64,000 nucleotides of DNA, taken from positions 62,001 to 126,000 of the forward strand of contig NZ_KB905268.1 in NCBI RefSeq assembly GCF_000378745.1, written 5' to 3'. The notes beneath the pieces are model-generated. The model worked only from the letters and a program-made list of their open reading frames with translations. It ran no database searches and was not told the DNA's origin. The stretch is from Prevotella amnii DSM 23384 = JCM 14753 (GTDB taxonomy: Bacteria > Bacteroidota > Bacteroidia > Bacteroidales > Bacteroidaceae). Of this stretch, positions 1 to 64,000 are shown piece by piece (positions within the stretch are counted from its first letter, which is position 1; each line of letters begins with the position of its first letter). Made by a program: the position numbers and the translations under genes.

Positions 1-1064
1 TATATGGCTACGATGAAGCTACAGGCAACACATACTATCAAGCAGCAAAAAAAAGTCCGATGACACGCGATGTGTTTGTTGCAGATAAGCAGGGCAAAGT
101 TACTTGCCTATCACCTAAAACGGGCTGGAATGTCGCTCATTTCTCTGGTGATTATAAATATTTTCTTAACACATGGAGCAATCGCAACAATCCCTACGTC
201 TACACCATTTACGACAAAAAGGGGAAAATGGTACGCGAAGTCCTTAACAACGAAGAACTGAAAAACAAACTAAAAACATTTGAAAACGCCCCAAAAGAGC
301 TATTCTCACTAACCACAAGCGAAGGTATAAAACTCAATGGGTGGATGATAAAACCTGCTAACTTTGATGAAACAAAAAAGTATCCCGTAATAATGTTTCA
401 GTATAGTGGACCTGGAAGTCAGCAAGTTACTGACAACTGGAGCATCGGATCTATGGGGAACGGTGGACTATTCGATTATTATTTATCGCAAAAAGGCTTT
501 ATAGTAGTGTGTGTAGATGGTAGAGGTACCGGTGCAAGAGGAGCAGATTTTGAGAAATGCACTTATCTGAAGTTAGGCGAGTTAGAGTCAAAAGATCAGG
601 TAGAAGCAGCTAAATGGTTAGGCAAACTATCATATATTGACGCTAATCGCATAGGCATTTGGGGCTGGAGCTTTGGAGGATTTAACACGCTAATGAGTAT
701 TAGCCAAAGTGCTAACCGCGTTTTTAAAGCAGCAGTAGCTATAGCTCCTCCTACTGATTGGAGGTTTTACGACTCTGTTTACACCGAAAGATACATGCGC
801 ACCCCTCAAGAAAACGAAGCTGGATACGATATAAATCCTATAAAGCGTGTACACAACATGAACACAAAACTTCTGTTATGCCACGGCCTTGCTGATGATA
901 ATGTACACCCACAAAACGTTTTTGAATATTCAGAAGCGTTAGTACAAGCAGATAAAGACTTTAAGGAAAACATTTTTACTAACCGTAACCATGGCATTCA
1001 TGGAGGTAACACACGCCACTTCTTGCTAAGACAAATAGCAGAATGGTTTGTTAATAACCTGTAA
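1..1064 (+). CDS. Dipeptidyl-peptidase IV, S9 family (5' truncated by window edge)
   Basis: C-terminal catalytic part of an S9B prolyl peptidase that removes X-Pro dipeptides from peptide N-termini, usually in the periplasm or at the cell surface of Bacteroidetes. The reading frame is open from the first bases of the window (YGYDEATGNTYYQAAKKSP precedes the first ATG at 60), so the gene starts outside and only the end of the propeller plus the alpha/beta-hydrolase domain is seen. The catalytic triad is visible: Ser in GWSFGG (codon 669-671), Asp in LADDNVHP and His in NHGIHGG near the C-terminus. The nucleophile motif has Phe where many DPP-IV enzymes have Tyr. It converges on the minus-strand unit ending at 1178. 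Family assignment is firm; substrate preference is inferred. Confidence 0.93.
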   Translation, partial: YGYDEATGNTYYQAAKKSPMTRDVFVADKQGKVTCLSPKTGWNVAHFSGDYKYFLNTWSNRNNPYVYTIYDKKGKMVREVLNNEELKNKLKTFENAPKELFSLTTSEGIKLNGWMIKPANFDETKKYPVIMFQYSGPGSQQVTDNWSIGSMGNGGLFDYYLSQKGFIVVCVDGRGTGARGADFEKCTYLKLGELESKDQVEAAKWLGKLSYIDANRIGIWGWSFGGFNTLMSISQSANRVFKAAVAIAPPTDWRFYDSVYTERYMRTPQENEAGYDINPIKRVHNMNTKLLLCHGLADDNVHPQNVFEYSEALVQADKDFKENIFTNRNHGIHGGNTRHFLLRQIAEWFVNNL

Positions 1065-1177
1065 AAACATATATAAAATAAATCTTTATAATTACTCCTT
1101 ACAATGTAATATTTATATACTATAACAAGTAACTATAAAGACTTATTATGTAATGTAGTAAAGATTATGTTCTAACC

Positions 1178-1567
1178 TTATAGCTTAAACAATCTTCTAA
1201 AAAAGCCTTTTTTAGGAGATTGTTTTTCTTTTTCCTTAGAAAAATTATCTTTCTTATCCTCAGTATTTCTTTTAATAGTTACCACAGGAATGTCATCTCC
1301 TTCTATAATACCCATTTCACCCCAATGATATACTAATTCTTTTACATCTGCTTTTGCTGTATCTTCGTCAATATCATAAATGCTACAAAGACGCTTTACA
1401 AGATCTTCTATGGTAAAAGTTCCCAAGCGTTGTGCTTCTTTCCATAATATTACAGAACTTTTATTCATAGAAATAACATCACTAAAGTCGATATTCTCTT
1501 CACCTTCAGCCACAATAAGATCTTCACCACATACATTGCGAAGATTAAATCCGCTCTTTACTTTCAT
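1178..1567 (-). CDS. PqqD-family (RiPP recognition element) protein with basic C-terminal tail
   Basis: 129 residues. About residues 5-90 match the PqqD fold (winged-helix RiPP recognition element that binds leader peptides): NLRNVCGEDLIVAEGEENIDF, then a helical part with TAKADVKELVYHWGEMGII. Residues 95-129 form a lysine-rich tail ending in KKGFFRRLFKL, which could act as an amphipathic membrane contact. It is the last gene of a same-strand unit behind an S26B-like peptidase (27-base gap) and an HPr-kinase-like ATPase. In known systems such proteins deliver a precursor peptide to a modifying enzyme; no precursor, radical-SAM enzyme, cyclase or exporter is visible here, so the client is unknown. 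Fold assignment is good; function is inference. Confidence 0.8.
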   Translation of the reverse strand: MKVKSGFNLRNVCGEDLIVAEGEENIDFSDVISMNKSSVILWKEAQRLGTFTIEDLVKRLCSIYDIDEDTAKADVKELVYHWGEMGIIEGDDIPVVTIKRNTEDKKDNFSKEKEKQSPKKGFFRRLFKL

Positions 1568-1594
1568 AGTTACTTTTCTTTTATTATATGCCTT

Positions 1595-2080
1595 TTAAAT
1601 TGTTCCAAACAAAGGTATCCATACATGACTATAAACACCTAACAGATAACGCCTTATTGGACGAAGAAACATCCACAAAGCACTATATATCTTCCACTTT
1701 CTTCCTGTGGTTTTATCTAAGCTTTCTCTACCTTTTCGGTAAAATCCTACCACAGCACCTACAACATTATCTCTCTTACAAGTCTCTGTAACAATATTGC
1801 CATCGCCAAGCAATGTAATATCATCTCCCTGTATAGATATTATCCTATGTAAAACAAAATGATTGGGAAATATTTCACATAGCACTGGCTCACCAACAGA
1901 TATTGAAGAAGGCTTTTTTAAAATGGCTTTATCCCGACCACTTTCAAGGAAAGGCCGCATAGAATATCCTTTTAAAGGTATGGTTACAGAATATCCTTCT
2001 TTTAAGAGTCTAACTACCTCTGGGAAAAACAAGCCATTCGAAATATGTAAATTTTCTCTTTCTACATTTTGTTTATTCAT
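1595..2080 (-). CDS. S26B-like (Ser/His) signal-peptidase-related protein
   Basis: 161 residues, labelled S24/S26 peptidase in related genomes. The nucleophile Ser lies in GYSMRPF (Ser40). The second catalytic position is HRI (His78) followed by the GDGN box (92-95), i.e. the SipW/archaeal/ER-type arrangement using His, not the Ser-Lys dyad of LepB. There is no obvious N-terminal membrane anchor; hydrophobic stretches occur only in the last 35 residues (WMFLRPIRRYLLGVY). It starts 6 bases after the HPr-kinase-like gene and precedes the PqqD-like gene, so it may process a peptide client of that unit, comparable to leader peptidases in RiPP loci. This role is inferred from context. Confidence 0.78.
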   Translation of the reverse strand: MNKQNVERENLHISNGLFFPEVVRLLKEGYSVTIPLKGYSMRPFLESGRDKAILKKPSSISVGEPVLCEIFPNHFVLHRIISIQGDDITLLGDGNIVTETCKRDNVVGAVVGFYRKGRESLDKTTGRKWKIYSALWMFLRPIRRYLLGVYSHVWIPLFGTI

Positions 2081-2086
2081 AAACGT

Positions 2087-2974
2087 TTACTTTTTTGCAA
2101 TAGTATTATAACACACCTCGGCAGCTTCTTTATTTGGCAAACAATGCAAAATATATAACTTACTCTTCTCTACTACTTTCGTAATAGTATTACAAACAAA
2201 TTCATGTATCTCATGATCCCACTTCATAGAAGAACACGATGGTAATAAAGAAACAAAACCTTGTGTCGGAGTAAGCTCCTCTATCCAATTACAAGTATCA
2301 CGAGCTATACGCGTAATAGATCCAAGCCTTGCTTTCACATTACGATAACAAGGCGTCTTACCACTCCACGGACTTCCATATATAAACACCTCATCATTTA
2401 TAATTCGCACTATAGGATTATCATCGTTCATCAAATCACAATCAGGAATATAACGCAGCCACATACTTACTTGTGTAGATTTTCCTGTTCCACTCTTTGC
2501 TATAAACGCATATCCATACCCATTATTACGCACTAAAGACGCATGTATTAATAATGTTTCATGTGATGCTGCTGCCAAAGAAAATGATAGCATCAACGCA
2601 TTATTTAGACCAAAAGCACGCCTTACACTGTTACCTTCTACAGCACATACACACTTAGAAAAAGTCTTATCTACATGTAAAAGACAACATTTAACGTTAT
2701 CTATATCTAAAAAAGAAAATTGATAACCGCCCCCTTTTATATGGTCTACTATAATATCACCATTACCTGTATCAAAATCTCTTATACGCTGGAGCTGATT
2801 AGCTGAAAGCGGAGACAGCTTTTCTTTAACAATAACCTCTAACACTGCATCTCCATCAATGTTATCTACTCTAAATGGCTCTAAAGACGGCAATAAATGC
2901 ATATCATCACGCCCACTTTTCTCAAAAATTATGCGAACAGTTAGTTCTGCTATACAAAAATTATTGATACTCAT
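2087..2974 (-). CDS. HPr-kinase-like / PEP-carboxykinase-like P-loop protein
   Basis: 295 residues. The C-terminal half has a P-loop AKSGTGKST (about residues 159-167) followed by an acidic NDDNP motif (183-187), the arrangement of HPr kinase/phosphorylase and related Ser kinases; such proteins are often auto-named serine kinase or PEP carboxykinase. The N-terminal ~130 residues are not recognised. It lacks the DRTK/HPr N-terminal domain of true HprK, and no PTS gene is nearby. Related kinases are found in lasso-peptide and PqqD-containing clusters. Here it sits directly upstream of the S26B-like peptidase (6-base spacing) and PqqD-like genes. Kinase-like fold is well supported; the substrate is unknown. 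Confidence 0.78.
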   Translation of the reverse strand: MSINNFCIAELTVRIIFEKSGRDDMHLLPSLEPFRVDNIDGDAVLEVIVKEKLSPLSANQLQRIRDFDTGNGDIIVDHIKGGGYQFSFLDIDNVKCCLLHVDKTFSKCVCAVEGNSVRRAFGLNNALMLSFSLAAASHETLLIHASLVRNNGYGYAFIAKSGTGKSTQVSMWLRYIPDCDLMNDDNPIVRIINDEVFIYGSPWSGKTPCYRNVKARLGSITRIARDTCNWIEELTPTQGFVSLLPSCSSMKWDHEIHEFVCNTITKVVEKSKLYILHCLPNKEAAEVCYNTIAKK

Positions 2975-3027
2975 ATCTTTATCTTTTAAGTAGTTTTCCT
3001 TTTTTTATATACAGGTCATTGCTATCT

Positions 3028-3462
3028 TTATTCTATAGGTTTGCTGATAGAATATGCAAATTCGCTTATAGGAATAGTTTCTATAAAATACCTATTAGTA
3101 CCCTTTGCCTTACCTTTAGATATAGGCAAATATTTCTTTTTTATTGCTAAATATTTTTTGTTTATCTCTGCTTTTGTCGTAGCATACACTGTTACACATG
3201 TGGGATATAAAGACCTTTTCGATGTTTGTAAGTAATTACGTAATTGGAAAGAATAAGCACTTCTACCCACTAAGAAATGATTACGATCATTATTTACATA
3301 AGCATTCACTTCCTGAATATCTGTAAAATATACCGTAGAATCATTGAAAGAAGCAGCAAAGCCAAACATATATATCTTAGCAGGTAGATAACCTTTAGCT
3401 TTAGACAACGACGTAAATCCTACTATAAAAACTAATATTAATACTAACTTTAATAATCTCAT
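3028..3462 (-). CDS. Small secreted basic protein, function unknown
   Basis: 144 residues with a cleavable-looking signal peptide (LLKLVLILVFIVGF, cleavage near SKAKG). The mature part is Lys/Tyr-rich with a strand-rich start (IYMFGFAASFNDSTVYFTD) and a helical, lysine-rich segment (AEINKKYLAIKKKY). A single Cys lies near TCVTVYA. No characterised family is recognised. It begins 6 bases after the dsbD stop codon and lies 53 bases before the HPr-kinase-like gene, so it is probably co-transcribed with both. From memory, similar proteins sit next to dsbD in other Bacteroidales; that is not checkable here. No function is proposed. Confidence 0.75.
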   Translation of the reverse strand: MRLLKLVLILVFIVGFTSLSKAKGYLPAKIYMFGFAASFNDSTVYFTDIQEVNAYVNNDRNHFLVGRSAYSFQLRNYLQTSKRSLYPTCVTVYATTKAEINKKYLAIKKKYLPISKGKAKGTNRYFIETIPISEFAYSISKPIE

Positions 3463-3468
3463 ATCTTT

Positions 3469-5565
3469 TTATTTGTTTTTCTTTTTTGTATAATTATCTA
3501 ATCCTTTATCAAGAAAATCTAAGTAAGCCGAAACATCTTCCTTAAAAGCATAACTATTATTAAGAGGTTTACCCATATTATCTAAAGGAACGTAGAAAGG
3601 CTGTGCAAGATAACCAAACTTTGTTTCTTCTAAATGACTCCACTTATCTCCCACAGTGTGCAGAGTACGTTCTGTACCATCTGAACGTTTTACCTTAATA
3701 GGTTCCTTTAAAGGTGTTTTATCATCTACATAAAGAGATATTAGAACATAATCTTTCATAAGCTTATCTGCCACACGATTATCACTCCACACTGAAGATT
3801 CCATCTTACGACAATTAACACAGCCAAAGCCAGTAAAGTCTAATAATACAGGTTTACCTGCTGCAGCAGCCGCACGCATGCCTTCATCATAGTCGGTATA
3901 AGCGGCATGTACTGTTTTAGGAGCTAAATTAAAGTCCTGCGTATTGATAGGAGGAGCAAAAGCGCTAATAGCCTTACACGGTGCTCCCCATAAGCCTGGT
4001 ATCATATATACGGTAAAAGCTATAGAGAGCAATCCTAACATTATAGCAGGTACTGGCATATATTTCTTATCAGAATCATCATGAGGAAACTTAAAGACTC
4101 CTATAAGATATAATCCCAACAGACCAAAAATTGCTATCCAAAGTGATAAGAACACTTCACGATCAAGCAAATGCCAACCATAAGCAAGGTCGGCTACAGA
4201 GAAGAATTTCAAAGCAAAAGCCAGTTCTACGAACCCTAATACTACCTTTATCATATTCATCCAAGACCCTGACTTTGGTGCTTGCTTAAGCCATGTGGGA
4301 AATAAAGCAAAAAGAGTGAAGGGTAAAGCTAATGCTAAAGCAAACCCAAGCATACCTATAGCAGGAGCTATATAATCTCCACTGGTAACAGCCTGTACTA
4401 AAAGTAAGCCTACCACAGGAGCTGTACATGAGAAACTTACTAATGATAGGGTAAAAGCCATAAGAAAGATTGATAACAATCCTGTCGTAGCAGATGCTTT
4501 ATTATCCACCGCATTTCCCCATGATGATGGTAATGACAGCTCAAACCACCCAAAGAAACTAAACGCAAACACCACTAACATTAAAAAGAAAAATATATTA
4601 AAAGGTGCATTGGTAGCTAAAGCATTAAGACGTTGTGGTCCAAAGATAGCTGTTATAAATAAAGCCAATCCCATATAAATGACAATAATAGATATACCAT
4701 AAGTAATAGCATCGCGTATGCCTTTCTTACGATCATTCTTAGCCCTTTTAAGAAAAAAGCTTACCGTCATTGGTATAATAGGCCAAACACATGGAGTGAG
4801 CAATGCTACTAATCCCCCAACAACACCCATTACAAAAATATACCAAAGCGACTGACTTTGACCATCTGGTATTTGATTAAAAGACTTAAGCTCTTTTATA
4901 ACAGGAGTCCACCATTGTTTTTCTACAGACATAGGTTGTGCTGGTGCTACTATAAGCGCCTTTGCAGAATCGGAAATAGCTTCAGGGGTGAAACTGCTAT
5001 CTTTTTTTTCTGAAGCTTGCAAACCTACATTATCTATAGTAGATGTTTGGGGAGATTCTTTCTTTGTAAGTTCTGTCTCTATAGCCTCTTCTTTATCAGG
5101 TAAAGTTGCAGGGCCATTACCCTTAAAATCGAACTCAACATCAGTAGGAGGCATACACGACTCATCATTACACGAGCCATACTCTAAATAACCTTTGATA
5201 TTATAAACCTTGCCTGTTATCTTATACTTCTGAATAAAAGTAACTTGTTTCTCAAAATAACGTAGTTTCATTGAGAACACAGGATCATTTAAATTTATTT
5301 CTCTTCCCTTTGCTATAAGTTTGCCTATAGGCTTTACACCTATAGCCTTCTCTATTGTTAAGCTGGTAGATATTGGGCCACCTGCAGGTAAGTCAGTAGA
5401 ATAAACATGCCAACCATCATTAATAATGCCTTTAAACATAATATGCAGCTCTGTTGGAGATACTTTTTTCTGCTGAACACTAAAATGCACTGGCTGTCCT
5501 TGAGCGAAAGTAAAAGTAGAAACAAATAGTAGTATAAAAAATAATAAAATTTTAGTTATCTTCAT
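3469..5565 (-). CDS. dsbD: Thiol:disulfide interchange protein DsbD
   Basis: 698 residues, full length for DsbD. After a signal peptide there is a periplasmic alpha domain with a Cys pair (GSCNDESC, about residue 133), then an eight-helix membrane domain (about 235-530) whose redox cysteines lie in TPCVWP (~258) and SFSCTAPVVG (~380), and a C-terminal thioredoxin domain with the CVNC active site (~580). The protein moves electrons from cytoplasmic thioredoxin across the inner membrane to keep periplasmic thiols reduced. It heads the five-gene minus-strand unit 5565-1178. A TAnnTTTG promoter element lies just upstream at 5593-5600. The linker between the alpha and membrane domains is long and Ser/Thr/Glu-rich. 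Confidence 0.95.
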   Translation of the reverse strand: MKITKILLFFILLFVSTFTFAQGQPVHFSVQQKKVSPTELHIMFKGIINDGWHVYSTDLPAGGPISTSLTIEKAIGVKPIGKLIAKGREINLNDPVFSMKLRYFEKQVTFIQKYKITGKVYNIKGYLEYGSCNDESCMPPTDVEFDFKGNGPATLPDKEEAIETELTKKESPQTSTIDNVGLQASEKKDSSFTPEAISDSAKALIVAPAQPMSVEKQWWTPVIKELKSFNQIPDGQSQSLWYIFVMGVVGGLVALLTPCVWPIIPMTVSFFLKRAKNDRKKGIRDAITYGISIIVIYMGLALFITAIFGPQRLNALATNAPFNIFFFLMLVVFAFSFFGWFELSLPSSWGNAVDNKASATTGLLSIFLMAFTLSLVSFSCTAPVVGLLLVQAVTSGDYIAPAIGMLGFALALALPFTLFALFPTWLKQAPKSGSWMNMIKVVLGFVELAFALKFFSVADLAYGWHLLDREVFLSLWIAIFGLLGLYLIGVFKFPHDDSDKKYMPVPAIMLGLLSIAFTVYMIPGLWGAPCKAISAFAPPINTQDFNLAPKTVHAAYTDYDEGMRAAAAAGKPVLLDFTGFGCVNCRKMESSVWSDNRVADKLMKDYVLISLYVDDKTPLKEPIKVKRSDGTERTLHTVGDKWSHLEETKFGYLAQPFYVPLDNMGKPLNNSYAFKEDVSAYLDFLDKGLDNYTKKKNK

Positions 5566-5592
5566 ATTATTGGAAAATAATCGTTTGCATTA

Positions 5593-5600
5593 CAAATATA
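5593..5600 (-). promoter_or_regulatory. Promoter -7 element of the dsbD operon
   Basis: TATATTTG on the minus strand matches the Bacteroidetes -7 consensus TAnnTTTG, about 28 bases upstream of the dsbD start codon. A clear TTTG -33 element is not seen at the usual spacing. Confidence 0.6.
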
Positions 5601-5647
5601 CAAAAAGAATGATAAGATTGTCCGAAACAGAACTGTTAATAAAAACG

Positions 5648-5685
5648 AAAAGATTAAAGGAAAAATGCTTTTCCCTTAATCTTTT
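5648..5685 (-). terminator. Rho-independent terminator downstream of pyrH
   Basis: Inverted repeat AAAAGATTAAgGGAAAA / TTTTCCtTTAATCTTTT with a short loop. On the minus strand the stem is followed by CGTTTTT. It lies about 120 bases after the pyrH stop and before the dsbD promoter, separating the two units. Confidence 0.7.
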
Positions 5686-5805
5686 ATATTATTATCAATT
5701 TTAAAATATTTAAAAAGTCCTATTTTCATCTATCTATAGCTCTATAAGTATTTTTATTATAATCTTCTTTATTATATAAAATAATTATTAGTTTATAAAC
5801 ATAAT

Positions 5806-6516
5806 TTAGTTATGCACCAAAGTGCCAATATCTTCTCCCAGTATAACCTTTCTGAGATTACCTAAGACGTCCATATTAAAAACATAAATAGGTAGATTGT
5901 TTTCTTTACACATAGTAGTGGCTGTAAGATCCATTACTTTAAGTCCTTTTTTATAAATATCATCGTAAGTTATTTCAGAGAACTTCGTTGCTGTAGGCTC
6001 TTTTTCCGGATCAGCAGTATAAATACCATCTACACGAGTTCCTTTAAGCATTACATCTGCCTCTATCTCTATACCTCGAAGGCTCGACCCTGTATCTGTT
6101 GTAAAATAAGGATTGCCTGTCCCTGCAGACATTATTGCTACAGCGCCATGCTCCATAGCCTCTATAGCTTTCCACTTACTATAAAACTCTCCTATAGGCT
6201 CCATACGAATAGCAGTAAACACTTTAGCCTTTGTGCCAATAGCCTCAAGTGCAGAGCTAAGCGCAAGCGAATTGATTACAGTAGCACACATACCCATTTG
6301 GTCTCCTTTCACACGATCAAAGCCTTTCTGACTGCCACTTAGCCCTCTAAAGATATTGCCTCCACCTATTACTATTCCTATCTGAACACCCATATCATGC
6401 ACTTCTTTTATCTGTTGAGCATAGTCATTTAACCTTTCAGGATCAATGCCATACCCCTGTTTCCCCATCAAGCTTTCACCTGAGAGCTTTAATAAAATAC
6501 GTTTAAACCTTGCCAT
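5806..6516 (-). CDS. pyrH: UMP kinase PyrH
   Basis: 236 residues from the ATG at 6516. UMP kinase phosphorylates UMP to UDP in pyrimidine nucleotide synthesis; bacterial enzymes are hexamers of the amino-acid-kinase fold. Visible motifs: LKLSGESLMG at the N-terminus, GGGNIFRG, TDTGSSLRGIEIEAD and LKGTRVDGIYTADPEK. An in-frame ATG at 6555 would add 13 residues (MFYKKKNYNKRRY) that do not belong to the family and would overlap birA, so the MARFKRILLKLSG start is preferred. It follows birA on the same strand with about 28 bases between the genes and is followed by a terminator at 5648-5685. Confidence 0.96.
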   Translation of the reverse strand: MARFKRILLKLSGESLMGKQGYGIDPERLNDYAQQIKEVHDMGVQIGIVIGGGNIFRGLSGSQKGFDRVKGDQMGMCATVINSLALSSALEAIGTKAKVFTAIRMEPIGEFYSKWKAIEAMEHGAVAIMSAGTGNPYFTTDTGSSLRGIEIEADVMLKGTRVDGIYTADPEKEPTATKFSEITYDDIYKKGLKVMDLTATTMCKENNLPIYVFNMDVLGNLRKVILGEDIGTLVHN

Positions 6517-6544
6517 ATATCTTCTTTTATTATAATTCTTTTTT

Positions 6545-7333
6545 TTATAAAACAAACTCTATTTCTTTAAATAAATACGACTTAACAACACCTTCACGTG
6601 TTCGCATTATAAGATGCCCATCATCTTCCACTTCTACTATAGCTCCTTCAAATTTACCTTGAGCATCTCTATACCAATGAAAACCTTTAGAATGGTAAAG
6701 GCTTTCATGATACAAGCCACTGATACCATCATACTCCCCGCCCTCAATATATGCAAAATATCGCTGAAAAGATTGTAATATTTCCTTTAAAAGATGTGCC
6801 TTATCTATATCGTGTCCTATAATCTGTGCTAACGATATAGGATTAGGTATATCTGACGAGAAATAAGTTTGATTAACATTTAGCCCTACTCCGAATATGA
6901 AATCCTTAATATGTCCGCTTACTATCTTAGTTTCTATTAATGTTCCGCTTAGCTTATAATCTTTCCAATAAATATCATTAGGCCATTTAAGAGAAATATT
7001 TTCTGGAACATATTTATTAATAACCTCTTTCAATGCTAAAGCTCCTGCTTCTGCTAAAAGAAACTGTTGACGAAGAGGAACACGTGATGGGTGTACCAAT
7101 ACAGAAAAAAGCAAGTTCTTTCCAGCTTCGCTTTCCCACTTATTAACCCCTTGACCACGCCCTGCTGTTTGATAATCTGCCACAACAAGTGTTATCTTTT
7201 CACCTTCTTCGGGCAAGTAAGTACGTAAATATGTATTAGTACTATCTACCGAATGTAGACTCACTATCTTATAATCGACTGGCACTTTCTGCTTTGCAGA
7301 GAATATATTCTTGATATTTTTAAACAATTCCAT
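6545..7333 (-). CDS. birA: Biotin--[acetyl-CoA-carboxylase] ligase BirA (no DNA-binding domain)
   Basis: 262 residues. Attaches biotin to the lysine of carboxyl-carrier domains, presumably including the carrier encoded at 27676-28101. Visible motifs: TAGRGQGVNKW (biotinyl-AMP loop), SLKWPNDIYW and KLSGTLIE (catalytic region), GVGLNVNQ. No N-terminal helix-turn-helix is present, so this is a group I ligase that cannot itself repress biotin genes. A short 16-residue N-terminal extension (FKNIKNIFSAKQK) precedes the domain. It lies between yraN and pyrH on the same strand, spaced 16 and 28 bases, suggesting one transcript yraN-birA-pyrH. Confidence 0.95.
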   Translation of the reverse strand: MELFKNIKNIFSAKQKVPVDYKIVSLHSVDSTNTYLRTYLPEEGEKITLVVADYQTAGRGQGVNKWESEAGKNLLFSVLVHPSRVPLRQQFLLAEAGALALKEVINKYVPENISLKWPNDIYWKDYKLSGTLIETKIVSGHIKDFIFGVGLNVNQTYFSSDIPNPISLAQIIGHDIDKAHLLKEILQSFQRYFAYIEGGEYDGISGLYHESLYHSKGFHWYRDAQGKFEGAIVEVEDDGHLIMRTREGVVKSYLFKEIEFVL

Positions 7334-7349
7334 TTCTAATTCTTCATAT

Positions 7350-7715
7350 TTATATAAAAGGTAAGAAAGCGTCTGTTATATGATTTATCTGCGGTTCCTC
7401 CTCTGGAGTGCCTACTACAGTTACAACATCAAACCTTACATCATAGCCTCCTCCATACTTTTTTATAAAAGCATTAGCAGCTACGGACAAAGACTTTATC
7501 TTAGACGCATTAACGGCTGCACTTGCGTCGGTAAAATCCTCATTACGACGTGTTTTCACCTCTACCATTACTAAGACATCTCCCATCGCTGCTATTATAT
7601 CTATATCACGATGACCACAACGCCAGTTTCGATAAAGTATGGTATAACCCTGCTGTTGCAGATAATCGGCAGCAGTGTTTTCTCCCCACATTCCTAAATC
7701 ATTATGATAAGCCAA
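7350..7715 (-). CDS. YraN family protein (UPF0102), TTG start
   Basis: 121 residues of the YraN/UPF0102 family, with a predicted restriction-endonuclease-like fold and unknown cellular role. The family core is clear: HNDLGMWGENTAADYL at the N-terminus and DIDIIAAMGDVLVMVEVKTRR in the middle. The start codon is TTG at 7715. The next ATG (GMWGEN) would delete the conserved HNDLG segment, so TTG is chosen. It is divergent from tadA across 82 bases, and its own promoter element (7742-7749) is about 26 bases upstream. Likely first gene of a yraN-birA-pyrH unit. Confidence 0.9.
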   Translation of the reverse strand: MAYHNDLGMWGENTAADYLQQQGYTILYRNWRCGHRDIDIIAAMGDVLVMVEVKTRRNEDFTDASAAVNASKIKSLSVAANAFIKKYGGGYDVRFDVVTVVGTPEEEPQINHITDAFLPFI

Positions 7716-7741
7716 AACTGTTTAATCTTTTTTTTATGTTA

Positions 7742-7749
7742 CAAAGATA
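7742..7749 (-). promoter_or_regulatory. Promoter -7 element for yraN
   Basis: Minus-strand TATCTTTG matches TAnnTTTG, 26 bases upstream of the yraN TTG start, within the divergent spacer shared with tadA. Confidence 0.6.
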
Positions 7750-7782
7750 TGTTTTTTTAATGTATATTCAAAATAAAACTTG

Positions 7783-7790
7783 TATTTTTG
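7783..7790 (+). promoter_or_regulatory. Promoter -7 element for tadA, implying a nearly leaderless mRNA
   Basis: TATTTTTG matches TAnnTTTG and ends 7 bases before the ATG at 7798. Transcription should begin within a few bases of the start codon, leaving no room for a Shine-Dalgarno sequence. Confidence 0.6.
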
Positions 7791-7797
7791 CAAATAT

Positions 7798-8250
7798 ATG
7801 AGTGCTGAAGAAGATATAAAAAAAGACCTCCACTATATGCAATTTGCCTTAGAAGAAGCTAAGCAGGCATATAAAGAAAAAGAGATCCCCATAGGAGCTA
7901 TCATTGTATGTAAAGATAGAATAATAGCACGTGCACACAATCTTACTGAAAGATTACACGATGTTACCGCTCATGCTGAGATGCAAGCCATTACTATTGC
8001 TGCTAATGAGTTAGGAGGTAAATATCTTGAGGGTTGTACCCTTTATGTTACTGTAGAGCCATGCATCATGTGCGCCGGTGCTTTAGGGTGGTCGCAGATG
8101 AAACGCATAGTCTTTGGCTGTATAGACGATAAGCGCGGATATCATACGTATGCACCTAAGGCCTTACACCCTAAAGCAAATATTATAGGTGGAATTATGG
8201 AAAATGAATGTAAAGAGCTTATGCTTAGATTTTTTAAAGAAAGAAGATGA
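7798..8250 (+). CDS. tadA: tRNA-specific adenosine deaminase TadA
   Basis: 150 residues. Deaminates A34 of tRNA-Arg(ACG) to inosine; zinc enzyme of the cytidine deaminase superfamily. The zinc/active-site motif HAEMQAI and the second motif PCIMCAGAL are both present. The frame opens upstream at 7780, but that extension would contain the promoter element at 7783-7790, so the ATG at 7798 (MSAEEDIKK) is the likely start; an internal Met at 7837 (MQFALEEAKQ) is an alternative. It converges with the UpxY-like gene at 8274. Confidence 0.95.
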   Translation: MSAEEDIKKDLHYMQFALEEAKQAYKEKEIPIGAIIVCKDRIIARAHNLTERLHDVTAHAEMQAITIAANELGGKYLEGCTLYVTVEPCIMCAGALGWSQMKRIVFGCIDDKRGYHTYAPKALHPKANIIGGIMENECKELMLRFFKERR

Positions 8251-8273
8251 TGTTTATTCCACTTCCTTTTAAT

Positions 8274-8849
8274 CTATTCTACCCCCTCAATAGCAACACA
8301 ACACCAGCGAGATACCTTTAACATTACTCCCATTCCCGGCACTTCTTTAAGAAGATAATATTTCTTATTCGACCTTACTAACCTTCCTGTCATGCCTTTC
8401 ATAGGACCATATTTCACAAAAACCTTATTACCTACCTTTAGCTGTGCCTCCTTTTCTGTTAGAAATTTACGAAGCGTTATCTCTGGATTACACATTAAAC
8501 GAAAGTCGTACATCTGCTTAGAAGGAATGAGAGCAAACTGACTATTATCATCTATCTTACGAATAACACTTATCTTAAACTTAGCATTTAAAACCGACTT
8601 CTTAAAAGTATCATTATCCATTGTTTGCTTAACAAACAAAAAATTACGTATAACAGGCTTAAGAATATGCCCCACTCCACCCTCTGGCTTCATTATTTCA
8701 ACATATTCCATTGGTACAAAACACTCGTAACCAAACGACTCAAAGTATGCTTTAACATCTTGCAACGACTTAGTAAAAAGACGAATAGCATACCAAGGAA
8801 AACCATCATTAGCAATAACCTCTGTTGAAGAACTTGAAAGATCTACCAT
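8274..8849 (-). CDS. UpxY-family transcription antiterminator (NusG paralogue), orphan
   Basis: 191 residues. NusG-like N-terminal domain (PWYAIRLFTKSLQDVKAYF, then ECFVPMEYVEI) and a C-terminal KOW-type segment (VGNKVFVKYGPMKGMTGRLV), the architecture of UpxY specialised NusG proteins that let RNA polymerase read through long polysaccharide operons in Bacteroidales. Such genes are normally the first gene of a capsule operon; here nothing downstream on the same strand belongs to glycan synthesis and tadA is convergent. It is the last gene of a co-directional group behind trpC-like and trpF-like genes (69-base gap to trpF). It may act in trans at a distant locus. Confidence 0.85.
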   Translation of the reverse strand: MVDLSSSSTEVIANDGFPWYAIRLFTKSLQDVKAYFESFGYECFVPMEYVEIMKPEGGVGHILKPVIRNFLFVKQTMDNDTFKKSVLNAKFKISVIRKIDDNSQFALIPSKQMYDFRLMCNPEITLRKFLTEKEAQLKVGNKVFVKYGPMKGMTGRLVRSNKKYYLLKEVPGMGVMLKVSRWCCVAIEGVE

Positions 8850-8918
8850 AATCTACAATGAAAACAAAAGCACAACCTATCACAAGACAACACCACTCTT
8901 AATAAAAAACCAAAAAAA

Positions 8919-9668
8919 CTACTCCAACCTACAAAGCTTATTTATAAATCCTCGCAACTTAACTATATCCTTTAAAGCTGGAGCCGTCTCAAACTGGCTA
9001 TTAACATTAATACCTATACACAAAGAATGTTTTAAAGAATGTATCGCCTTTACATCATGCTCACCTATAGAGCCACTAAGAAAGAAAGGTGTACTACCAT
9101 TATACGAATTTAGCAAATTCCAAGAAAAACGCTTTTTATCATCATCTGCCTTATTACTTTTAGCATCAAAAAGGAAATAATCAACATGCCCTTCATAATC
9201 TGCACATTGCTTAAAATCGGATTTTGAAGCCACTCTTATGGTTTTTATTATTTTAATGTTTGGACGTATATCAGTACATATCGTACGACGAAAGTTATCT
9301 ATCATAACAGGACTTTCAGAGCCTGAGAGCTGAACGATGTCCAAATTGAAATTTACTACTCTGCTAACTATTGTTTGTGGCATATCATCGGCAAACACTC
9401 CACAAAGCTCTATTTCTTTATCCTTTATTATTTGTGCTAAATTAACTTTTTTGTTACAATCTAAAGAGCATATATCAGGCATAATACCGGTCTTTGTAGA
9501 CAGCTGCTTAACATACCTCACACTATTTGGACAAAAACTTAAACCTATAATATTTGCACCTGCAAAAATAGCATCACTTATGTTTTGTGCATCACACATA
9601 CCACAAACTTTTATCTTTTTAGGTATAAAAACATTGCTGTCCTTATTAAATAATTTACTAAACATCAT
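8919..9668 (-). CDS. trpF: Phosphoribosylanthranilate isomerase-like protein (TrpF-like, divergent)
   Basis: 249 residues of the TrpF family (third step of tryptophan synthesis from chorismate). The general base Cys (KVCG, Cys22) and the general-acid Asp (FLFDAK, Asp168) are present, as is an Arg in NSVRYV. However, the usual phosphate-binding GGTG loop after the catalytic Asp is replaced by a charged segment (residues 171-180), LSGGI is LSGSI, the QLHG motif is QLSG, and the conserved Asp of GIDLNS is Asn221. An extra segment (TKTGIMPDICSLDCNKK) follows the first strand. It lies 3 bases after trpC. The family is clear; normal catalytic competence is doubtful. Confidence 0.8.
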   Translation of the reverse strand: MMFSKLFNKDSNVFIPKKIKVCGMCDAQNISDAIFAGANIIGLSFCPNSVRYVKQLSTKTGIMPDICSLDCNKKVNLAQIIKDKEIELCGVFADDMPQTIVSRVVNFNLDIVQLSGSESPVMIDNFRRTICTDIRPNIKIIKTIRVASKSDFKQCADYEGHVDYFLFDAKSNKADDDKKRFSWNLLNSYNGSTPFFLSGSIGEHDVKAIHSLKHSLCIGINVNSQFETAPALKDIVKLRGFINKLCRLE

Positions 9669-9671
9669 AAG

Positions 9672-10472
9672 CTACTCTTTTAAGTCTTTAATAAATTTAC
9701 ATAACGCATCACCCGGAGCTTTCTCTTTCATAAAAACTTCACCTATTATAAAGCCTTTAAAACCTTCTTTACGAAGTTCCTTCACCATTTGAACACTACT
9801 AATGCCGCCCATACTCACTAACACCTTATCTTTAGGTAAACAAGGTGCTAAATGAAAAGAGTTATGCACGTCTGCATGGAAAGTTGTTATACTCATATTA
9901 TTCACACCTACAATATCTGGCTGAAAAGAGAGATAATCTAATTCCTTTTCTGAATTGATTGTAAGCAAAACCTCTAACCCCAAATAATGAGCCGACTCTA
10001 TGAGGTGCTTACACTCTTCTTTGCTAATACAAGAAGCCATAAGCAATACTGCTGATGCACCACAATATTTAGCTTGAAGAAGCTGATAATCGTCTATAAC
10101 TATATTATTATACAAAATAGGACATGTTACACCGCTCTGCCGAGCCTCTTGGATATGCTCGTCATATCCACCAAAAAACTGCCTATCAGTAACTATGCTT
10201 ATCGCAGAGGCTCCTTCCTTCTGATAACTAAGAGCTGTATCTCCCGCTCTTGCCGCATCATTTATCCAGCCGTGCAAAGGGCTATGCCGCTTAAACTCTG
10301 CAATAACACCTGTAGAAGAACCTCGTAAAGCCTCGACAAGAGAAGAACCTTCAAACAGATATTCATTATTCTTATCTACATAAGCATACAGCTGCTTAAT
10401 AGGCAAGAAACGCTTCCACTGCTCAAGCTCTATACGTTTAACTTTTACTATTTCATCTAAAATATTGTTCAT
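9672..10472 (-). CDS. trpC: Indole-3-glycerol-phosphate synthase-like protein (TrpC-like) lacking key catalytic residues
   Basis: 266 residues, full length for TrpC and alignable over its whole length. EFKR (Glu59, Lys61) and the first Asn of NN (191) are kept, but positions that are catalytic in known IGPS enzymes differ: the KDF lysine is Asn122 (YNNIVID), the base Glu of LLEVH is Thr171 (LLTIN), the Arg of NNR is Met193, and Glu-Ser of SESG are Met221-Gly222 (VSMGG). The frame is intact, not a pseudogene. It precedes trpF-like by 3 bases, and no other trp gene is in the window. A promoter at 10477-10484 implies a leaderless mRNA, so classical trp attenuation is not possible. Homology certain, activity doubtful. 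Confidence 0.82.
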   Translation of the reverse strand: MNNILDEIVKVKRIELEQWKRFLPIKQLYAYVDKNNEYLFEGSSLVEALRGSSTGVIAEFKRHSPLHGWINDAARAGDTALSYQKEGASAISIVTDRQFFGGYDEHIQEARQSGVTCPILYNNIVIDDYQLLQAKYCGASAVLLMASCISKEECKHLIESAHYLGLEVLLTINSEKELDYLSFQPDIVGVNNMSITTFHADVHNSFHLAPCLPKDKVLVSMGGISSVQMVKELRKEGFKGFIIGEVFMKEKAPGDALCKFIKDLKE

Positions 10473-10476
10473 AACA

Positions 10477-10484
10477 CAAAGATA
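10477..10484 (-). promoter_or_regulatory. Promoter -7 element for trpC-trpF, implying a leaderless mRNA
   Basis: Minus-strand TATCTTTG ends 4 bases before the trpC ATG (10472), so transcription should start at about the start codon itself. Confidence 0.6.
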
Positions 10485-10745
10485 ATAATTTTATTTGGTT
10501 AAGTATTTACTTTTTTAAATGATTTACAACGTGGAACAACATAAAAGCATTATTCCATAAAATATATTGCTCAATATAAAAATATTATGTAACTTTGATT
10601 TCCATTATGGTAAATACTTTTATAAAAGTATATATACAAAAAGAATATATTAAAAAATACAACGATAAAATAATATTATTTTTATAGCAGACTATCTTTT
10701 AAAAGAACTTTCTGCTGAAACAAATTATCTCTTTTAATTATAATT

Positions 10746-11396
10746 ATGTCAGTTATTGTTTCACCCTCATTACTATCTGCCGATTTCCTTCATCTCTATA
10801 AAGACATAGAGATGATTAATAGTAGCGATGCCGATTGGCTTCATATGGACGTAATGGACGGTAGCTTTGTGCCTAATATCTCGTTTGGATTTCCTGTTAT
10901 GAAAGCAGTAAGCAAGGTTTTAAAAAAGCCTATGGACGTACACCTAATGATAAAACACCCCGAAAACTATATTCAGCAAACTTTAGATTGTGGTGCTGCT
11001 ATCATGAATATCCACTACGAGGCTTGCGTACATCTACACAGAACTTTACAAGCCATAAAAGCTACGGGCATGAAAGCAGGAGTAACCTTAAACCCGTCTA
11101 CCCCTGTAAATGTATTAGAAGATATTATAGGAGACATAGACATAGTACAGATTATGAGCGTCAACCCAGGATTTGGAGGACAATCGTTTATAAAAAGTTC
11201 TCTAAAGAAGGTACGAAAGCTCAAAGCTCTTATAGAAAACGAACATTGCAATACTCTTATCGAGGTAGATGGAGGAGTAAATGGAGAAACTGCACCTTTA
11301 CTAATAGATGCAGGGACTGATATTCTTGTTAGTGGTAGCTATATTTTTGGAAGTAAAAATCCTTATTCTACTATCAAATCGCTAAAAGCATTATAA
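10746..11396 (+). CDS. rpe: Ribulose-phosphate 3-epimerase
   Basis: 216 residues, normal length. Interconverts ribulose-5-phosphate and xylulose-5-phosphate in the pentose phosphate pathway; metal-dependent TIM barrel. Visible motifs: LLSADFLHL, HMDVMDGSFVPN, DVHLMI, MSVNPGFGGQSF and EVDGGVNG, which carry the metal and phosphate ligands. It is a single plus-strand gene between minus-strand trpC-like and a lipoprotein gene. A TAACTTTG promoter-like element occurs at 10590-10597, about 150 bases upstream. Confidence 0.96.
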   Translation: MSVIVSPSLLSADFLHLYKDIEMINSSDADWLHMDVMDGSFVPNISFGFPVMKAVSKVLKKPMDVHLMIKHPENYIQQTLDCGAAIMNIHYEACVHLHRTLQAIKATGMKAGVTLNPSTPVNVLEDIIGDIDIVQIMSVNPGFGGQSFIKSSLKKVRKLKALIENEHCNTLIEVDGGVNGETAPLLIDAGTDILVSGSYIFGSKNPYSTIKSLKAL

Positions 11397-11474
11397 AAGC
11401 AAAAACTTATATAAAAGAATCCTAAAAACAAGAAGTAAATACTTAGCTATAAGCATTTTGCTTCTTGTTTGCTA

Positions 11475-12071
11475 TTATATCTCTTCCCAAAACGCACATA
11501 TACCAACATAATCCTTCATGCCAATAACACCCGAAAAGGCTTGCTTCCTACCAAATAACAACAATTTACGACCTATATTATCTGAATGCTTCTTCAAATT
11601 ATATTTATTTTTATTAGAAACATTACTCAAGCATAGGACCATAACTTTTCTAAGATCTCTTTCGTCTTTATTATCAGCCAATAATATATATAAACCAGAA
11701 GTAAAAGGAGCGTTCCATTCTACATCTTTTAGATTTCTCTTAAAAGCACCTATTATATATCCTACCACATACATTTTTTCATTATTCGGCACAGTAGTAA
11801 GAAATTTATATACACTCATAGGGTGCTCCATATCATAATTTTCTGATGCCCCTCCCTTACCTGTACCTTCACCGTTGTTAGGCGACTTGCCTGTACCATT
11901 ACCGTTATTAGACGAACCGCCTTTACCTTTTTGGGGCGGAACATTGTTTGCAGGAGGCTTGGGCTCTGCAGGCTCTTCTTTTTTTATATCATCTTCTTCT
12001 ATAATAGGTTTTTCACAAGAATATAACGCTAAACAACCTATAAAAAGAAGTAAACAAGCTATCTTTCTCAT
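11475..12071 (-). CDS. Lipoprotein with low-complexity linker and C-terminal OB-fold-like domain
   Basis: 198 residues from the ATG at 12071. MRKIACLLLFIGCLALYSC is a lipoprotein signal with the lipobox Cys, followed by an acidic/Pro stretch, a Gly/Asn/Lys low-complexity linker with repeated NNGxGTGK units, and a ~110-residue domain (VYKFLTTVPNNEKMYVVGYI, LYILLADNKDERD, GRKLLLFGRKQAFSGVIGMKDY) resembling the Bacteroidetes OB-fold family DUF6359. The frame extends upstream to 12143, but a promoter element at 12090-12097 lies within that extension, supporting the 12071 start. Probably surface or periplasmic; ligand unknown. Directly upstream is a candidate small RNA. Confidence 0.75.
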   Translation of the reverse strand: MRKIACLLLFIGCLALYSCEKPIIEEDDIKKEEPAEPKPPANNVPPQKGKGGSSNNGNGTGKSPNNGEGTGKGGASENYDMEHPMSVYKFLTTVPNNEKMYVVGYIIGAFKRNLKDVEWNAPFTSGLYILLADNKDERDLRKVMVLCLSNVSNKNKYNLKKHSDNIGRKLLLFGRKQAFSGVIGMKDYVGICAFWEEI

Positions 12072-12089
12072 ATATAACATATTTAGAAA

Positions 12090-12097
12090 CAAAAATA
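12090..12097 (-). promoter_or_regulatory. Promoter -7 element for the OB-fold lipoprotein gene
   Basis: Minus-strand TATTTTTG, 18 bases upstream of the ATG at 12071, matches TAnnTTTG. Confidence 0.55.
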
Positions 12098-12143
12098 CAA
12101 AAAGTTTTTTTATAGATTGGCAATAATTATATTTATAAAACAC

Positions 12144-12220
12144 AAAAAAAAGAGGTTGGTGCAGGACGCTACCAACCTCAGCGTGATTTTAAAAGAAAGT
12201 CAAAATCACTTGAAAAACAT
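12144..12220 (-). ncRNA. Candidate ~75-nt small RNA with two hairpins and a rho-independent terminator
   Basis: On the minus strand a near-consensus promoter (TTTG at 12253-12256, 20-base spacer, TATATTTG at 12225-12232) predicts a start near 12219. The transcript would contain hairpin 1, GTGATTTT / AAAATCAC (12183-12209, 8-bp stem, 11-base loop), then hairpin 2, GAGGTTGGT / ACCAACCTC (12152-12179, 9-bp perfect stem, 10-base loop), followed by eight U residues (12144-12151). No open reading frame of useful size fits. The unit is self-contained, starting about 470 bases after the MBOAT stop. It could instead be only a distal terminator of the MBOAT transcript. Confidence 0.55.
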
Positions 12221-12224
12221 ATTG

Positions 12225-12256
12225 CAAATATAAAATAAATCAATTATATATCCAAA
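12225..12256 (-). promoter_or_regulatory. Promoter of the candidate small RNA
   Basis: Minus strand TTTG (12253-12256), N20, TATATTTG (12225-12232): both Bacteroidetes sigma elements at accepted spacing. It is one of the better complete matches in the window. Confidence 0.65.
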
Positions 12257-12444
12257 TAAAATTATAACAAACGATAGGTTTTAACATTGTTATCGAACAC
12301 AAGGAAAAATATTTTCCAATCTTTATATTAATTCATTGTAAACATATTATTAACCTGCATATAAGGATATATTCATATAAAAAGAATATTTTTATGATAT
12401 ATAATGGCAAAAGTTTACAGGGCAAAACAGTATGTTTAACTTAT

Positions 12445-12505
12445 TATTTTAATCTATTTTTAATACAAAAATAAATTAATTTTGATGCAAAAATAATCTA
12501 TTTTT
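12445..12505. repeat. Repeat array A: three 17-bp AT-rich near-palindromes, 22-bp period
   Basis: Units begin at 12445, 12467 and 12489. They are TATTTTAATCTATTTTT, AAAAATAAATTAATTTT and AAAAATAATCTATTTTT, separated by 5-base spacers AATAC and GATGC. The consensus is AAAAATARATTATTTTT or its complement. The same architecture recurs at 30226-30286 and 56088-56148. Confidence 0.75.
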
Positions 12506-12689
12506 GTAAATAAGAGATTTTCTTTATTCTCTAAAACCATTAGTTTTCTATTTCTAAAAAACAGTGTTCTACATTATAATGCAGCTCATATTTTTCTCAT
12601 ATTTTATCTTCTCTCTTCTACCATGAGCCATATACTACAATAAAAAAGGGATACAGCCACACACTGCACTATTTCTTATAAATAGAACG

Positions 12690-14147
12690 TCAATATTTCA
12701 TATATATAAAAGGCTGCACACTATCTTGGCTCATATTAATGACTAACTGAAGTACAATAATAAATAATACAAGTTTTATCACCCAGTGTAATCGTACAAA
12801 ATATGCCTGAAGCCAATTATAATCCTCTGCTTTAAGATATAGAAAATTAACAGCCACAATAAAAACAAAAGTCCAAAGAGGGCGAAAATATATAAAAGAT
12901 TTAGCTGAAGATATATCGAAATGGTGAAATATCTGTAATAACATATCTGTTACTACACTCATGTCTTGAGCACGAAAAAATATCCATGCCACTGTGATAT
13001 AAGAAAAAGTAACAAGCCAACTAAGGCTATGCACAAAGACAGTATCTCTAACTTTTTTCAGAGCAATATTATAAAACAGCTTGTGAAGAACTAATCCTAC
13101 ACCGTGCATTACCCCCCATATAGCAAACATCCATGAAGCTCCATGCCATAACCCAGCTATAACCATTACTATAAAAACATTATAGTAAGTGCGTATGGCT
13201 CCATGACGATTTCCTCCTAACGGTATATAAAGATAATCGCGAAACCATGTAGAAAGAGATATATGCCAACGATGCCAAAACTCTGTAAGGTTAACACTTT
13301 GGTAAGGGAAGTAAAAATTATCCTTTATATGAAATCCCATTATGGCAGCAATGCCTATGGCAAGATCACTATATCCTGCAAAATCATAATATATCTGTAA
13401 TGAGAAACCTATTACAGCTATAAGATTCTCAAAACCAGTATAGGCTAACGGATCTGCAAAAACAAAGTTGTTATACTGGGATAGATAGTCGGCAATGACA
13501 CACTTCTTAACTATTCCACAAAGAATAAGCCACAAGCCACGATAAACCATAGTAGAGCTAACTTTCCTATAGGAGTAAAGCTGTGGAAGAAAATCTTTAG
13601 CACGCGTTATTGGTCCGGCAATAAGCAAAGGGAAAAATGTTAGATAAAAAGTATAATTAAATAGCGAGCACTTGCTATCTATACGCTTACGATACACATC
13701 TATGGTATAGCTAACAGCTTGAAACGTATAAAAAGAAATACCTACAGGAAGCAAGAAAGCTTTAAAGGAAATATTAGTAGAAATAATATTATGTATGATA
13801 TCGAGAGTAAAGCCAGCATATTTTAAGAAGAAAAGAGGAAGAAGTTCTATAAAAATGATAATTGCCAACGCCCATTTCTTTGTATGTGTGCCTTTAATAT
13901 TATCCATCTTCTTTGTAAGAAACCATGACAAAAAGGTGTTTAATAACAATAACAACACTGCCCACTTACCTACTAATATAGCAAAGAGAATATTAAAAGC
14001 TATTACCCATAGCTTTTGTACGATGTAGCTTTGTTTAGATAAAAAAACAAAGATAACCATAAAAAAGATAAACAACACCATGAAAGGTATCGTACACAGC
14101 GACCAATCTGCTGTATCAAGGAGCGACTGCCATTGTGTTGTTATCAT
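12690..14147 (-). CDS. MBOAT-family membrane O-acyltransferase
   Basis: 485 residues, polytopic membrane protein of the AlgI/DltB type, which moves acyl (usually acetyl) groups across the inner membrane for modification of a surface glycan. Family motifs: WHRWHISLSTWFRDYLYIPLGG and LWHGASWMFAIWG with the invariant His. About 11 hydrophobic segments. An SGNH-hydrolase-like protein is encoded upstream on the same strand (14287-15039, gap 139 bases), matching the MBOAT plus SGNH partner arrangement of alginate, peptidoglycan and other O-acetylation systems. No glycan synthesis genes flank it, so the acceptor is unknown. Confidence 0.9.
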   Translation of the reverse strand: MITTQWQSLLDTADWSLCTIPFMVLFIFFMVIFVFLSKQSYIVQKLWVIAFNILFAILVGKWAVLLLLLNTFLSWFLTKKMDNIKGTHTKKWALAIIIFIELLPLFFLKYAGFTLDIIHNIISTNISFKAFLLPVGISFYTFQAVSYTIDVYRKRIDSKCSLFNYTFYLTFFPLLIAGPITRAKDFLPQLYSYRKVSSTMVYRGLWLILCGIVKKCVIADYLSQYNNFVFADPLAYTGFENLIAVIGFSLQIYYDFAGYSDLAIGIAAIMGFHIKDNFYFPYQSVNLTEFWHRWHISLSTWFRDYLYIPLGGNRHGAIRTYYNVFIVMVIAGLWHGASWMFAIWGVMHGVGLVLHKLFYNIALKKVRDTVFVHSLSWLVTFSYITVAWIFFRAQDMSVVTDMLLQIFHHFDISSAKSFIYFRPLWTFVFIVAVNFLYLKAEDYNWLQAYFVRLHWVIKLVLFIIVLQLVINMSQDSVQPFIYMKY

Positions 14148-14286
14148 ATCATTTTACCTTTTCATCGTTTATATTCATCACTGCTTACTTAATAAATTGA
14201 CAATAAAAAGCAGGTATCACACTTATTAAGACATTAATATCTTTAAATCTTCTTACAGGCTATATCATATATACATACACTCATTC

Positions 14287-15039
14287 TTAAAAATTTTCAA
14301 ATGATGGAGATAGCGTTTTTGTTTTAGTTGGCTTATGATGTCCTTTAGGAACGTTTAAAAAAAGTTGAGCCGAACACTTTTTACTATTAAGAAATTTGGC
14401 TACTTCGTCCATCCAATAAGCTGCCGATTCCCATGTAGGGTGATAATGATCGCTACCGCGATAAAGCTTTAACGGACGACTATCATAGAAAAGCCCCTTG
14501 CCAGAATAATTTTTTATCAAATCGACAATGCCTGTATCTCCATTCCAGTCGTTAGGACTTATCCATACCAGAGGTAGATTTCCTACCTTTTTTAATATCT
14601 GAGCTATATACTGTCTTCGCTCTTCAAGGTCGTTTACAAAAAGCTCGTTACTTCCTATACATATTATAAGATATGTAGGTCTGTACTTTTTAATAAAATG
14701 TTCTATCACATTGCTCTTTGCCCATCGCTCTGTAGTGGAACTATACCATATAATACTATAAAGAATATGACCACTCTCTCCGCAATAATCACCAAAGCGA
14801 CGTGATAAACCCTCTACCATAGAATCGCCAAAGAAGAGTATTCTCTGATGTCTATATACATACCGCTTATGCTTCTTTACCTCTATGGGCTTAGATATAA
14901 CATTAGAAAAGGGCATAGGAAGATGCAGCTTCTTTAGTAGAAAGGTACCTAAAACTATATCTTTAGGTATCAAAGCATAGCAAAAAATAACTACTAAAGA
15001 TACTATCATTAACAAAAGTACTTTCGCTTGCACCTTCAT
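14287..15039 (-). CDS. SGNH/GDSL-like acyltransferase or esterase partner of MBOAT
   Basis: 250 residues, with an N-terminal membrane anchor or uncleaved signal (VLLLMIVSLVVIFCYALI). SGNH blocks are visible: FFGDSMVEG (Ser), CIGSNELF (Asn) and SDHYHPT (Asp-x-x-His). A positively charged C-terminal tail follows. The domain is periplasmic and, with the neighbouring MBOAT, probably transfers or removes O-acyl groups on an exported glycan. It resembles DUF459/AlgX-like partners more than secreted lipases. It ends 139 bases before the MBOAT gene and starts 22 bases after exoA, so all may share a transcript. Confidence 0.82.
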   Translation of the reverse strand: MKVQAKVLLLMIVSLVVIFCYALIPKDIVLGTFLLKKLHLPMPFSNVISKPIEVKKHKRYVYRHQRILFFGDSMVEGLSRRFGDYCGESGHILYSIIWYSSTTERWAKSNVIEHFIKKYRPTYLIICIGSNELFVNDLEERRQYIAQILKKVGNLPLVWISPNDWNGDTGIVDLIKNYSGKGLFYDSRPLKLYRGSDHYHPTWESAAYWMDEVAKFLNSKKCSAQLFLNVPKGHHKPTKTKTLSPSFENF

Positions 15040-15061
15040 AGATCCTGTTATAAAGCCCCTT

Positions 15062-15811
15062 TTACTTTAAAATAATCTCTACAGGACAATGGTCGCTACC
15101 AAGTATTTCTGTATGAATCTTAGCCTCTTCAAGGCTCTCGCGCAAACGATCTGAGATGAGAAAATAATCTATACGCCACCCTATGTTCTTTTCTCGTGCC
15201 TTAAAACGATATGACCACCATGAGTAAGTAACCTGCTCGGGGTAAAGGAAACGAAAAGTATCAGTAAAGCCATTGCTTAGAAGAGTGGTCATCTTTTCGC
15301 GCTCTTCATCTGAAAATCCTGCATTGAAATGATTACTCTTAGGGTTCTTTAGATCTATCTCTTCATGTGCTACATTCATGTCGCCACAAACAATAACAGG
15401 CTTATGCTTGTCTAAACTATGTAGATATGACTGAAAGTCAGTTTCCCATTGCATACGATAAGGTAAACGTTTAAGCTGATCTTGAGAATTAGGAGTATAA
15501 ACAGTAACCAGATAAAAATCTGCCATTTCTAAAGTTATAACCCTACCCTCATGATCATGCTCCTCTATACCAATACCTCTTGATACAGACAATGGGGTAT
15601 GTTTAGTAAAAATAGCTGTACCAGAATATCCCTTCTTGTCAGCATAATTCCAATAAGATTCATAACCCGGGAAAGACAAATCAAGCTGCCCTTCCTGCAT
15701 TTTAGTTTCTTGTAAGCAAAAGAAATCGGCATCTAATGCCAAAAATTCTTCCTTAAAATTCTTGCCAACACAAGCACGAAGCCCGTTGACATTCCATGAT
15801 ATAAACTTCAT
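15062..15811 (-). CDS. xth: Exodeoxyribonuclease III (AP endonuclease)
   Basis: 249 residues. Class II AP endonuclease/3'-exonuclease of base excision repair; Mg-dependent EEP fold. Motifs: SWNVNGLRA (Asn), LQETKMQ (Glu), CGDMNVAHEEIDLKNPK (Asp, Asn), IDYFLIS and GSDHCPV (Asp-His). Length is normal. It starts 6 bases after the stop of the lipoprotein gene at 15818 and precedes the SGNH gene by 22 bases, so it is inside a co-directional run. Confidence 0.95.
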   Translation of the reverse strand: MKFISWNVNGLRACVGKNFKEEFLALDADFFCLQETKMQEGQLDLSFPGYESYWNYADKKGYSGTAIFTKHTPLSVSRGIGIEEHDHEGRVITLEMADFYLVTVYTPNSQDQLKRLPYRMQWETDFQSYLHSLDKHKPVIVCGDMNVAHEEIDLKNPKSNHFNAGFSDEEREKMTTLLSNGFTDTFRFLYPEQVTYSWWSYRFKAREKNIGWRIDYFLISDRLRESLEEAKIHTEILGSDHCPVEIILK

Positions 15812-15817
15812 TAAAAA

Positions 15818-16516
15818 TTATTTTTTATGACTAACCGACTTGTAAAAAAACTGTGAAGGACTATATTCTTTTACAAGTTTCAACACTTCTCCTTTTTCAT
15901 TTGTTTCCGCCAAATATTGAAAAACTCCATTAATAGCCATACTCTCAGGAGATGTTATATAACAGCTACTATATTTATACGCATATATTTTCTTATCGTT
16001 TTCAGTGCCATTGGTCTGCATCAACATATAATAATGATCTTTTTTTAGATAATTAAGCTTAAACTTTATATTTCCTATCGGTATAAAGCTCCACGCTGGA
16101 TCATTCACTCCCACAGAGCCAACAATAGCTTTATAGCTTACATCTGGCAGACTGCTGATGCCATTTTTTACAAGACTCAAGCTGTCATAAAGAGCTTTTT
16201 CCACTAAAGAAGCACTCTTTGGCATTTGTATACTATTAGCTATCTTACTAATAGGAAACTTAGGAATCGTTATATAATAATTGTTCTTTTCTTGTGAAGC
16301 TATCCACGAAACATTATTAACATCTTCCTTTACTCCAAGACTATTTGCAAACTTTAATGTCCCATTCCAAGAACCTAACGAGCTCTTTACAGCTTTCTTT
16401 AAAAACTCATTATCAGTATTGCTTTTATTATCGCTATCACCTAAACACGAACTTACTGTAAACAATACTATAACGCCTAAAGATGATAACACTAATGCTC
16501 TTAAATTAAACTTCAT
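15818..16516 (-). CDS. Lipoprotein, DUF4840-like
   Basis: 232 residues. Signal MKFNLRALVLSSLGVIVLF with lipobox SSC at about residue 24, then a mature domain whose start (SSLGSWNGTLKFANS) resembles DUF4840 lipoproteins of Bacteroidales; the match is by eye and tentative. Later segments VSYKAIVGSVGVNDPAWSF and GNIKFKLNYLKKDHYYM look strand-rich. It lies between folE (33-base gap) and exoA (6-base gap) on one strand. Role unknown; an envelope location is expected. Confidence 0.65.
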   Translation of the reverse strand: MKFNLRALVLSSLGVIVLFTVSSCLGDSDNKSNTDNEFLKKAVKSSLGSWNGTLKFANSLGVKEDVNNVSWIASQEKNNYYITIPKFPISKIANSIQMPKSASLVEKALYDSLSLVKNGISSLPDVSYKAIVGSVGVNDPAWSFIPIGNIKFKLNYLKKDHYYMLMQTNGTENDKKIYAYKYSSCYITSPESMAINGVFQYLAETNEKGEVLKLVKEYSPSQFFYKSVSHKK

Positions 16517-16548
16517 AAAACTTTTCTTTATTTTGTAATTTCCTTAAT

Positions 16549-17136
16549 TTATATATTCTTTCCATGAAGAAGAGTCATAAACTCTTCTCTGGTTTTTGCC
16601 TGATTAAAAGCACCACTAAAAGAGCTTGTTGTAGTTATTGCATTTTGCTTCTCTACACCACGCATCTGCATACACATATGTTTTGCTTCAAGCACTACCA
16701 TAACACCAAGCGGACAAAGAGTGTCTTGTATGCAATCTTTTATCTGCTCTGTTAATCGTTCTTGCACCTGAAGACGATGACTAAATATGTCTATAACACG
16801 CGCCACCTTACTTAATCCTGTTATCTTACCATTAGGAATATAAGCAACATGAGCCTTTCCATAGAAAGGTAACATGTGATGTTCACACATAGAGAAAAAG
16901 TCTATATCCTTAACTATTACCATCTGGTTATATTTCTCTTCAAAAAGCGCATCAGTAAGCACTTTGTGAGGATCCTGCGTGTAACCACGAGTAAGTACTT
17001 GCATAGCTTTTGCTACACGCATAGGAGTTTTCTCTAAACCTTCACGAGAAGGATCTTCACCAAGAAGAGATAATATTTTTTCATAATGAAAGGCTAATTC
17101 TTCTAAACCTTCACGAAACTCGTTACCTTTTGCCAT
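16549..17136 (-). CDS. folE: GTP cyclohydrolase I (FolE)
   Basis: 195 residues. Converts GTP to 7,8-dihydroneopterin triphosphate, the first step of folate synthesis. Zinc ligands are visible in [10 protein letters not shown] (Cys, His) and [10 protein letters not shown] (Cys). [12 protein letters not shown] and [14 protein letters not shown] are family signatures. The order DUF1599 - BT_3928-like - tpiA - SPOR - folE is, to my knowledge, a conserved Bacteroidales neighbourhood, and all five genes are co-directional here. Confidence 0.96.
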
Positions 17137-17162
17137 TAAGTATTTTGTATCTATTATATATA

Positions 17163-17897
17163 TTAATAAGGTGAATAAGATTCTTTAGGAATACCAATAT
17201 ATGGTGTTTCTTCTACTACTTGTGTAGTTTTTACAGAAATAATTGTGCGAATAACATTAGCATTAGGATACCCTGCCTTACGCATTTTAAGAGCAATCTT
17301 TCGAGCAACATGATAGTTAGTGAAATTTCCAACTAAGCACATCCAGCGCGGTGTATAAAAATGAACATATACAGGCTGCGAAGGAAAAAGAGATTTAACC
17401 TTCTTTCCTGCTTTATTTGCATCTTGATGAGCTATGCGAGTATTTCCTCCACTATACACTTGTACTCTAAAACCTCTTACCTTTTTAAACGTATGCTTAA
17501 GACGTTTAGTTACTATCTGACTTTCACCGTCCTCTCCATCAGACATCGAAACATGAGGTTTCTTCACAAGTTTTCTTACAAGCTTTGTCCTTGGAGCAGA
17601 AACTATATCATTAGACGATTGTGGCTTACCTGAAGATATTACAGGTGTTTGCACACGTTCCATTACAGGTTCTTGCAGCCGAGAGTGAGAAGAAGGTGGC
17701 ACTACTGGCACATAAGACTGTTTTTTATCCTCCCTTGTAGTTTTCTTTTCTGTTTTTAGTTGCTTTTTTGTTTTAGCTTTCTTACCATTCACAATGGCTT
17801 CAATATCTGAACTCTGCGTTACAGTAACAACGCCTTGTGCAGAAATAGAATTAATATAACATAGTATAAGATATAATATTACAAGAAGTTTTTTCAT
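17163..17897 (-). CDS. SPOR-domain protein
   Basis: 244 residues with a signal peptide ([19 protein letters not shown]). A basic, Ser/Pro-rich linker (about 30-130) leads to a C-terminal SPOR domain (about 135-220): [40 protein letters not shown] and [23 protein letters not shown] domains bind denuded peptidoglycan at the septum, so an envelope or division role is likely. It sits between tpiA and folE; a hairpin (17923-17963) separates it from tpiA. Confidence 0.88.
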
Positions 17898-17922
17898 CTT
17901 CTTTACTTATATATGAGAAAAT

Positions 17923-17963
17923 ATCCCGCTAAAGGAGCAAAAAACTCCTCCTTTAAACGGGAT
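17923..17963 (-). terminator. Hairpin between tpiA and the SPOR gene
   Basis: Stem ATCCCGnTAAAGGAG / CTCCnCCTTTAnnCGGGAT with a six-A loop, in the 91-base gap. On the minus strand it is followed only by ATTTTCTC, so termination may be partial or it may be a processing or attenuation element. Confidence 0.5.
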
Positions 17964-17988
17964 TTATATAAATTCTTTATCTAAAATA

Positions 17989-18750
17989 TTACTTCTTCCA
18001 AGCATCAATAATACCCTTGAAATCAGCACACTTCAAAGAAGCACCACCTATTAAGCCACCATCTATATTTGGCTTAGAGAATAGTTCTGGAGCATTACTA
18101 GCCTTACAGCTACCACCATAAAGCACAGATGTTTCATCTGCTACTTCCTTATTATAGTTTTCAGCTACAATCTGTCTAATATAAGCACACATCTCTTCTG
18201 CTTGCTCTGATGTAGCTGTCTTACCTGTACCAATAGCCCAAATAGGCTCATAAGCTAAAATTATATTCTTCCATTCCTCCTCTGAAAGATGAAAAACAGA
18301 CCCTGCAAGCTCTGCTTTTACTACTTCATTTTGCTTCTCAGCCTCACGCTCTGCTAAAGTTTCACCACAACAGAAGATAACTTTCAGCCCATTTGCTAAT
18401 GCTAACTGTACCTTTTCCTTTAAAATCTCTGCTGTTTCACCATAATATTCACGACGCTCAGAATGTCCCAAAATAACATATTGTGCACCTGTACTCTTTA
18501 CCATAGCAGCAGAAACCTCACCTGTATAAGCTCCACTAACCTTGTCAGCACAATTTTCTGCACCTAATCCCACTACAGAAGAATCTAATACATTAGCAAC
18601 ACTTGCTAAATGAATAAAAGGAGTACAAATAATAACATCACAGTTTGGCTTTTCTGCTGTCAACACTTCATTAATCTCCTTAGCTAAAGCTATACCCTCC
18701 TGCAGGTTCTCGTTCATCTTCCAGTTACCTGCAACAATTTTCTTTCTCAT
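17989..18750 (-). CDS. tpiA: Triose-phosphate isomerase
   Basis: 253 residues. Interconverts dihydroxyacetone phosphate and glyceraldehyde-3-phosphate in glycolysis. Catalytic residues are visible: Lys in AGNWKMN, His in [13 protein letters not shown], Glu in [16 protein letters not shown]; the phosphate loop is in [10 protein letters not shown] and [10 protein letters not shown]. It is preceded by the BT_3928-like gene (34-base gap) and followed by a SPOR gene. Confidence 0.97.
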
Positions 18751-18784
18751 TATCTATTATTTTTAATTAAGTTTATATATGTTA

Positions 18785-20269
18785 TTAAATACTTGTCTTA
18801 TCTTGATCTGGAGTATCTTTTTTGTCATTTTTGAGCTTATCAACCATACTTTTACTTGCATTTGAAACAGCCTTACCAGCATTACCCATTACCTTTTCAG
18901 CTTGCCCCATTACCTTTTCTGCCTTATGTAACATCTTTGCTGTTTGCCCTTTCTCTTGATTAATAAGCCATTTCTCCTTCATCTTTATCCATCTCTCTTT
19001 CTTTTTTATCCATACAGACCATGCCCAAAACCTATCAGCTACAATAAGTAAGATAAGAGGTAAAACATAACACAAAAGTATTAAAACTATTTTTCCCAAT
19101 GTGTTATCTTCAGGCTCATGACCAATAGTAAGCAAACTTAACGGAGCGTTAAGCTTTTCTGCCTTTGGTATATCATTATGATTCCATTTGTTTATAATTG
19201 TCCCCTTATACAATAAGACTAAACCTGGATTACTACGAATAATAGTTTTTAACGTAGTACCATCAGCAGAATAGAAAGGATATTCTGCTCCCGTTATATT
19301 CCTCCAATGCTTAATAGAAGTATCTGTGCTTGCCGTTATAGCCATAAAAGGATAATTATTTTCCTTTGCATATTTATAAATAGCATCTATATCACTGAAA
19401 TTAGCCTCGTCGGCTTGTTCTATAAATGGGATAATAAGTAAAAAGACATATCCATCATGCGTAAGCACAGAGTCGGTAATATCTTCCCCCGTTCTATCAT
19501 TTGTAATAGAGAAATCGTGTATAGGAGGCTCATAACCTTTCTCTATTATTTGCTGACGCGAGTCTTTAAATACCCACGTAGTATCATTATAAGGATAGTT
19601 TTTCTCATCAAACTCCTTTGTAATACCATTTTTCTCACAAATAAACGTAGTCTTAAATTTTGTTTGCTTTGCACCTTTAGGTATCTCCATAGCCTTCTTT
19701 ATGTTTTGACCAATGAAATAAGGGCGGAAATCAAATATAGGCAAATGGTAAAGACTCAAAGCAGAAACGACAAGAATAAATATTATAGTAAAGTTAGATG
19801 CTATCCATTGATTATTCTTTGAAATAAAACGAGGCTGATAAAGCGGCCACTTCACTAAAGCCAATGAAGCAAGAAACAATATAATATTCTTAGAAAAAGT
19901 TTGTATATTTGTAAGCTTTAATGCATCTCCAAAGCAGCCACAGTCCTGAATAGGATTACTAATGGTAAGCCATAAAGTAATAATAGTCATTATAAAGGCA
20001 AACACTAACACTATTCTACTAACCTTACGCCGCTGAATAGCAAGCAAAAGAAGGACTCCCAAAGTAAACTCCACTGCAGATAACCCTATTGAAAGCAATA
20101 ATTGCACCCAATCAGGCACATAGCTCGACATATGTAGCACTTCAATATATTCTTTTATCTTATATTGAGAGCCTAAAGGATCTATTGCTTTAACAAATCC
20201 AGAAAAGATAAAAGTTAAAGCAAGAATTACTCTAGCTATATTTACTATAATAATCTTAGTCTTCCTCAT
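18785..20269 (-). CDS. BT_3928-like DoxX/MauE membrane protein
   Basis: 494 residues. The N-terminal ~150 residues form a four-helix DoxX/MauE-like domain (FSGFVKAIDPLGSQYKIKEY; DCGCFGDAL, a CxC motif typical of MauE-type thiol proteins). A central extracytoplasmic part (about 190-380) looks thioredoxin-like in layout (FLLIIPFIEQAD, YPFMAITASTD), another helix follows at about 392-412 (IVLILLCYVLPLILLIVADRF), and there is a basic cytoplasmic tail with heptad repeats (AEKVMGQ, AEKVMGN, AGKAVSN). It overlaps the DUF1599 gene by 14 bases. A role in envelope redox or metabolite handling is possible but unproven. Confidence 0.8.
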   Translation of the reverse strand: MRKTKIIIVNIARVILALTFIFSGFVKAIDPLGSQYKIKEYIEVLHMSSYVPDWVQLLLSIGLSAVEFTLGVLLLLAIQRRKVSRIVLVFAFIMTIITLWLTISNPIQDCGCFGDALKLTNIQTFSKNIILFLASLALVKWPLYQPRFISKNNQWIASNFTIIFILVVSALSLYHLPIFDFRPYFIGQNIKKAMEIPKGAKQTKFKTTFICEKNGITKEFDEKNYPYNDTTWVFKDSRQQIIEKGYEPPIHDFSITNDRTGEDITDSVLTHDGYVFLLIIPFIEQADEANFSDIDAIYKYAKENNYPFMAITASTDTSIKHWRNITGAEYPFYSADGTTLKTIIRSNPGLVLLYKGTIINKWNHNDIPKAEKLNAPLSLLTIGHEPEDNTLGKIVLILLCYVLPLILLIVADRFWAWSVWIKKKERWIKMKEKWLINQEKGQTAKMLHKAEKVMGQAEKVMGNAGKAVSNASKSMVDKLKNDKKDTPDQDKTSI

Positions 20270-20804
20270 TGAGCTTTATAACACTAAAAATAGCATAATT
20301 TATAATATCTATATAGTTAGCATCAACGCCTTCACTTACTAAAGTTTTACCTTTATGATCCTCTATTTCCTTTATACGCTGAAGCTTAGTAAGAATAATA
20401 TCGGTAAAACTACTTACGCGCATATCTCGCCAAGCCTCTCCATAATCGTGATTTTTCTTTAACATAAGCTCAAAAGCCACGTTAGCATATTTATCATACA
20501 ATGCTAAAGCTTCATCATTATCAACATCTATCGTATCAACAAATCCCTTATCAAGCTGTATTAAACCTATAATGCCATAGTTAATAAGCGCAACAAACTC
20601 AGACAAAACATCTTCGCCAACTAAGTTCTCTCCTGTAATCTCTATAGAGCGAATACGTTTAGCTTTAATAAAAAGCTGATCAGTAAGCGAAGAGGGGCGT
20701 AAAATACGCCATGATGCTTGGTAGTCATAAAGCTTCTTCTTAAACAATTCTCTACAGTTCCTAAGTACTTCTTTAAATTCTTGCAGTGTATCTGACTTTT
20801 GCAT
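20256..20804 (-). CDS. DUF1599 protein (tandem-repeat nucleotide-metabolism-like domain)
   Basis: 182 residues made of two similar halves: KKLYDYQASWRILRPSSLTD...IKAKRIRSIE and KKNHDYGEAWRDMRVSSFTD...TKLQRIKEIE, each followed by an acidic helix (DVLSEFVALINYGIIGLIQL; VDANYIDIINYAIFSVIKL). This is the DUF1599 layout; the all-alpha Glu/Asp pattern resembles MazG-type pyrophosphohydrolases, but no activity is established to my knowledge. First gene of the unit leading through BT_3928-like to tpiA and folE, with a full promoter at 20833-20863. Confidence 0.82.
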   Translation of the reverse strand: MQKSDTLQEFKEVLRNCRELFKKKLYDYQASWRILRPSSLTDQLFIKAKRIRSIEITGENLVGEDVLSEFVALINYGIIGLIQLDKGFVDTIDVDNDEALALYDKYANVAFELMLKKNHDYGEAWRDMRVSSFTDIILTKLQRIKEIEDHKGKTLVSEGVDANYIDIINYAIFSVIKLNEED

Positions 20805-20832
20805 TGTTATTTACTAAACATCTATTTTCATG

Positions 20833-20863
20833 CAAAAATACTCAAAAAGAATGGATTTCCAAA
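20833..20863 (-). promoter_or_regulatory. Promoter of the DUF1599-tpiA-folE unit
   Basis: Minus strand TTTG (20860-20863), exactly N19, TATTTTTG (20833-20840): a full match to the Bacteroidetes consensus, 28 bases upstream of the DUF1599 start. Confidence 0.75.
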
Positions 20864-20933
20864 GATTTTTCAATATTATAACAGCAATAAAACTAAAGAC
20901 ATATCAATGTCATAATACTTTGTTCTAAACTAA

Positions 20934-21039
20934 AAGACCTCTACTAAGCTATAATAATATAAAATTATATTTCATTCCATAAAGGTAAGAAAATATTTTA
21001 TATAAAACCTATTAAATAGAAAGGCTTAGCAGAGGTCTT
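20934..21039 (-). terminator. Long inverted repeat downstream of clpC
   Basis: A 16-base arm AAGACCTCTACTAAGC (20934-20949) pairs, with one mismatch, to GCTTAGCAGAGGTCTT (21024-21039) across a 74-base AT-rich loop. On the minus strand, TTTTAG follows the distal arm. It lies 12 bases past the clpC stop, so it probably ends or stabilises that mRNA. The loop is unusually long for an intrinsic terminator. Confidence 0.55.
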
Positions 21040-21051
21040 CTTTTATAATAC

Positions 21052-23592
21052 TTATTCTGTGCTCTTTATTTCAAACGACAGTTTGTCTTCATCTTGTTTT
21101 TTATCAATATTAATAGTATCTCCTAACTTTAATTTGTCAGATAGGATAAGCTCACTAATACCATCTTCTATATAAGTTTGGATAGCCCGTTTTAACGGAC
21201 GAGCCCCAAATTGTACATCATATCCCTTTGTAGCAACATATTCTTTTGCCACATCTGATATCTGAACAGCATAACCAATATCACTAATACGCTTATAAAG
21301 ACCTATTAATTCGATATCTATTATCCGCTTTATAGCTTTAAGATCTAATTGATCAAAAGTTATTATTTCATCTAATCGATTTAAAAACTCTGGCGCAAAC
21401 TGCTTGCTTAGACTCTTTTGCACAATAGCGCGAGCACGTTCCTTATCACTTTCATTTTGTGATAATCCGTTAATATTAGCTGCATTAAACCCTATTCCTT
21501 GCCCAAACTCTTTCAATTGGCGAGTACCTGCATTTGACGTCATTATGATAATAGTATTACGAAAGTCTATTAAACGCCCGTTACCATCAGTAAGACGTCC
21601 TTCATCTAATACTTGTAATAATATATTAAAGACGTTACCATGAGCCTTCTCTATCTCGTCAAGCAAGACAATAGAATAAGGATGGCGACGCACACGCTCT
21701 GTTAATTGTCCACCTTCATCATATCCTACATATCCTGGAGGAGCACCTATCAAACGCGAAGTGTTGAAACTTTCTGTATATTCACTCATATCAACACGTA
21801 TTATAGCATCTTTAGAACCAAACATTATTTCAGCTAATTTCTTCGCAAGGTAAGTCTTTCCTACACCGGTAGGGCCTAAAAACATAAAAGCACCTATGGG
21901 ATGATTAGGATCTCGCAAACCTACTCGGTTGCGTTGGATAGCCTTTACCATCTTTTCTATTGCATTGTCTTGAGCTACTACAACCTCTTTAAGCTCTTTG
22001 TCCATGTTTTTAAGCTTTACGCCTTCAGCCTCTTTTATCTTCTGAACAGGTACACCACTCATCATTGCAACTACATCTGCCACCTCGTCTTCTGTTACGT
22101 TAGGTCGCTCTCCTACATCACCTTGCTGCCATTGTTCCTGCTTTTCCTTAAGAAGATGTTCTAATTCTTTTTGCTTATCACGAAAACTTGCTGCTAATTC
22201 GAAGTTTTGATTTTTAACAGCAGCTTGCTTTTTCTGTATAACATTCTCAACATCTCTTTGAAGATCTATAAGTGCTTGTGGTACCTTTACGCTTCTCATA
22301 TGTATACGTGAGCCTACCTCATCTAACGCATCAATAGCCTTATCTGGGAAAAAACGATCTGTAATATAACGATCAGAATATTTCACACACGCTAAAATAG
22401 CATCTTGCGTATAAGATACATGATGATGATCCTCATAACGATCTTTTATGTTTTGAAGTATCTGAATAGTTTCTTCCTGTGTAGTAGGTTCTACTAAAAC
22501 CTTTTGGAAACGACGTTCTAAGGCTCCATCTTTCTCTATTGACTTGCTATACTCTTCTAATGTTGTTGCACCAATACATTGTATGGTACCACGAGCTAAA
22601 GCTGGTTTGAGAATATTAGCAGCATCCATTGATCCGGGAGTAGAACCTGCTCCAATAAGCGTATGTATTTCATCTATAAAAATGATAACATTAGGATTCT
22701 TTTCTATCTCTTTTATCAATGCACGAATACGCTCTTCAAACTGTCCTCGATACTTTGTTCCTGCAATAATGGCTGTCATATCAAGAGCTATCACTCTCTT
22801 TCCGAATAATATAGGAGAGGTCATACGCTTTACTATAAGCAAAGCTAATCCTTCTACTATTGCGCTTTTACCTACACCTGGCTCACCAATTAATATTGGA
22901 TTATTCTTTTTGCGTCTGCCTAATATCTCGCTTACTCGTAATATTTCTTTCTCTCTTCCTACTACCGGGTCAAGTTTCCCATCTATTGCTGCTCGTGTTA
23001 GATCGGTACCAAAGCCATCTAAAATGGGTGTACTCGACTTATTATTAGATTTTGAAATAGCTTCCGTATTACTATTCAACGAAGAGCTACCCATAGGTAC
23101 ATCTTCCTCGCCTTCTTCATCTTCAGCCATTCCCAATCCATTTTGAGGTGTATTAGCTTTCATGTGCATAGAGGATAATGCTGAGTTGTAATTAATATTA
23201 TTTTCTTCCAATACTTCTTTAGCCCCATTTAAAGTAGCATCATGTAAGATAGCAAGAAATAAATGAGGAACATCTACAGTATGTACATGTTGCAATCTTG
23301 CCTCCAACACAGCTAAACGTAATATATTATTAGCTTGCTCATTCAGATTAATGTCTGAAGTTATGGCTATACGATCATTATTGCCTCGACGAAGGCGTTC
23401 TTCAAGAGCTTGTTTTATGTTGTTAATGTCAAGCTCCTGCTCCTGAAAAAGATCCCATACCGCCCCCGTTTGTTCGCGTAAAATAGCTAACAGTATATGC
23501 TCAGGAGCGATAGCACTATTTGCTAATCGTTCAGCCTCTTCTCTACTAAAAGAAAGAACTTCTGACACTTTGGGTGAAAACTGATTCATCAT
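21052..23592 (-). CDS. clpC: ATP-dependent Clp protease ATP-binding subunit ClpC
   Basis: 846 residues. Hsp100 unfoldase that feeds ClpP. Order: Clp-N repeat domain (1-150; FSREEAERLANSAIAPEHILL), first AAA+ module with Walker A GEPGVGKSA and Walker B IIFIDEIHTLIGAG, a UVR-type mid-domain (NFELAASFRDKQKELEHLL), second AAA+ module with GPTGVGKTYLAKKLA and IVLLDEIEKAH, and a C-terminal ClpB-D2 small domain. A linker rich in Asp/Glu/Ser/Asn (150-190) separates the N domain. The UVR motif distinguishes ClpC from ClpA and ClpB. Single gene between two terminator-like hairpins. An antisense open frame of 200 codons at 22544-23146 is a shadow. Confidence 0.96.
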   Translation of the reverse strand: MMNQFSPKVSEVLSFSREEAERLANSAIAPEHILLAILREQTGAVWDLFQEQELDINNIKQALEERLRRGNNDRIAITSDINLNEQANNILRLAVLEARLQHVHTVDVPHLFLAILHDATLNGAKEVLEENNINYNSALSSMHMKANTPQNGLGMAEDEEGEEDVPMGSSSLNSNTEAISKSNNKSSTPILDGFGTDLTRAAIDGKLDPVVGREKEILRVSEILGRRKKNNPILIGEPGVGKSAIVEGLALLIVKRMTSPILFGKRVIALDMTAIIAGTKYRGQFEERIRALIKEIEKNPNVIIFIDEIHTLIGAGSTPGSMDAANILKPALARGTIQCIGATTLEEYSKSIEKDGALERRFQKVLVEPTTQEETIQILQNIKDRYEDHHHVSYTQDAILACVKYSDRYITDRFFPDKAIDALDEVGSRIHMRSVKVPQALIDLQRDVENVIQKKQAAVKNQNFELAASFRDKQKELEHLLKEKQEQWQQGDVGERPNVTEDEVADVVAMMSGVPVQKIKEAEGVKLKNMDKELKEVVVAQDNAIEKMVKAIQRNRVGLRDPNHPIGAFMFLGPTGVGKTYLAKKLAEIMFGSKDAIIRVDMSEYTESFNTSRLIGAPPGYVGYDEGGQLTERVRRHPYSIVLLDEIEKAHGNVFNILLQVLDEGRLTDGNGRLIDFRNTIIIMTSNAGTRQLKEFGQGIGFNAANINGLSQNESDKERARAIVQKSLSKQFAPEFLNRLDEIITFDQLDLKAIKRIIDIELIGLYKRISDIGYAVQISDVAKEYVATKGYDVQFGARPLKRAIQTYIEDGISELILSDKLKLGDTINIDKKQDEDKLSFEIKSTE

Positions 23593-23720
23593 ATCCTTAA
23601 AACTTCCTTTTTTCTTTATTTGTCTCTGAAATATATCTATATAAACATATTTGCAAATGATATGCCAAACTAATATTATATCATTTATATTGTTTATCTT
23701 ATTAGTGTTAAAAGTAAAAA

Positions 23721-23753
23721 ATAGTCGTTATACTTTATAAAGTATCCGACTAT
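23721..23753 (-). terminator. Terminator after the 43-residue protein gene
   Basis: ATAGTCG / CGACTAT-type stem extended by TATACTT / AAGTATA-like pairing, followed on the minus strand by CTATTTTTTACTTTT. It lies 10 bases beyond the stop of the small gene and upstream of clpC. Confidence 0.65.
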
Positions 23754-23762
23754 AAAATATTA

Positions 23763-23894
23763 TTACAAAGATTCGTTTTCAGGACGCTCTATACTTAATT
23801 TCTTGTTTTTTTTTATATTTTTCTTCTTTAGCAACCACTCTGCTTTACGTTGTTCGTAGTCTTCTCTATGACGTTCTAAGAAATTATCAGCCAT
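23763..23894 (-). CDS. 43-residue conserved charged protein
   Basis: MADNFLERHREDYEQRKAEW begins a 43-residue product rich in Lys, Arg and Glu, ending in IERPENESL, with a Lys-rich middle (LLKKKNIKKNKK). The frame starts with ATG at 23894, 17 bases after the DUF4270 stop on the same strand, and is closed by a terminator 10 bases beyond its stop, which supports expression. I recall very similar tiny proteins with the MADNFLE start in Bacteroides and Prevotella, often mis-named dehydrogenase; no function is known to me. Single amphipathic helix likely. Too short for most gene finders. Confidence 0.7.
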   Translation of the reverse strand: MADNFLERHREDYEQRKAEWLLKKKNIKKNKKLSIERPENESL

Positions 23895-23911
23895 TTAAAA
23901 TTATATGTTTT

Positions 23912-25351
23912 TTATTTATCCTTAAACTTGCTATAAACTACCGTTATCCTCAAGCCATTACCTTTTGTGGTATTACCTAAGAGCTTTGTGCTTGATAAAC
24001 CCATCTTATTGGAAATCATCGTAACAGTAGTCTTTTTCTCTGCCCCACTTCCTGTGGTAATTGTCTGTAAGTCTACAGGTATTAATAACACTTTTCCTAA
24101 ATTGCCCGTTACAGAAGACGACCTTGCCTGCTTAAATAAATTTATTATTCCAGATATATTATTAAATATATATGAGTTCCTCACAGGGTTATATGTTGCC
24201 AAAAAAGATGTTTTATTATCATTTAAGCGAGTATGAGTAAAGAAAGCTTTCACGCTGTCAGCAGGCAACATTAATATATGTTGAGGTACTCCAAAATTGT
24301 AAACTGAAGAGTTTTTGTTATTAACACATCTTACTTCTATCTTTGCCGAGTTTATAACATAGTCTTGATACTTACCATTTACAATATCATCAGGCAAAGT
24401 TATCTGTGTAAATATTCCTGCCGGAGAGCTCAAATAAGTATGCCCTGTTTCGCCCATTAACGACTTAAGCTGCTCTTTGTTATCATCAAAATTGGTCAGC
24501 TGTAATACTTCTTCTGTACCTACTAACTTAGTAAATGATACTTTTTCTTTTTTCCCTTCCTTTTTTCTATAATAAATATTTATTTGAGCCTGCTCTATAT
24601 TTGCCATAGAACCTTCACCGTCAGTAATCTTAAAATAAAAACCAGCACAAATATCATGCAAGAAACGGTATGAATTTCTAAAACATTCTGGCTTCTCTTG
24701 ATATTTACGCATAAGGTAAGTACCAAAGTTATTATATGTTTTGCCGTCTTTATCTGTATACTTATCATGTAAGCGTATATTAATATTCTTCTCATATTTA
24801 GAAGAATTTCTCACGCTATCAGGCTCTGACAGGTCTTCTAAAGTATAGCTTCTATTTACTCTAAGCCCACCTTTGCGTATATATCCTTTTGCAATAGGGT
24901 CGAAATCGGTATTATAATCAATGCCTTCTTCTATTGGTTTATCAAGCTCATAAACGGTAAGCTTCATTTGAGACAATTTATCACCATATATTTTCTTGTA
25001 AAACAAACGTATTTCACAAGAGTCGGCTATAACACTACCATCTTTGTCAAGGCTTGCAATACTATCTTTTACAGGCATTTCATAATTATCAAGCACATGA
25101 AACTGAGTCATAAAATTAGCTGTTACATTAACTTTTGACTCATTATCTATCATTCTTCCCAGATACCCAGTAGCCGAATATGCTGCTATATTGCCCGCAA
25201 GAACCGATTCTGATGAAACATCAAAGCTATCTGCAGAAACTTCCAACTTATCATTTTCTGTAATAAGCGACACCCCCAAATTACCTGTTGTATCATCACA
25301 TGATATTAAAAAAACTAATGATACGGCTAAGAAAAAAAGCACTCTTTTCAT
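23912..25351 (-). CDS. DUF4270-like lipoprotein
   Basis: 479 residues from the ATG at 25351. MKRVLFFLAVSLVFLISCD is a lipoprotein signal with lipobox ISC; the mature start DDTTGNLGVSLI and the long beta-rich body fit the DUF4270 family of Bacteroidetes surface lipoproteins. An in-frame TTG at 25369 would add MKRVLF, a near copy of the real start caused by an 18-base local repeat, so the ATG is preferred. It begins about 21 bases after the half-length glycogen synthase gene, a neighbourhood I believe is conserved in Bacteroidales. Function unknown; co-occurrence with the synthase suggests a functional link, not proven. Confidence 0.82.
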   Translation of the reverse strand: MKRVLFFLAVSLVFLISCDDTTGNLGVSLITENDKLEVSADSFDVSSESVLAGNIAAYSATGYLGRMIDNESKVNVTANFMTQFHVLDNYEMPVKDSIASLDKDGSVIADSCEIRLFYKKIYGDKLSQMKLTVYELDKPIEEGIDYNTDFDPIAKGYIRKGGLRVNRSYTLEDLSEPDSVRNSSKYEKNINIRLHDKYTDKDGKTYNNFGTYLMRKYQEKPECFRNSYRFLHDICAGFYFKITDGEGSMANIEQAQINIYYRKKEGKKEKVSFTKLVGTEEVLQLTNFDDNKEQLKSLMGETGHTYLSSPAGIFTQITLPDDIVNGKYQDYVINSAKIEVRCVNNKNSSVYNFGVPQHILMLPADSVKAFFTHTRLNDNKTSFLATYNPVRNSYIFNNISGIINLFKQARSSSVTGNLGKVLLIPVDLQTITTGSGAEKKTTVTMISNKMGLSSTKLLGNTTKGNGLRITVVYSKFKDK

Positions 25352-25372
25352 AAATAATACTCTCTTCAAAAA

Positions 25373-26182
25373 TTATCCAATTATCTTATTATAGAAGTTG
25401 GCATACTTTGTCTTTATTTCTTCATCTTCATTATCATGCAACAACAATTCTTTAGAAGAAGACATTGCATAATCTATTAAAGATTTATTCGCCTCATTTC
25501 CTACACCTATTATGCCGTCAGAATAATCTATAGCTAATTTACCTAACTCTGTAGCATCAAACTTTTCTTTATATTTAGCTAACTTTTCAGCATCTGCACT
25601 TCTAAACTCCAAGCATCTTTTAAAATTATCTCCTAAGTTTGAAGGTTGGCTATTAAATAAAGAAGTAACAATTTTTGAATTAGCAAACTGTGGCTCGTCC
25701 CTGTAAGCAGTTTTCACATATAGAGGTATAACTGAAGCCATCCAGCCTTGGCAGTGTATTATATCAGGAGCCCATCTTAATTTTTTTACTGTTTCAAGCA
25801 CACCTCTTGCAAAAAATATAGTACGTTCTCCATTATCTGAAAACTCTTTGCCATTCTCATCAGCCGTCATTGTTGAGCGTTTCTGAAAATAATCTTCATT
25901 ATCTATAAAATATACCTGTATACGTGTTTGAGGGATACTTGCAACTTTAATAATTAATGGGTGATCGGTGTCATCGATTATTAAGTTCATGCCAGAGAGG
26001 CGAATTACCTCGTGTAACTGCCCGCGACGTTCATTTATTCCTCCCCACTTTGGCATAAAAGTTCTAATCTCAAACCCACTCTCTTGCATCAAGCTGGGCA
26101 TATTAGCTCCATAGATTGATAGCTCTGTCTTAGGAACATAAGGAGTGATTTCCTGATTAATAAATAATATTCTCTTTCCCAT
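25373..26182 (-). CDS. Glycogen/starch synthase catalytic-domain protein, half length
   Basis: 269 residues covering only the N-terminal Rossmann-like domain of GT5 glycogen synthase (ILFINQEITPYVPKTELSIYGANMPSLMQE, DIIHCQGWMASVIPLY, DYSDGIIGVG). The C-terminal GT-B domain with the nucleotide-sugar-binding Glu motif is absent, and the usual KTGGL/ADV loop is replaced by KTELSIYGAN. True GlgA is about 470-500 residues. The stop is clean and the next gene follows closely, so this looks like a stable truncated family, not a frameshift. It is divergent from panC. It may be a binding or regulatory protein; enzymatic synthase activity is unlikely. Confidence 0.8.
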   Translation of the reverse strand: MGKRILFINQEITPYVPKTELSIYGANMPSLMQESGFEIRTFMPKWGGINERRGQLHEVIRLSGMNLIIDDTDHPLIIKVASIPQTRIQVYFIDNEDYFQKRSTMTADENGKEFSDNGERTIFFARGVLETVKKLRWAPDIIHCQGWMASVIPLYVKTAYRDEPQFANSKIVTSLFNSQPSNLGDNFKRCLEFRSADAEKLAKYKEKFDATELGKLAIDYSDGIIGVGNEANKSLIDYAMSSSKELLLHDNEDEEIKTKYANFYNKIIG

Positions 26183-26204
26183 TCTATATTAATTAATATT
26201 TTTG

Positions 26205-26212
26205 CAAAGGTA
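26205..26212 (-). promoter_or_regulatory. Promoter -7 element for the half-length glycogen synthase
   Basis: Minus-strand TACCTTTG, matching TAnnTTTG, 22 bases upstream of the start at 26182. It lies in the divergent spacer with panC. Confidence 0.6.
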
Positions 26213-26369
26213 CTACTTTTTATTAATAAAGATGTGTATTTCACACAAATTCATAGTAAATAAGTTTACAAGAATGGATATTTTTCTTTTTTCCTTTGTT
26301 GTTTTAAGTATTTTGTTGTTACTTTGCATTAGTAAAAAATGGAGTTTTTCAGAGAAAATAAAAAGTTTG

Positions 26370-27221
26370 ATGAAAGTAATTAAAAAGATTGTAGAGCTTC
26401 AAAACGAGATTTTCAAGGCTCGTAAAGAAGGTAAATCAATAGGTTTAGTTCCCACGATGGGTGCATTGCACGAGGGGCATACTTCATTAGTAAAACGTTG
26501 TGTAAAAGAAAACAATATCACCATTGTTTCCGTTTTTTTAAATCCTACACAGTTTAATGATAAAGGAGACTTTGACCGTTATCCGCGAACGCTTGAGGCT
26601 GATTGCAAGCTATTAGAAGATAGTGGGGCTAATATCGTGTTTGCACCTACTGAAAAAGAGATTTATCCTACTAAAGATGAGCGCAAATTTGATTTCCCTC
26701 CCCAAACTACTGTTATGGAAGGGGCTAAGCGCCCAGGACACTTTAATGGCGTATGCCAAATAGTAAGTAAACTGTTTTTTATTGTAAAGCCTGACAGAGC
26801 CTATTTCGGTGAGAAGGATTGGCAGCAAATAGCTGTTATTAAACGTCTTGTAGATTACATAGGAATGGACATTCAGATAGTGGAATGTGCTATTATCCGC
26901 AACGAAGATGGCTTGGCAAAAAGCTCACGCAACATGCTATTAAACAAGAAAGAACGTGCTATTGCTCCAAATATCTATAAAGCATTGAGTGAGAGCGTTG
27001 TTTATAGTAAAACACATAGCGTAGAAGAAACTCATGATTATGTCGTTAATAAGATAAATGCGATAGAAGGATTAGAGGTAGAATATTTTCAAATAGTAGA
27101 TGGCAACACGCTCCTTGATGTACATAGCTGGGACGATAGTGATAATATCGTGGGCTGTATCACGGTATATTGCGGTGAAACTCCCATTCGTTTGATAGAT
27201 CATATAAAATATAAAGGGTAA
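26370..27221 (+). CDS. panC: Pantothenate synthetase
   Basis: 283 residues from the ATG at 26370. Condenses pantoate and beta-alanine with ATP to pantothenate. Motifs: [17 protein letters not shown] (HxGH-like), [34 protein letters not shown] and [10 protein letters not shown] (KMSKS-like loop). The frame is open 56 codons further upstream with a hydrophobic stretch (IFLFSFVVLSILLLL), but that extension is foreign to the family and overlaps the divergent promoter region, so [13 protein letters not shown] is the start. panD follows after one base. Confidence 0.96.
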
Positions 27222-27222
27222 A

Positions 27223-27567
27223 ATGTTTATAGAAGTATTAAAAAGTAAGATACATTGTGCTACAATAACAGAGGCAAACTTACATTATATGGGTAGCATA
27301 ACCATAGATGAAGATCTGATGGACGCTGCTAATCTTATTGCTGGCGAGAAAGTACAGATCGTAAATAATAATAATGGAGAACGTATAGAAACTTATATTA
27401 TAAAAGGCGAACGAGGCAGTGGCTGCATTTGTCTTAATGGTGCAGCGGCAAGACGCGCCGTTGTGGGCGATGTAGTTATTATTATTTCTTATGCGCAAAT
27501 GACGCCAGAAGAAGCCTTAACCTTTAAGCCTACAGTAATATTTCCTAAACAAGGAAACAAACTATAG
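27223..27567 (+). CDS. panD: Aspartate 1-decarboxylase proenzyme
   Basis: 114 residues. Makes beta-alanine for PanC. Self-cleaves between Gly and Ser of YMGSITID to give the pyruvoyl group; the site is intact at residues 24-25. [21 protein letters not shown] is the other family signature. Its start is one base after the panC stop, so the two are translationally linked. A bidirectional terminator follows at 27621-27648. Confidence 0.97.
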
Positions 27568-27620
27568 CGTAGAAAGAAGATTCTTTTCCAGAACATTTAA
27601 GTTTAAATAAAAAAAACAAA

Positions 27621-27648
27621 GGGTTGCAATATATCACAATTGCAGCCC
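27621..27648. terminator. Bidirectional terminator between panD and mmdC
   Basis: GGGTTGCAAT / ATTGCAGCCC with a short loop (one G-T pair). TTATTTTAT follows on the plus strand, and the complement of AAAAAAACAAA on the minus strand. Serves two convergent units. Confidence 0.75.
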
Positions 27649-27675
27649 TTATTTTATGTTATATATGTTAGAAAA

Positions 27676-28101
27676 TTATTCTATTACTACCAACGGATCG
27701 TCTTCGAGCACTGCCTGCCCCACTTTCACAGCAATAGCTGTTACTTTACCGTCTTTTTCTGCTTCAATAGCATTTTGCATCTTCATAGCTTCTAATACTA
27801 CTACAGTATCACCAGCTTTCACCTCCTGACCTACTGTTACCTCTACAGAAGTAATAGTGCCAGGTAGTGGAGCCTTTACAGCGTTAGCTGCATTGACAGT
27901 AACAGCACTTGAGGTTTCTTCCTCTGCGCTTTCAGAAGGCTTGCCCAGCTCTACCTTTTTTTTCTCTGGAGCAGCTTCCTTTTCCATTTGCACTTTATAC
28001 TCCTCTCCGTTTACAGTAATGTCTGCAACGTTCTCGCTGTCGATCTCACCGATCGTTACCTTATACTCTTTACCTTCTATGGTATATTTAAACTCTTTCA
28101 T
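27676..28101 (-). CDS. mmdC: Biotin carboxyl-carrier subunit of methylmalonyl-CoA decarboxylase-type complex
   Basis: 141 residues. N-terminal ~50 residues (EFKYTIEGKEYKVTIGEID) resemble gamma subunits of sodium-pumping decarboxylases; an Ala/Glu/Lys linker follows; the C-terminal biotinyl domain (about 73-141) has the EAMKM biotinylation motif. It carries CO2 between the carboxyltransferase MmdA and a membrane decarboxylase or a biotin carboxylase. Third gene of the mmdA - small subunit - mmdC unit, 15 bases after the small subunit gene. BirA at 6545-7333 should biotinylate it. Confidence 0.92.
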   Translation of the reverse strand: MKEFKYTIEGKEYKVTIGEIDSENVADITVNGEEYKVQMEKEAAPEKKKVELGKPSESAEEETSSAVTVNAANAVKAPLPGTITSVEVTVGQEVKAGDTVVVLEAMKMQNAIEAEKDGKVTAIAVKVGQAVLEDDPLVVIE

Positions 28102-28116
28102 TTAAGATTCTCTTAT

Positions 28117-28266
28117 TTATGGTTTCTTGGTCATAATCTCAAACTTAGCATCCCACATCGTCTGCTTAGGACGAATGGTTATGATGCCAGGCTCATTATC
28201 GTGAATATTATTTCCCGCATATTCATAGAGTGCCATTGCTATGGCTGCGAATACATTTTTATCCAT
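28117..28266 (-). CDS. MmdE/OadG-like 49-residue subunit
   Basis: 49 residues from the ATG at 28266 (MDKNVFAAIAMALYEY...IHDNEPGIITIRPK...WDAKFEIM). The pattern AAIAMAL then, after a short gap, IITIRP and a Trp matches the C-terminal segment of OadG/MmdD and the tiny MmdE subunit of Veillonella methylmalonyl-CoA decarboxylase, which stabilise the complex; here no transmembrane helix is attached. An upstream in-frame start at 28341 would overlap mmdA by 56 bases and is rejected. It sits exactly between mmdA and mmdC, spaced 19 and 15 bases. Assignment is by motif and position. Confidence 0.72.
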   Translation of the reverse strand: MDKNVFAAIAMALYEYAGNNIHDNEPGIITIRPKQTMWDAKFEIMTKKP

Positions 28267-28285
28267 ATTCTTAATCCTCCATTTA

Positions 28286-29851
28286 TTACATAGGCATACA
28301 GCCGTGCTTCTTAGCTGGCAAATCTTGCTTTTTATGTGCAAGCTGCGCTAAGCCACGACATATACGAAAACGTGTGTTACGAGGCTCTATAACATCATCT
28401 ATATAACCATATTGCGCTGCCTGATAAGGATTAGCAAACATATCTGCATACTCCTCTTCCTTTTCTGCCAAGAACTGCTTAGCATCGCCGCCTTCTTCTT
28501 TTACCTTCTTTGCCTCGCGACCATATAACACTGCAACAGCTCCTGAACCTCCCATTACAGCTATCTCTGAACTTGGCCATGCAAAGTTTAGATCTGCACG
28601 CAACTGCTTACAACCCATTACGATATGCGAGCCACCATAGCTCTTACGTAAGGTTATTGTAATCTTTGGCACCGTAGCTTCTCCATAAGCATAAAGCAAC
28701 TGAGCACCATGAAGAATAACTGCATTATATTCTTGACCTGTACCCGGTAAGAAGCCAGGAACATCTACAAGCGATACTATTGGAATATTAAACGCATCAC
28801 AGAAGCGTACAAAACGAGCACCCTTACGGCTCGCATTTGCATCTAACACACCGGCATAAGCATTTGGCTGATTAGCTACAACACCTACACTCTGACCATT
28901 AAAACGTGCAAAACCTGTAATAAGATTTTTTGCGAACTTAGGTTGTACCTCAAAAAACTCTCCATTATCCGTAACGGCTTTTATTACTTTATACATATCA
29001 TAAGCCTGATTAGGATCGTCTGGTATAATTTCGTTTAAAATATCCTCCTTACGGTCGATAGGATCGGTACACTCTACGCGTGGAGCCTCTTCACGATTGT
29101 TAGAAGGAATATAAGAAAGGAGCTTTTTGATAATGTCAATAGCATCTTCCTCTGTCTTTGCTGTAAAACTTGTAACACCACTCTTAGTAGCATGAACACT
29201 TGCACCGCCAAGATGCTCGGCGTCAATATCCTCGCCCGTTACAGTCTTAACCACCTTAGGACCTGTTAAAAACATATAACTGGTCTGCTCCTTCATAACT
29301 ATAAAGTCCGTCAAAGCAGGAGAATAAACCGCTCCACCAGCACATGGACCAAGAATACTTGATATCTGAGGTATAACACCTGAAGCTAATATGTTACGCT
29401 CAAAGATCTCACCATAGCCAGCTAAAGCTGAAATACCCTCTTGGATACGAGCACCTCCAGAATCGTTCATACATATAACAGGAGCACCATTAATCATAGC
29501 CATATCCATTACCTTACATATCTTTTGAGCCATTGTCTCTGAAAGAGAACCACCATTTACAGTGAAATCCTGCGCGTAAAGATACACTAAACGACCGTCT
29601 ATGGTAGCAGAACCTGCTACGATACCATCACCAAAATATTGTTTCTTCTCCATGCCAAAATTATGACAACGGTGAAGCTTAAACATATCATACTCCTCAA
29701 AGCTATTCTCATCTACAAGCATCTCTATACGCTCACGAGCGGTATACTTGCCACGTTCATGCTGCTTATCTATGGCTTTTTGACCACCACCAAGGCGAGC
29801 TATCTCGCGCTTTTCAACGAGTGCCTTAATCTTTTCTGTTTGCTTACTCAT
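28286..29851 (-). CDS. mmdA: Carboxyltransferase subunit MmdA / propionyl-CoA carboxylase beta
   Basis: 521 residues, full length. Transfers carboxyl between (S)-methylmalonyl-CoA or propionyl-CoA and biotin. Motifs: HERGKYTARERIE, DFTVNGGSLSE, MNDSGGARIQEG, GPCAGGAVYSPALTDF (first oxyanion hole) and SYGGSHIVMG with GGSGAVAVLYGRE (second). With the MmdE-like and biotin subunits it forms part of the succinate-propionate route. The membrane beta subunit (MmdB/OadB) is not in the window, so decarboxylase versus carboxylase function cannot be settled. A promoter-like element lies at 29923-29930. Confidence 0.92.
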   Translation of the reverse strand: MSKQTEKIKALVEKREIARLGGGQKAIDKQHERGKYTARERIEMLVDENSFEEYDMFKLHRCHNFGMEKKQYFGDGIVAGSATIDGRLVYLYAQDFTVNGGSLSETMAQKICKVMDMAMINGAPVICMNDSGGARIQEGISALAGYGEIFERNILASGVIPQISSILGPCAGGAVYSPALTDFIVMKEQTSYMFLTGPKVVKTVTGEDIDAEHLGGASVHATKSGVTSFTAKTEEDAIDIIKKLLSYIPSNNREEAPRVECTDPIDRKEDILNEIIPDDPNQAYDMYKVIKAVTDNGEFFEVQPKFAKNLITGFARFNGQSVGVVANQPNAYAGVLDANASRKGARFVRFCDAFNIPIVSLVDVPGFLPGTGQEYNAVILHGAQLLYAYGEATVPKITITLRKSYGGSHIVMGCKQLRADLNFAWPSSEIAVMGGSGAVAVLYGREAKKVKEEGGDAKQFLAEKEEEYADMFANPYQAAQYGYIDDVIEPRNTRFRICRGLAQLAHKKQDLPAKKHGCMPM

Positions 29852-29922
29852 AAAAATGAATGATTATTTATAATGATTATTTTCTTTTTTTATCCTATCA
29901 ATATATTTAATTTTATAAAATG

Positions 29923-29930
29923 CAAATTTA
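29923..29930 (-). promoter_or_regulatory. Promoter -7 element for the mmd unit
   Basis: Minus-strand TAAATTTG matches TAnnTTTG, 71 bases upstream of mmdA. Confidence 0.5.
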
Positions 29931-30225
29931 CAAAAAAATAGCTATTTACGTTCTAACTATGCTAATAAATATTGTTAAGTATAACTTTTAAAGCCATCTC
30001 ACACTTACTGCCACTCTATATCAACAAGTTACAACACACACGCACACATTACCTAATACTTCAGCCACAACCTCCTTACACTTATAACCCACATCTTCAC
30101 CACCTTTCTCTATACAACACCTATACTAAAACACACAAAAAACACTCTACATCATCAGCCCTCCTACCATTTTTTACACACAAAGAGCATAACACCTATA
30201 AGATAAACTATAAACCGTTGCAAAC

Positions 30226-30286
30226 AAAAATAGATTATTTTTACACCATTTTTAATTTATTTTTCCTTTAAAAATAAATTATTTTT
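30226..30286. repeat. Repeat array B: three 17-bp AT-rich near-palindromes, 22-bp period
   Basis: Units start at 30226, 30248 and 30270: AAAAATAGATTATTTTT, ATTTTTAATTTATTTTT, AAAAATAAATTATTTTT, with 5-base spacers ACACC and CCTTT. Period and unit consensus are identical to arrays at 12445 and 56088, while spacers are unrelated. Confidence 0.75.
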
Positions 30287-30471
30287 CTTTCCTCCACCTC
30301 ACCTTTTTGCCGTATTTTTGTCGGCTTTTTTTCTATTAAAACCTAACATCTTAACATTTAAAACCCGAAACCTTCTCCCTCCTTAAAACTTTGATTATAC
30401 ATTTCAATAAATTCTTTGTATATCTATATAACTAATCGCTATGTTTTTTCTTATAAACCAGCTTTTATATG

Positions 30472-30479
30472 TACCTTTG
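30472..30479 (+). promoter_or_regulatory. Promoter -7 element upstream of the 30595 gene
   Basis: TACCTTTG matches TAnnTTTG; it predicts a leader of about 110 bases. Confidence 0.5.
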
Positions 30480-30594
30480 CAAAATAAAGATAAAACATTA
30501 TACGGATAACATTCTTATGTTTAACTCCTATCTTTTTTTACACTGCCCTTATAAGCTGTAACAATGTGATAGGTATGAAAAATAATAAAATAAA

Positions 30595-30975
30595 ATGAAG
30601 ATAAAGGAACTTTTCAAGACTTACGCTTTTACAGAAATATATCCCTACCTTGGCTTAATGTATCCTAAGGCACGCCACCAGCGTAAGCCTTTTGAGCATG
30701 CTTATAACATGCTTTTAGAAATAAAGCCAGTAACATCTAAAAAGCAAATACGCTACGAATTGATGCAAGACCCTGACACTAACGAGATGTTCTTTGGGTC
30801 GGACGATAGTGCTTTTAATGGTCCTTGGGACGTACTATTAGGGAAAGAGCTGAAACGTGAACCTAATGTAGAACTTTCTGAAGAAGAAATTTTAGCAAAT
30901 TGCTTACTTAATTTTATTCTTATCGGGAAACATCCACGCCTTTTTGAAGAAGATTATCAATCTATTATAAGATAA
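30595..30975 (+). CDS. Conserved-looking cytoplasmic protein, function unknown
   Basis: 126 residues, no signal peptide or membrane segment. Notable segments: FTEIYPYLGLMYPKARHQRKPFEHAYNMLLEIKP, GSDDSAFNGPWDVLLGKEL and a helical C-terminus (LSEEEILANCLLNFILIGKHPRLF). Balanced composition and a normal codon pattern support a real gene. I recognise no characterised family. It stands alone between the array-B region and a lipoprotein metalloprotease gene (165-base gap), with a promoter element at 30472-30479. Confidence 0.75.
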   Translation: MKIKELFKTYAFTEIYPYLGLMYPKARHQRKPFEHAYNMLLEIKPVTSKKQIRYELMQDPDTNEMFFGSDDSAFNGPWDVLLGKELKREPNVELSEEEILANCLLNFILIGKHPRLFEEDYQSIIR

Positions 30976-31139
30976 CAACATCTTTTCTAAATAACACTTT
31001 CAGTAAGTAATAAGCAAGCAAAACCTTTCTCTGTAGTACAAAACGATGTATACTATACAGAGCATAGTTGCTTTTATTACTTTACGCTTAGAGCTTATAA
31101 TTTTATATTTCATAAAAACTCTCAGACATTATTATAAAT

Positions 31140-32213
31140 ATGAACTTCACAAAACTATCATTCCTCTTTTGTCTTATCATTACCACCTTATGCGCATGTT
31201 CCGATCCGGAGATTGTCAAACCCACTACAACAAAGCCACCTACCCCAGTAGAAACACACCTAACGGAGCAAGACCTTAAACAGGCTACCTATAAATTTAA
31301 AATTATATTTCACTTCTTGCAAAACAAAAGATCTACCTTATCGAGAGTACATTCTAACGATATGCAAGAAATAGTAGATGTTATAAACAGATTCTATAAT
31401 GGGTATAATAGTCAAACGAATGCTAATGTTAAGTTCGAACTTGCCGACAAAAGCCCTAAGGGCAAAACAATGAGCGAAAAAGGCATTACCCGCAACAATA
31501 TCACCGAAGACTCCATAAGCTACCAATCGCTTATAGCAGAGGAGGCTGGTCATAAATTTCACGACATTGGCTGGGATAGAACTAAATATATTAACATTTA
31601 TGTTTATACCACAAAAGAAAAAGATATAGGTGGCGTTTCTACCGTACCCAAAATGCCAAAAGAAGTAGCTAAAAAAGGCGATTTAATATCTATGGGTAAT
31701 GATTATAAATCTTACAACGTGTCTATAACATTACAAGAATCGCTCTTAGGATACTGGCTGAAATATAATAACAGATTATCTTCCGACTTTAATCCTGCTA
31801 ACGTCCTTGCACATGAATTAGGTCATTACTTAGGGTTATACCACTGCTTTCGCTCTCCTAACGATAAAAACGACTATTGTGATGACACTAAAGAATACGA
31901 CAGGGAAGAATATATGAGGACTTTCTATAGACTTGTACCTAAAATAGAAGCTGCAAGAAATATTAAAGAATATAGAGAAGTTACAGATACTCTCTTTTTG
32001 CGTAGAGCCATCTCTGATGGTAGCATATTTAGGTCGGATAATATAATGGACTATTTCTATACCTCTGGTAACAAATTCACACCCGATCAGATAAAACGAA
32101 TTAGGCGATTCCTATACTATAGCACAACCGTTCCTGGCCCGAAAGTCTACTTATCTAAAAAAGGTTCACGAGCAACAACTACAAAACGCAGCAAACCATA
32201 CATTATCATTTAA
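31140..32213 (+). CDS. Zinc-dependent metalloprotease lipoprotein
   Basis: 357 residues. Lipoprotein signal ending in LCAC (Cys ~20). The zinc motif HELGHYLGLYH (HExxHxxGxxH, metzincin type) is at about residues 222-232, and a Met-turn candidate NIMDYFYTSG follows at about 301-310, where DQIKRIRRFLY resembles the C-terminus of M43/pappalysin-like enzymes. Four Cys occur, including YHCF and DYCDD. Probably anchored on the outer membrane and acting on host or peptide substrates; specificity is unknown. A strong terminator lies at 32324-32361. Confidence 0.85.
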   Translation: MNFTKLSFLFCLIITTLCACSDPEIVKPTTTKPPTPVETHLTEQDLKQATYKFKIIFHFLQNKRSTLSRVHSNDMQEIVDVINRFYNGYNSQTNANVKFELADKSPKGKTMSEKGITRNNITEDSISYQSLIAEEAGHKFHDIGWDRTKYINIYVYTTKEKDIGGVSTVPKMPKEVAKKGDLISMGNDYKSYNVSITLQESLLGYWLKYNNRLSSDFNPANVLAHELGHYLGLYHCFRSPNDKNDYCDDTKEYDREEYMRTFYRLVPKIEAARNIKEYREVTDTLFLRRAISDGSIFRSDNIMDYFYTSGNKFTPDQIKRIRRFLYYSTTVPGPKVYLSKKGSRATTTKRSKPYIII

Positions 32214-32323
32214 GCCTCTTTGCTCAAAAAAAGCCTCGTTCTCGTGCGCTTTGCTTTAAGCAGAATTAACATCTATATTATCAAAGCAGAACTCTATTTT
32301 TAAGTGTTAAGCAGATAGAGCGC

Positions 32324-32361
32324 AAAAGATTCAATAATGATATTTATTGAATCTTTTTTTT
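32324..32361 (+). terminator. Terminator after the metalloprotease gene
   Basis: Perfect 14-bp stem AAAAGATTCAATAA / TTATTGAATCTTTT with a 6-base loop followed by a U-rich run. It lies 110 bases after the stop. Confidence 0.75.
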
Positions 32362-32453
32362 ACACTTTTACTGTTATAAATAATCTCTTTTCTCTGTCAA
32401 AAGAAATAGCTAAAATAGTGTAGCTTATCTTATCTCATTTAAATATTTTTTTT

Positions 32454-32461
32454 TAATTTTG
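32454..32461 (+). promoter_or_regulatory. Promoter -7 element for lutABC
   Basis: TAATTTTG matches TAnnTTTG and ends 29 bases before the lutA ATG at 32491. Its position also rules out the in-frame start at 32464. Confidence 0.55.
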
Positions 32462-32490
32462 TAATGCGAATTAAGAAAAATAATAACATT

Positions 32491-33222
32491 ATGAAAGTAG
32501 GACTTTTTATTCCTTGCTACGTCGATGCCTTGTTTCCTGAGGTAGGTGTAGCTACTTACAAACTTCTTAGAAAGCTAAAAATAGATGTTATTTATCCTGA
32601 AAAACAAACTTGCTGTGGTCAGCCTATGGCAAATGGAGGTTTTGAGGAGATGTCATTAGATTTAGCAAATCATTTCGAAGAAAAGTTTAAATCATTCGAC
32701 TATGTTGTAACCCCAAGTGTGTCGTGCTCTTCTTTTATACGCCATAATTACCCTACCTTTATGAGTCATAAGTGTAACACCCCACATAACACATACGAAT
32801 TAGTAGAATTTCTATCTGACATTTTACATATTAAAGCATTGCCCGGTAAGTTTGAGCATAAAGTTTCGGTACACAATTCTTGCCATGGTGTACGTGTGTT
32901 AGGGCTAAGCACTCCTTCTGAAAATAATCTCCCTGTAGAAAATAAGATTGTAAAATTATTAAATTTGAAAGAAGGCATCAAGGTATGTGAGCCTGATCGT
33001 AAAGATGAGTGTTGCGGCTTTGGAGGTATGTTCTCTGCAGAAGAGCCTTATGTTAGCACAGCTATGGGTACAGATAAGGTAAATAACCATATAGCTACGG
33101 GTGCCGAGATAATAACAGGGGCAGACTGCTCGTGCCTAATGCACATGCAGGGGATAGCTAAAAAGAAAGGTTACAACATAAAGTTTATGCATGTTGCTGA
33201 AATATTAGCAGCAAACTTATAA
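32491..33222 (+). CDS. lutA: Lactate utilization protein LutA (CCG-domain Fe-S oxidoreductase)
   Basis: 243 residues from the ATG at 32491. Two CCG-type cysteine motifs, TCCGQPMANGG and ECCGFGGMFS, typical of LutA/GlcF/HdrD subunits that bind Fe-S clusters. With LutB and LutC it oxidises L-lactate to pyruvate. Start MKVGLFIPCYVDALFP is standard; the 9-residue upstream extension overlaps the promoter. lutB follows after 22 bases. Confidence 0.95.
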   Translation: MKVGLFIPCYVDALFPEVGVATYKLLRKLKIDVIYPEKQTCCGQPMANGGFEEMSLDLANHFEEKFKSFDYVVTPSVSCSSFIRHNYPTFMSHKCNTPHNTYELVEFLSDILHIKALPGKFEHKVSVHNSCHGVRVLGLSTPSENNLPVENKIVKLLNLKEGIKVCEPDRKDECCGFGGMFSAEEPYVSTAMGTDKVNNHIATGAEIITGADCSCLMHMQGIAKKKGYNIKFMHVAEILAANL

Positions 33223-33244
33223 TAATAATAACATCATATATATC

Positions 33245-34645
33245 ATGTCTACATATCATTCTATAAAAGCTGCTGAATTTTTAAAAGACAAAAAAAAGAT
33301 AGCACGCCATGATAAAACCTTCTGGGAACTAAGACAAAAACGCGATGATGCAGCTATGGCTCTCCCTGAATGGGAAGAGCTAAGAGAGCTGTCAAGTAAG
33401 ATAAAAGCACATACAATAACTCATCTTGCCGATTATATAGAGCAGTTTGTATCAAACTTAGAGAAGAATGGCGTTACAGTCCATTATGCAAATGATGCAC
33501 AAGAGTTTAACGAAATAGCTTATGGCATATTAGAAACTAAGAAAGTTTCTAAATTGATAAAATCTAAATCAATGCTGACAGAAGAGTGTGAGATGAACAA
33601 ATATCTCATAAAACGTGGCATTGATGTTGTAGAAGGCGACTTGGGAGAGCGCATTTTACAGCTAATGCACATGAAGCCTTCCCACATCGTAGTACCTGCA
33701 TCACATATTTCTCGCGAAGATATAGGTAAAACTTTTGAACATTTAGGAATATCTTATGATAAAGGCAATTACGACCCTACTTATCTTACCCATGCTGCGC
33801 GGCTTAGCCTAAGGCATGAATTTGAAACGGCTCAAGCAGGAATGACGGGCTGTAATTTTGGTATTGCAGCAACAGGGGATTGTGTTGTGTGCACCAATGA
33901 AGGTAATGCCGATATGTCTACTTCTTTACCTAAGCTACATATAGTAGCTATGGGCATTGAGAAAATTATTCCAAACTATGACGCTTTGGCTGTTTTTCAC
34001 CGTTTACTTGCACGTTCAGGGACTGGTCAGCCCTCTACTGCCTTTACATCTCATTTCAGGAAAGCTCGTCCTGATGGCGAAATGCACGTCATTTTAGTTG
34101 ATAACGGTAGAAGCAATATGCTACGCGACAAAGAGCATTGGAACAGTTTGAAATGTATTAGATGTGGCGCTTGCATGAACACCTGTCCTGTTTATCGTCG
34201 CTCTACAGGCTATTCATATAGCTATTTCATACCAGGTCCGATAGGAGTAAACCTTGGTATGTTACACGATCCTCATAAGTATAGTGGTAATGTGTCTGCT
34301 TGCTCTTTATGTTTAAGCTGTGATCATGTATGCCCTGCTAAAGTAGACCCAGGCAGCCAGATATACGATTGGAGACAACGCCTTCGCGTGTATGGTACGG
34401 CAAATACCGAAAAAATGGTCATGGCAGAAGGTATGAAGACTATATTTAGCAGGTTTTCTATCTATGATGCTATCACAAAGAACGCATCTTTAGCTAATTA
34501 CATTCCTGATAAATGGCTAAACAACAAGACTTTAAACCCTTGGAGCATAGGCCACACAACACCTACTGTAGCCAAAATGCCTTTTCATGTGATTTTTAAA
34601 AAGGCTATGAAAGAACTAAAAGAAGAAAAATGCAAAAACCAGTAA
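33245..34645 (+). CDS. lutB: Lactate utilization protein LutB (ferredoxin-like Fe-S protein)
   Basis: 466 residues. The N-terminal ~290 residues are the LUD domain (DVVEGDLGERILQL, GITGCN-like GMTGCNFGIAATGDCV, TNEGNADM), followed by two [4Fe-4S] motifs, CIRCGACMNTCPVY and CSLCLSCDHVCPAKVDPG. Electron-transfer subunit of the lactate oxidation complex. lutC follows 43 bases later. Confidence 0.95.
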   Translation: MSTYHSIKAAEFLKDKKKIARHDKTFWELRQKRDDAAMALPEWEELRELSSKIKAHTITHLADYIEQFVSNLEKNGVTVHYANDAQEFNEIAYGILETKKVSKLIKSKSMLTEECEMNKYLIKRGIDVVEGDLGERILQLMHMKPSHIVVPASHISREDIGKTFEHLGISYDKGNYDPTYLTHAARLSLRHEFETAQAGMTGCNFGIAATGDCVVCTNEGNADMSTSLPKLHIVAMGIEKIIPNYDALAVFHRLLARSGTGQPSTAFTSHFRKARPDGEMHVILVDNGRSNMLRDKEHWNSLKCIRCGACMNTCPVYRRSTGYSYSYFIPGPIGVNLGMLHDPHKYSGNVSACSLCLSCDHVCPAKVDPGSQIYDWRQRLRVYGTANTEKMVMAEGMKTIFSRFSIYDAITKNASLANYIPDKWLNNKTLNPWSIGHTTPTVAKMPFHVIFKKAMKELKEEKCKNQ

Positions 34646-34688
34646 ACACGTATAAATAAGCTGTTTGTATAAAAGGTTTTATAAGAAA

Positions 34689-35264
34689 ATGAAAAAAGAA
34701 GACTTATTAAAGAAGTTGCGTGAAAATACATCTCAAGAGTTCGACTTGCCAGAGATAAAAGTAAACGCCATCACTTATCCCGATGTCATAAAGCAATATA
34801 TTGCAATGAGCAAAGAAGTGGGGTGTAACGTAATAGAAATAGATAAAACAGAAGATGTCAATGCTACTATTCGTAAGATATACCCAGATGCAAAAGTGTA
34901 TTGCTCTAACGTTAAAGGTATTAAAGCTAACATTAATCCTGACACTGTTAAAGACGCAGCCTGCTTAGATGGAGTAGACGTAGGCATTGTAAAAGGTGAA
35001 ATAGCTGTTGCAGAAAACGGGTGTGTATGGATACCCCAAACCATGAAAGAACGTGCTGTATGCTTCATATCCGAAGCTCTTGTCATAATAATAGATAAAG
35101 AAAAAGTGGTTAATAATATGCATGAAGCTTATAAAAAGATAGAAATGCCTTCTTATGGCTTTGGCACTTTCATATCTGGACCAAGCAAAACAGCTGACAT
35201 AGAACAAGCTCTTGTGATGGGAGCACAAGCAGCTAAAGATGTTACTATATTGATACGAGCATAA
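34689..35264 (+). CDS. lutC: Lactate utilization protein LutC
   Basis: 191 residues from the ATG at 34689 (MKKEDLLKKLRE). LUD-domain subunit without Fe-S motifs: VGIVKGEIAVAENGCVWI, ISEALVIIIDKEKVV, GFGTFISGPSKTADIEQALVMGAQ. Third gene of lutABC. The frame could open at a TTG at 34665, but the ATG gives the normal N-terminus. Intergenic distance to lutB 43 bases. Confidence 0.94.
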   Translation: MKKEDLLKKLRENTSQEFDLPEIKVNAITYPDVIKQYIAMSKEVGCNVIEIDKTEDVNATIRKIYPDAKVYCSNVKGIKANINPDTVKDAACLDGVDVGIVKGEIAVAENGCVWIPQTMKERAVCFISEALVIIIDKEKVVNNMHEAYKKIEMPSYGFGTFISGPSKTADIEQALVMGAQAAKDVTILIRA

Positions 35265-35331
35265 AAGTTAATTAAGTAAAAATACCTAATATAACTTTTT
35301 TTATATAAATAGTTTTATCGGGTATTTTTAT

Positions 35332-35339
35332 TATCTTTG
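35332..35339 (+). promoter_or_regulatory. Promoter -7 element for eno
   Basis: TATCTTTG matches TAnnTTTG, 50 bases upstream of the enolase ATG. Confidence 0.65.
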
Positions 35340-35374
35340 CAGTAAATAATAACGGCTATTATTTCATTTTTTAA

Positions 35375-36697
<1,323 letters not shown>

Positions 36698-36722
36698 GTT
36701 TTCAATAATAAAACTCTTTATA

Positions 36723-36764
36723 AATAAAGGGTGTGCTAAAACTGGCACACCCTTATTTTTTTTT
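36723..36764 (+). terminator. Terminator of eno
   Basis: AAGGGTGTGC / GCACACCCTT stem with a short loop, followed by a run of nine or more U residues, 26 bases after the eno stop. Confidence 0.85.
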
Positions 36765-36973
36765 CATTATATAAAAGAGACTCAAGTAATAATATACATC
36801 ATTTGAAGATAAGAAAAACTAACTCATGCTTTTCTATAATAGAATAATGCTAAACAAAAGATATATCAAAGAAACTATCCATAACCCTCTGAACAAAAAA
36901 AATAAAGTAATAATAATACTTTTGCTTGTCTACATACGAGGAAACATAAATATAACAACAAACAAAAAGACAT

Positions 36974-37008
36974 GAAAAAAGGACGAACCTATAAATAGAT
37001 ATCGCCCT
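36974..37008 (-). terminator. Terminator of tRNA-Phe
   Basis: Minus strand AGGGCGA / TCGTCCT with further pairing TAT/ATA inside, then TTTTTTC. Lies 15 bases after the mature tRNA 3' end. Confidence 0.65.
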
Positions 37009-37022
37009 GATGAAAGGAGGAG

Positions 37023-37095
37023 TGGTGCTTCTTGGAGTTGAACCAAGGACACACGGATTTTCAGTCCGATGCTCTACCACCTGAGCTAAAGCACC
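37023..37095 (-). tRNA. tRNA-Phe (GAA)
   Basis: 73 bases on the minus strand. Acceptor GGTGCTT pairs with AAGCACC; D arm AGCTCAGGTGGTAGAGC; anticodon stem CGGAC / ATCCG-type with loop CTGAAAA and anticodon GAA; T arm contains GGTTCAACTCC. CCA is not encoded. No variable-arm expansion. Single-gene transcript with promoter at 37153-37160. Confidence 0.96.
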
Positions 37096-37152
37096 TCCAA
37101 TTATTAATTTTTGAGTTATGAAAGGATATCTCTATATCCTTAATTGCGAGTG

Positions 37153-37160
37153 CAAAGTTA
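37153..37160 (-). promoter_or_regulatory. Promoter -7 element for tRNA-Phe
   Basis: Minus-strand TAACTTTG with CTTG at the -33 position after 19 bases (37180-37183). A palindrome AAGGATAT / ATATCCTT (about 37121-37141) lies in the precursor leader. Confidence 0.6.
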
Positions 37161-37276
37161 CTGATTTTTTTCTTATCTGCAAGGTTTATGTAAGAAAAAT
37201 TGTCTGTTTTAACATTTGTTTTATATTTCTATACTTTTATCTTTCCTATTCCCATCACTAAGAAGGAAGATATAAT

Positions 37277-38212
37277 CTATATAAAAAACATAGCCACACC
37301 AAGCACCGAGATAACAGCTCCTAATACGCTTTTTAACGTAATAGGCTGATGGAAAAGGAAATAAGTGGGTAAAAGTATCATTATAGGAGTTGTGGCCATG
37401 ATAGTACTTGCCACACCTGCCACAGTATATTGCGACGCCATTAGCGAAAGTCCCACACCTATAACAGGACCTGTTAGCACTGCAAGCACAATATAAAACA
37501 TACTCTTCGCATCAAGACAGCTACGCCTAAAACTTCCTCCCTTACCCTTAAAGACTAAGATTACAGTAAAAAGTAACAATCCCGCTACTAACCTAATAAT
37601 ATTAGCAGAGAATGGTAGTCCTAAGGAAAACCTATCTAAATAAGCCTTTGGAACAATGCTTGTATAATGATGTAAGCCTATAACGCTCAACACATAGCCC
37701 ACACCCTGCCCTATACCAGCTCCCAAACCAAAGAGAACACCCTTAATAGGCAAGTCGAGACTTATCCTCTTTTTGCCCTCTCCTCGCCCTAAAACAGATA
37801 TTGCTATACCTAAAAGGGTTACTATCATGGCCATAATGCTCATAAAAGTCATGCGCTGTCCCATGAGCACCCATGCTGAAAGAGCAGAGAAAATTGGAGC
37901 CGTAGTCATAAAAAGCTGTCCATATCGCGAACCTATAGACATGTAGCTATTAAGCAAACACATATCCCCGACAACAAAACCTACTGCCCCTGATGACAAT
38001 AGCCATGCCCAAGTCTGAAGGTCAGCGTAACGAGGAAGAGCACTGCCCATAAAAATATAACATAACATCATAGACAAGACAAGCCCTAAAAGCATACGCC
38101 ACACATTCGTAACAGCCACACCTACGCGCTTACTCGATACCTCACACGTAAGAGCAGCAACAGTCCATAGTACTGCCACTGCCAAACTTATAAATTCTCC
38201 TATGAAGCTCAT
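37277..38212 (-). CDS. EamA-family (DMT) transporter
   Basis: 311 residues with about ten hydrophobic helices in two EamA halves (FISLAVAVLWTVAALTCEVSSKRVG; then IGVGLSLMASQYTVAGVASTIMATTPIMI). Members export or import amino acids, nucleotide sugars or other metabolites; substrate cannot be read from sequence. It begins 5 bases after the thiL stop on the same strand, so it is in the thiL-pnp-lpxK-sppA run. Confidence 0.88.
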   Translation of the reverse strand: MSFIGEFISLAVAVLWTVAALTCEVSSKRVGVAVTNVWRMLLGLVLSMMLCYIFMGSALPRYADLQTWAWLLSSGAVGFVVGDMCLLNSYMSIGSRYGQLFMTTAPIFSALSAWVLMGQRMTFMSIMAMIVTLLGIAISVLGRGEGKKRISLDLPIKGVLFGLGAGIGQGVGYVLSVIGLHHYTSIVPKAYLDRFSLGLPFSANIIRLVAGLLLFTVILVFKGKGGSFRRSCLDAKSMFYIVLAVLTGPVIGVGLSLMASQYTVAGVASTIMATTPIMILLPTYFLFHQPITLKSVLGAVISVLGVAMFFI

Positions 38213-38217
38213 GCCTT

Positions 38218-39327
38218 TTAGCCTTTATCTTCTGACCAACCCTGAGCCTTTAGTTCAAACTCATTACCATCACGAGTAATTAAGAAAGCACCCAAACTTG
38301 CATCTGTTATATATCCTATCTGGCGCACACCCTCTAAATGTTCTAACTTCTCATGGTCTCCTATAGGGCAAGTAAAGAGCAACTCGTAATCCTCACCACC
38401 ATTGAGAGCTGCTGTGGTAAGGTTCATATTAAACTCTTCACAAGTAGCTGCTGTCTGGTAATCGATAGGTATTTTGTCCTCATACACCCTACAGCCACAA
38501 CCGCTCTGCTTACAAATATGCTTCAGCTCTGAGGCTAAACCATCTGAAATATCTATCATAGATGTAGGGTGAATGCCTGCAGCATAAAGACTTTCTATTA
38601 CATCACCACGAGCCTCTGGCTTTAGCTGACGATCGATAAGATATTCTTTACCAGCAAAATCGGGCTGAAAATGGTCTATAAGCTCTTTGCCCTTAGCCAA
38701 AGCCTGCAAGGCTTGCTTGTCATTACTATCCTTAGAAGCCTTCAGCTTACTATTATATTCCTGCACTTGCTGATAATATACCGTCTTTTCTCGCTCAAGG
38801 ATTTGAAGCCCCATATATGCAGCACCAAGATCTCCTGAGACACAGATAAGATCCGTAGGGTGAGCTCCTTTACGCGTAAGCACCCCCGCTTTAGACACTT
38901 CACCTAAACAAGTAAGAGTAATAGCTAATCCTGTATAAGAAGAAGAGGTGTCGCCACCTACTATATCTACATGCCATTTATCACATGCACGACGCAAACC
39001 ACTATAAAAGCTCTCAAGATCTTCCACGACAAAACGTTTACCTATAGCTATGGCGCATAACATCTGACGAGGATTTCCACCCATAGCAAAAATATTGCTC
39101 ATAGTAGCCATAGCACACTTATACGCTAAATGCTCCATATCTATATAGGTAAGGTCGAACTGAATACCTTCCATAAACATCTGCGTAGTAACCAAAGTAT
39201 GCTTATTCTCATAACTTAACTCAGCAGCATCATCGGTGAGAGAAACTATAGTAGAAGAGTTTTTTGCCTTTATATCTTTTGTAAAATGCTCAATTAAGCC
39301 AAACTCGCCTAATTCTTTTATTTCCAT
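38218..39327 (-). CDS. thiL: Thiamine-monophosphate kinase-like protein ThiL with substituted metal ligands
   Basis: 369 residues from the ATG at 39327. Homologue of ThiL (thiamine phosphate to thiamine diphosphate). Retained motifs: TDDAA (32-33), DIVGGDTSSS, DISDGLASEL, GGEDYELLF. Departures: GDD is TDD; the metal-ligand Asp of the TTD motif is Gln49 (TTQMFMEG) and the Asp of the SD-AMG motif is Asn78 (MSNIFAMGG). A charged, Gln/Lys-rich insertion (YYQQVQEYNSKLKASKDSN...) lies near the middle, making it longer than typical ThiL (about 325-350). An upstream in-frame start would overlap pnp. Homology is certain; normal kinase activity is in question. Confidence 0.85.
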   Translation of the reverse strand: MEIKELGEFGLIEHFTKDIKAKNSSTIVSLTDDAAELSYENKHTLVTTQMFMEGIQFDLTYIDMEHLAYKCAMATMSNIFAMGGNPRQMLCAIAIGKRFVVEDLESFYSGLRRACDKWHVDIVGGDTSSSYTGLAITLTCLGEVSKAGVLTRKGAHPTDLICVSGDLGAAYMGLQILEREKTVYYQQVQEYNSKLKASKDSNDKQALQALAKGKELIDHFQPDFAGKEYLIDRQLKPEARGDVIESLYAAGIHPTSMIDISDGLASELKHICKQSGCGCRVYEDKIPIDYQTAATCEEFNMNLTTAALNGGEDYELLFTCPIGDHEKLEHLEGVRQIGYITDASLGAFLITRDGNEFELKAQGWSEDKG

Positions 39328-39346
39328 CTTATATAATTCTTTTCTT

Positions 39347-40156
39347 TTAAGAACGCTTAATAATCTCACGGAATATCTCCGTCATATTAGGCTGGGCAGC
39401 ATTAGCTGCTTGCTGCACCTCCTCATGGCTTACTTTTACAGGCACATCAAAGCCCCCAAGATCCGTAATAACACTAATACCAAACACCTTTATACCACTA
39501 TGGCGAGCTACAATAACTTCAGGAACGGTACTCATACCTACCGCATCGCCACCTAAGATATGGTACATTCTATATTCAGAAGGAGTTTCAAACGTAGGAC
39601 CTTGCACACCTACATAAGTGCCATGCTTCACGTCAATATGCTTTTGGGCAGCTATCTCATCGGCAAGATTTACCAAAGCCTTATCATAAGCCTCATGCAT
39701 ATCAGGGAAACGAGGACCTGTAGGAAAGTTTTTACCATGCAAAGGGTGTTCTGGAAAGAAATTAATATGATCAGTAATAATCATAAGATCGCCTATCTTA
39801 AAGCTCGGATTCATTCCTCCTGCAGCATTAGAAACAAATAAAGTCTTAATGCCAAGCTCATGCATAACACGCACGGGGAAAGTTACCTGCTTCATATCGT
39901 AGCCCTCATAATAATGAAACCTACCTTGCATAGCCATAATATCCTTACCCCCCAGATTACCGAAGATAAGCTTGCCAGAATGACCTTCTACCGTAGAAAT
40001 AGGAAAGTTTGGTATATCACGATATGAAAACTCATAACTTTCTGTTATCTCTGAAGCTAATTGTCCTAAGCCCGTTCCCAGAACTATTGCTGTTTTTGGG
40101 CTTGTTGTTATTCTTTCTCTTAGCCAAGATGCTGTTTCTTGAATTTTTTCGTACAT
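39347..40156 (-). CDS. Purine nucleoside phosphorylase (PNP, trimeric type)
   Basis: 269 residues from the ATG at 40156. Phosphorolysis of inosine and guanosine in purine salvage. Motifs: AIVLGTGLGQLA, VEGHSGKLIFG, AMQGRFHYYEGY, VSNAAGGMN, GPTFETPSEYRMY, DAVGMSTVPEV and SVITDLGG. An ATG at 40174 would add six residues (KKYNL region) outside the family pattern. The first ~125 bases overlap the 3' end of lpxK in another frame. thiL follows after 19 bases. Confidence 0.94.
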   Translation of the reverse strand: MYEKIQETASWLRERITTSPKTAIVLGTGLGQLASEITESYEFSYRDIPNFPISTVEGHSGKLIFGNLGGKDIMAMQGRFHYYEGYDMKQVTFPVRVMHELGIKTLFVSNAAGGMNPSFKIGDLMIITDHINFFPEHPLHGKNFPTGPRFPDMHEAYDKALVNLADEIAAQKHIDVKHGTYVGVQGPTFETPSEYRMYHILGGDAVGMSTVPEVIVARHSGIKVFGISVITDLGGFDVPVKVSHEEVQQAANAAQPNMTEIFREIIKRS

Positions 40157-41219
40157 AAGATTGTATTTTTTCATTAAATAGCTCTCCCCCGTTTAACATA
40201 AATTCCACTTTTATGGGTAGAGCATATATATTTTGTTTTACTTCTTCTGATAATCCTTTAAGACCTACAAGCCGAGCCTGATCCTTCTCAGTAGTAATAA
40301 TACGCTTAGGAGAAGGCATAGAGGCAAATCTCTCGTTAAGACGCTCTATATCATGAGCGGTAAAATTATGATGATCGGCAAATGCCATCACCTCTGGTTG
40401 TGCACCACGAGTATATTCCATAATATCCGCTTGTAGATGCTCCGGAGATGCTATACCCGTTAGCAACAAGATATTTTCACCCATAATATCGCTAAGAGGA
40501 ATATCACCCTTATTGTTAAAGATAGGCTTTAAGTCGCAATAAGATAATGTAGTAAAATATAAATGCTGAAAAGCCTTAAGATCCATCTTCTTAGAAAGCA
40601 CACGATAATCGATAGGATTTAAAGTCTTAGGACATTTAGTTACAATAACAATATCGGCACGTATCTTAGCTTTATGTGGCTCACGCAGCCTGCCTGCAGG
40701 GAGAAGCTTGTCGTAAATGATAAACTTATGATAGTCCACTAACAGAATGTTTATCCCTGCTTTTACGTACCTATGCTGAAAAGCATCATCTAACAAAATT
40801 ACATCGACATCTTTAGTAGCCTCATCGGATATTAAACGCTCTATACCATGACAACGATTCTTATCTACTGCAACATAAATGCCATCAAATTTCATCTTCA
40901 TCTGATAAGGCTCATCGCCTATATCCCTCATTAATGTGCTATCATCTGCTATAACATAGCCTCTACTCTTACGCTTATAACCTCGTGATAACACAGCTAC
41001 CTGAATGCTATTCTTAAGCAAACCTATAAGATACTCCACATGAGGCGTCTTTCCTGCTCCACCCACAGTGATATTACCTACCGAAATAACAGGCACAGAA
41101 TAACTCTTACTCTTCAATATCTTTGCATCAAAGAGGTAATTCCTAAGCCATACCCCTATGCCGTAAAGCCAACTGAAGGGTAACAGCCAATAACTTATTT
41201 TGATATAATCACCTTCCAA
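40032..41219 (-). CDS. lpxK: Tetraacyldisaccharide 4'-kinase LpxK
   Basis: 395 residues if started at the TTG at 41219 (LEGDYIKISYWLLPFSWLYG). Phosphorylates the lipid A precursor at the 4' position on the inner membrane. Walker A in GNITVGGAGKTPHVEYL; DDAFQHRYVKAGINILLVD and LLPAGRLREP are family motifs. A GTG further upstream (41270) lies inside sppA and adds non-family residues. The C-terminal ~42 codons (QSYVRKNSRNS...FRDNRKL, basic and Asn-rich) overlap the start of pnp by about 125 bases in another frame. It lies 7 bases after sppA. Confidence 0.92.
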   Translation of the reverse strand: MEGDYIKISYWLLPFSWLYGIGVWLRNYLFDAKILKSKSYSVPVISVGNITVGGAGKTPHVEYLIGLLKNSIQVAVLSRGYKRKSRGYVIADDSTLMRDIGDEPYQMKMKFDGIYVAVDKNRCHGIERLISDEATKDVDVILLDDAFQHRYVKAGINILLVDYHKFIIYDKLLPAGRLREPHKAKIRADIVIVTKCPKTLNPIDYRVLSKKMDLKAFQHLYFTTLSYCDLKPIFNNKGDIPLSDIMGENILLLTGIASPEHLQADIMEYTRGAQPEVMAFADHHNFTAHDIERLNERFASMPSPKRIITTEKDQARLVGLKGLSEEVKQNIYALPIKVEFMLNGGELFNEKIQSYVRKNSRNSILAKRKNNNKPKNSNSSGNGLRTISFRDNRKL

Positions 41220-41226
41220 AATATTA

Positions 41227-43005
41227 TTAATGGATATTTGGTTCGAACGGTATACGTGCTTGAATAGCACTAAACATATTAATATTTTTAAGCATTATAT
41301 AAGGTTGATAGAAATCGCCAAGCTGCGCCTTTACCTTGTCATCGAGATAACTACCTACTATATCTTCATCGAATATCTGCTCTACCCAAGACAAAGGCTC
41401 TGGATAGTCCTGCGTATAATAATCGCGTATCTTAGCAAGATTAGCTGCCTTTGATATTGCTACATCTAATCCTCCCAAATAGTCTACAAGCCCTATCGTC
41501 TTAGCATACTCTCCTGTATACACATGTCCTTGAGCAATATTGTTTACCTGCTGGAAAGATAACTTTCTTCCCTCTGCCACACGATTACAAAAGAGCTTAT
41601 ATCCACGACCTACATACTGACTAAGCAAGCGCATCTCCTCTATGGTAAAAGGACGAGATATCGTACCAAAAGCTGCATGCTTATTAGTAGAAACTTCATC
41701 AAACTTTACACCTAACTTTTCTCTTAACAGTCCGCTAAAGTCGGGGAACATTCCAAAAATACCTATAGAACCTGTTAAGGTAGTAGGATCAGCCACTATA
41801 AGATTGGCCGGAGCCGATAGATAATAAGCCCCACTGGCTGCCATACCTCCCATACTAACCACTACAGGCTTCTTTTTCTTTAGCTCCATTATATAATGCC
41901 ATATCTGTTCCGAGGCATAAGCCGATCCTCCTCCAGAATTAACACGAATAACAACAGCTTTTACATCATCGTCGGCAGCTATTTTAGCCAAATCCTTACA
42001 TACTTTCTGCGCATCTATAACGCTCCCTCGTGCCATCGGATTTGACACAGTACCATCTACTATATCACCTGCCATATAGTAAACGGCTATCTCTTCTTTA
42101 TCGTTTATGCTTTTTACATCTTCATCTTCTATCAAGGTTTCTAAAGAAGTCTGCTGCAAATCGTCTTCCACTCCCATCTTCTTCTTTACAAGCTGCTTTA
42201 TCTGATCTGAATAAAGCAAACCATCTACCAGCTTCATACGCTTATAATCGGTAGGAGCTGCAAAGGTAATAGCACTATCGGCATAGTTGTTAAGCTGTTC
42301 TACTGTAAGATTACGGCTCTGTGCTACCTCTTTCACAACATTACCCCATATACCTGATATAAAGGCTTTAGTTTGCTCGCGGTTAGCTTCGCTCATCTTA
42401 TCCTCTGTAAACATTTCTGTAGCACTCTTATACTTACCTACTTTTGCTACATGCATCTTAACACCAAACTTAGCCATTGCATCTTTTAAGAATAAAGGCT
42501 GGGCAGCTAATCCGTGCCAGTCTATCATTCCCTGTGGGTTAAGATACACCTTTGTAGCTGCTGATGCAAGATAATAAGACTGCTGTGTGTAGCTATCGGC
42601 ATAGGCTATCACCCATTTACCACTTCCCTTCTGAAAGTCTAACAAAGCCTTACGAGCTTCCTGTAACGTAGCATAAGAATCTGCTTGAAACAAACCTGCT
42701 TCTAAATACACACCCTTTATTTTCTTATCTTCCTTTGCTATCTTTAACCCTTTTACAAAAGTATTCAAACTTATAGACTTTATAGCATTACCCATAAACT
42801 TATCTAAAGGATTATCCTCTTGCTGGTTATCAGCCATCTGACCTGTCAGATTTATTGTTAAGACAGAATTATCAGCAACCGACTCTTTATGGCTACTCCC
42901 GATAATCATTAACAATATACTACCAATAAAAAAAGCTATCGCTACAAAGCCTGCCACAAAAATACCTACAACAGTAGAAAATACGTTGATAAAAAATGTT
43001 TTCAT
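41227..43005 (-). CDS. sppA: Signal peptide peptidase SppA, 67K type
   Basis: 592 residues from the ATG at 43005. One N-terminal membrane anchor (FINVFSTVVGIFVAGFVAIAFFIGSILLMII) and two tandem S49 domains. The catalytic Lys is in GKYKSATEMF (N-domain) and the nucleophile Ser in GGMAASGAYYLSA (C-domain), the split Ser-Lys dyad of long SppA. Degrades residual signal peptides in the membrane. Upstream in-frame extension (MQGGIIYIKLCKR) lies between promoter and start and is dropped. lpxK follows directly. Confidence 0.95.
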   Translation of the reverse strand: MKTFFINVFSTVVGIFVAGFVAIAFFIGSILLMIIGSSHKESVADNSVLTINLTGQMADNQQEDNPLDKFMGNAIKSISLNTFVKGLKIAKEDKKIKGVYLEAGLFQADSYATLQEARKALLDFQKGSGKWVIAYADSYTQQSYYLASAATKVYLNPQGMIDWHGLAAQPLFLKDAMAKFGVKMHVAKVGKYKSATEMFTEDKMSEANREQTKAFISGIWGNVVKEVAQSRNLTVEQLNNYADSAITFAAPTDYKRMKLVDGLLYSDQIKQLVKKKMGVEDDLQQTSLETLIEDEDVKSINDKEEIAVYYMAGDIVDGTVSNPMARGSVIDAQKVCKDLAKIAADDDVKAVVIRVNSGGGSAYASEQIWHYIMELKKKKPVVVSMGGMAASGAYYLSAPANLIVADPTTLTGSIGIFGMFPDFSGLLREKLGVKFDEVSTNKHAAFGTISRPFTIEEMRLLSQYVGRGYKLFCNRVAEGRKLSFQQVNNIAQGHVYTGEYAKTIGLVDYLGGLDVAISKAANLAKIRDYYTQDYPEPLSWVEQIFDEDIVGSYLDDKVKAQLGDFYQPYIMLKNINMFSAIQARIPFEPNIH

Positions 43006-43041
43006 ACGTTTACACAATTTTATATATATAATACCTCCCTG

Positions 43042-43049
43042 CAAAGATA
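43042..43049 (-). promoter_or_regulatory. Promoter -7 element for the sppA-lpxK-pnp-thiL unit
   Basis: Minus-strand TATCTTTG, 36 bases upstream of the sppA ATG, matches TAnnTTTG. Confidence 0.65.
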
Positions 43050-43110
43050 GAAAAAAAAATGAATATAAAAAAATACTACGTTTTTATATATTACAAAAAC
43101 ACTTATATAC

Positions 43111-43159
43111 AAAAAAAAGAGTACCCCCACCATCTTTTATATATAAGGGATACTCTTTT
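43111..43159 (-). terminator. Terminator after the coiled-coil lipoprotein gene
   Basis: AAAAGAGTAtCCCT / GGGnGTACTCTTTT stem with a ~20-base loop, followed on the minus strand by TTTTTTTTG. Confidence 0.7.
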
Positions 43160-43229
43160 ATATATTACAGAAAACTATATTTTTTATATAACCTTCCTTA
43201 AAATTTTAATTTAACGACATCACTTTATT

Positions 43230-44141
43230 TTATTTTACTTGAACTACAAGATACTTACTTGTGCTCCAGAAAAGCTGTGGATCAGTAACACGAAGCATAT
43301 ACTGACCATTACTGTCTGTAGTAAGCGTATAACTACCATTAGGGTGAACGGTAAGCAGACGAACACTCTTACTATAGAATTTCACCTCCTTAGTTACACG
43401 AATATCTATCTTTGTAAAGTAGTTCTTGTTAAAGTTGCCTTTAAGAACCTGACCACCAGCAAGGATTCCCTGCGACTTAAGCTCACGCTTTGTTCCAAAC
43501 ACATACCATGCCGTGTTAAGTTGCTTATCCTGAGTGTTTATTGTCTCTGTCTTCTTACTGCTCTCTAACTGAAGGTTTTCCTTATCGGTCTGCAAAGCAT
43601 GCTTTTCGTTTGTAAGGTTTTCCTTATCGGTTTTAAGATTGCTTACATCGGTATTCAATCCTGTAATAGCATCATCAAGCTCTTTTATATGAATATTCTT
43701 AGATTCTAATTCTGAACGTAGCTGACGAAGCTCTGCATCTTTAAGCTGCAATTGTGCAGTAAGCTGAGATAACATCTTCTTCATAGCCTCGCCCTTAAAG
43801 CCTGTTGAACGCAATTGCTCCTCAAGACGCTTTATGAGATCTCTATTCTCTTTCATACGTTGCTGAATAAACTGCACGTTCTCCTTTATCTGTGAAGCTT
43901 TATCAGCACGCTCGCCATCTTTAGCTATCGTTACACGATGCTCAGCAGCATTAATATCTGCAAATCCTTGCTGAATCTCATTCATAGTATTCATCATATC
44001 GTTAATCTCACTATCACGAGCATCAATAATAGAACGCAAAGAATCATTCTGCAACGCCATAGGATTAGCCGACTTCTTTCCCTGATTACAAGATGTTAGA
44101 GCTATCACTCCACAAATTGCCATTAAAAACAACTTTTTCAT
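43230..44141 (-). CDS. Coiled-coil lipoprotein
   Basis: 303 residues. Lipoprotein signal MKKLFLMAICGVIALTSC. Residues ~30-205 are a long heptad coiled coil, with near repeats TDKENLTNEKHALQTDKENLQ. The last ~95 residues form a small beta-rich domain (WYVFGTKRELKSQGIL, FTKIDIRVTKEVKFYSKSVRLL, SYTLTTDSNGQYMLRVTDPQLFWSTSKYLVVQV). A periplasmic spacer or tether role is plausible. I believe this architecture is common in Bacteroidales, but no function is known to me. It follows rsmI by 30 bases on the same strand. Confidence 0.82.
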   Translation of the reverse strand: MKKLFLMAICGVIALTSCNQGKKSANPMALQNDSLRSIIDARDSEINDMMNTMNEIQQGFADINAAEHRVTIAKDGERADKASQIKENVQFIQQRMKENRDLIKRLEEQLRSTGFKGEAMKKMLSQLTAQLQLKDAELRQLRSELESKNIHIKELDDAITGLNTDVSNLKTDKENLTNEKHALQTDKENLQLESSKKTETINTQDKQLNTAWYVFGTKRELKSQGILAGGQVLKGNFNKNYFTKIDIRVTKEVKFYSKSVRLLTVHPNGSYTLTTDSNGQYMLRVTDPQLFWSTSKYLVVQVK

Positions 44142-44171
44142 AATTATAATGATTTATATTACTATTTTTTT

Positions 44172-44867
44172 TTATTTTTTGTTACTCTGCTTTATCTTTT
44201 CTTTCCCTGCCACAACAATGACAAATTCGCCACGAGGCTCTATGGTCTTAAAATGGTCTATAAGCTCTGAAAGCGTACCTCTAAGAGTCTCTTCATGCAG
44301 CTTAGATATCTCACGAGAACAACTCGCTTTGCGATCAGCCCCAAACACTTCAGCAAACTGCTCCAAGGACTTAACCACACGATAAGGCGACTCATAAAAA
44401 ACCATTGTGCGAGACTCTTCTATCAAACTTCCCAACATCGTCTTACGCCCCTTCTTCTGTGGAAGAAAACCCTCAAAAGCAAACCTATCACAGGGCAAAC
44501 CACTCGATACCAAGGCTGGAACAAATGCTGTAGCACCGGGCAAAGCCTCTACAGTAATGCCATTAGCAGCAGCCTCACGTGCTAAGAAAAAGCCCGGATC
44601 GCTAATACCCGGAGTACCTGCATCAGAGATGCAAGCTATCTTCTGTCCTGCCTTAAGCCTACTTACTAAGCCTGAAGTAGTGCCATGCTCATTATATTTA
44701 TGATGAGCCATAAGCCGATTCTTTATCTCAAAATGCTTTAAAAGCACACCCGATGTACGAGTATCCTCGCACAAGATAAGATCTACCTCCTTTAAGATAC
44801 GAATAGCTCTAAAGGTAATATCCTCCATGTTTCCAACAGGTGTTGGCACTAAATACAATATCCCCAT
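44172..44867 (-). CDS. rsmI: 16S rRNA 2'-O-methyltransferase RsmI
   Basis: 231 residues. Methylates the 2'-OH of C1402 in 16S rRNA using SAM. Family motifs: LYLVPTPVGNMEDITFRAI, LCEDTRTSGVLLKHF, ISDAGTPGISDPGF and LPGATAFVPALVSSGLP. Slightly shorter than some RsmI that carry a C-terminal helix domain. The promoter at 44876-44883 is almost on top of the start codon. The coiled-coil lipoprotein gene follows. Confidence 0.95.
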   Translation of the reverse strand: MGILYLVPTPVGNMEDITFRAIRILKEVDLILCEDTRTSGVLLKHFEIKNRLMAHHKYNEHGTTSGLVSRLKAGQKIACISDAGTPGISDPGFFLAREAAANGITVEALPGATAFVPALVSSGLPCDRFAFEGFLPQKKGRKTMLGSLIEESRTMVFYESPYRVVKSLEQFAEVFGADRKASCSREISKLHEETLRGTLSELIDHFKTIEPRGEFVIVVAGKEKIKQSNKK

Positions 44868-44875
44868 ATTGTGCG

Positions 44876-44883
44876 CAAATGTA
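44876..44883 (-). promoter_or_regulatory. Promoter -7 element for rsmI, implying a nearly leaderless mRNA
   Basis: Minus-strand TACATTTG ends 8 bases before the ATG at 44867; the expected transcription start leaves only about 2-5 untranslated bases. Confidence 0.55.
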
Positions 44884-45025
44884 AATTAATAAAAGAGAAA
44901 GACAAAAGAAATTATATTTTTTTACAACTATGTCATTTTAATTCACACCTTTTTTTATATATTTGCAATAAGAAAAATAGGATAACTTATTTGTAATTTT
45001 GTCCCTACTTTAATAGTAAAATAGC

Positions 45026-45033
45026 TATCTTTG
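45026..45033 (+). promoter_or_regulatory. Promoter -7 element for tdk
   Basis: TATCTTTG, 20 bases upstream of the tdk ATG, matches TAnnTTTG. Confidence 0.6.
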
Positions 45034-45053
45034 CAGTATATAAAATAAAAGCA

Positions 45054-45644
45054 ATGGATAATATTAACGGAGAAAAACGCCATCAAGGTCGTATAGAAGT
45101 AATATGTGGTAGTATGTTTTCGGGTAAGACGGAAGAGCTTATTCGACGAATGAAACGAGCAAAGTTTGCCAAACAAAGGGTAGAAATATTTAAGCCCGCT
45201 ATAGATGTACGCTATTCTGAAGAAGAAGTAGTAAGCCACGACCACAACTCTATACTCTCTACGCCTATAGGCTCATCTGAAAGCATTCTCCTTTTAGCCT
45301 CAGACATAGACGTTGTGGGCATTGATGAAGCACAGTTTTTTGACCAAGGCCTTGTCGAAGTATGCAACACGCTTGCAAAAAACGGTATGCGTGTCATAAT
45401 AGCAGGGCTGGATATGGACTATAAAGGTGTGCCTTTCGGGCCTATACCTGCCCTATGTGCAATAGCCGACGATGTTACTAAAGTGCATGCTATATGTGTA
45501 AAATGTGGTGCGTTAGCTTATCTTAGTCATCGGCTTGTAGCTAATGAGCACCGTGTTCTGCTTGGAGAGCAAGGCGAATACGAGCCTCTTTGCCGCGATT
45601 GCTACAACAAAGCAATACTTGCAGACGAGTCTATAAAGAAATAA
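45054..45644 (+). CDS. tdk: Thymidine kinase
   Basis: 196 residues, type II TK. Phosphorylates thymidine to dTMP in salvage. P-loop [14 protein letters not shown], catalytic GIDEAQFF, zinc ribbon CVKCG and CRDC, and lasso-loop region [10 protein letters not shown] are all present. The AI-2E family gene follows after 18 bases on the same strand, and the next two genes may be co-transcribed. Confidence 0.97.
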
Positions 45645-45662
45645 CCACCACATTAAAAGCTT

Positions 45663-46745
45663 ATGTTACACACTATTTCATTAGATAAATTTCTGCGCTG
45701 GACGGTCATTACACTGATTCTTGCAGCTGTGTTTTTTACGCTTAAAGCCCTCTCTGAAGTGCTTTTGCCCTTTTTCATTGCTTGGCTTTTGGCTTATCTG
45801 CTTTATCCCGTAGTAAAGTTTATACAATATAAGATGCATGTAACATCGCGCGCTATAAGCATCATTCTTACCTTTATCCTTATAATAGCCATCATCGCAG
45901 GTATCGTCTTTATCATTGTGCCGCCTTTCATAAGTGAGATGGAAAAGCTCGAAGTGCTGGCAAATAAATACATACAAAGCAACACCCATTCTAACAACAT
46001 TGCATCCATGCTTAAGCAATGGTTTACCACTCATAGATTTGAGATAAACCATTTCTTAAAAAGTCGCGACTTTACAGATGCCATCAAAACTGCCATGCCA
46101 CAGGTATTCGCCCTATTGGGGCAAACTGCCAACGTGGTGTTTTCGGTAATTGCCTCATTTATCACCTTATTATATATGTTCTTCATCTTACTCGATTATG
46201 AGTCGTTAGGAGAGAACTTCTTTAAAATGATACCACGAAAGTGGCGCTCTTTCTCTCGAGTGTTGGCATCTGATGTAGAAAAAGCACTCAATAGCTATAT
46301 TCGTGGGCAAGGCATGGTAGCTCTATGTATGGCTATCATGTTTTGTATAGGTTTTTCTATTATCGACTTCCCCATGGCCATAGGCTTAGGAATACTCATA
46401 GGCATACTCGACCTCGTACCTTATCTACACGCCCTGGCACTTATCCCCACTGCTATCTTAGCACTTATGAAAGCTGCCGATACTGGTCACAACTTCTGGA
46501 TGATATTCGGAGGAGCTTTGCTCGTTTTTATTATAGTGCAGATTATAACAGATATGATAATAACACCTAAGATAATGGGAAAAGCTATGGGCTTAAACCC
46601 TGCCATGCTGCTACTATCACTATCCATCTGGGGAGCACTACTGGGATTTATAGGGCTAATCATTGCCTTACCACTTACCACCATAATCATTGCTTACTGG
46701 AAAAGATATGTTACAAAAGATGAAGAAGTAATAAAAAACAAGTGA
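45663..46745 (+). CDS. AI-2E family transporter (PerM-like)
   Basis: 360 residues, with about eight hydrophobic helices and the family pattern: LLPFFIAWLLAYLLYPVVKFIQ at the N-terminus, LDYESLGENFFKMIPRKWRS in the middle, GLGILIGILDLVPYLHAL and LLLSLSIWGALLGFIGLIIALPL at the C-terminus. Members export small molecules or exchange Na+/H+; the name from E. coli TqsA does not prove AI-2 transport here. It lies between tdk and a small membrane protein. Confidence 0.9.
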   Translation: MLHTISLDKFLRWTVITLILAAVFFTLKALSEVLLPFFIAWLLAYLLYPVVKFIQYKMHVTSRAISIILTFILIIAIIAGIVFIIVPPFISEMEKLEVLANKYIQSNTHSNNIASMLKQWFTTHRFEINHFLKSRDFTDAIKTAMPQVFALLGQTANVVFSVIASFITLLYMFFILLDYESLGENFFKMIPRKWRSFSRVLASDVEKALNSYIRGQGMVALCMAIMFCIGFSIIDFPMAIGLGILIGILDLVPYLHALALIPTAILALMKAADTGHNFWMIFGGALLVFIIVQIITDMIITPKIMGKAMGLNPAMLLLSLSIWGALLGFIGLIIALPLTTIIIAYWKRYVTKDEEVIKNK

Positions 46746-46817
46746 TGAAAACTCACAGAATAATATTTTAAAATAAATAATAAAAGCTCAAACTAAAATT
46801 ATAACCTCTGCCACATT

Positions 46818-47033
46818 ATGAAAGCAAAAATCAATTGGAAACATTTCTTAGTACTTTTCATCGTAATAGGTGGGCTATATTACATCACACGCTCCATATT
46901 GCTAACCTGTGCTATCATGGTTATTCTCCTGCTTATAGACGGACTACTTATGCAATACGAACACCGTAAACGAGGAGAAAAAGAAATTAAAGATATTACA
47001 AAAAAGCTAAACGACGCTGAAAAGGATTCTTGA
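46818..47033 (+). CDS. Small two-helix membrane protein
   Basis: 71 residues: one or two transmembrane helices (HFLVLFIVIGGLYYI; LLTCAIMVILLLIDGLLM) and a charged cytoplasmic tail (EHRKRGEKEIKDITKKLNDAEKD). No family recognised. Its stop is 2 bases before the ATG of the kinase/RapZ fusion, so the two are probably translationally coupled. Confidence 0.72.
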   Translation: MKAKINWKHFLVLFIVIGGLYYITRSILLTCAIMVILLLIDGLLMQYEHRKRGEKEIKDITKKLNDAEKDS

Positions 47034-47035
47034 AA

Positions 47036-48565
47036 ATGGACAAACTAATAGCTCTATATGAAAAATATTTAGGATATACACCTCTAAACACTCAGAAGAT
47101 ACCACTATCAGGTAGCAATAGAAGCTACTACCGCTTTACTGATAAAGAGGGAAAAACTATAATAGGTGTAAAAGGAGTAAGCAAGGAAGAGAACCATGCT
47201 TTCATATATCTTGCTAAACACTTTTATACAAAACAGATACCTGTACCAAAGGTATTAGCAGTGAGCGATGATGAGTTATATTACCTACAAAGCGATCTGG
47301 GGCAATTATCTCTATACGATGCCTTAAAAGGAGGTCGTGAGGCTAACGGTAAATACAATCTTAAAGAAATAGAACTGTTAAAAAAAACTATACGCACACT
47401 GCCCAACATACAGATAAACGGAGCACATGGGCTTGATTTTAGCAACTGCTATCCACAGCCTGAGTTCGATAAAGAAAGCGTACTCTTTGATCTTAACTAC
47501 TTTAAATACTGCTTCTTAAAGTCTACAGGCTTAGATTTTCATGAATTAAAACTTGAAGCTAACTTTCAGATGCTTGCCAAAGACCTTACCGCAGAACCCA
47601 TGCAAGCCTTCTTATATCGTGATTTCCAAGCACGAAACGTAATGTTAGATCATTACGGGAACCCCTTTTTTATAGATTTTCAAGGAGGACGAAAAGGTCC
47701 TTACTACTACGATTTGGCGTCTTTTCTATGGCAGGCAAGCGCAAAATATCCCTTTAAATTGCGCCGACAACTTATAGCAGAATACTATGAAAGCCTAAAA
47801 CAATACACCGAAGTGCCATCTGTAAGACATTTCGTAAGTCGCCTTTCGCTCTTCATACTATTTCGCACATTACAGGTATTAGGAGCCTACGGCTTTAGAG
47901 GATACTTCGAGCATAAACAGTATTTCATCAATTCCATACCATACGCGATACAAAACCTACGCGATATGATTAACACTGAAGGCTTACATTTCCCTTATCC
48001 ACACCTTATGGATATACTTAAAAGGCTCATTAACCTGCCACAGTTTAGCCCTAAGGACGAAACTTCAACTAAAGAAAAAGACCTTTTAAGCCTTTTACAT
48101 ATAGATAAATCGGGAAATACCTCCGATAATATCCAGCAGCATAAAGATAAAAGCAAACTGGTAGTTAAAGTGTTTAGCTTCTCTTTTAAGAAAGGAATAC
48201 CTAACGATGATAGTGGAAACGGAGGAGGCTACGTCTTTGATTGTCGCAGCACCCACAACCCCGGACGCTACCCTCTTTATAAAGACCTTAACGGACTAAC
48301 AGAGCCAGTAATACGATTCCTTGAAGATGATGGTGAGATACTAAACTTCCTAAAACCTGTTTACGCCCTTGCCGATCATCACGTAAAACGCTATATAGAA
48401 CGTAACTTTACCCATCTTATGTTTTGCTTTGGCTGCACAGGTGGACAACATCGCTCTGTATATAGCGCACAACATTTAGCCGAGCATATTCATAACAAAT
48501 TTAACATAGAAGTGCATATCATTCACCGAGAGCAAAACATTAAACAGATACTATTACCTAAATAA
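47036..48565 (+). CDS. Sugar-kinase-like phosphotransferase fused to a RapZ C-terminal domain
   Basis: 509 residues. The N-terminal ~330 residues are an aminoglycoside-phosphotransferase-fold kinase of AmgK type: GSNRSYYRF, catalytic loop FLYRDFQARNVML (Tyr replaces the usual His) and metal site FIDFQGGRKG. After a charged linker (about 330-375) comes a RapZ C-terminal domain with FDCRSTHNPGRY and GCTGGQHRSVYSAQHLAEH. AmgK phosphorylates MurNAc/GlcNAc in cell-wall recycling, and RapZ-C senses glucosamine-6-phosphate in Enterobacteria, so an amino-sugar role is reasonable but inferred. The nucleotidyltransferase (MurU) partner is not adjacent. Start ATG at 47036; a TTG 6 bases earlier overlaps the upstream stop. 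Confidence 0.85.
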   Translation: MDKLIALYEKYLGYTPLNTQKIPLSGSNRSYYRFTDKEGKTIIGVKGVSKEENHAFIYLAKHFYTKQIPVPKVLAVSDDELYYLQSDLGQLSLYDALKGGREANGKYNLKEIELLKKTIRTLPNIQINGAHGLDFSNCYPQPEFDKESVLFDLNYFKYCFLKSTGLDFHELKLEANFQMLAKDLTAEPMQAFLYRDFQARNVMLDHYGNPFFIDFQGGRKGPYYYDLASFLWQASAKYPFKLRRQLIAEYYESLKQYTEVPSVRHFVSRLSLFILFRTLQVLGAYGFRGYFEHKQYFINSIPYAIQNLRDMINTEGLHFPYPHLMDILKRLINLPQFSPKDETSTKEKDLLSLLHIDKSGNTSDNIQQHKDKSKLVVKVFSFSFKKGIPNDDSGNGGGYVFDCRSTHNPGRYPLYKDLNGLTEPVIRFLEDDGEILNFLKPVYALADHHVKRYIERNFTHLMFCFGCTGGQHRSVYSAQHLAEHIHNKFNIEVHIIHREQNIKQILLPK

Positions 48566-48669
48566 GCTGATGCAAGAAAGCTACATTCTTTTTTCCTTTC
48601 TAAGCTATATGATATCACTTTATTTTCTATTTAGTATAATGTTTTACACCACATTATAGAAACTATAAC

Positions 48670-48697
48670 CCCTTGTATGTTATTTTATCTACAAGGG
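48670..48697 (+). terminator. Terminator after the kinase/RapZ fusion
   Basis: CCCTTGTA / TACAAGGG stem with a 12-base loop, followed by ATTATATTTTCTT, 105 bases downstream of the stop. Confidence 0.55.
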
Positions 48698-48794
48698 ATT
48701 ATATTTTCTTAGTTAACCTATAATAAGCTTGACTGCTATATAAAAATTATTATAAAACCATAGCTATTAAAACTTACAAACACATACCTCTTTT

Positions 48795-49760
48795 CTATTT
48801 TACTTTTTCATAAATATATAGTTCATGTATTTCAGCCTTATAACCCTCATTATAAAATGGTCCTTGAGACATTCCTAAAACTATTTGTGTACCTCTATTA
48901 TTAAGTACTACCAAATCGTCATTTGTCGGATCTATAGCTATACCCTCTATTTCGCCAGCACGCTTAAAGTCCACCATCTCCCTTAATAACATAATCCTAC
49001 CAGCTTTAGCACCACCAGGTATCAATCCCGTACGAGTAACTACTTTCCCATCTTTTATTTCTACGCTATAAGGATCTTTCTTAATTGGTTCCATTCCATT
49101 TACTAACCCTGTATATGAAACTTGAGATATATCTGCAATATAAAGATTATCTGCAATTTGAAAAGTAGCTTCACCATCATCAGCTGCAAATATCATTTTA
49201 CCATCTGCTATAAATATTCCTTGACACCAATATGGGGTAGGACGACATTGCATTTTCGTATAATACTTGCCAGTTTCTAAATTATAACAATAAACATAAC
49301 GACTATCTACCCAATCACTCATCCAAACCATATTTTTCTCACGATCTATTGCAAGCCCAGAACACTCTACCTGCCCTGACTCTGCACACCATGGAATAGA
49401 ACGTTTCCATTTCAATGTTCTTGCGTCATATACATCTATTGATATATTATATCCACGACCATATTCAAACTTTTCATTCCCTGTATATATTTCGCCATTA
49501 TATATATCAATATCTCCAAAATGATTTGCTTTTTCTGGATCCCTAAAAGGATTATCGTTTTTTAGTAACATATTACCATCCTTATCATACTTATATAATG
49601 CACGAGTATCACTAACATAATAATAATATTTATCTATGGCAATACCTTGCCTACCTGCTACACGTATTACCTTTTTTAATCTATACTCTTTACCTATATG
49701 TTGCGCTTTTGCTATTATACAAATAAAACTTATAGCTAATAATATTAATATTTTCCTCAT
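48795..49760 (-). CDS. Secreted beta-propeller-like protein of the glycerophosphodiester locus
   Basis: 321 residues from the ATG at 49760. Signal peptide (KILILLAISFICIIAKAQ). The mature part has repeated four-strand blade-like elements (RQGIAIDKYYYYVSDTRALYKYDKDG, GDIDIYNGEIYTGNE, CSGLAIDREKNMVWMSDW, IEGIAIDPTNDDLVVLNNRG), similar to NHL/YncE or SdiA-regulated propellers. No catalytic motif is recognised. It is the last gene behind two porins, glpQ and glpT on the minus strand, so it may bind or hydrolyse a related phosphodiester; inference only. Confidence 0.72.
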   Translation of the reverse strand: MRKILILLAISFICIIAKAQHIGKEYRLKKVIRVAGRQGIAIDKYYYYVSDTRALYKYDKDGNMLLKNDNPFRDPEKANHFGDIDIYNGEIYTGNEKFEYGRGYNISIDVYDARTLKWKRSIPWCAESGQVECSGLAIDREKNMVWMSDWVDSRYVYCYNLETGKYYTKMQCRPTPYWCQGIFIADGKMIFAADDGEATFQIADNLYIADISQVSYTGLVNGMEPIKKDPYSVEIKDGKVVTRTGLIPGGAKAGRIMLLREMVDFKRAGEIEGIAIDPTNDDLVVLNNRGTQIVLGMSQGPFYNEGYKAEIHELYIYEKVK

Positions 49761-49787
49761 AATATACAATTTTTATTCTAAATGTAA

Positions 49788-50999
49788 TTAAAAGCTGAAC
49801 AATCCCATTATTTGTATTTGCTCACTTGTTTTATATCCATTCAATTCTTCAATATTTTTTGGATATATAAAGTGTCCCCAATTCAACTGTATTTTAGCAT
49901 TTTCCATCAACTTATATGTTACTCCTAACAAAATACGATTATAGTTTGCTGCAGCTGTAGTTTTATTGATATTATCTTTATACATATCCCATCTTAACAA
50001 AGGCAAAAACTTATGAAAGTGATAAGCCGCAAGTATATATGCTGACTCCTCATTAACGAACGTAAAATTATCAATTTTAGAATTAACAAAACCTATCTCC
50101 GTACGTAAATCTAAACCATTTGGGTCATTATACCAGACACCTGCTACAAAACGATTCATAGGATTATATCTACTACCGTCCTTAACTTTAACACCCTCTC
50201 CCCCTTTAACTGTATTAGAAACATATTCTCCGTAATTATAAGTCGCTTTAACCTTAAGATTTTTCATTGGCTGAATTGTTGTACTTACATATATATCTTT
50301 AGACATATTTTTATCATCAGTACAAGGTAAAGAACCATTGGTTATTGCAAAATCATAATGAAGATAACTATAACCTTGCTTTGATTTACCAATATCTCCT
50401 ATAAACATAATTCCAAGATCTCGTCCATAATCTACAAAATTATATTCATAAGGATTGCGACAAGCCATACGATAAACAATGTTGGAAAAGTCAATAGACT
50501 CTAAAGTAGAAGGAGATATATCATAATTCTCATATCCTAAAGGTGTATAAAATTGTCCTAATCGCACCTTAAATTCAGGAACTATTTTCCAAGTAGCAAA
50601 AGCATCCATCAGATGTATGCTCTTCTGATTATTACCATTTTGTGTTCCTGATATTCCATTGAAAGCCTCGATCTGCAAACGAAAATCTATATTATCACCA
50701 ACCTTGCCATCCATTAATAATCTTAAACGTTTAGCCTGAAAAGAAGAAGTTTTTGTTTTATCATTAGCGGTATAATTCCAGCCTGTTTGCAAATAACCTG
50801 ATATTTTAGGAACTTTGAAAATTATTTTTTTACATGAGTCTACCTTTTCTGAGTTGATCTTTTTTTCTTGTACTATTCCATAAATAAAATTATTAGAGGA
50901 AAGATGCGTATCATTTATTTCTGTTAATATTTCTCCAAATAAAACTACAGGAATAAAATATACAATACAAGTAAGCAATAATTTTTTAAGTTCTTTCAT
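49788..50999 (-). CDS. OprO/P-type outer-membrane porin
   Basis: 403 residues from the ATG at 50999 with a signal peptide (KKLLLTCIVYFIPVVLFGE). Beta-rich body with family motifs: GYLQTGWNYTAND, QAKRLRLLMDGKVGDNIDFRLQIEAF, VRLGQFYTPLGYENYDISPSTLESIDF and terminal aromatic residue (GLFSF). Members are trimeric porins for anions such as phosphate. Second of two porins in the glpT-glpQ unit, so uptake of glycerophosphodiesters or glycerol-3-phosphate is a reasonable inference. Confidence 0.82.
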   Translation of the reverse strand: MKELKKLLLTCIVYFIPVVLFGEILTEINDTHLSSNNFIYGIVQEKKINSEKVDSCKKIIFKVPKISGYLQTGWNYTANDKTKTSSFQAKRLRLLMDGKVGDNIDFRLQIEAFNGISGTQNGNNQKSIHLMDAFATWKIVPEFKVRLGQFYTPLGYENYDISPSTLESIDFSNIVYRMACRNPYEYNFVDYGRDLGIMFIGDIGKSKQGYSYLHYDFAITNGSLPCTDDKNMSKDIYVSTTIQPMKNLKVKATYNYGEYVSNTVKGGEGVKVKDGSRYNPMNRFVAGVWYNDPNGLDLRTEIGFVNSKIDNFTFVNEESAYILAAYHFHKFLPLLRWDMYKDNINKTTAAANYNRILLGVTYKLMENAKIQLNWGHFIYPKNIEELNGYKTSEQIQIMGLFSF

Positions 51000-51088
51000 A
51001 CTAATCTTTTTAATAAGTTTAGTGGGTAATAATAACATTTAACTATATTACCCACTTAAAACTTTAAATAATTTTATCTGAATAACTC

Positions 51089-52429
51089 TTAGAAAGCAAA
51101 TTGAATACGAGCCTGAACTGCATGGAAATTCTTATCATTTGGATACATATCTTTCTTTAAACGATGATATGTATAATCAAGCATAACTTGTGTATACTTA
51201 TTGAAACTATAATTTAGACCAACAGTAAAAGAGCTAATATTTCCTCCACCAACACTTGTTGACTTAAATGGCCAGTCTTGCAATTGACCACTTGGGTAAT
51301 ATTGGTTACGACCTGCAGAAAAATATTCTCCAGCAATAATATCATTCAAACCTGTATAATTATAGCGTGCTACAACTTCAAGAGAATTTTCAGATAAACC
51401 CTTTAAAGTTCCATTCTCGCTATCATACTTGTATGCATTCCCGAAAATAAGATAACCAAGTTCAACATAACCTCCATGAAAAGAATTTGCGCGCAAAGGA
51501 TTAGCTTCTATCCAAGTCCCCAAAGTCCCCCATGTATCTATATTATTATTTGTTGCATCAAAAAGAGTCTTAGAATCTCGCTTTTTAGTAACATGTTTAT
51601 ATAAATATTCACCTCGTACAAACAACTTATCATTATGATATAATGCTTCTGCTCCTGCATCTATTACATTTTCTGCCCAAGGTAAACTACATGATACAAA
51701 ATTATCATTATGATCTACGATAGTTTGCATTGATTGCTTCAATCGTATTGTCTTTTTCAATACATTTTTCTCTACAACGCCACCACCTACATGCTGATAA
51801 CGCACATTTGCTCCTATTGCAAGTGTTTTATCTTCTGTTGCGATAGGACGATATATATAACGTCCTGCTACAACTATACCATTAAAACCTGCTTCTTGAG
51901 TGTTATATTGATTTTCTGTAAAAACACCTTGGTGCGCCATGAACTTTTTACTATTGTATTTATAAGTAATACCAAGTTCACGTCCTTCACCCAAAGCATC
52001 TGCTGCGCCTGCACGAGAAATAAAATGATAGCTGCCTAATGAAGTAGTACGAGCCATAGAACTTGCTGGGTCTACGTAATAACCTCCTCTTATAGCATGA
52101 GTTGCACCATTTTTATCGTGCCTTGTATACTGAAGGAAAATGTTTTTCTGACTAAATTTACCTCCACCAAAACCAAAGTCTGCATAAAAATTCCAATCTT
52201 TATATTTAAATGAAGTTCTTATTCGTGCATCACTTATAGCAGCTCCGCTTCTCATAGGTGTAAAATCTGTATTATAGTAAGCTGCATCTGCCATAAAACG
52301 AGCACCTACTGTAAATTGCATTTTATCTTTCTCATTATTAACTGTAACAGAAGGTTTTGTGTCAAAATCTTGAGCAGCTATATTAATTGCACATAGTGCA
52401 AATATTGGGATTATTATATATTTTTTCAT
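51089..52429 (-). CDS. OprO/P-like outer-membrane porin
   Basis: 446 residues. Signal peptide KKYIIIPIFALCAINIAAQD; beta-barrel with alternating aromatic strands (MQFTVGARFMADAAYYNTD, NFYADFGFGGGKFSQKNIFLQY, VQARIQFAF with C-terminal Phe). Different enough from the next porin that it is not a recent duplicate. It lies 50 bases after glpQ and 90 bases before the second porin. Outer-membrane entry of glycerophosphodiesters is inferred from the operon. Confidence 0.82.
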   Translation of the reverse strand: MKKYIIIPIFALCAINIAAQDFDTKPSVTVNNEKDKMQFTVGARFMADAAYYNTDFTPMRSGAAISDARIRTSFKYKDWNFYADFGFGGGKFSQKNIFLQYTRHDKNGATHAIRGGYYVDPASSMARTTSLGSYHFISRAGAADALGEGRELGITYKYNSKKFMAHQGVFTENQYNTQEAGFNGIVVAGRYIYRPIATEDKTLAIGANVRYQHVGGGVVEKNVLKKTIRLKQSMQTIVDHNDNFVSCSLPWAENVIDAGAEALYHNDKLFVRGEYLYKHVTKKRDSKTLFDATNNNIDTWGTLGTWIEANPLRANSFHGGYVELGYLIFGNAYKYDSENGTLKGLSENSLEVVARYNYTGLNDIIAGEYFSAGRNQYYPSGQLQDWPFKSTSVGGGNISSFTVGLNYSFNKYTQVMLDYTYHRLKKDMYPNDKNFHAVQARIQFAF

Positions 52430-52478
52430 ATTAAAATATAGGTTTGAATATGATATTTTTATTATAAACTTTTTCTAA

Positions 52479-54191
52479 TTAATACCCTAACTCTTGAAGA
52501 ACTTTATCTGCATTAGGTACATCTGAAGGTGCTTGAGAATTGTCATAAAATTTGCCTGGATAGAAAGGATTTGCAAGTTTGGCATTACAGCGGAATCCAT
52601 TCTGAATCATATACTTTAAAGAAATCTCAGAGCGATTTGTAAAAAATCCATCCATATATACAGGGTGTGAGCTAGGCTTTTTAAACTCTGTATATTGTGT
52701 AGGTTGAACAACTACATTTAGCAAATCATCAAATTCTGTTGGATTTTGACCCCAGAAATTAACAAAATATCCCATGTATTTCTTCATTTGAGCATCTGAG
52801 TCAAACGAATATGGATGATTTAACATACCAGCTCTACGTATTAAATAAGCTTGCCAAGGGTTATTAAGCTCTGGATAATTATTAGGAGCACCTGCTATAG
52901 ATGGACCTATTATATGAGCACCATGATCCTGAGCATATTTGATAAAACTAGCATAACCGGTTGGTGTTGTTACGGCTAAATCTGTTGCATAAGGAGGGTT
53001 ACTCGTCCAAAGCAAGAAACACATAGGAATTTGTCCCTTAAACACATTATATGCACGATTTAGAGCATCAAAAGAGAATGTTTGAAGGATAACCTTTCCA
53101 TTTGTCTTACCTACATTTATTTTGCCATTTACATAAAAAGGTTCGTTTGCATCTGCAGGTTTTGTTATAATATTCCAACCCCAATCATCTAAAATGTTGT
53201 ACACACGTATTTCAATATCCTTAGGGTTAAGCCAAGATTCTTTGAATTCAGGGTATATACCAGGACGATTACCATTATCCGCTTCATCTTTCACATAAGC
53301 AGTTGAACCGTTTTTATCACCAAAACTATACTCTACAAAGTCCATGTATTTAGAAGCTTTAGAACCTTTAACGCTATTGTCGCCATTTTTAACAGCTGGA
53401 CGAGATGCTTCATATATTTGTTTTAAGGTCATATTCTTATACTCGTCTTTTATCTTATAAGTTAAGATACGACGACCATTAACATCACGGTTTAGCTTAT
53501 TACCCATAGCATAGTTAATTTGGTCTTGTAAAGCAGATACATATAGACCATCAGCATATTGGATAGAAGGAACTCCTTTCTCATATATAACTTTACCATT
53601 ATGCTTTGCCGCAAAAGATAAACGTTCTTGCTCTGGAGTGGCATCATTAAACCACTTTCCTGCATCGAGCATAAGAAGTTCTGCATAATAGTATGACATT
53701 GTATAATTTGAACGAAAATCTTTTAAATCCCTTTCGTATTGTTCCTTAATATCATCTTCTGTAAAATGTTGAGAACCATCTTCGTTGCGGAAACTACGAT
53801 AAAAATCTTTACGAATAGTTGGTACTTCGTCAGAAAAAACATCTTCGATATTAGTTGTACGCTTTAAATTTTCATCATGATTAGCAAGTACAACGCCATC
53901 CTTCGTTGCTTGAAGATCACTTTCTAAATAATCAGCCCCCATATTACGAGCCCAACGCCATGCAGCTTCAGTCTCTTCTGGAGTCCAATAAGTAGATCCT
54001 CGATGAGCAACACAAGCATACAAAGGAACATAATCTCTAACTTTAGCCATTTCAGGTGTTAATGGACTTACATCAACACGTTTAGCATCTTTTTCTTGAT
54101 TTGTAAATTGTTGTTCTTCTGAACATGAAGTAAATGCAATTAGAGCTGTAAGCCCTAACAGAAAACTTGTTTTTAGTGCTTTTGTAGTCAT
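52479..54191 (-). CDS. glpQ: Glycerophosphodiester phosphodiesterase lipoprotein (GlpQ-like)
   Basis: 570 residues; lipoprotein signal with lipobox FTSC (Cys ~23). GDPD catalytic core: VAHRGSTYWTPEETEAAWRW (His-Arg), ESDLQATKDGVVLANHDENL (Glu, Asp, His). Hydrolyses glycerophosphodiesters (deacylated phospholipids) to glycerol-3-phosphate and an alcohol. It is longer than classic GlpQ (~350), with a large insertion between the HR/ESD motifs and the later barrel strands. Directly follows glpT (15-base gap), giving a hydrolase-plus-importer pair. Confidence 0.92.
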   Translation of the reverse strand: MTTKALKTSFLLGLTALIAFTSCSEEQQFTNQEKDAKRVDVSPLTPEMAKVRDYVPLYACVAHRGSTYWTPEETEAAWRWARNMGADYLESDLQATKDGVVLANHDENLKRTTNIEDVFSDEVPTIRKDFYRSFRNEDGSQHFTEDDIKEQYERDLKDFRSNYTMSYYYAELLMLDAGKWFNDATPEQERLSFAAKHNGKVIYEKGVPSIQYADGLYVSALQDQINYAMGNKLNRDVNGRRILTYKIKDEYKNMTLKQIYEASRPAVKNGDNSVKGSKASKYMDFVEYSFGDKNGSTAYVKDEADNGNRPGIYPEFKESWLNPKDIEIRVYNILDDWGWNIITKPADANEPFYVNGKINVGKTNGKVILQTFSFDALNRAYNVFKGQIPMCFLLWTSNPPYATDLAVTTPTGYASFIKYAQDHGAHIIGPSIAGAPNNYPELNNPWQAYLIRRAGMLNHPYSFDSDAQMKKYMGYFVNFWGQNPTEFDDLLNVVVQPTQYTEFKKPSSHPVYMDGFFTNRSEISLKYMIQNGFRCNAKLANPFYPGKFYDNSQAPSDVPNADKVLQELGY

Positions 54192-54206
54192 AAAAATAAA
54201 GATTTA

Positions 54207-55595
54207 TTATTTGTTTAATTTTTTAGCAAGATACTGTTCTTCATGGTATGTTAAAGCCATAAAGACAATGGAAAGGACACAAGCTATGAGAAGAAGGATA
54301 AAGGTTATATCCCAACCCCAGTCTTTAGCAACATAGCCTATAACGATATTAGCAAGTAATGCCGTACCAAGCACATAGCCCATAAAGCCTGTTAAGCCTG
54401 CTGCAGTACCTGATACGTTCTTAGGAGCTAAGTCGAGCGCCTGAACACCTATTAACATCACAGGACCATAGATAAAGAAACCTATAGCTATTAAGCAGCC
54501 TATTACTACATTAAGATTGTCGAGGAATTGCCAATAAATAACAATAGCAACAGCCACTAACACCATAAATAATATAGTAGGTAGAGCACGACGCCCTTTA
54601 AACACTTTATCCGATAGCCAGCCACAGATTATTGTTCCGGGAATAGCTGCCATTTCGTAAGCAAAATAAGCCCAACCTGCACTTTTTATGTTAATACCCT
54701 TTTCGGTAAGAATGGCAGGAGCCCAGTCTAAACAGCCATAACGCACCATATAAACAAAAGCATTAGCAAAGGCAATATACCATAAAAACTTATTAGTAAG
54801 CACAGTGCGGAAAATCTCTTTAGTAGAAAGCACTTCCTCCGACTTTTCACTATACCCCTTTGAAGCCTCTCCAGACCACTTCTCGATAGAAGGTAAAGCG
54901 CACGACTGAGGTGTATCGCGTATCAAACAGTAAGCTATGATAGCTATAATTCCAGCTACTGCTGCAGGGAAAGCGTAAGTACCTATAAGGAAATAACGGT
55001 CTTTGTCGGCTCCATAAAATAATGAGCCAAACCATACAGCACCATATACTGCCATAGGACCTACCAAAGCACCACCTACGTTATGGGCACAATTCCAAAA
55101 AGACATCCATGTTCCACGCTCCTTAATAGAAAACCAGTGGGTCATAACCCTACCACACGGAGGCCAGCCCATACCGTTAAACCAACCAACGAGGAAATTA
55201 AGTGCTGCCATTAAGATTATAGCCAGCGACTTATGTTCAGCACCCAAGCACTGTACAGGTACTATCATAAACAGCATGGCTACAGCTGCAAGTATTAATC
55301 CTAAAGGCAAGAATGTGCGAGCATTGCTCCTATCGGAAATACTTGCCATGATAAATTTTGAAAAACCATAAGCTATAGCATTCATTGACAAAACAATACC
55401 AAGCTCATCTTTTCCAAAACCTAACCCATCTAACATAGGAATGGCCATAGAGAAGTTCTTACGAACTATATAAAAGCCTGCATATCCTATGAATATACCA
55501 ATGAATACTTGCCACCGCAATGAGCGATAACGTGAGTCGGCTTCAACTCCTGTTTGAGCCTCCTTATACTTAGGAGGATTTAAGAATTTCCACAT
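54207..55595 (-). CDS. glpT: Glycerol-3-phosphate transporter, MFS (GlpT-like)
   Basis: 462 residues, twelve hydrophobic helices, organophosphate:phosphate antiporter family. Markers: RWQVFIGIFIGYAGFYIVRKNFS, KFIMASISDRSNARTF, NFLVGWFNGMGWPPCGRVMTHWF, and SWAYFAYEMA-like GWAYFAYEMAAIPG. Imports glycerol-3-phosphate in exchange for phosphate. First gene of the unit glpT-glpQ-porin-porin-propeller, with a consensus promoter and a ~145-base leader. GlpQ versus UhpT substrate preference is set by the neighbour. Confidence 0.92.
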   Translation of the reverse strand: MWKFLNPPKYKEAQTGVEADSRYRSLRWQVFIGIFIGYAGFYIVRKNFSMAIPMLDGLGFGKDELGIVLSMNAIAYGFSKFIMASISDRSNARTFLPLGLILAAVAMLFMIVPVQCLGAEHKSLAIILMAALNFLVGWFNGMGWPPCGRVMTHWFSIKERGTWMSFWNCAHNVGGALVGPMAVYGAVWFGSLFYGADKDRYFLIGTYAFPAAVAGIIAIIAYCLIRDTPQSCALPSIEKWSGEASKGYSEKSEEVLSTKEIFRTVLTNKFLWYIAFANAFVYMVRYGCLDWAPAILTEKGINIKSAGWAYFAYEMAAIPGTIICGWLSDKVFKGRRALPTILFMVLVAVAIVIYWQFLDNLNVVIGCLIAIGFFIYGPVMLIGVQALDLAPKNVSGTAAGLTGFMGYVLGTALLANIVIGYVAKDWGWDITFILLLIACVLSIVFMALTYHEEQYLAKKLNK

Positions 55596-55748
55596 AACTT
55601 TTTAAATTGTTTATTTTGTTGTTATTTTAAAATGTTAGTTTATAGATTTTATCTAAATTTAGGTCTCTAAAAAGATTTTATCCACCTCTTATATTAAAAA
55701 GTGGGCGTCCTTTTAAGCGTCTCTGATACATCTTATAGAACTTAGAGG

Positions 55749-55778
55749 CAAAGATAAACAATTATTTTATATAACAAA
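55749..55778 (-). promoter_or_regulatory. Promoter of the glpT-glpQ locus
   Basis: Minus strand TTTG (55775-55778), N18, TATCTTTG (55749-55756). It predicts a leader of about 145 bases before glpT. Confidence 0.7.
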
Positions 55779-55914
55779 AGAAAAAAGCCATATTTTACAT
55801 TAAAAATTTTACTTTGCGAAGAAGTGGCGTTTCCTATAAGGTTAGAAACGGACTTTTTTGGCTTCGATACGAAAAGATGCTTAACCTTCACTATAGCTAC
55901 AAAAACGGCAGAGA

Positions 55915-55945
55915 CAGGTATATTTACATGGGAAAAATATACCTG
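55915..55945. repeat. Perfect 11-bp inverted repeat in the glpT upstream region
   Basis: CAGGTATATTT and AAATATACCTG are separated by 9 bases, about 165 bases upstream of the glpT promoter. No U-run follows on either strand, so it is not a standard terminator; it could be an operator or RNA hairpin. Confidence 0.55.
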
Positions 55946-56087
55946 CCTTACATTATATATATAAGTAAAAGAAAAGAAATATTATTACTTAGAATTGCTA
56001 TTGCTACATGGTAATAAGATACCAAAGCACATCTATATATAAATAAGAGGTAAACATTTTGCAAGGAGAAAGAATCGAACAAAAAGG

Positions 56088-56148
56088 AAAAATAAATTAT
56101 TTTTGATATAAAAATAGATTAAAAATGCAGTAAAATTAATTTATTTTT
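56088..56148. repeat. Repeat array C: three 17-bp AT-rich near-palindromes, 22-bp period
   Basis: Units start at 56088, 56110 and 56132: AAAAATAAATTATTTTT, AAAAATAGATTAAAAAT, AAAATTAATTTATTTTT, with 5-base spacers GATAT and GCAGT. Same period and consensus as arrays A and B. Confidence 0.75.
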
Positions 56149-56275
56149 ATTTCCCGCCTATAATGTTTTTCTTTATAAAAGTAGGCTTTCTGTGGCTTTT
56201 AGGGTGAGCTATGCTCGTATGATTATAAGGCTATAGTATGGCTTTTATAAGGCAACAAGTATACTATATAAAGCA

Positions 56276-56302
56276 GCGTAGCCTCTAAAAAAGAGGCTAC
56301 GC
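56276..56302 (-). terminator. Strong hairpin downstream of ribBA
   Basis: Perfect 11-bp stem GCGTAGCCTCT / AGAGGCTACGC with a 5-A loop, 35 bases after the ribBA stop. The flanking U content is low (TGCTTTATA on the minus strand), so termination is likely but not certain. Confidence 0.6.
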
Positions 56303-56336
56303 TTATTATAACAATTAAAAAGCTTTATAACATTGT

Positions 56337-57545
56337 TTACAAATGAAGATTATGCCCCATACGTGTTTGCTTCGTTTTTAGGTAACGATAGTCGTACTTG
56401 TTAGGGGTAATCTCAATAGGAACGTTTTCGGTTATTTCCAGTCCGTATGCTTCTAAGCCCACTCTTTTGGTGGGATTGTTAGTTATTAACCTCATTTTGT
56501 GTACGCCAAGGTGTCGGAGCATCTCTGCGCCGCTACCATATTCTCTCTCATCTGGTCGGAATCCGAGGTGTATATTAGCATCAACGGTGTCTAAGCCTTG
56601 TTCTTGCAGTTTGTAGGCAGCTATCTTATTCATAAGTCCGATTCCACGTCCTTCTTGCTGCATATATATCAGTACTCCCTTGCCTTCTTCCTCTATCATC
56701 TTCATAGCCTTGTGCAACTGTTCGCCGCAATCGCACCGACAGCTTCCAAGTATATCTCCCGTAGCGCATGAAGAGTGTACTCGCACCAATATGCTTTCAT
56801 CTTCTTTCCACTCTCCTTTTACTAAAGCCATGTGTTCTATGCCATTGTTTTTTTGTTGGAAAGGAATGAGCTGAAAGTTTCCATACATGGTGGGTAGTTC
56901 TACCTTTTCGCCCACTTTGATACCAGCTTCTCTGTCTAAGCGATAGGCAATAAGGTCTTTAATGCTAATAATCTTCATTCCCCACTCTTTGGCTTTCACC
57001 TGCAAATCGGGCATTCGTGCCATAGTGCCGTCTTCGTTCATTATCTCCATTAACACTCCTGCAGGGTAACAGCCGGCTAAGCGGCATAGGTCTACAGCTG
57101 CTTCTGTATGCCCTGAGCGCTGCAACACACCATTCTCTTGTGCGTAAAGAGGGTTTATATGCCCCGGACGTCCAAAGGTTTCGGGCTTTGAAGTGGGGTC
57201 GGCAAGGGCTTTTATGGTTTCGGCTCTATCGTGAGCAGATACTCCCGTAGAGCAGCCTTCAAGTTTGTCTACAGTAACCGTGAAAGGAGTTTCCAGCATA
57301 GAGGTGTTGTTAGGTACCTGATGTGGCAGCTCCAGTTCTGTAGCTCTTACTTTAGTGATAGGCACGCATAGCACTCCACGCGCATTTTTAAGCATGAAAT
57401 TCACCTTTTCAGGAGTTATAAACTCCGCTGGCATTATTAAGTCGCCTTCGTTTTCACGATCTTCATCGTCTACAACGATAATGAATTTGCCTTTTTTAAA
57501 GTCTTGTAGTGCATCTTCAATGCTATCTAATTTAAAGTTTTCCAT
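56337..57545 (-). CDS. ribBA: Bifunctional 3,4-dihydroxy-2-butanone-4-phosphate synthase / GTP cyclohydrolase II
   Basis: 402 residues. N-terminal RibB domain ([35 protein letters not shown]) makes the butanone phosphate; C-terminal RibA domain (from ~205; [20 protein letters not shown] zinc Cys, [26 protein letters not shown]) opens GTP; both feed riboflavin synthesis. All zinc ligands are present. It starts 28 bases after the LptF/G-family gene and ends before a hairpin at 56276-56302. No FMN riboswitch is visible upstream, as expected for an internal operon gene. Confidence 0.96.
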
Positions 57546-57573
57546 ATAGTTACTATTTATAATTCATTTTTCT

Positions 57574-59475
57574 TTAACTTCTGCTTTTCTGTATTCTTTC
57601 TATGATATTATTATTAACTTTTGTTATTTCTTTTAGGTTTCTGTATAAGCGAAATCTGAAACGCCACATTCTTAAGTAAAAGAATATGCCCAGAGGTATT
57701 ATGAGTGCTGAAACAATGTTCAGCCATTTTTTCTCAAATGGGCGTGTGTGTGCCTTAGTAGCAATGATAGGATACTTGTTTAGTTCGCTTAGTATAAAGC
57801 GATCTTTAGTATTACTCAAATCGTCTATAATATCTTCCAAAAGTGCGTTTAGCTGTTCTATCTTATGGTCGGCATGATATTTAAAGAACACTTTTATAGG
57901 GTTAGGAGGCGATGTGAGCCGCTTATCCTTGTGGTATCTTGCAATATCTTCATTAATCTGCTTAAGTATCAGAGCATCTTTATGATAATCAGGATCAGAG
58001 ATAAGCACTTCTTTTCTTAATATGTTTCGCTTCATTCTAATGCCCAAGATGCGTTTTAAGGTGTTCTTATATAAGTCGGCATTAAAGAACATAGAATCGT
58101 TATTAGCCTTATATGTAAAAAACAAAGCCATAGGTATCAGTACTGCCGGCGAGAGTCCTTTACCAAACCATATAGCCCAAGCACCTTGCTGAGACATCTT
58201 ATACCCTGTATTATCTAAGATATAGAATATTATAAAAACTATAACACTTACTATAATAGGCAGCCCGAGCCCTCCTTTACGTATAATAGCCCCAAGCGGA
58301 GCACCTATGAAAAAGAAGATAAGACAGGTCAGGGCAAGTGTAAACTTGTTAATCTCCTCTATAGTATGCTGCCTTATTATCTTATCAGCATCACTGGTTA
58401 TCATGCTTTTAAACTCCAGTTCTCCCACTTCTTGCTGAACGTTAGCCAGAGCCATATCCACTACTGTTCGCCGTTTATCGGTGGGCAGATGAGCAAAAAG
58501 GGAATCGATATTAAAATGTTTAGAACTTTCTATCCTTCTAACCTTTTCCTGTTGCGCCGTTTTTAGTATAGGGTGTGGATAATATGCCTTCTGCATATCT
58601 TTATAATATGCTTTTCCTACGCTGTCATATACTTGTATTAGAGAGTCTTTATCGTGTTGTATCTTGGCTAAACTCTTTGTACGTGCATCGTTAGAGAGGC
58701 CAGCAACCTCAGTAAGACTAAAGTCGCCATTGAAGTCTATAACTATCTTTTTATGCGCAAAAGTTTCTCTACGATATGGCACGCTTGAGCTGTTTCCTAT
58801 CTCTTGGTCGCGCATATTTTCAAACCACTCTCCATTCCATAGGTTAAGAACGAGGTGTTTTTTCTCTGCTGTAGACTGAAGCATACCCGAATCGGCAAGT
58901 ATTATAGCCTGATCTTCGTAGCTATCGGTCATACGATACACCATTATATTATATAAATGGCCTGTTTTAAGATTTTTTTTCTCAACATAGAGGTTAGTTT
59001 GTGGAATGCCACTATAAAACACTCCTTCCGGTATTTCCAGCTCTGGGCTCTTTTGCTTCATAGATATAATAAGCTGATAGAGATGCTTCTGCGCTACAGG
59101 AGCAATATTATTCTGGAAATAAAACGATAATAGTGTTATAAGAATGGTTATGCCTATTAACCCTCTAAAAGACTGAAACAAAGATATTCCTGCCGCCTTT
59201 ATGGCTGTTAGCTCCGAACTTTCGCCGAGGTTACCATAAGTCATCAGCGACGATAGCAACACAGCAAGCGGAAGAGCCTGTGGCACCATCATTAAAGCCA
59301 TGTAACCAAAAAACTGTGCAAGCACATCTATGGTAAGCCCTTTACCTATAAGGTCGTCTACAAAACGCCATAAAAACTGCATCATCAGTACAAAAAGGCT
59401 GATGAAGAAAGTGCCTACAAAGAGTAAACCAAACTGCTTGGCAATGAATATATCTAATTTTTTGAAGCGTAACAT
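57574..59475 (-). CDS. LptF/LptG family lipopolysaccharide export permease
   Basis: 633 residues, longer than Proteobacterial LptF/G (~360). N-terminal helices (FIAKQFGLLFVGTFFISLFVLMMQFLWRFVDD, VPQALPLAVLLSSLMTYGNL), a large periplasmic beta-jellyroll region with helical insertion, C-terminal helices (FTLALTCLIFFFIGAPLGAIIRKGGLG), then an extra ~170-residue cytoplasmic and membrane extension (ISDPDYHKDALILKQINEDIARYHKD; WLNIVSALIIPLGIFFYLRMW). Part of the LptB2FG complex that extracts LPS from the inner membrane. The extension appears typical of Bacteroidetes members. ribBA follows after 28 bases. Confidence 0.9.
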   Translation of the reverse strand: MLRFKKLDIFIAKQFGLLFVGTFFISLFVLMMQFLWRFVDDLIGKGLTIDVLAQFFGYMALMMVPQALPLAVLLSSLMTYGNLGESSELTAIKAAGISLFQSFRGLIGITILITLLSFYFQNNIAPVAQKHLYQLIISMKQKSPELEIPEGVFYSGIPQTNLYVEKKNLKTGHLYNIMVYRMTDSYEDQAIILADSGMLQSTAEKKHLVLNLWNGEWFENMRDQEIGNSSSVPYRRETFAHKKIVIDFNGDFSLTEVAGLSNDARTKSLAKIQHDKDSLIQVYDSVGKAYYKDMQKAYYPHPILKTAQQEKVRRIESSKHFNIDSLFAHLPTDKRRTVVDMALANVQQEVGELEFKSMITSDADKIIRQHTIEEINKFTLALTCLIFFFIGAPLGAIIRKGGLGLPIIVSVIVFIIFYILDNTGYKMSQQGAWAIWFGKGLSPAVLIPMALFFTYKANNDSMFFNADLYKNTLKRILGIRMKRNILRKEVLISDPDYHKDALILKQINEDIARYHKDKRLTSPPNPIKVFFKYHADHKIEQLNALLEDIIDDLSNTKDRFILSELNKYPIIATKAHTRPFEKKWLNIVSALIIPLGIFFYLRMWRFRFRLYRNLKEITKVNNNIIERIQKSRS

Positions 59476-59480
59476 TTATT

Positions 59481-59496
59481 AATGCACCGATGCATT
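59481..59496. promoter_or_regulatory. Palindrome in the LptF/G gene leader
   Basis: AATGCAccgaTGCATT, a perfect 6-bp inverted repeat with a 4-base centre, lies between the predicted transcription start and the start codon at 59475. Possible operator or small hairpin. Confidence 0.4.
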
Positions 59497-59514
59497 GATA
59501 TTTTATATTAGGTG

Positions 59515-59522
59515 CAAAAGTA
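59515..59522 (-). promoter_or_regulatory. Promoter -7 element for the LptF/G-ribBA unit
   Basis: Minus-strand TACTTTTG, 39 bases upstream of the start, matches TAnnTTTG. Confidence 0.6.
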
Positions 59523-59654
59523 CATAAAAAAAGGGAGAACTTTGCTTTTTTACTTTTTATTCTTACCAATACCTTTCAAAAGGATATACTTTTTTTTTGA
59601 TAGTGAAAAGACTTATTCCTTATTAACATTCTGATGTATTATCAAAAAAAGTTA

Positions 59655-59662
59655 TACCTTTG
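59655..59662 (+). promoter_or_regulatory. Promoter -7 element for the GH84 gene
   Basis: TACCTTTG, about 96 bases upstream of the ATG at 59759, matches TAnnTTTG. Confidence 0.6.
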
Positions 59663-59758
59663 TAGGGGAATATACATTTTATATATATAAAGATGTATAA
59701 CACTAATATAACTTTTTCTATTATAGCAAATAATATAAACCTAAATATAAAAGCTAAA

Positions 59759-61723
59759 ATGTGTGTTAAAAAAACTGTAGCATGTATGTTTTTCTTTGCT
59801 ACTTCGTTGTTAGTAGCAGCGCAAAGCGTGTATACTATTTATCCTGTACCTCACAGCCAACAGCTCTTAGGAACAAGGGCTTCTTTTACAAAGGTGGTAA
59901 ATGTAGTAGCAGATGCTTCTATAGATAATGTTACTGTGGGGCGTATTAAAGAGCTATTAGCATCTAAAGGGCTAAACGTACGGTTTGGTAAGGAAGCTAA
60001 GAATAGTCTTTCAAACGTCTTTCTTGGTGTGGCTCACAGCAATGATGTAGCTAACAAGATAGCAAAAAAATGGCATATAACGCCAGATGTGATTGATAAA
60101 AAAGGCAAGTTTGACAAACACTTGCTTTATCTTACCTCTCAAAAAGGTAGGGCTAACGTTCTTATACTTGGTGAGAACACCGATGCTACGTTTTATGGTA
60201 TAGCATCTCTTGAGCAGATATTAGATAATGGTACGCAAAACTTAGCTTGTGTAAAGATAGAAGATTATGCTGACATACAATATCGTGGCGTTATAGAAGG
60301 CTATTATGGTGTGCCTTATACTGCCGAAACTACAAAAGACCTTTTCCGCTTTATGGCACGTTATAAGATGAACAGTTATATGTATGGTGCAAAGAGCGAT
60401 CCTTATCATTCGCAAAAGTGGGAAGAGCCTTACCCCGACTCTATTACTTCTGAACAAAAAGCTATAGGCTATCTGTCTGCCCCTATGCTGCGTGATATTA
60501 CCAAGACAGCCCATAATAATAAGGTGAACTTTATTTGGGCTATTCACCCTGGTAGTGCTTTCACCCAGAACAAGGGCAACAATGTTATAGGCAGGATAAT
60601 GAATAAGTTTGAGAAGATGTATCAGCTTGGCGTGCGCCAGTTTGGCATTTTTGTAGATGATATTGGTGTACCTTTAGATAGTATTAGTCTTTCACTGAAC
60701 GCAAAAAGGCTCACAGAAGCTCAGCAGGCTGTGGAGGCTATGTGGAACAAAGCATATAAATCGGCTGCCGACACGGTAAAACCTATCAACTTTGTGCCGC
60801 AGCTGTACGCTTATTCATGGTTTAACGACACCGTGCGACATAACTTTTTCAAGGCTTTAAGCCACACCCCGAAACAGGTTGTGGTATATATTACTGGGGC
60901 TAAGATATGGAGTGTGCCTAATTCGCACGACTTATCTGTGGTATCAAAGAGCTTTGGGCGTTCTTTAGCATGGTGGTGGAACTATCCATGTAATGATAAC
61001 GACATGAGCAAACTTTTCATTAGCGATACTTATACTAACTTTGCCGACGAACGTTGGATAGACAACAACGCAAGGTTAGAAGCTACTTTAAATGGTGCAA
61101 GCGCATTAATATCTAATCCCATGCAGCAAGGAACAGCCTCTAAGATAGCCCTTTTCGGCTTAGGCGACTATGCTTGGAACCATAAAGGGTTTAATAATGA
61201 GAAGAGCTACAGAGCAGCCTTGTGCGCCGTAGTAGGCAAACAGCGTGCTAAGGCTTTTTGTCATGTGTCAAAATATCTGCGTTATTATGACGATAACCCA
61301 CTAAAAGACCTTATTGCCGCATATAAGAAAGATGGGAAAACTACAGCTTTAAAAGCCGAAATGGAGCTTTTAATAAACGAATGTAACACCTTTGAGGTGA
61401 TGAAGCGTTCTGCTAACGAGCCTGATAGCTTGCTTTATGCCGACATTAAGCCTTGGATAGAAAAGGTGAGCGATATGGCTTTTCTTATACATGAGATGCT
61501 TACAGCTATAGACGCAAAGAGAGAAGGTAAGCCTTTTGCGGCTTTCTATCAAAACAAGCTCTTATCGCTTGCTGCCGATTTAGACGATAACGGCAAATAT
61601 AAGTTTAGTATTCTTAATGGTATGGGTGATGATATAAAGCTAAGTTACATATCAGCAGAGCCTTCACAAAAGGTTATGCGCCCATTTATAACCTTATTAG
61701 CAAAACAATTGCAAGGAGAATAA
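59759..61723 (+). CDS. GH84 beta-N-acetylglucosaminidase (O-GlcNAcase-like)
   Basis: 654 residues from the ATG at 59759. Signal peptide (VKKTVACMFFFATSLLVAAQ). An N-terminal GH84-associated domain (IYPVPHSQQLLG ... ATFYGIASLEQIL) is followed by the catalytic barrel beginning RGVIEGYYGVPYTAE, with the paired catalytic Asp in FVDDIG (residues 300-301); NYPCNDND and a C-terminal helical part follow. Same layout as BtGH84 of Bacteroides thetaiotaomicron. Acts in periplasm or outside on GlcNAc-containing glycans such as mucin, by substrate-assisted catalysis. An upstream in-frame ATG at 59693 would bury the signal peptide. Terminator at 61751-61790. Confidence 0.93.
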   Translation: MCVKKTVACMFFFATSLLVAAQSVYTIYPVPHSQQLLGTRASFTKVVNVVADASIDNVTVGRIKELLASKGLNVRFGKEAKNSLSNVFLGVAHSNDVANKIAKKWHITPDVIDKKGKFDKHLLYLTSQKGRANVLILGENTDATFYGIASLEQILDNGTQNLACVKIEDYADIQYRGVIEGYYGVPYTAETTKDLFRFMARYKMNSYMYGAKSDPYHSQKWEEPYPDSITSEQKAIGYLSAPMLRDITKTAHNNKVNFIWAIHPGSAFTQNKGNNVIGRIMNKFEKMYQLGVRQFGIFVDDIGVPLDSISLSLNAKRLTEAQQAVEAMWNKAYKSAADTVKPINFVPQLYAYSWFNDTVRHNFFKALSHTPKQVVVYITGAKIWSVPNSHDLSVVSKSFGRSLAWWWNYPCNDNDMSKLFISDTYTNFADERWIDNNARLEATLNGASALISNPMQQGTASKIALFGLGDYAWNHKGFNNEKSYRAALCAVVGKQRAKAFCHVSKYLRYYDDNPLKDLIAAYKKDGKTTALKAEMELLINECNTFEVMKRSANEPDSLLYADIKPWIEKVSDMAFLIHEMLTAIDAKREGKPFAAFYQNKLLSLAADLDDNGKYKFSILNGMGDDIKLSYISAEPSQKVMRPFITLLAKQLQGE

Positions 61724-61750
61724 TTCTTTATGCTTTATGCTTTTATTTAT

Positions 61751-61790
61751 AAGCCACGAAGTAAATCAGGTTTACCTCGTGGCTTCTTCT
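61751..61790 (+). terminator. Terminator of the GH84 gene
   Basis: AAGCCACGAnGTAAA / TTTACnTCGTGGCTT stem with a short loop, then CTTCTTACG. Lies 27 bases past the stop and separates the gene from the convergent lipoprotein. Confidence 0.75.
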
Positions 61791-61872
61791 TACGCTCTTC
61801 TTACGTTAGTATGCTAAGGAAAGAGAGTTTTCTTGTTTTCTTTAATATGTTATACCTTAAAGAAAGGGTTAC

Positions 61873-62919
61873 TTAAAACCAGTATGTACCAGCCTCTGGG
61901 TTAGTATCACCTTTTAGTTGGTAATATAAGTTTTCTATTATTTCTTTGTAACTAAGCCCAAGATTGTTTTGTATAGTTTTTATTAATCGCTGCGTCTTTG
62001 GCTCTAAAGTTTCTATTTTGGGTAAAGATCCGTCTTCGCCCATTTCCACATCTCCAGAATATTCTTCTCCCCAACAAGCATAAACCATCACAGGTATATA
62101 GAAAGTAGGGTACCACAAGTTATCTTCTTCCTGCTCTTTCGTTGGAGTCCATGATGCTACCTGCCTATAGTTATGTGTGTGTTCGTTTAGATGGTCGTTA
62201 GTAATAAAGTCTACTTTCTTGTAAGTTATATGCTTTTTTCCTTTCGCTTCCATCAGCTTAACGGCAAGGTTGAAGGTTTGTCGGCTATATCCAAAGGTCA
62301 TATATCCCTTAAATCCCATTGGGTTTTTTAGTCCGTTATATTCTGCCTTATCATCGTGCATGGTCTTCCCAAACGGTGTAGGATCAATATAATCATAGCG
62401 AAAGAAGTCGTTATTATTAGGATTATCTATATTTTTATCAAAATCGTTTAAAGGTTTTACATCTTCTGGTACAAAGAAGTGTTGTAACTTGTCTTCTTTC
62501 CCGTTAGCAACCATTTCTGCTGTAATATCTTTTCCATTAGCATCAAAATAGTGTATATCTAAAGCATAAGCCCTTGCACCCTCAGTGTTAAAATAACTGT
62601 TAGAGCTAAAGGCATAAAGATATTTTGGATTGTTTTTATCGGCTACCCACTGGTTGTTTTCTAATCTAAACTTAAAAGTAGGCTTTGGCGTTATAAACGT
62701 AGTGCCTGCCATTCTGGCGTTTTCATGAAAACCTGTATAACCATGTAGATGCCCGTAAACTATCTTAACCTCTACGCTTGCAGGTATAGGTCCTGAGAGG
62801 TGCTGTCCTTCTGTCTTCTTGCTATTATCTACAGGCATTTCGCTGCTGCATGCTATAAACGATACCACTATAAGGACTACGATGGTAAGGGAGAGTAATA
62901 TGTTAAAAGTTTTTTTCAT
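61873..62919 (-). CDS. Lipoprotein of a TonB-receptor locus (larger of a related pair)
   Basis: 348 residues. Lipoprotein signal with lipobox SFIAC (Cys ~24). The mature domain shares order and wording with the upstream neighbour: ALDIHYFDANGKDI, KLQHFF, FRYDYIDP, KNPMGFKGYMTFGYSRQTFNLAVKLMEAKG, and FYIPVMVYACW. It has extra N-terminal His-rich segments (YGHLHGYTGFHENARMAG, EHTHNYRQ) and a C-terminal helical piece (LIKTIQNNLGLSYKEIIENLYYQL). The many His suggest metal or haem binding, which is inference. Third gene of TonB receptor - lipoprotein - lipoprotein on the minus strand. Confidence 0.75.
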   Translation of the reverse strand: MKKTFNILLSLTIVVLIVVSFIACSSEMPVDNSKKTEGQHLSGPIPASVEVKIVYGHLHGYTGFHENARMAGTTFITPKPTFKFRLENNQWVADKNNPKYLYAFSSNSYFNTEGARAYALDIHYFDANGKDITAEMVANGKEDKLQHFFVPEDVKPLNDFDKNIDNPNNNDFFRYDYIDPTPFGKTMHDDKAEYNGLKNPMGFKGYMTFGYSRQTFNLAVKLMEAKGKKHITYKKVDFITNDHLNEHTHNYRQVASWTPTKEQEEDNLWYPTFYIPVMVYACWGEEYSGDVEMGEDGSLPKIETLEPKTQRLIKTIQNNLGLSYKEIIENLYYQLKGDTNPEAGTYWF

Positions 62920-62949
62920 TGTTGATATGTTTTTAATTGTTATTTTTCT

Positions 62950-63711
62950 TTACTTAATCTCTATAGGTAATATAGCCTGAAAGTCCCACAGGGCGTTAGT
63001 AATCTGACCATTTGAGGGGATATAAAAATCGGACGCTTTATGGTTTTTATCAAATTTGCTCATATTTCCAGAGTGCATTAAAGATATTTTTAAATCAAAT
63101 TTCCTTCCTGCTTCCTTAAAGATAACAAATCCTTTAAATCCCATTGGGTTTTCTTTTCCTATAAATTTTCCTTTGTAATCATCTGCATAGACATAATCGA
63201 AAGGCAGCTTGCTTTTATCATTTTCACGAATAGAGATATTATTTTTATCTGTTTTAAATAGTTGAAAGAAATGTTGATGTATTTTATCTTGGTCGTTTTC
63301 AAAGAACTGATCGTTCATAAGCTGATGGTCTTTATTATAATAATCTATCTTTAACATGTATACCGTCCTTGAATCTTTAGTGTTGTTTTTTACTACAAAC
63401 TTATCACTACCCTTAGAAGTATCTATATGAAACCCCTGACTTTTCTTATCATGATTATTATCTACTGTATAATAGATAACCTGCGTATTGTTAGTAAGTA
63501 TTACATCTTCTGGCAGGAGATTAGCAGAAAAGCTCTTCCCCTCTTTGAGCTTACCTTCTATGAGTGTAAACACAGAAGAGAAAGGATCTTCATGATGCTT
63601 GTTATTAATTTCGTTTTCAGGCTGAGCAGGATCGCTGCTACAACTTGCTATCATTATGCTACTTAATATGAGTAAGCTACTCAGTAATGTTGTAAATGTT
63701 AATCTTTTCAT
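62950..63711 (-). CDS. Lipoprotein of a TonB-receptor locus (smaller of a related pair)
   Basis: 253 residues. Lipoprotein signal with lipobox MIASC (Cys ~24). Shares with the 61873-62919 product the blocks MLKIDYYNKDHQL, KIHQHFF, PFDYVYADD, KENPMGFKGFVIFKEAGRKFDLKISLMHSG and a final beta-strand pair, so the two are paralogues of one unrecognised lipoprotein family. It starts 27 bases after the TonB-receptor stop and ends 30 bases before the larger paralogue. Likely surface-exposed ligand capture for the receptor. Confidence 0.76.
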   Translation of the reverse strand: MKRLTFTTLLSSLLILSSIMIASCSSDPAQPENEINNKHHEDPFSSVFTLIEGKLKEGKSFSANLLPEDVILTNNTQVIYYTVDNNHDKKSQGFHIDTSKGSDKFVVKNNTKDSRTVYMLKIDYYNKDHQLMNDQFFENDQDKIHQHFFQLFKTDKNNISIRENDKSKLPFDYVYADDYKGKFIGKENPMGFKGFVIFKEAGRKFDLKISLMHSGNMSKFDKNHKASDFYIPSNGQITNALWDFQAILPIEIK

Positions 63712-63738
63712 TGTTTATAAAAGTATTAATAGTTATTA

Positions 63739-64000
63739 TTAAAATTTCCAGCCCATTGTTATACTGATGTTTCTTCCGAGATCGTGCGAATAATAACGTG
63801 CTCGGTTAGTATATTCTTTATACTCTTTATTAAAGACATTCTCGCCTATTACGCTAAGAGATAAAGTGTTATGAGCATCTATAGTCCATGACACTCCAGC
63901 TTCAAAACCAAAAAGATTATATGCCTCAGGAGCTGTGTTTATGAGGTCGGTACTTGGGTCGAACCTATACTGCCGTGCTACAAAGTTGTGGTTAAGAGCT
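63739..64000 (-). CDS. TonB-dependent receptor, C-terminal end (cut by window edge)
   Basis: The last 86 residues of a TonB-dependent outer-membrane receptor read in from the window edge: ALNHNFVARQYRFDPST, NLFGFEAGVSWTI, LSLSVIGENVFNKEY, YYSHDLGRNISITMGWKF then stop. ENVFNKEY and the terminal aromatic residue are typical of the last barrel strands. Two related lipoproteins follow at once, a layout seen for nutrient, metal or haem uptake. The substrate cannot be read from this fragment. Confidence 0.88.
   Translation of the reverse strand, partial: ALNHNFVARQYRFDPSTDLINTAPEAYNLFGFEAGVSWTIDAHNTLSLSVIGENVFNKEYKEYTNRARYYSHDLGRNISITMGWKF

Follow-up and report, generated by a model that had tools for sequence, protein, structure and literature searches.

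The trpC* gene of Prevotella amnii DSM 23384 = JCM 14753, located on the reverse strand at positions 9672–10472 of the window (the whole analysed stretch of 64,000 nucleotides), encodes a homologue of indole-glycerol-phosphate synthase (IGPS) with five out of eight IGPS active-site residues replaced. On the evidence of the sequences, this locus is probably the remnant of a trp operon, still in place after the loss of trpD, trpA, trpB, and trpE, in which TrpC* and TrpF* with altered active sites have been kept by selection for a new, most likely non-catalytic role.

The open reading frame comprises 266 codons from ATG with zero internal stops, and its product matches the Pfam IGPS profile at 187.5 bits (cut-off 27), residues 5–253 aligning with profile positions 1–247 of 254. 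TrpC* is thus a homologue by the criterion of covering the whole IGPS domain, and the initial annotation, which had described an intact frame and end-to-end similarity to TrpC, is confirmed in both respects. In the NCBIfam scan, TrpC* scores under the cut-offs of all 14 models listed (best 224.7 vs. 260). The active-site positions, mapped by alignment to the solved IGPS 6bma and to TrpCs of relatives and given here in Sulfolobus solfataricus numbering, are retained at E51, K53, and N180 (Glu59, Lys61, and Asn191 of TrpC*, respectively), and replaced at K110, E159, R182, E210, and S211 (Asn122, Thr171, Met193, Met221, and Gly222, respectively), exactly the eight assignments made initially; the same alignment shows no shifted copies of the catalytic residues in TrpC*. 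According to PDBsum, quoted in PMC3391178, the IGPS catalytic residues are E51, K53, K110, E159, N180, and S211, and TrpC* departs from this list by K110N, E159T, and S211G; beyond it, R182M and E210M affect residues included in the IGPS signature (PMC5980557).

Outside the reduced class described below, all 65 TrpC rows examined have EKKENRES at the eight positions (59 of the genus and six from outside it; nine duplicate rows and two contig-end fragments were dropped). In P. amnii TrpC*, five out of eight catalytic positions are changed, compared with nine out of 54 conserved positions elsewhere in the protein (one-sided Fisher test, p = 0.011, nominal, with 11 proteins tested), in line with the initial claim that the catalytic residues are replaced while the rest of the protein stays. 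Such an enrichment (p < 0.05, nominal) is found in three out of 11 reduced-class proteins only, namely, those of P. amnii, G016, and G099; in the other eight, catalytic positions are hit no more often than other conserved ones. Structure prediction from an alignment of the P. amnii protein and two database relatives gave a mean pLDDT of 43, and a search of genome contigs for related loci yielded three distant loci only, one of them a 35-residue match.

The P. amnii assembly (2.39 Mb, rated 99.99% complete) contains one IGPS match, trpC* itself, and zero matches to trpA, trpB, and trpD; the genome search suggested in the initial annotation thus finds neither a second trpC nor these three genes. 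Two chorismate-binding genes are present, one of 352 aa following a thioesterase-like ORF, the other of 324 aa adjoining a 190-aa amidotransferase gene (pabA-like). Neither has the size or the context of trpE (469 aa in a relative), and judging by size and neighbors they are presumably menF, and pabB with pabA; no trpE is evident in the genome. Apparently, P. amnii is unable to make tryptophan. Since both the general acid and the general base are gone, and neither a maker of the substrate nor a user of the product has been found, IGPS catalysis by TrpC* is very unlikely, and the activity is presumably truly zero; TrpC* is most likely a conserved pseudoenzyme.

The initial annotation saw no other trp genes nearby, which turned out to be wrong. 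A homologue of phosphoribosylanthranilate (PRA) isomerase, trpF* (8919–9668, reverse strand; PF00697, 67.7 bits vs. cut-off 22.7), starts 3 bases downstream of trpC*, and is followed by a gene for a UpxY-family NusG paralogue, a transcription antiterminator (8274–8849, reverse strand; NF033644, 143.4 bits vs. cut-off 100). Typically, UpxY genes open capsule operons; the P. amnii gene passes the cut-off of the UpxY model, but is the last gene of the trp remnant, the next ORF (7780–8250) being on the other strand. Upstream of trpC* lies the divergent rpe (ribulose-phosphate 3-epimerase; 10746–11396, forward strand), a landmark of the site that the trp operon occupied ancestrally. An Rfam scan of positions 8200–11000 returned nothing up to E 0.1.

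Nine TrpF sites were compared, with names, Thermotoga maritima numbering, and catalytic roles (Cys7, Asp126) that we take to be standard: eight are identical in 58 out of 58 canonical loci, and Asp126, in 57. P. amnii TrpF* keeps Cys7, Arg36, and Asp126, while three residues invariant across all 58 canonical loci, His83, Asp178, and the second glycine of the phosphate loop, are changed to Ser, Asn, and Ser, respectively. Given this mixture, P. amnii TrpF* looks altered, not plainly dead. His83 is lost in all 13 reduced clusters, and Asp126, in eight out of 13, yet it is present in P. amnii; Cys7 is kept in 11 out of 12 TrpF* rows (G441, missing from the 12-row site table, was read separately). 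In most relatives, TrpF* has most likely lost its catalytic equipment.

What had been pictured as a lone odd gene is actually one of eleven reduced trp operons in the genus. Among 398 genomes surveyed, a TrpC match is found in 296, and a trpA match, in 287 (283 over the family cut-off); comparison of the two lists by hand gives 14 genomes with a trpC match and no trpA match. In all nine of them with a completeness of 90% or more, P. amnii included, TrpC is altered. The remaining five assemblies are 63–87% complete: G092, G179, and G409 have canonical residues, and G280 and G395 have contig-end fragments of TrpC in which the first three positions only are visible, these being canonical. In G333 (58% complete), whose sole trpA match has E 9e-4, TrpC is canonical as well. 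When the nine altered TrpCs were made into a profile and 276 genomes of 90% or higher completeness were scanned with it, G441 and G430 joined the class; these two come from outside the genome-wide trpA survey. The residues were read in TrpCs at fetched loci, a subset of all TrpC matches. Two incomplete assemblies, G136 and G234 (71 and 81%, respectively), have a trpA match and no trpC match.

The only replacement shared by all 11 TrpC* is Ser211 to Gly; Glu51 is kept in 11 out of 11, and Asn180 and Arg182, in ten each. The eight positions read EKNTNMMG in P. amnii, EKSTSRGG in G016, EKNENRAG in G099, EKNENREG in G335, EVKENREG in G017, G108, and G361, EVKKNREG in G408 and G441, EVRENRAG in G187, and ELKENRQG in G430; the EVKENREG lineages still hold six out of eight catalytic residues. 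In all 11 species trpF* directly adjoins trpC*, with trpG present in nine reduced operons and the UpxY gene also in nine. The order trpC*-F*-G-UpxY is observed in G017, G099, G108, G187, G335, G361, G408, and G430, whereas G441 has trpC*-F*-G (without UpxY), P. amnii, trpC*-F*-UpxY (without trpG), and G016, trpC*-F* alone (without either). The reduced clusters themselves have no further gene in common besides trpG and UpxY. In G003 and G026, which lack a trpC match, trpF-trpG-UpxY persists beside rpe (loci L159 and L163, respectively).

The complete operon trpD-C-F-A-B-E-G is found in seven out of ten canonical-TrpC neighborhoods (G221, G066, G219, G455, G024, G405, and G483); in G486, G492, and G071, one or two trp genes were left unlabelled by ORF picking, and trpG of G486 was later found in place. 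Seven out of the ten fuller operons are located by rpe (G066, G219, G071, G024, G405, G486, and G492, with other ORFs in between in G071, G405, and G492), as are nine out of 11 reduced clusters, eight directly, including that of P. amnii, and G016 across a 1-kb gap; the clusters of G099 and G187 lie elsewhere. In G455 (L107), alone among the ten neighborhoods, a UpxY gene comes after the complete trpDCFABEG operon; judging from this one case, UpxY may have joined before the operon was reduced.

In the ClpC tree (29 out of 30 ClpC loci, G492 being left out; long branches in G066, G069, and G483), ten reduced species together with G010, G003, and G026 form one starred group (100/98), and G016 lies apart. 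The same ten form one clade in the TrpC tree (99/92), where G016 falls among canonical TrpCs (96/78, not starred). On the TrpC tree, one clade of all 11 TrpC* withstands the test (p-AU 0.168), whereas the ClpC tree rejects a single origin; thus, the class probably has one main origin and a second, convergent one in G016, which is likely rather than proven. By ClpC, the nearest to P. amnii of the 30 genomes compared is G010, which has no trpC match; the surroundings of its ClpC gene were searched for a remnant of the locus, and synteny ends there. Five intergenic stretches searched for trp remnants yielded one short trpF match only, in the G016 gap (E 9e-4).

In the related species, dN/dS of 0.07–0.10 (NG86) or 0.08–0.16 (YN00) shows TrpC* to be under purifying selection, though hardly for IGPS activity. 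The dN/dS check proposed in the initial annotation, run on five close pairs of relatives with the same class of TrpC*, gave by NG86 0.104 (G017/G108), 0.100 (G408/G441), 0.067 (G017/G361), 0.087 (G108/G361), and 0.080 (G361/G408), the pairs sharing species and a sixth one, G430/G017, being saturated; the values for canonical TrpC are 0.067, 0.092, and 0.073, with one of four pairs saturated. By YN00, TrpC* yields 0.163, 0.141, 0.079, and 0.083 in the four pairs where the method ran, and canonical TrpC, 0.073 and 0.030 in two pairs. The median ratio of TrpC to ClpC distances is 2.94 in 36 reduced pairs, 2.63 in nine pairs with P. amnii, and 1.37 in 54 canonical pairs (the pairs overlap and are non-independent; G016 and pairs with ClpC distance below 0.03 were left out). 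Given the higher YN00 values and the approximately twofold faster rate relative to ClpC, the constraint on TrpC* is somewhat weaker than that on canonical TrpC, that is, partly relaxed. For TrpF*, dN/dS (NG86) is 0.12–0.20 in six pairs, compared with 0.22 in the one computable canonical pair. As all species used for dN/dS belong to the reduced clade, by parsimony the selection postdates the loss of the pathway. Simple decay, which the initial annotation had argued against, is thus at odds with the data on relatives; of its refuting scenario, a strain free of other trp genes with a decaying locus, the absence of trpA, trpB, and trpD and the lack of an evident trpE hold, but the class shows no decay.

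For P. amnii itself, the closest TrpC has 56% identity, and the gene turned up in no close relative, so decay in this lineage is judged from the open frames and protein conservation only, and the selection on its trpC* can only be inferred. Fourfold sites of P. amnii trpC* are 29–42% identical to those of G099, G335, and G017, that is, saturated, whereas the proteins are 48–52% identical. In a neutral simulation with substitutions only and no indels, zero out of 2000 copies kept the frame at d = 0.25 or at the larger distances tried.

The reduced operons also differ from the canonical ones in their predicted expression. A Bacteroidota −7 promoter element (TAnnTTTG), TATCTTTG, is located at positions 10477–10484 on the reverse strand, −12 to −5 from the trpC* start codon, and the element has this placement in nine out of 11 reduced operons, P. 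amnii included, the exceptions being G016 and G187. In Flavobacterium johnsoniae, the element spans −12 to −5 relative to the transcription start (PMC6847099); because of the matching spacing, the trpC* mRNA is predicted to be leaderless and to start at the ATG. In Bacteroides thetaiotaomicron, 5′ UTRs shorter than 10 nt are uncommon, making up about 3.7% of the total (PMC7366714). Among 44 ORFs of at least 200 aa in the window, the only one with such a placement of the element is trpC* itself. A Trp leader peptide, with consecutive Trp codons, is encoded upstream of 38 out of 58 canonical loci (59 were examined, 58 being long enough) and of none of the 11 reduced ones; in P. amnii, it is absent within 1.5 kb upstream of trpC*. 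In these 38 loci of the genus (e.g., L006, L035, L092), the leader is conserved as M...WWWR.SR..KS, and in five aligned loci it is followed, by eye, by a GC-rich inverted repeat and a T run. This arrangement makes ribosome-mediated attenuation of the canonical trp operons likely.

TrpG retains Cys, His, and Glu, presumably the catalytic triad, in ten out of ten aligned proteins (seven from reduced and three from full operons). Exactly one TrpG/PabA-type gene over the cut-off was observed in 24 out of 26 genomes, the other two, G016 and G004, having none; tryptophan and folate synthesis may thus share one amidotransferase. With a single gene of this type, TrpG most likely doubles as PabA and hence would probably be needed for folate, which would explain the retention of trpG, but not of trpC* and trpF*. 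The single such gene of P. amnii is located beside pabB and, being only 42% identical to TrpG of G221, may be another pabA.

Taking all this into account, we propose that the trp operon lost trpD, trpA, trpB, and trpE while the trpC* locus stayed in place; that TrpC* and, in most relatives, TrpF* lost catalysis, their folded (beta-alpha)8 barrels being kept by selection; that the barrels would bind a phosphorylated ligand or a protein partner; and that trpC* and trpF* would be transcribed without the Trp leader, together with the UpxY gene and, in most relatives, trpG. If so, a non-catalytic role seems a reasonable expectation, presumably in binding or regulation and not as a new reaction: different lineages have lost different catalytic residues, which fits a role without one fixed active site and makes a shared new active site less likely than a binding or scaffold role. 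The operon shared with UpxY suggests a link to antitermination, although direct work of the barrels with UpxY is doubtful. What counts against the proposed explanation is the approximately twofold faster evolution of TrpC* with eight out of 11 proteins showing no catalytic-site preference, the varying composition of the clusters with G003, G026, and G010 lacking a trpC match, and the residual active sites, as EVKENREG keeps six out of eight residues and P. amnii TrpF*, Cys7 and Asp126. The new function suggested in the initial annotation, whether as a scaffold, a binding protein, or a different isomerase, is likely in view of the selection and the replaced residues, but not its premise of an isolated gene, as trpF* adjoins. 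TIM barrels often change their reaction, and TrpC* and TrpF* might have become new enzymes that retain the barrel and the phosphate site but act on a different phosphorylated sugar or amine. That 45 out of 54 non-catalytic conserved positions are kept in P. amnii TrpC*, and that Glu51, Asn180, and Arg182 of TrpC* and Cys7 of TrpF* are universal or nearly so in the class, would agree with this possibility, which we nevertheless consider unlikely, as the replaced positions vary by lineage, with the Ser211 to Gly change alone common to all, and the clusters have no common gene besides trpG and UpxY.

Slow decay, with trpC* and trpF* being leftovers carried along with a trpG needed as pabA and disappearing, most of all in P. 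amnii, is less probable still. It agrees with the single TrpG/PabA-type gene in 24 out of 26 genomes, the absence of trpC from G003, G026, and G010, the faster rate and higher YN00 dN/dS of TrpC*, and the lack of preferential hits at catalytic sites in most of the proteins; but dN/dS of about 0.1 is observed in pairs whose ancestor, by parsimony, was already reduced, the frames of trpC*, trpF*, and UpxY are open in the P. amnii operon, where there is no trpG to be carried with, and no simulated neutral copy keeps its frame at d = 0.25. That TrpC* is still an IGPS with weak or rearranged catalysis, in a strain supplied with precursors, is hardly credible: the Pfam score far over the cut-off and the retained Glu51, Lys53, and Asn180 conform to it, but TrpC* reaches none of the listed NCBIfam TrpC cut-offs, its general acid and general base are both substituted, and without trpAB and trpD the product would have no user, and the substrate, no maker. 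As a more specific and quite speculative form of the preferred explanation, retained selection for a non-catalytic role, the dead TrpC and TrpF barrels might constitute a regulatory module sensing a phosphorylated metabolite and acting with UpxY on transcription, a latent use exposed repeatedly by the loss of tryptophan synthesis in bacteria and plastids; since TrpG seems to double as PabA, the metabolite could perhaps belong to the chorismate/p-aminobenzoate branch.

Canonical TrpC resembles TrpC* in the whole-length homology, the trpF neighbor, and the place by rpe (seven out of ten fuller operons), whereas the trpC* locus has replaced active-site residues, no remaining pathway, and no Trp leader. 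The nearest precedents are PfAMR1 and the Leucomyxa plasmidifera TrpF–TrpC fusion, both from plastid-bearing eukaryotes. In PfAMR1, an apicomplexan IGPS-like barrel required for apicoplast biogenesis and retained in tryptophan auxotrophs, functional residues are non-conserved; it did not complement E. coli trpC, but the protein was undetected by western blot (PMC6380595). It shares with TrpC* the loss of catalytic residues and of the tryptophan pathway, and differs in being eukaryotic and in having been explained by a gene duplication that left a canonical copy alongside, whereas TrpC* was reduced inside a trp operon with trpF. In the Leucomyxa fusion, both parts lack key catalytic residues and are considered a pseudoenzyme by the authors, and the alga is auxotrophic for tryptophan and apparently channels its chorismate to folate alone (PMC11528492); this plastid protein has lost the TrpF Cys, while TrpF* mostly keeps it and loses His83. 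In Actinomycetaceae from human cavities, PriA, a retained trp/his enzyme, adapts after gene loss (PMC5404923) and in this resembles TrpC*, being a trp-pathway enzyme retained and changed in bacteria, but it stays an isomerase, has changed under relaxed selection, is not a TrpC, and is not known to lie in an operon with an antiterminator. We found no description of a TrpC–TrpF(–TrpG) remnant in Prevotella or other Bacteroidota in the open-licence literature, nor is one included among the incomplete Trp variants in the accessible part of PMC9026213. A bacterial counterpart of the precedents, with paired TrpC* and TrpF* retained at the original site of a shrunken operon along with UpxY, did not turn up in this literature.

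Gene loss is usually read as plain decay; here, altered enzymes of a lost pathway stay under selection in relatives, and the question raised by PfAMR1, what an IGPS barrel without IGPS activity is for, becomes testable in bacteria. Metabolic models should be built with caution, as a Pfam match alone labels trpC and trpF in species unable to use them for tryptophan. Beyond rpe, a DUF6359 gene is located at positions 11475–12143 on the reverse strand; its homologue is found beyond an ECF sigma gene in six relatives with reduced operons, and at this place in P. amnii there is no sigma gene.
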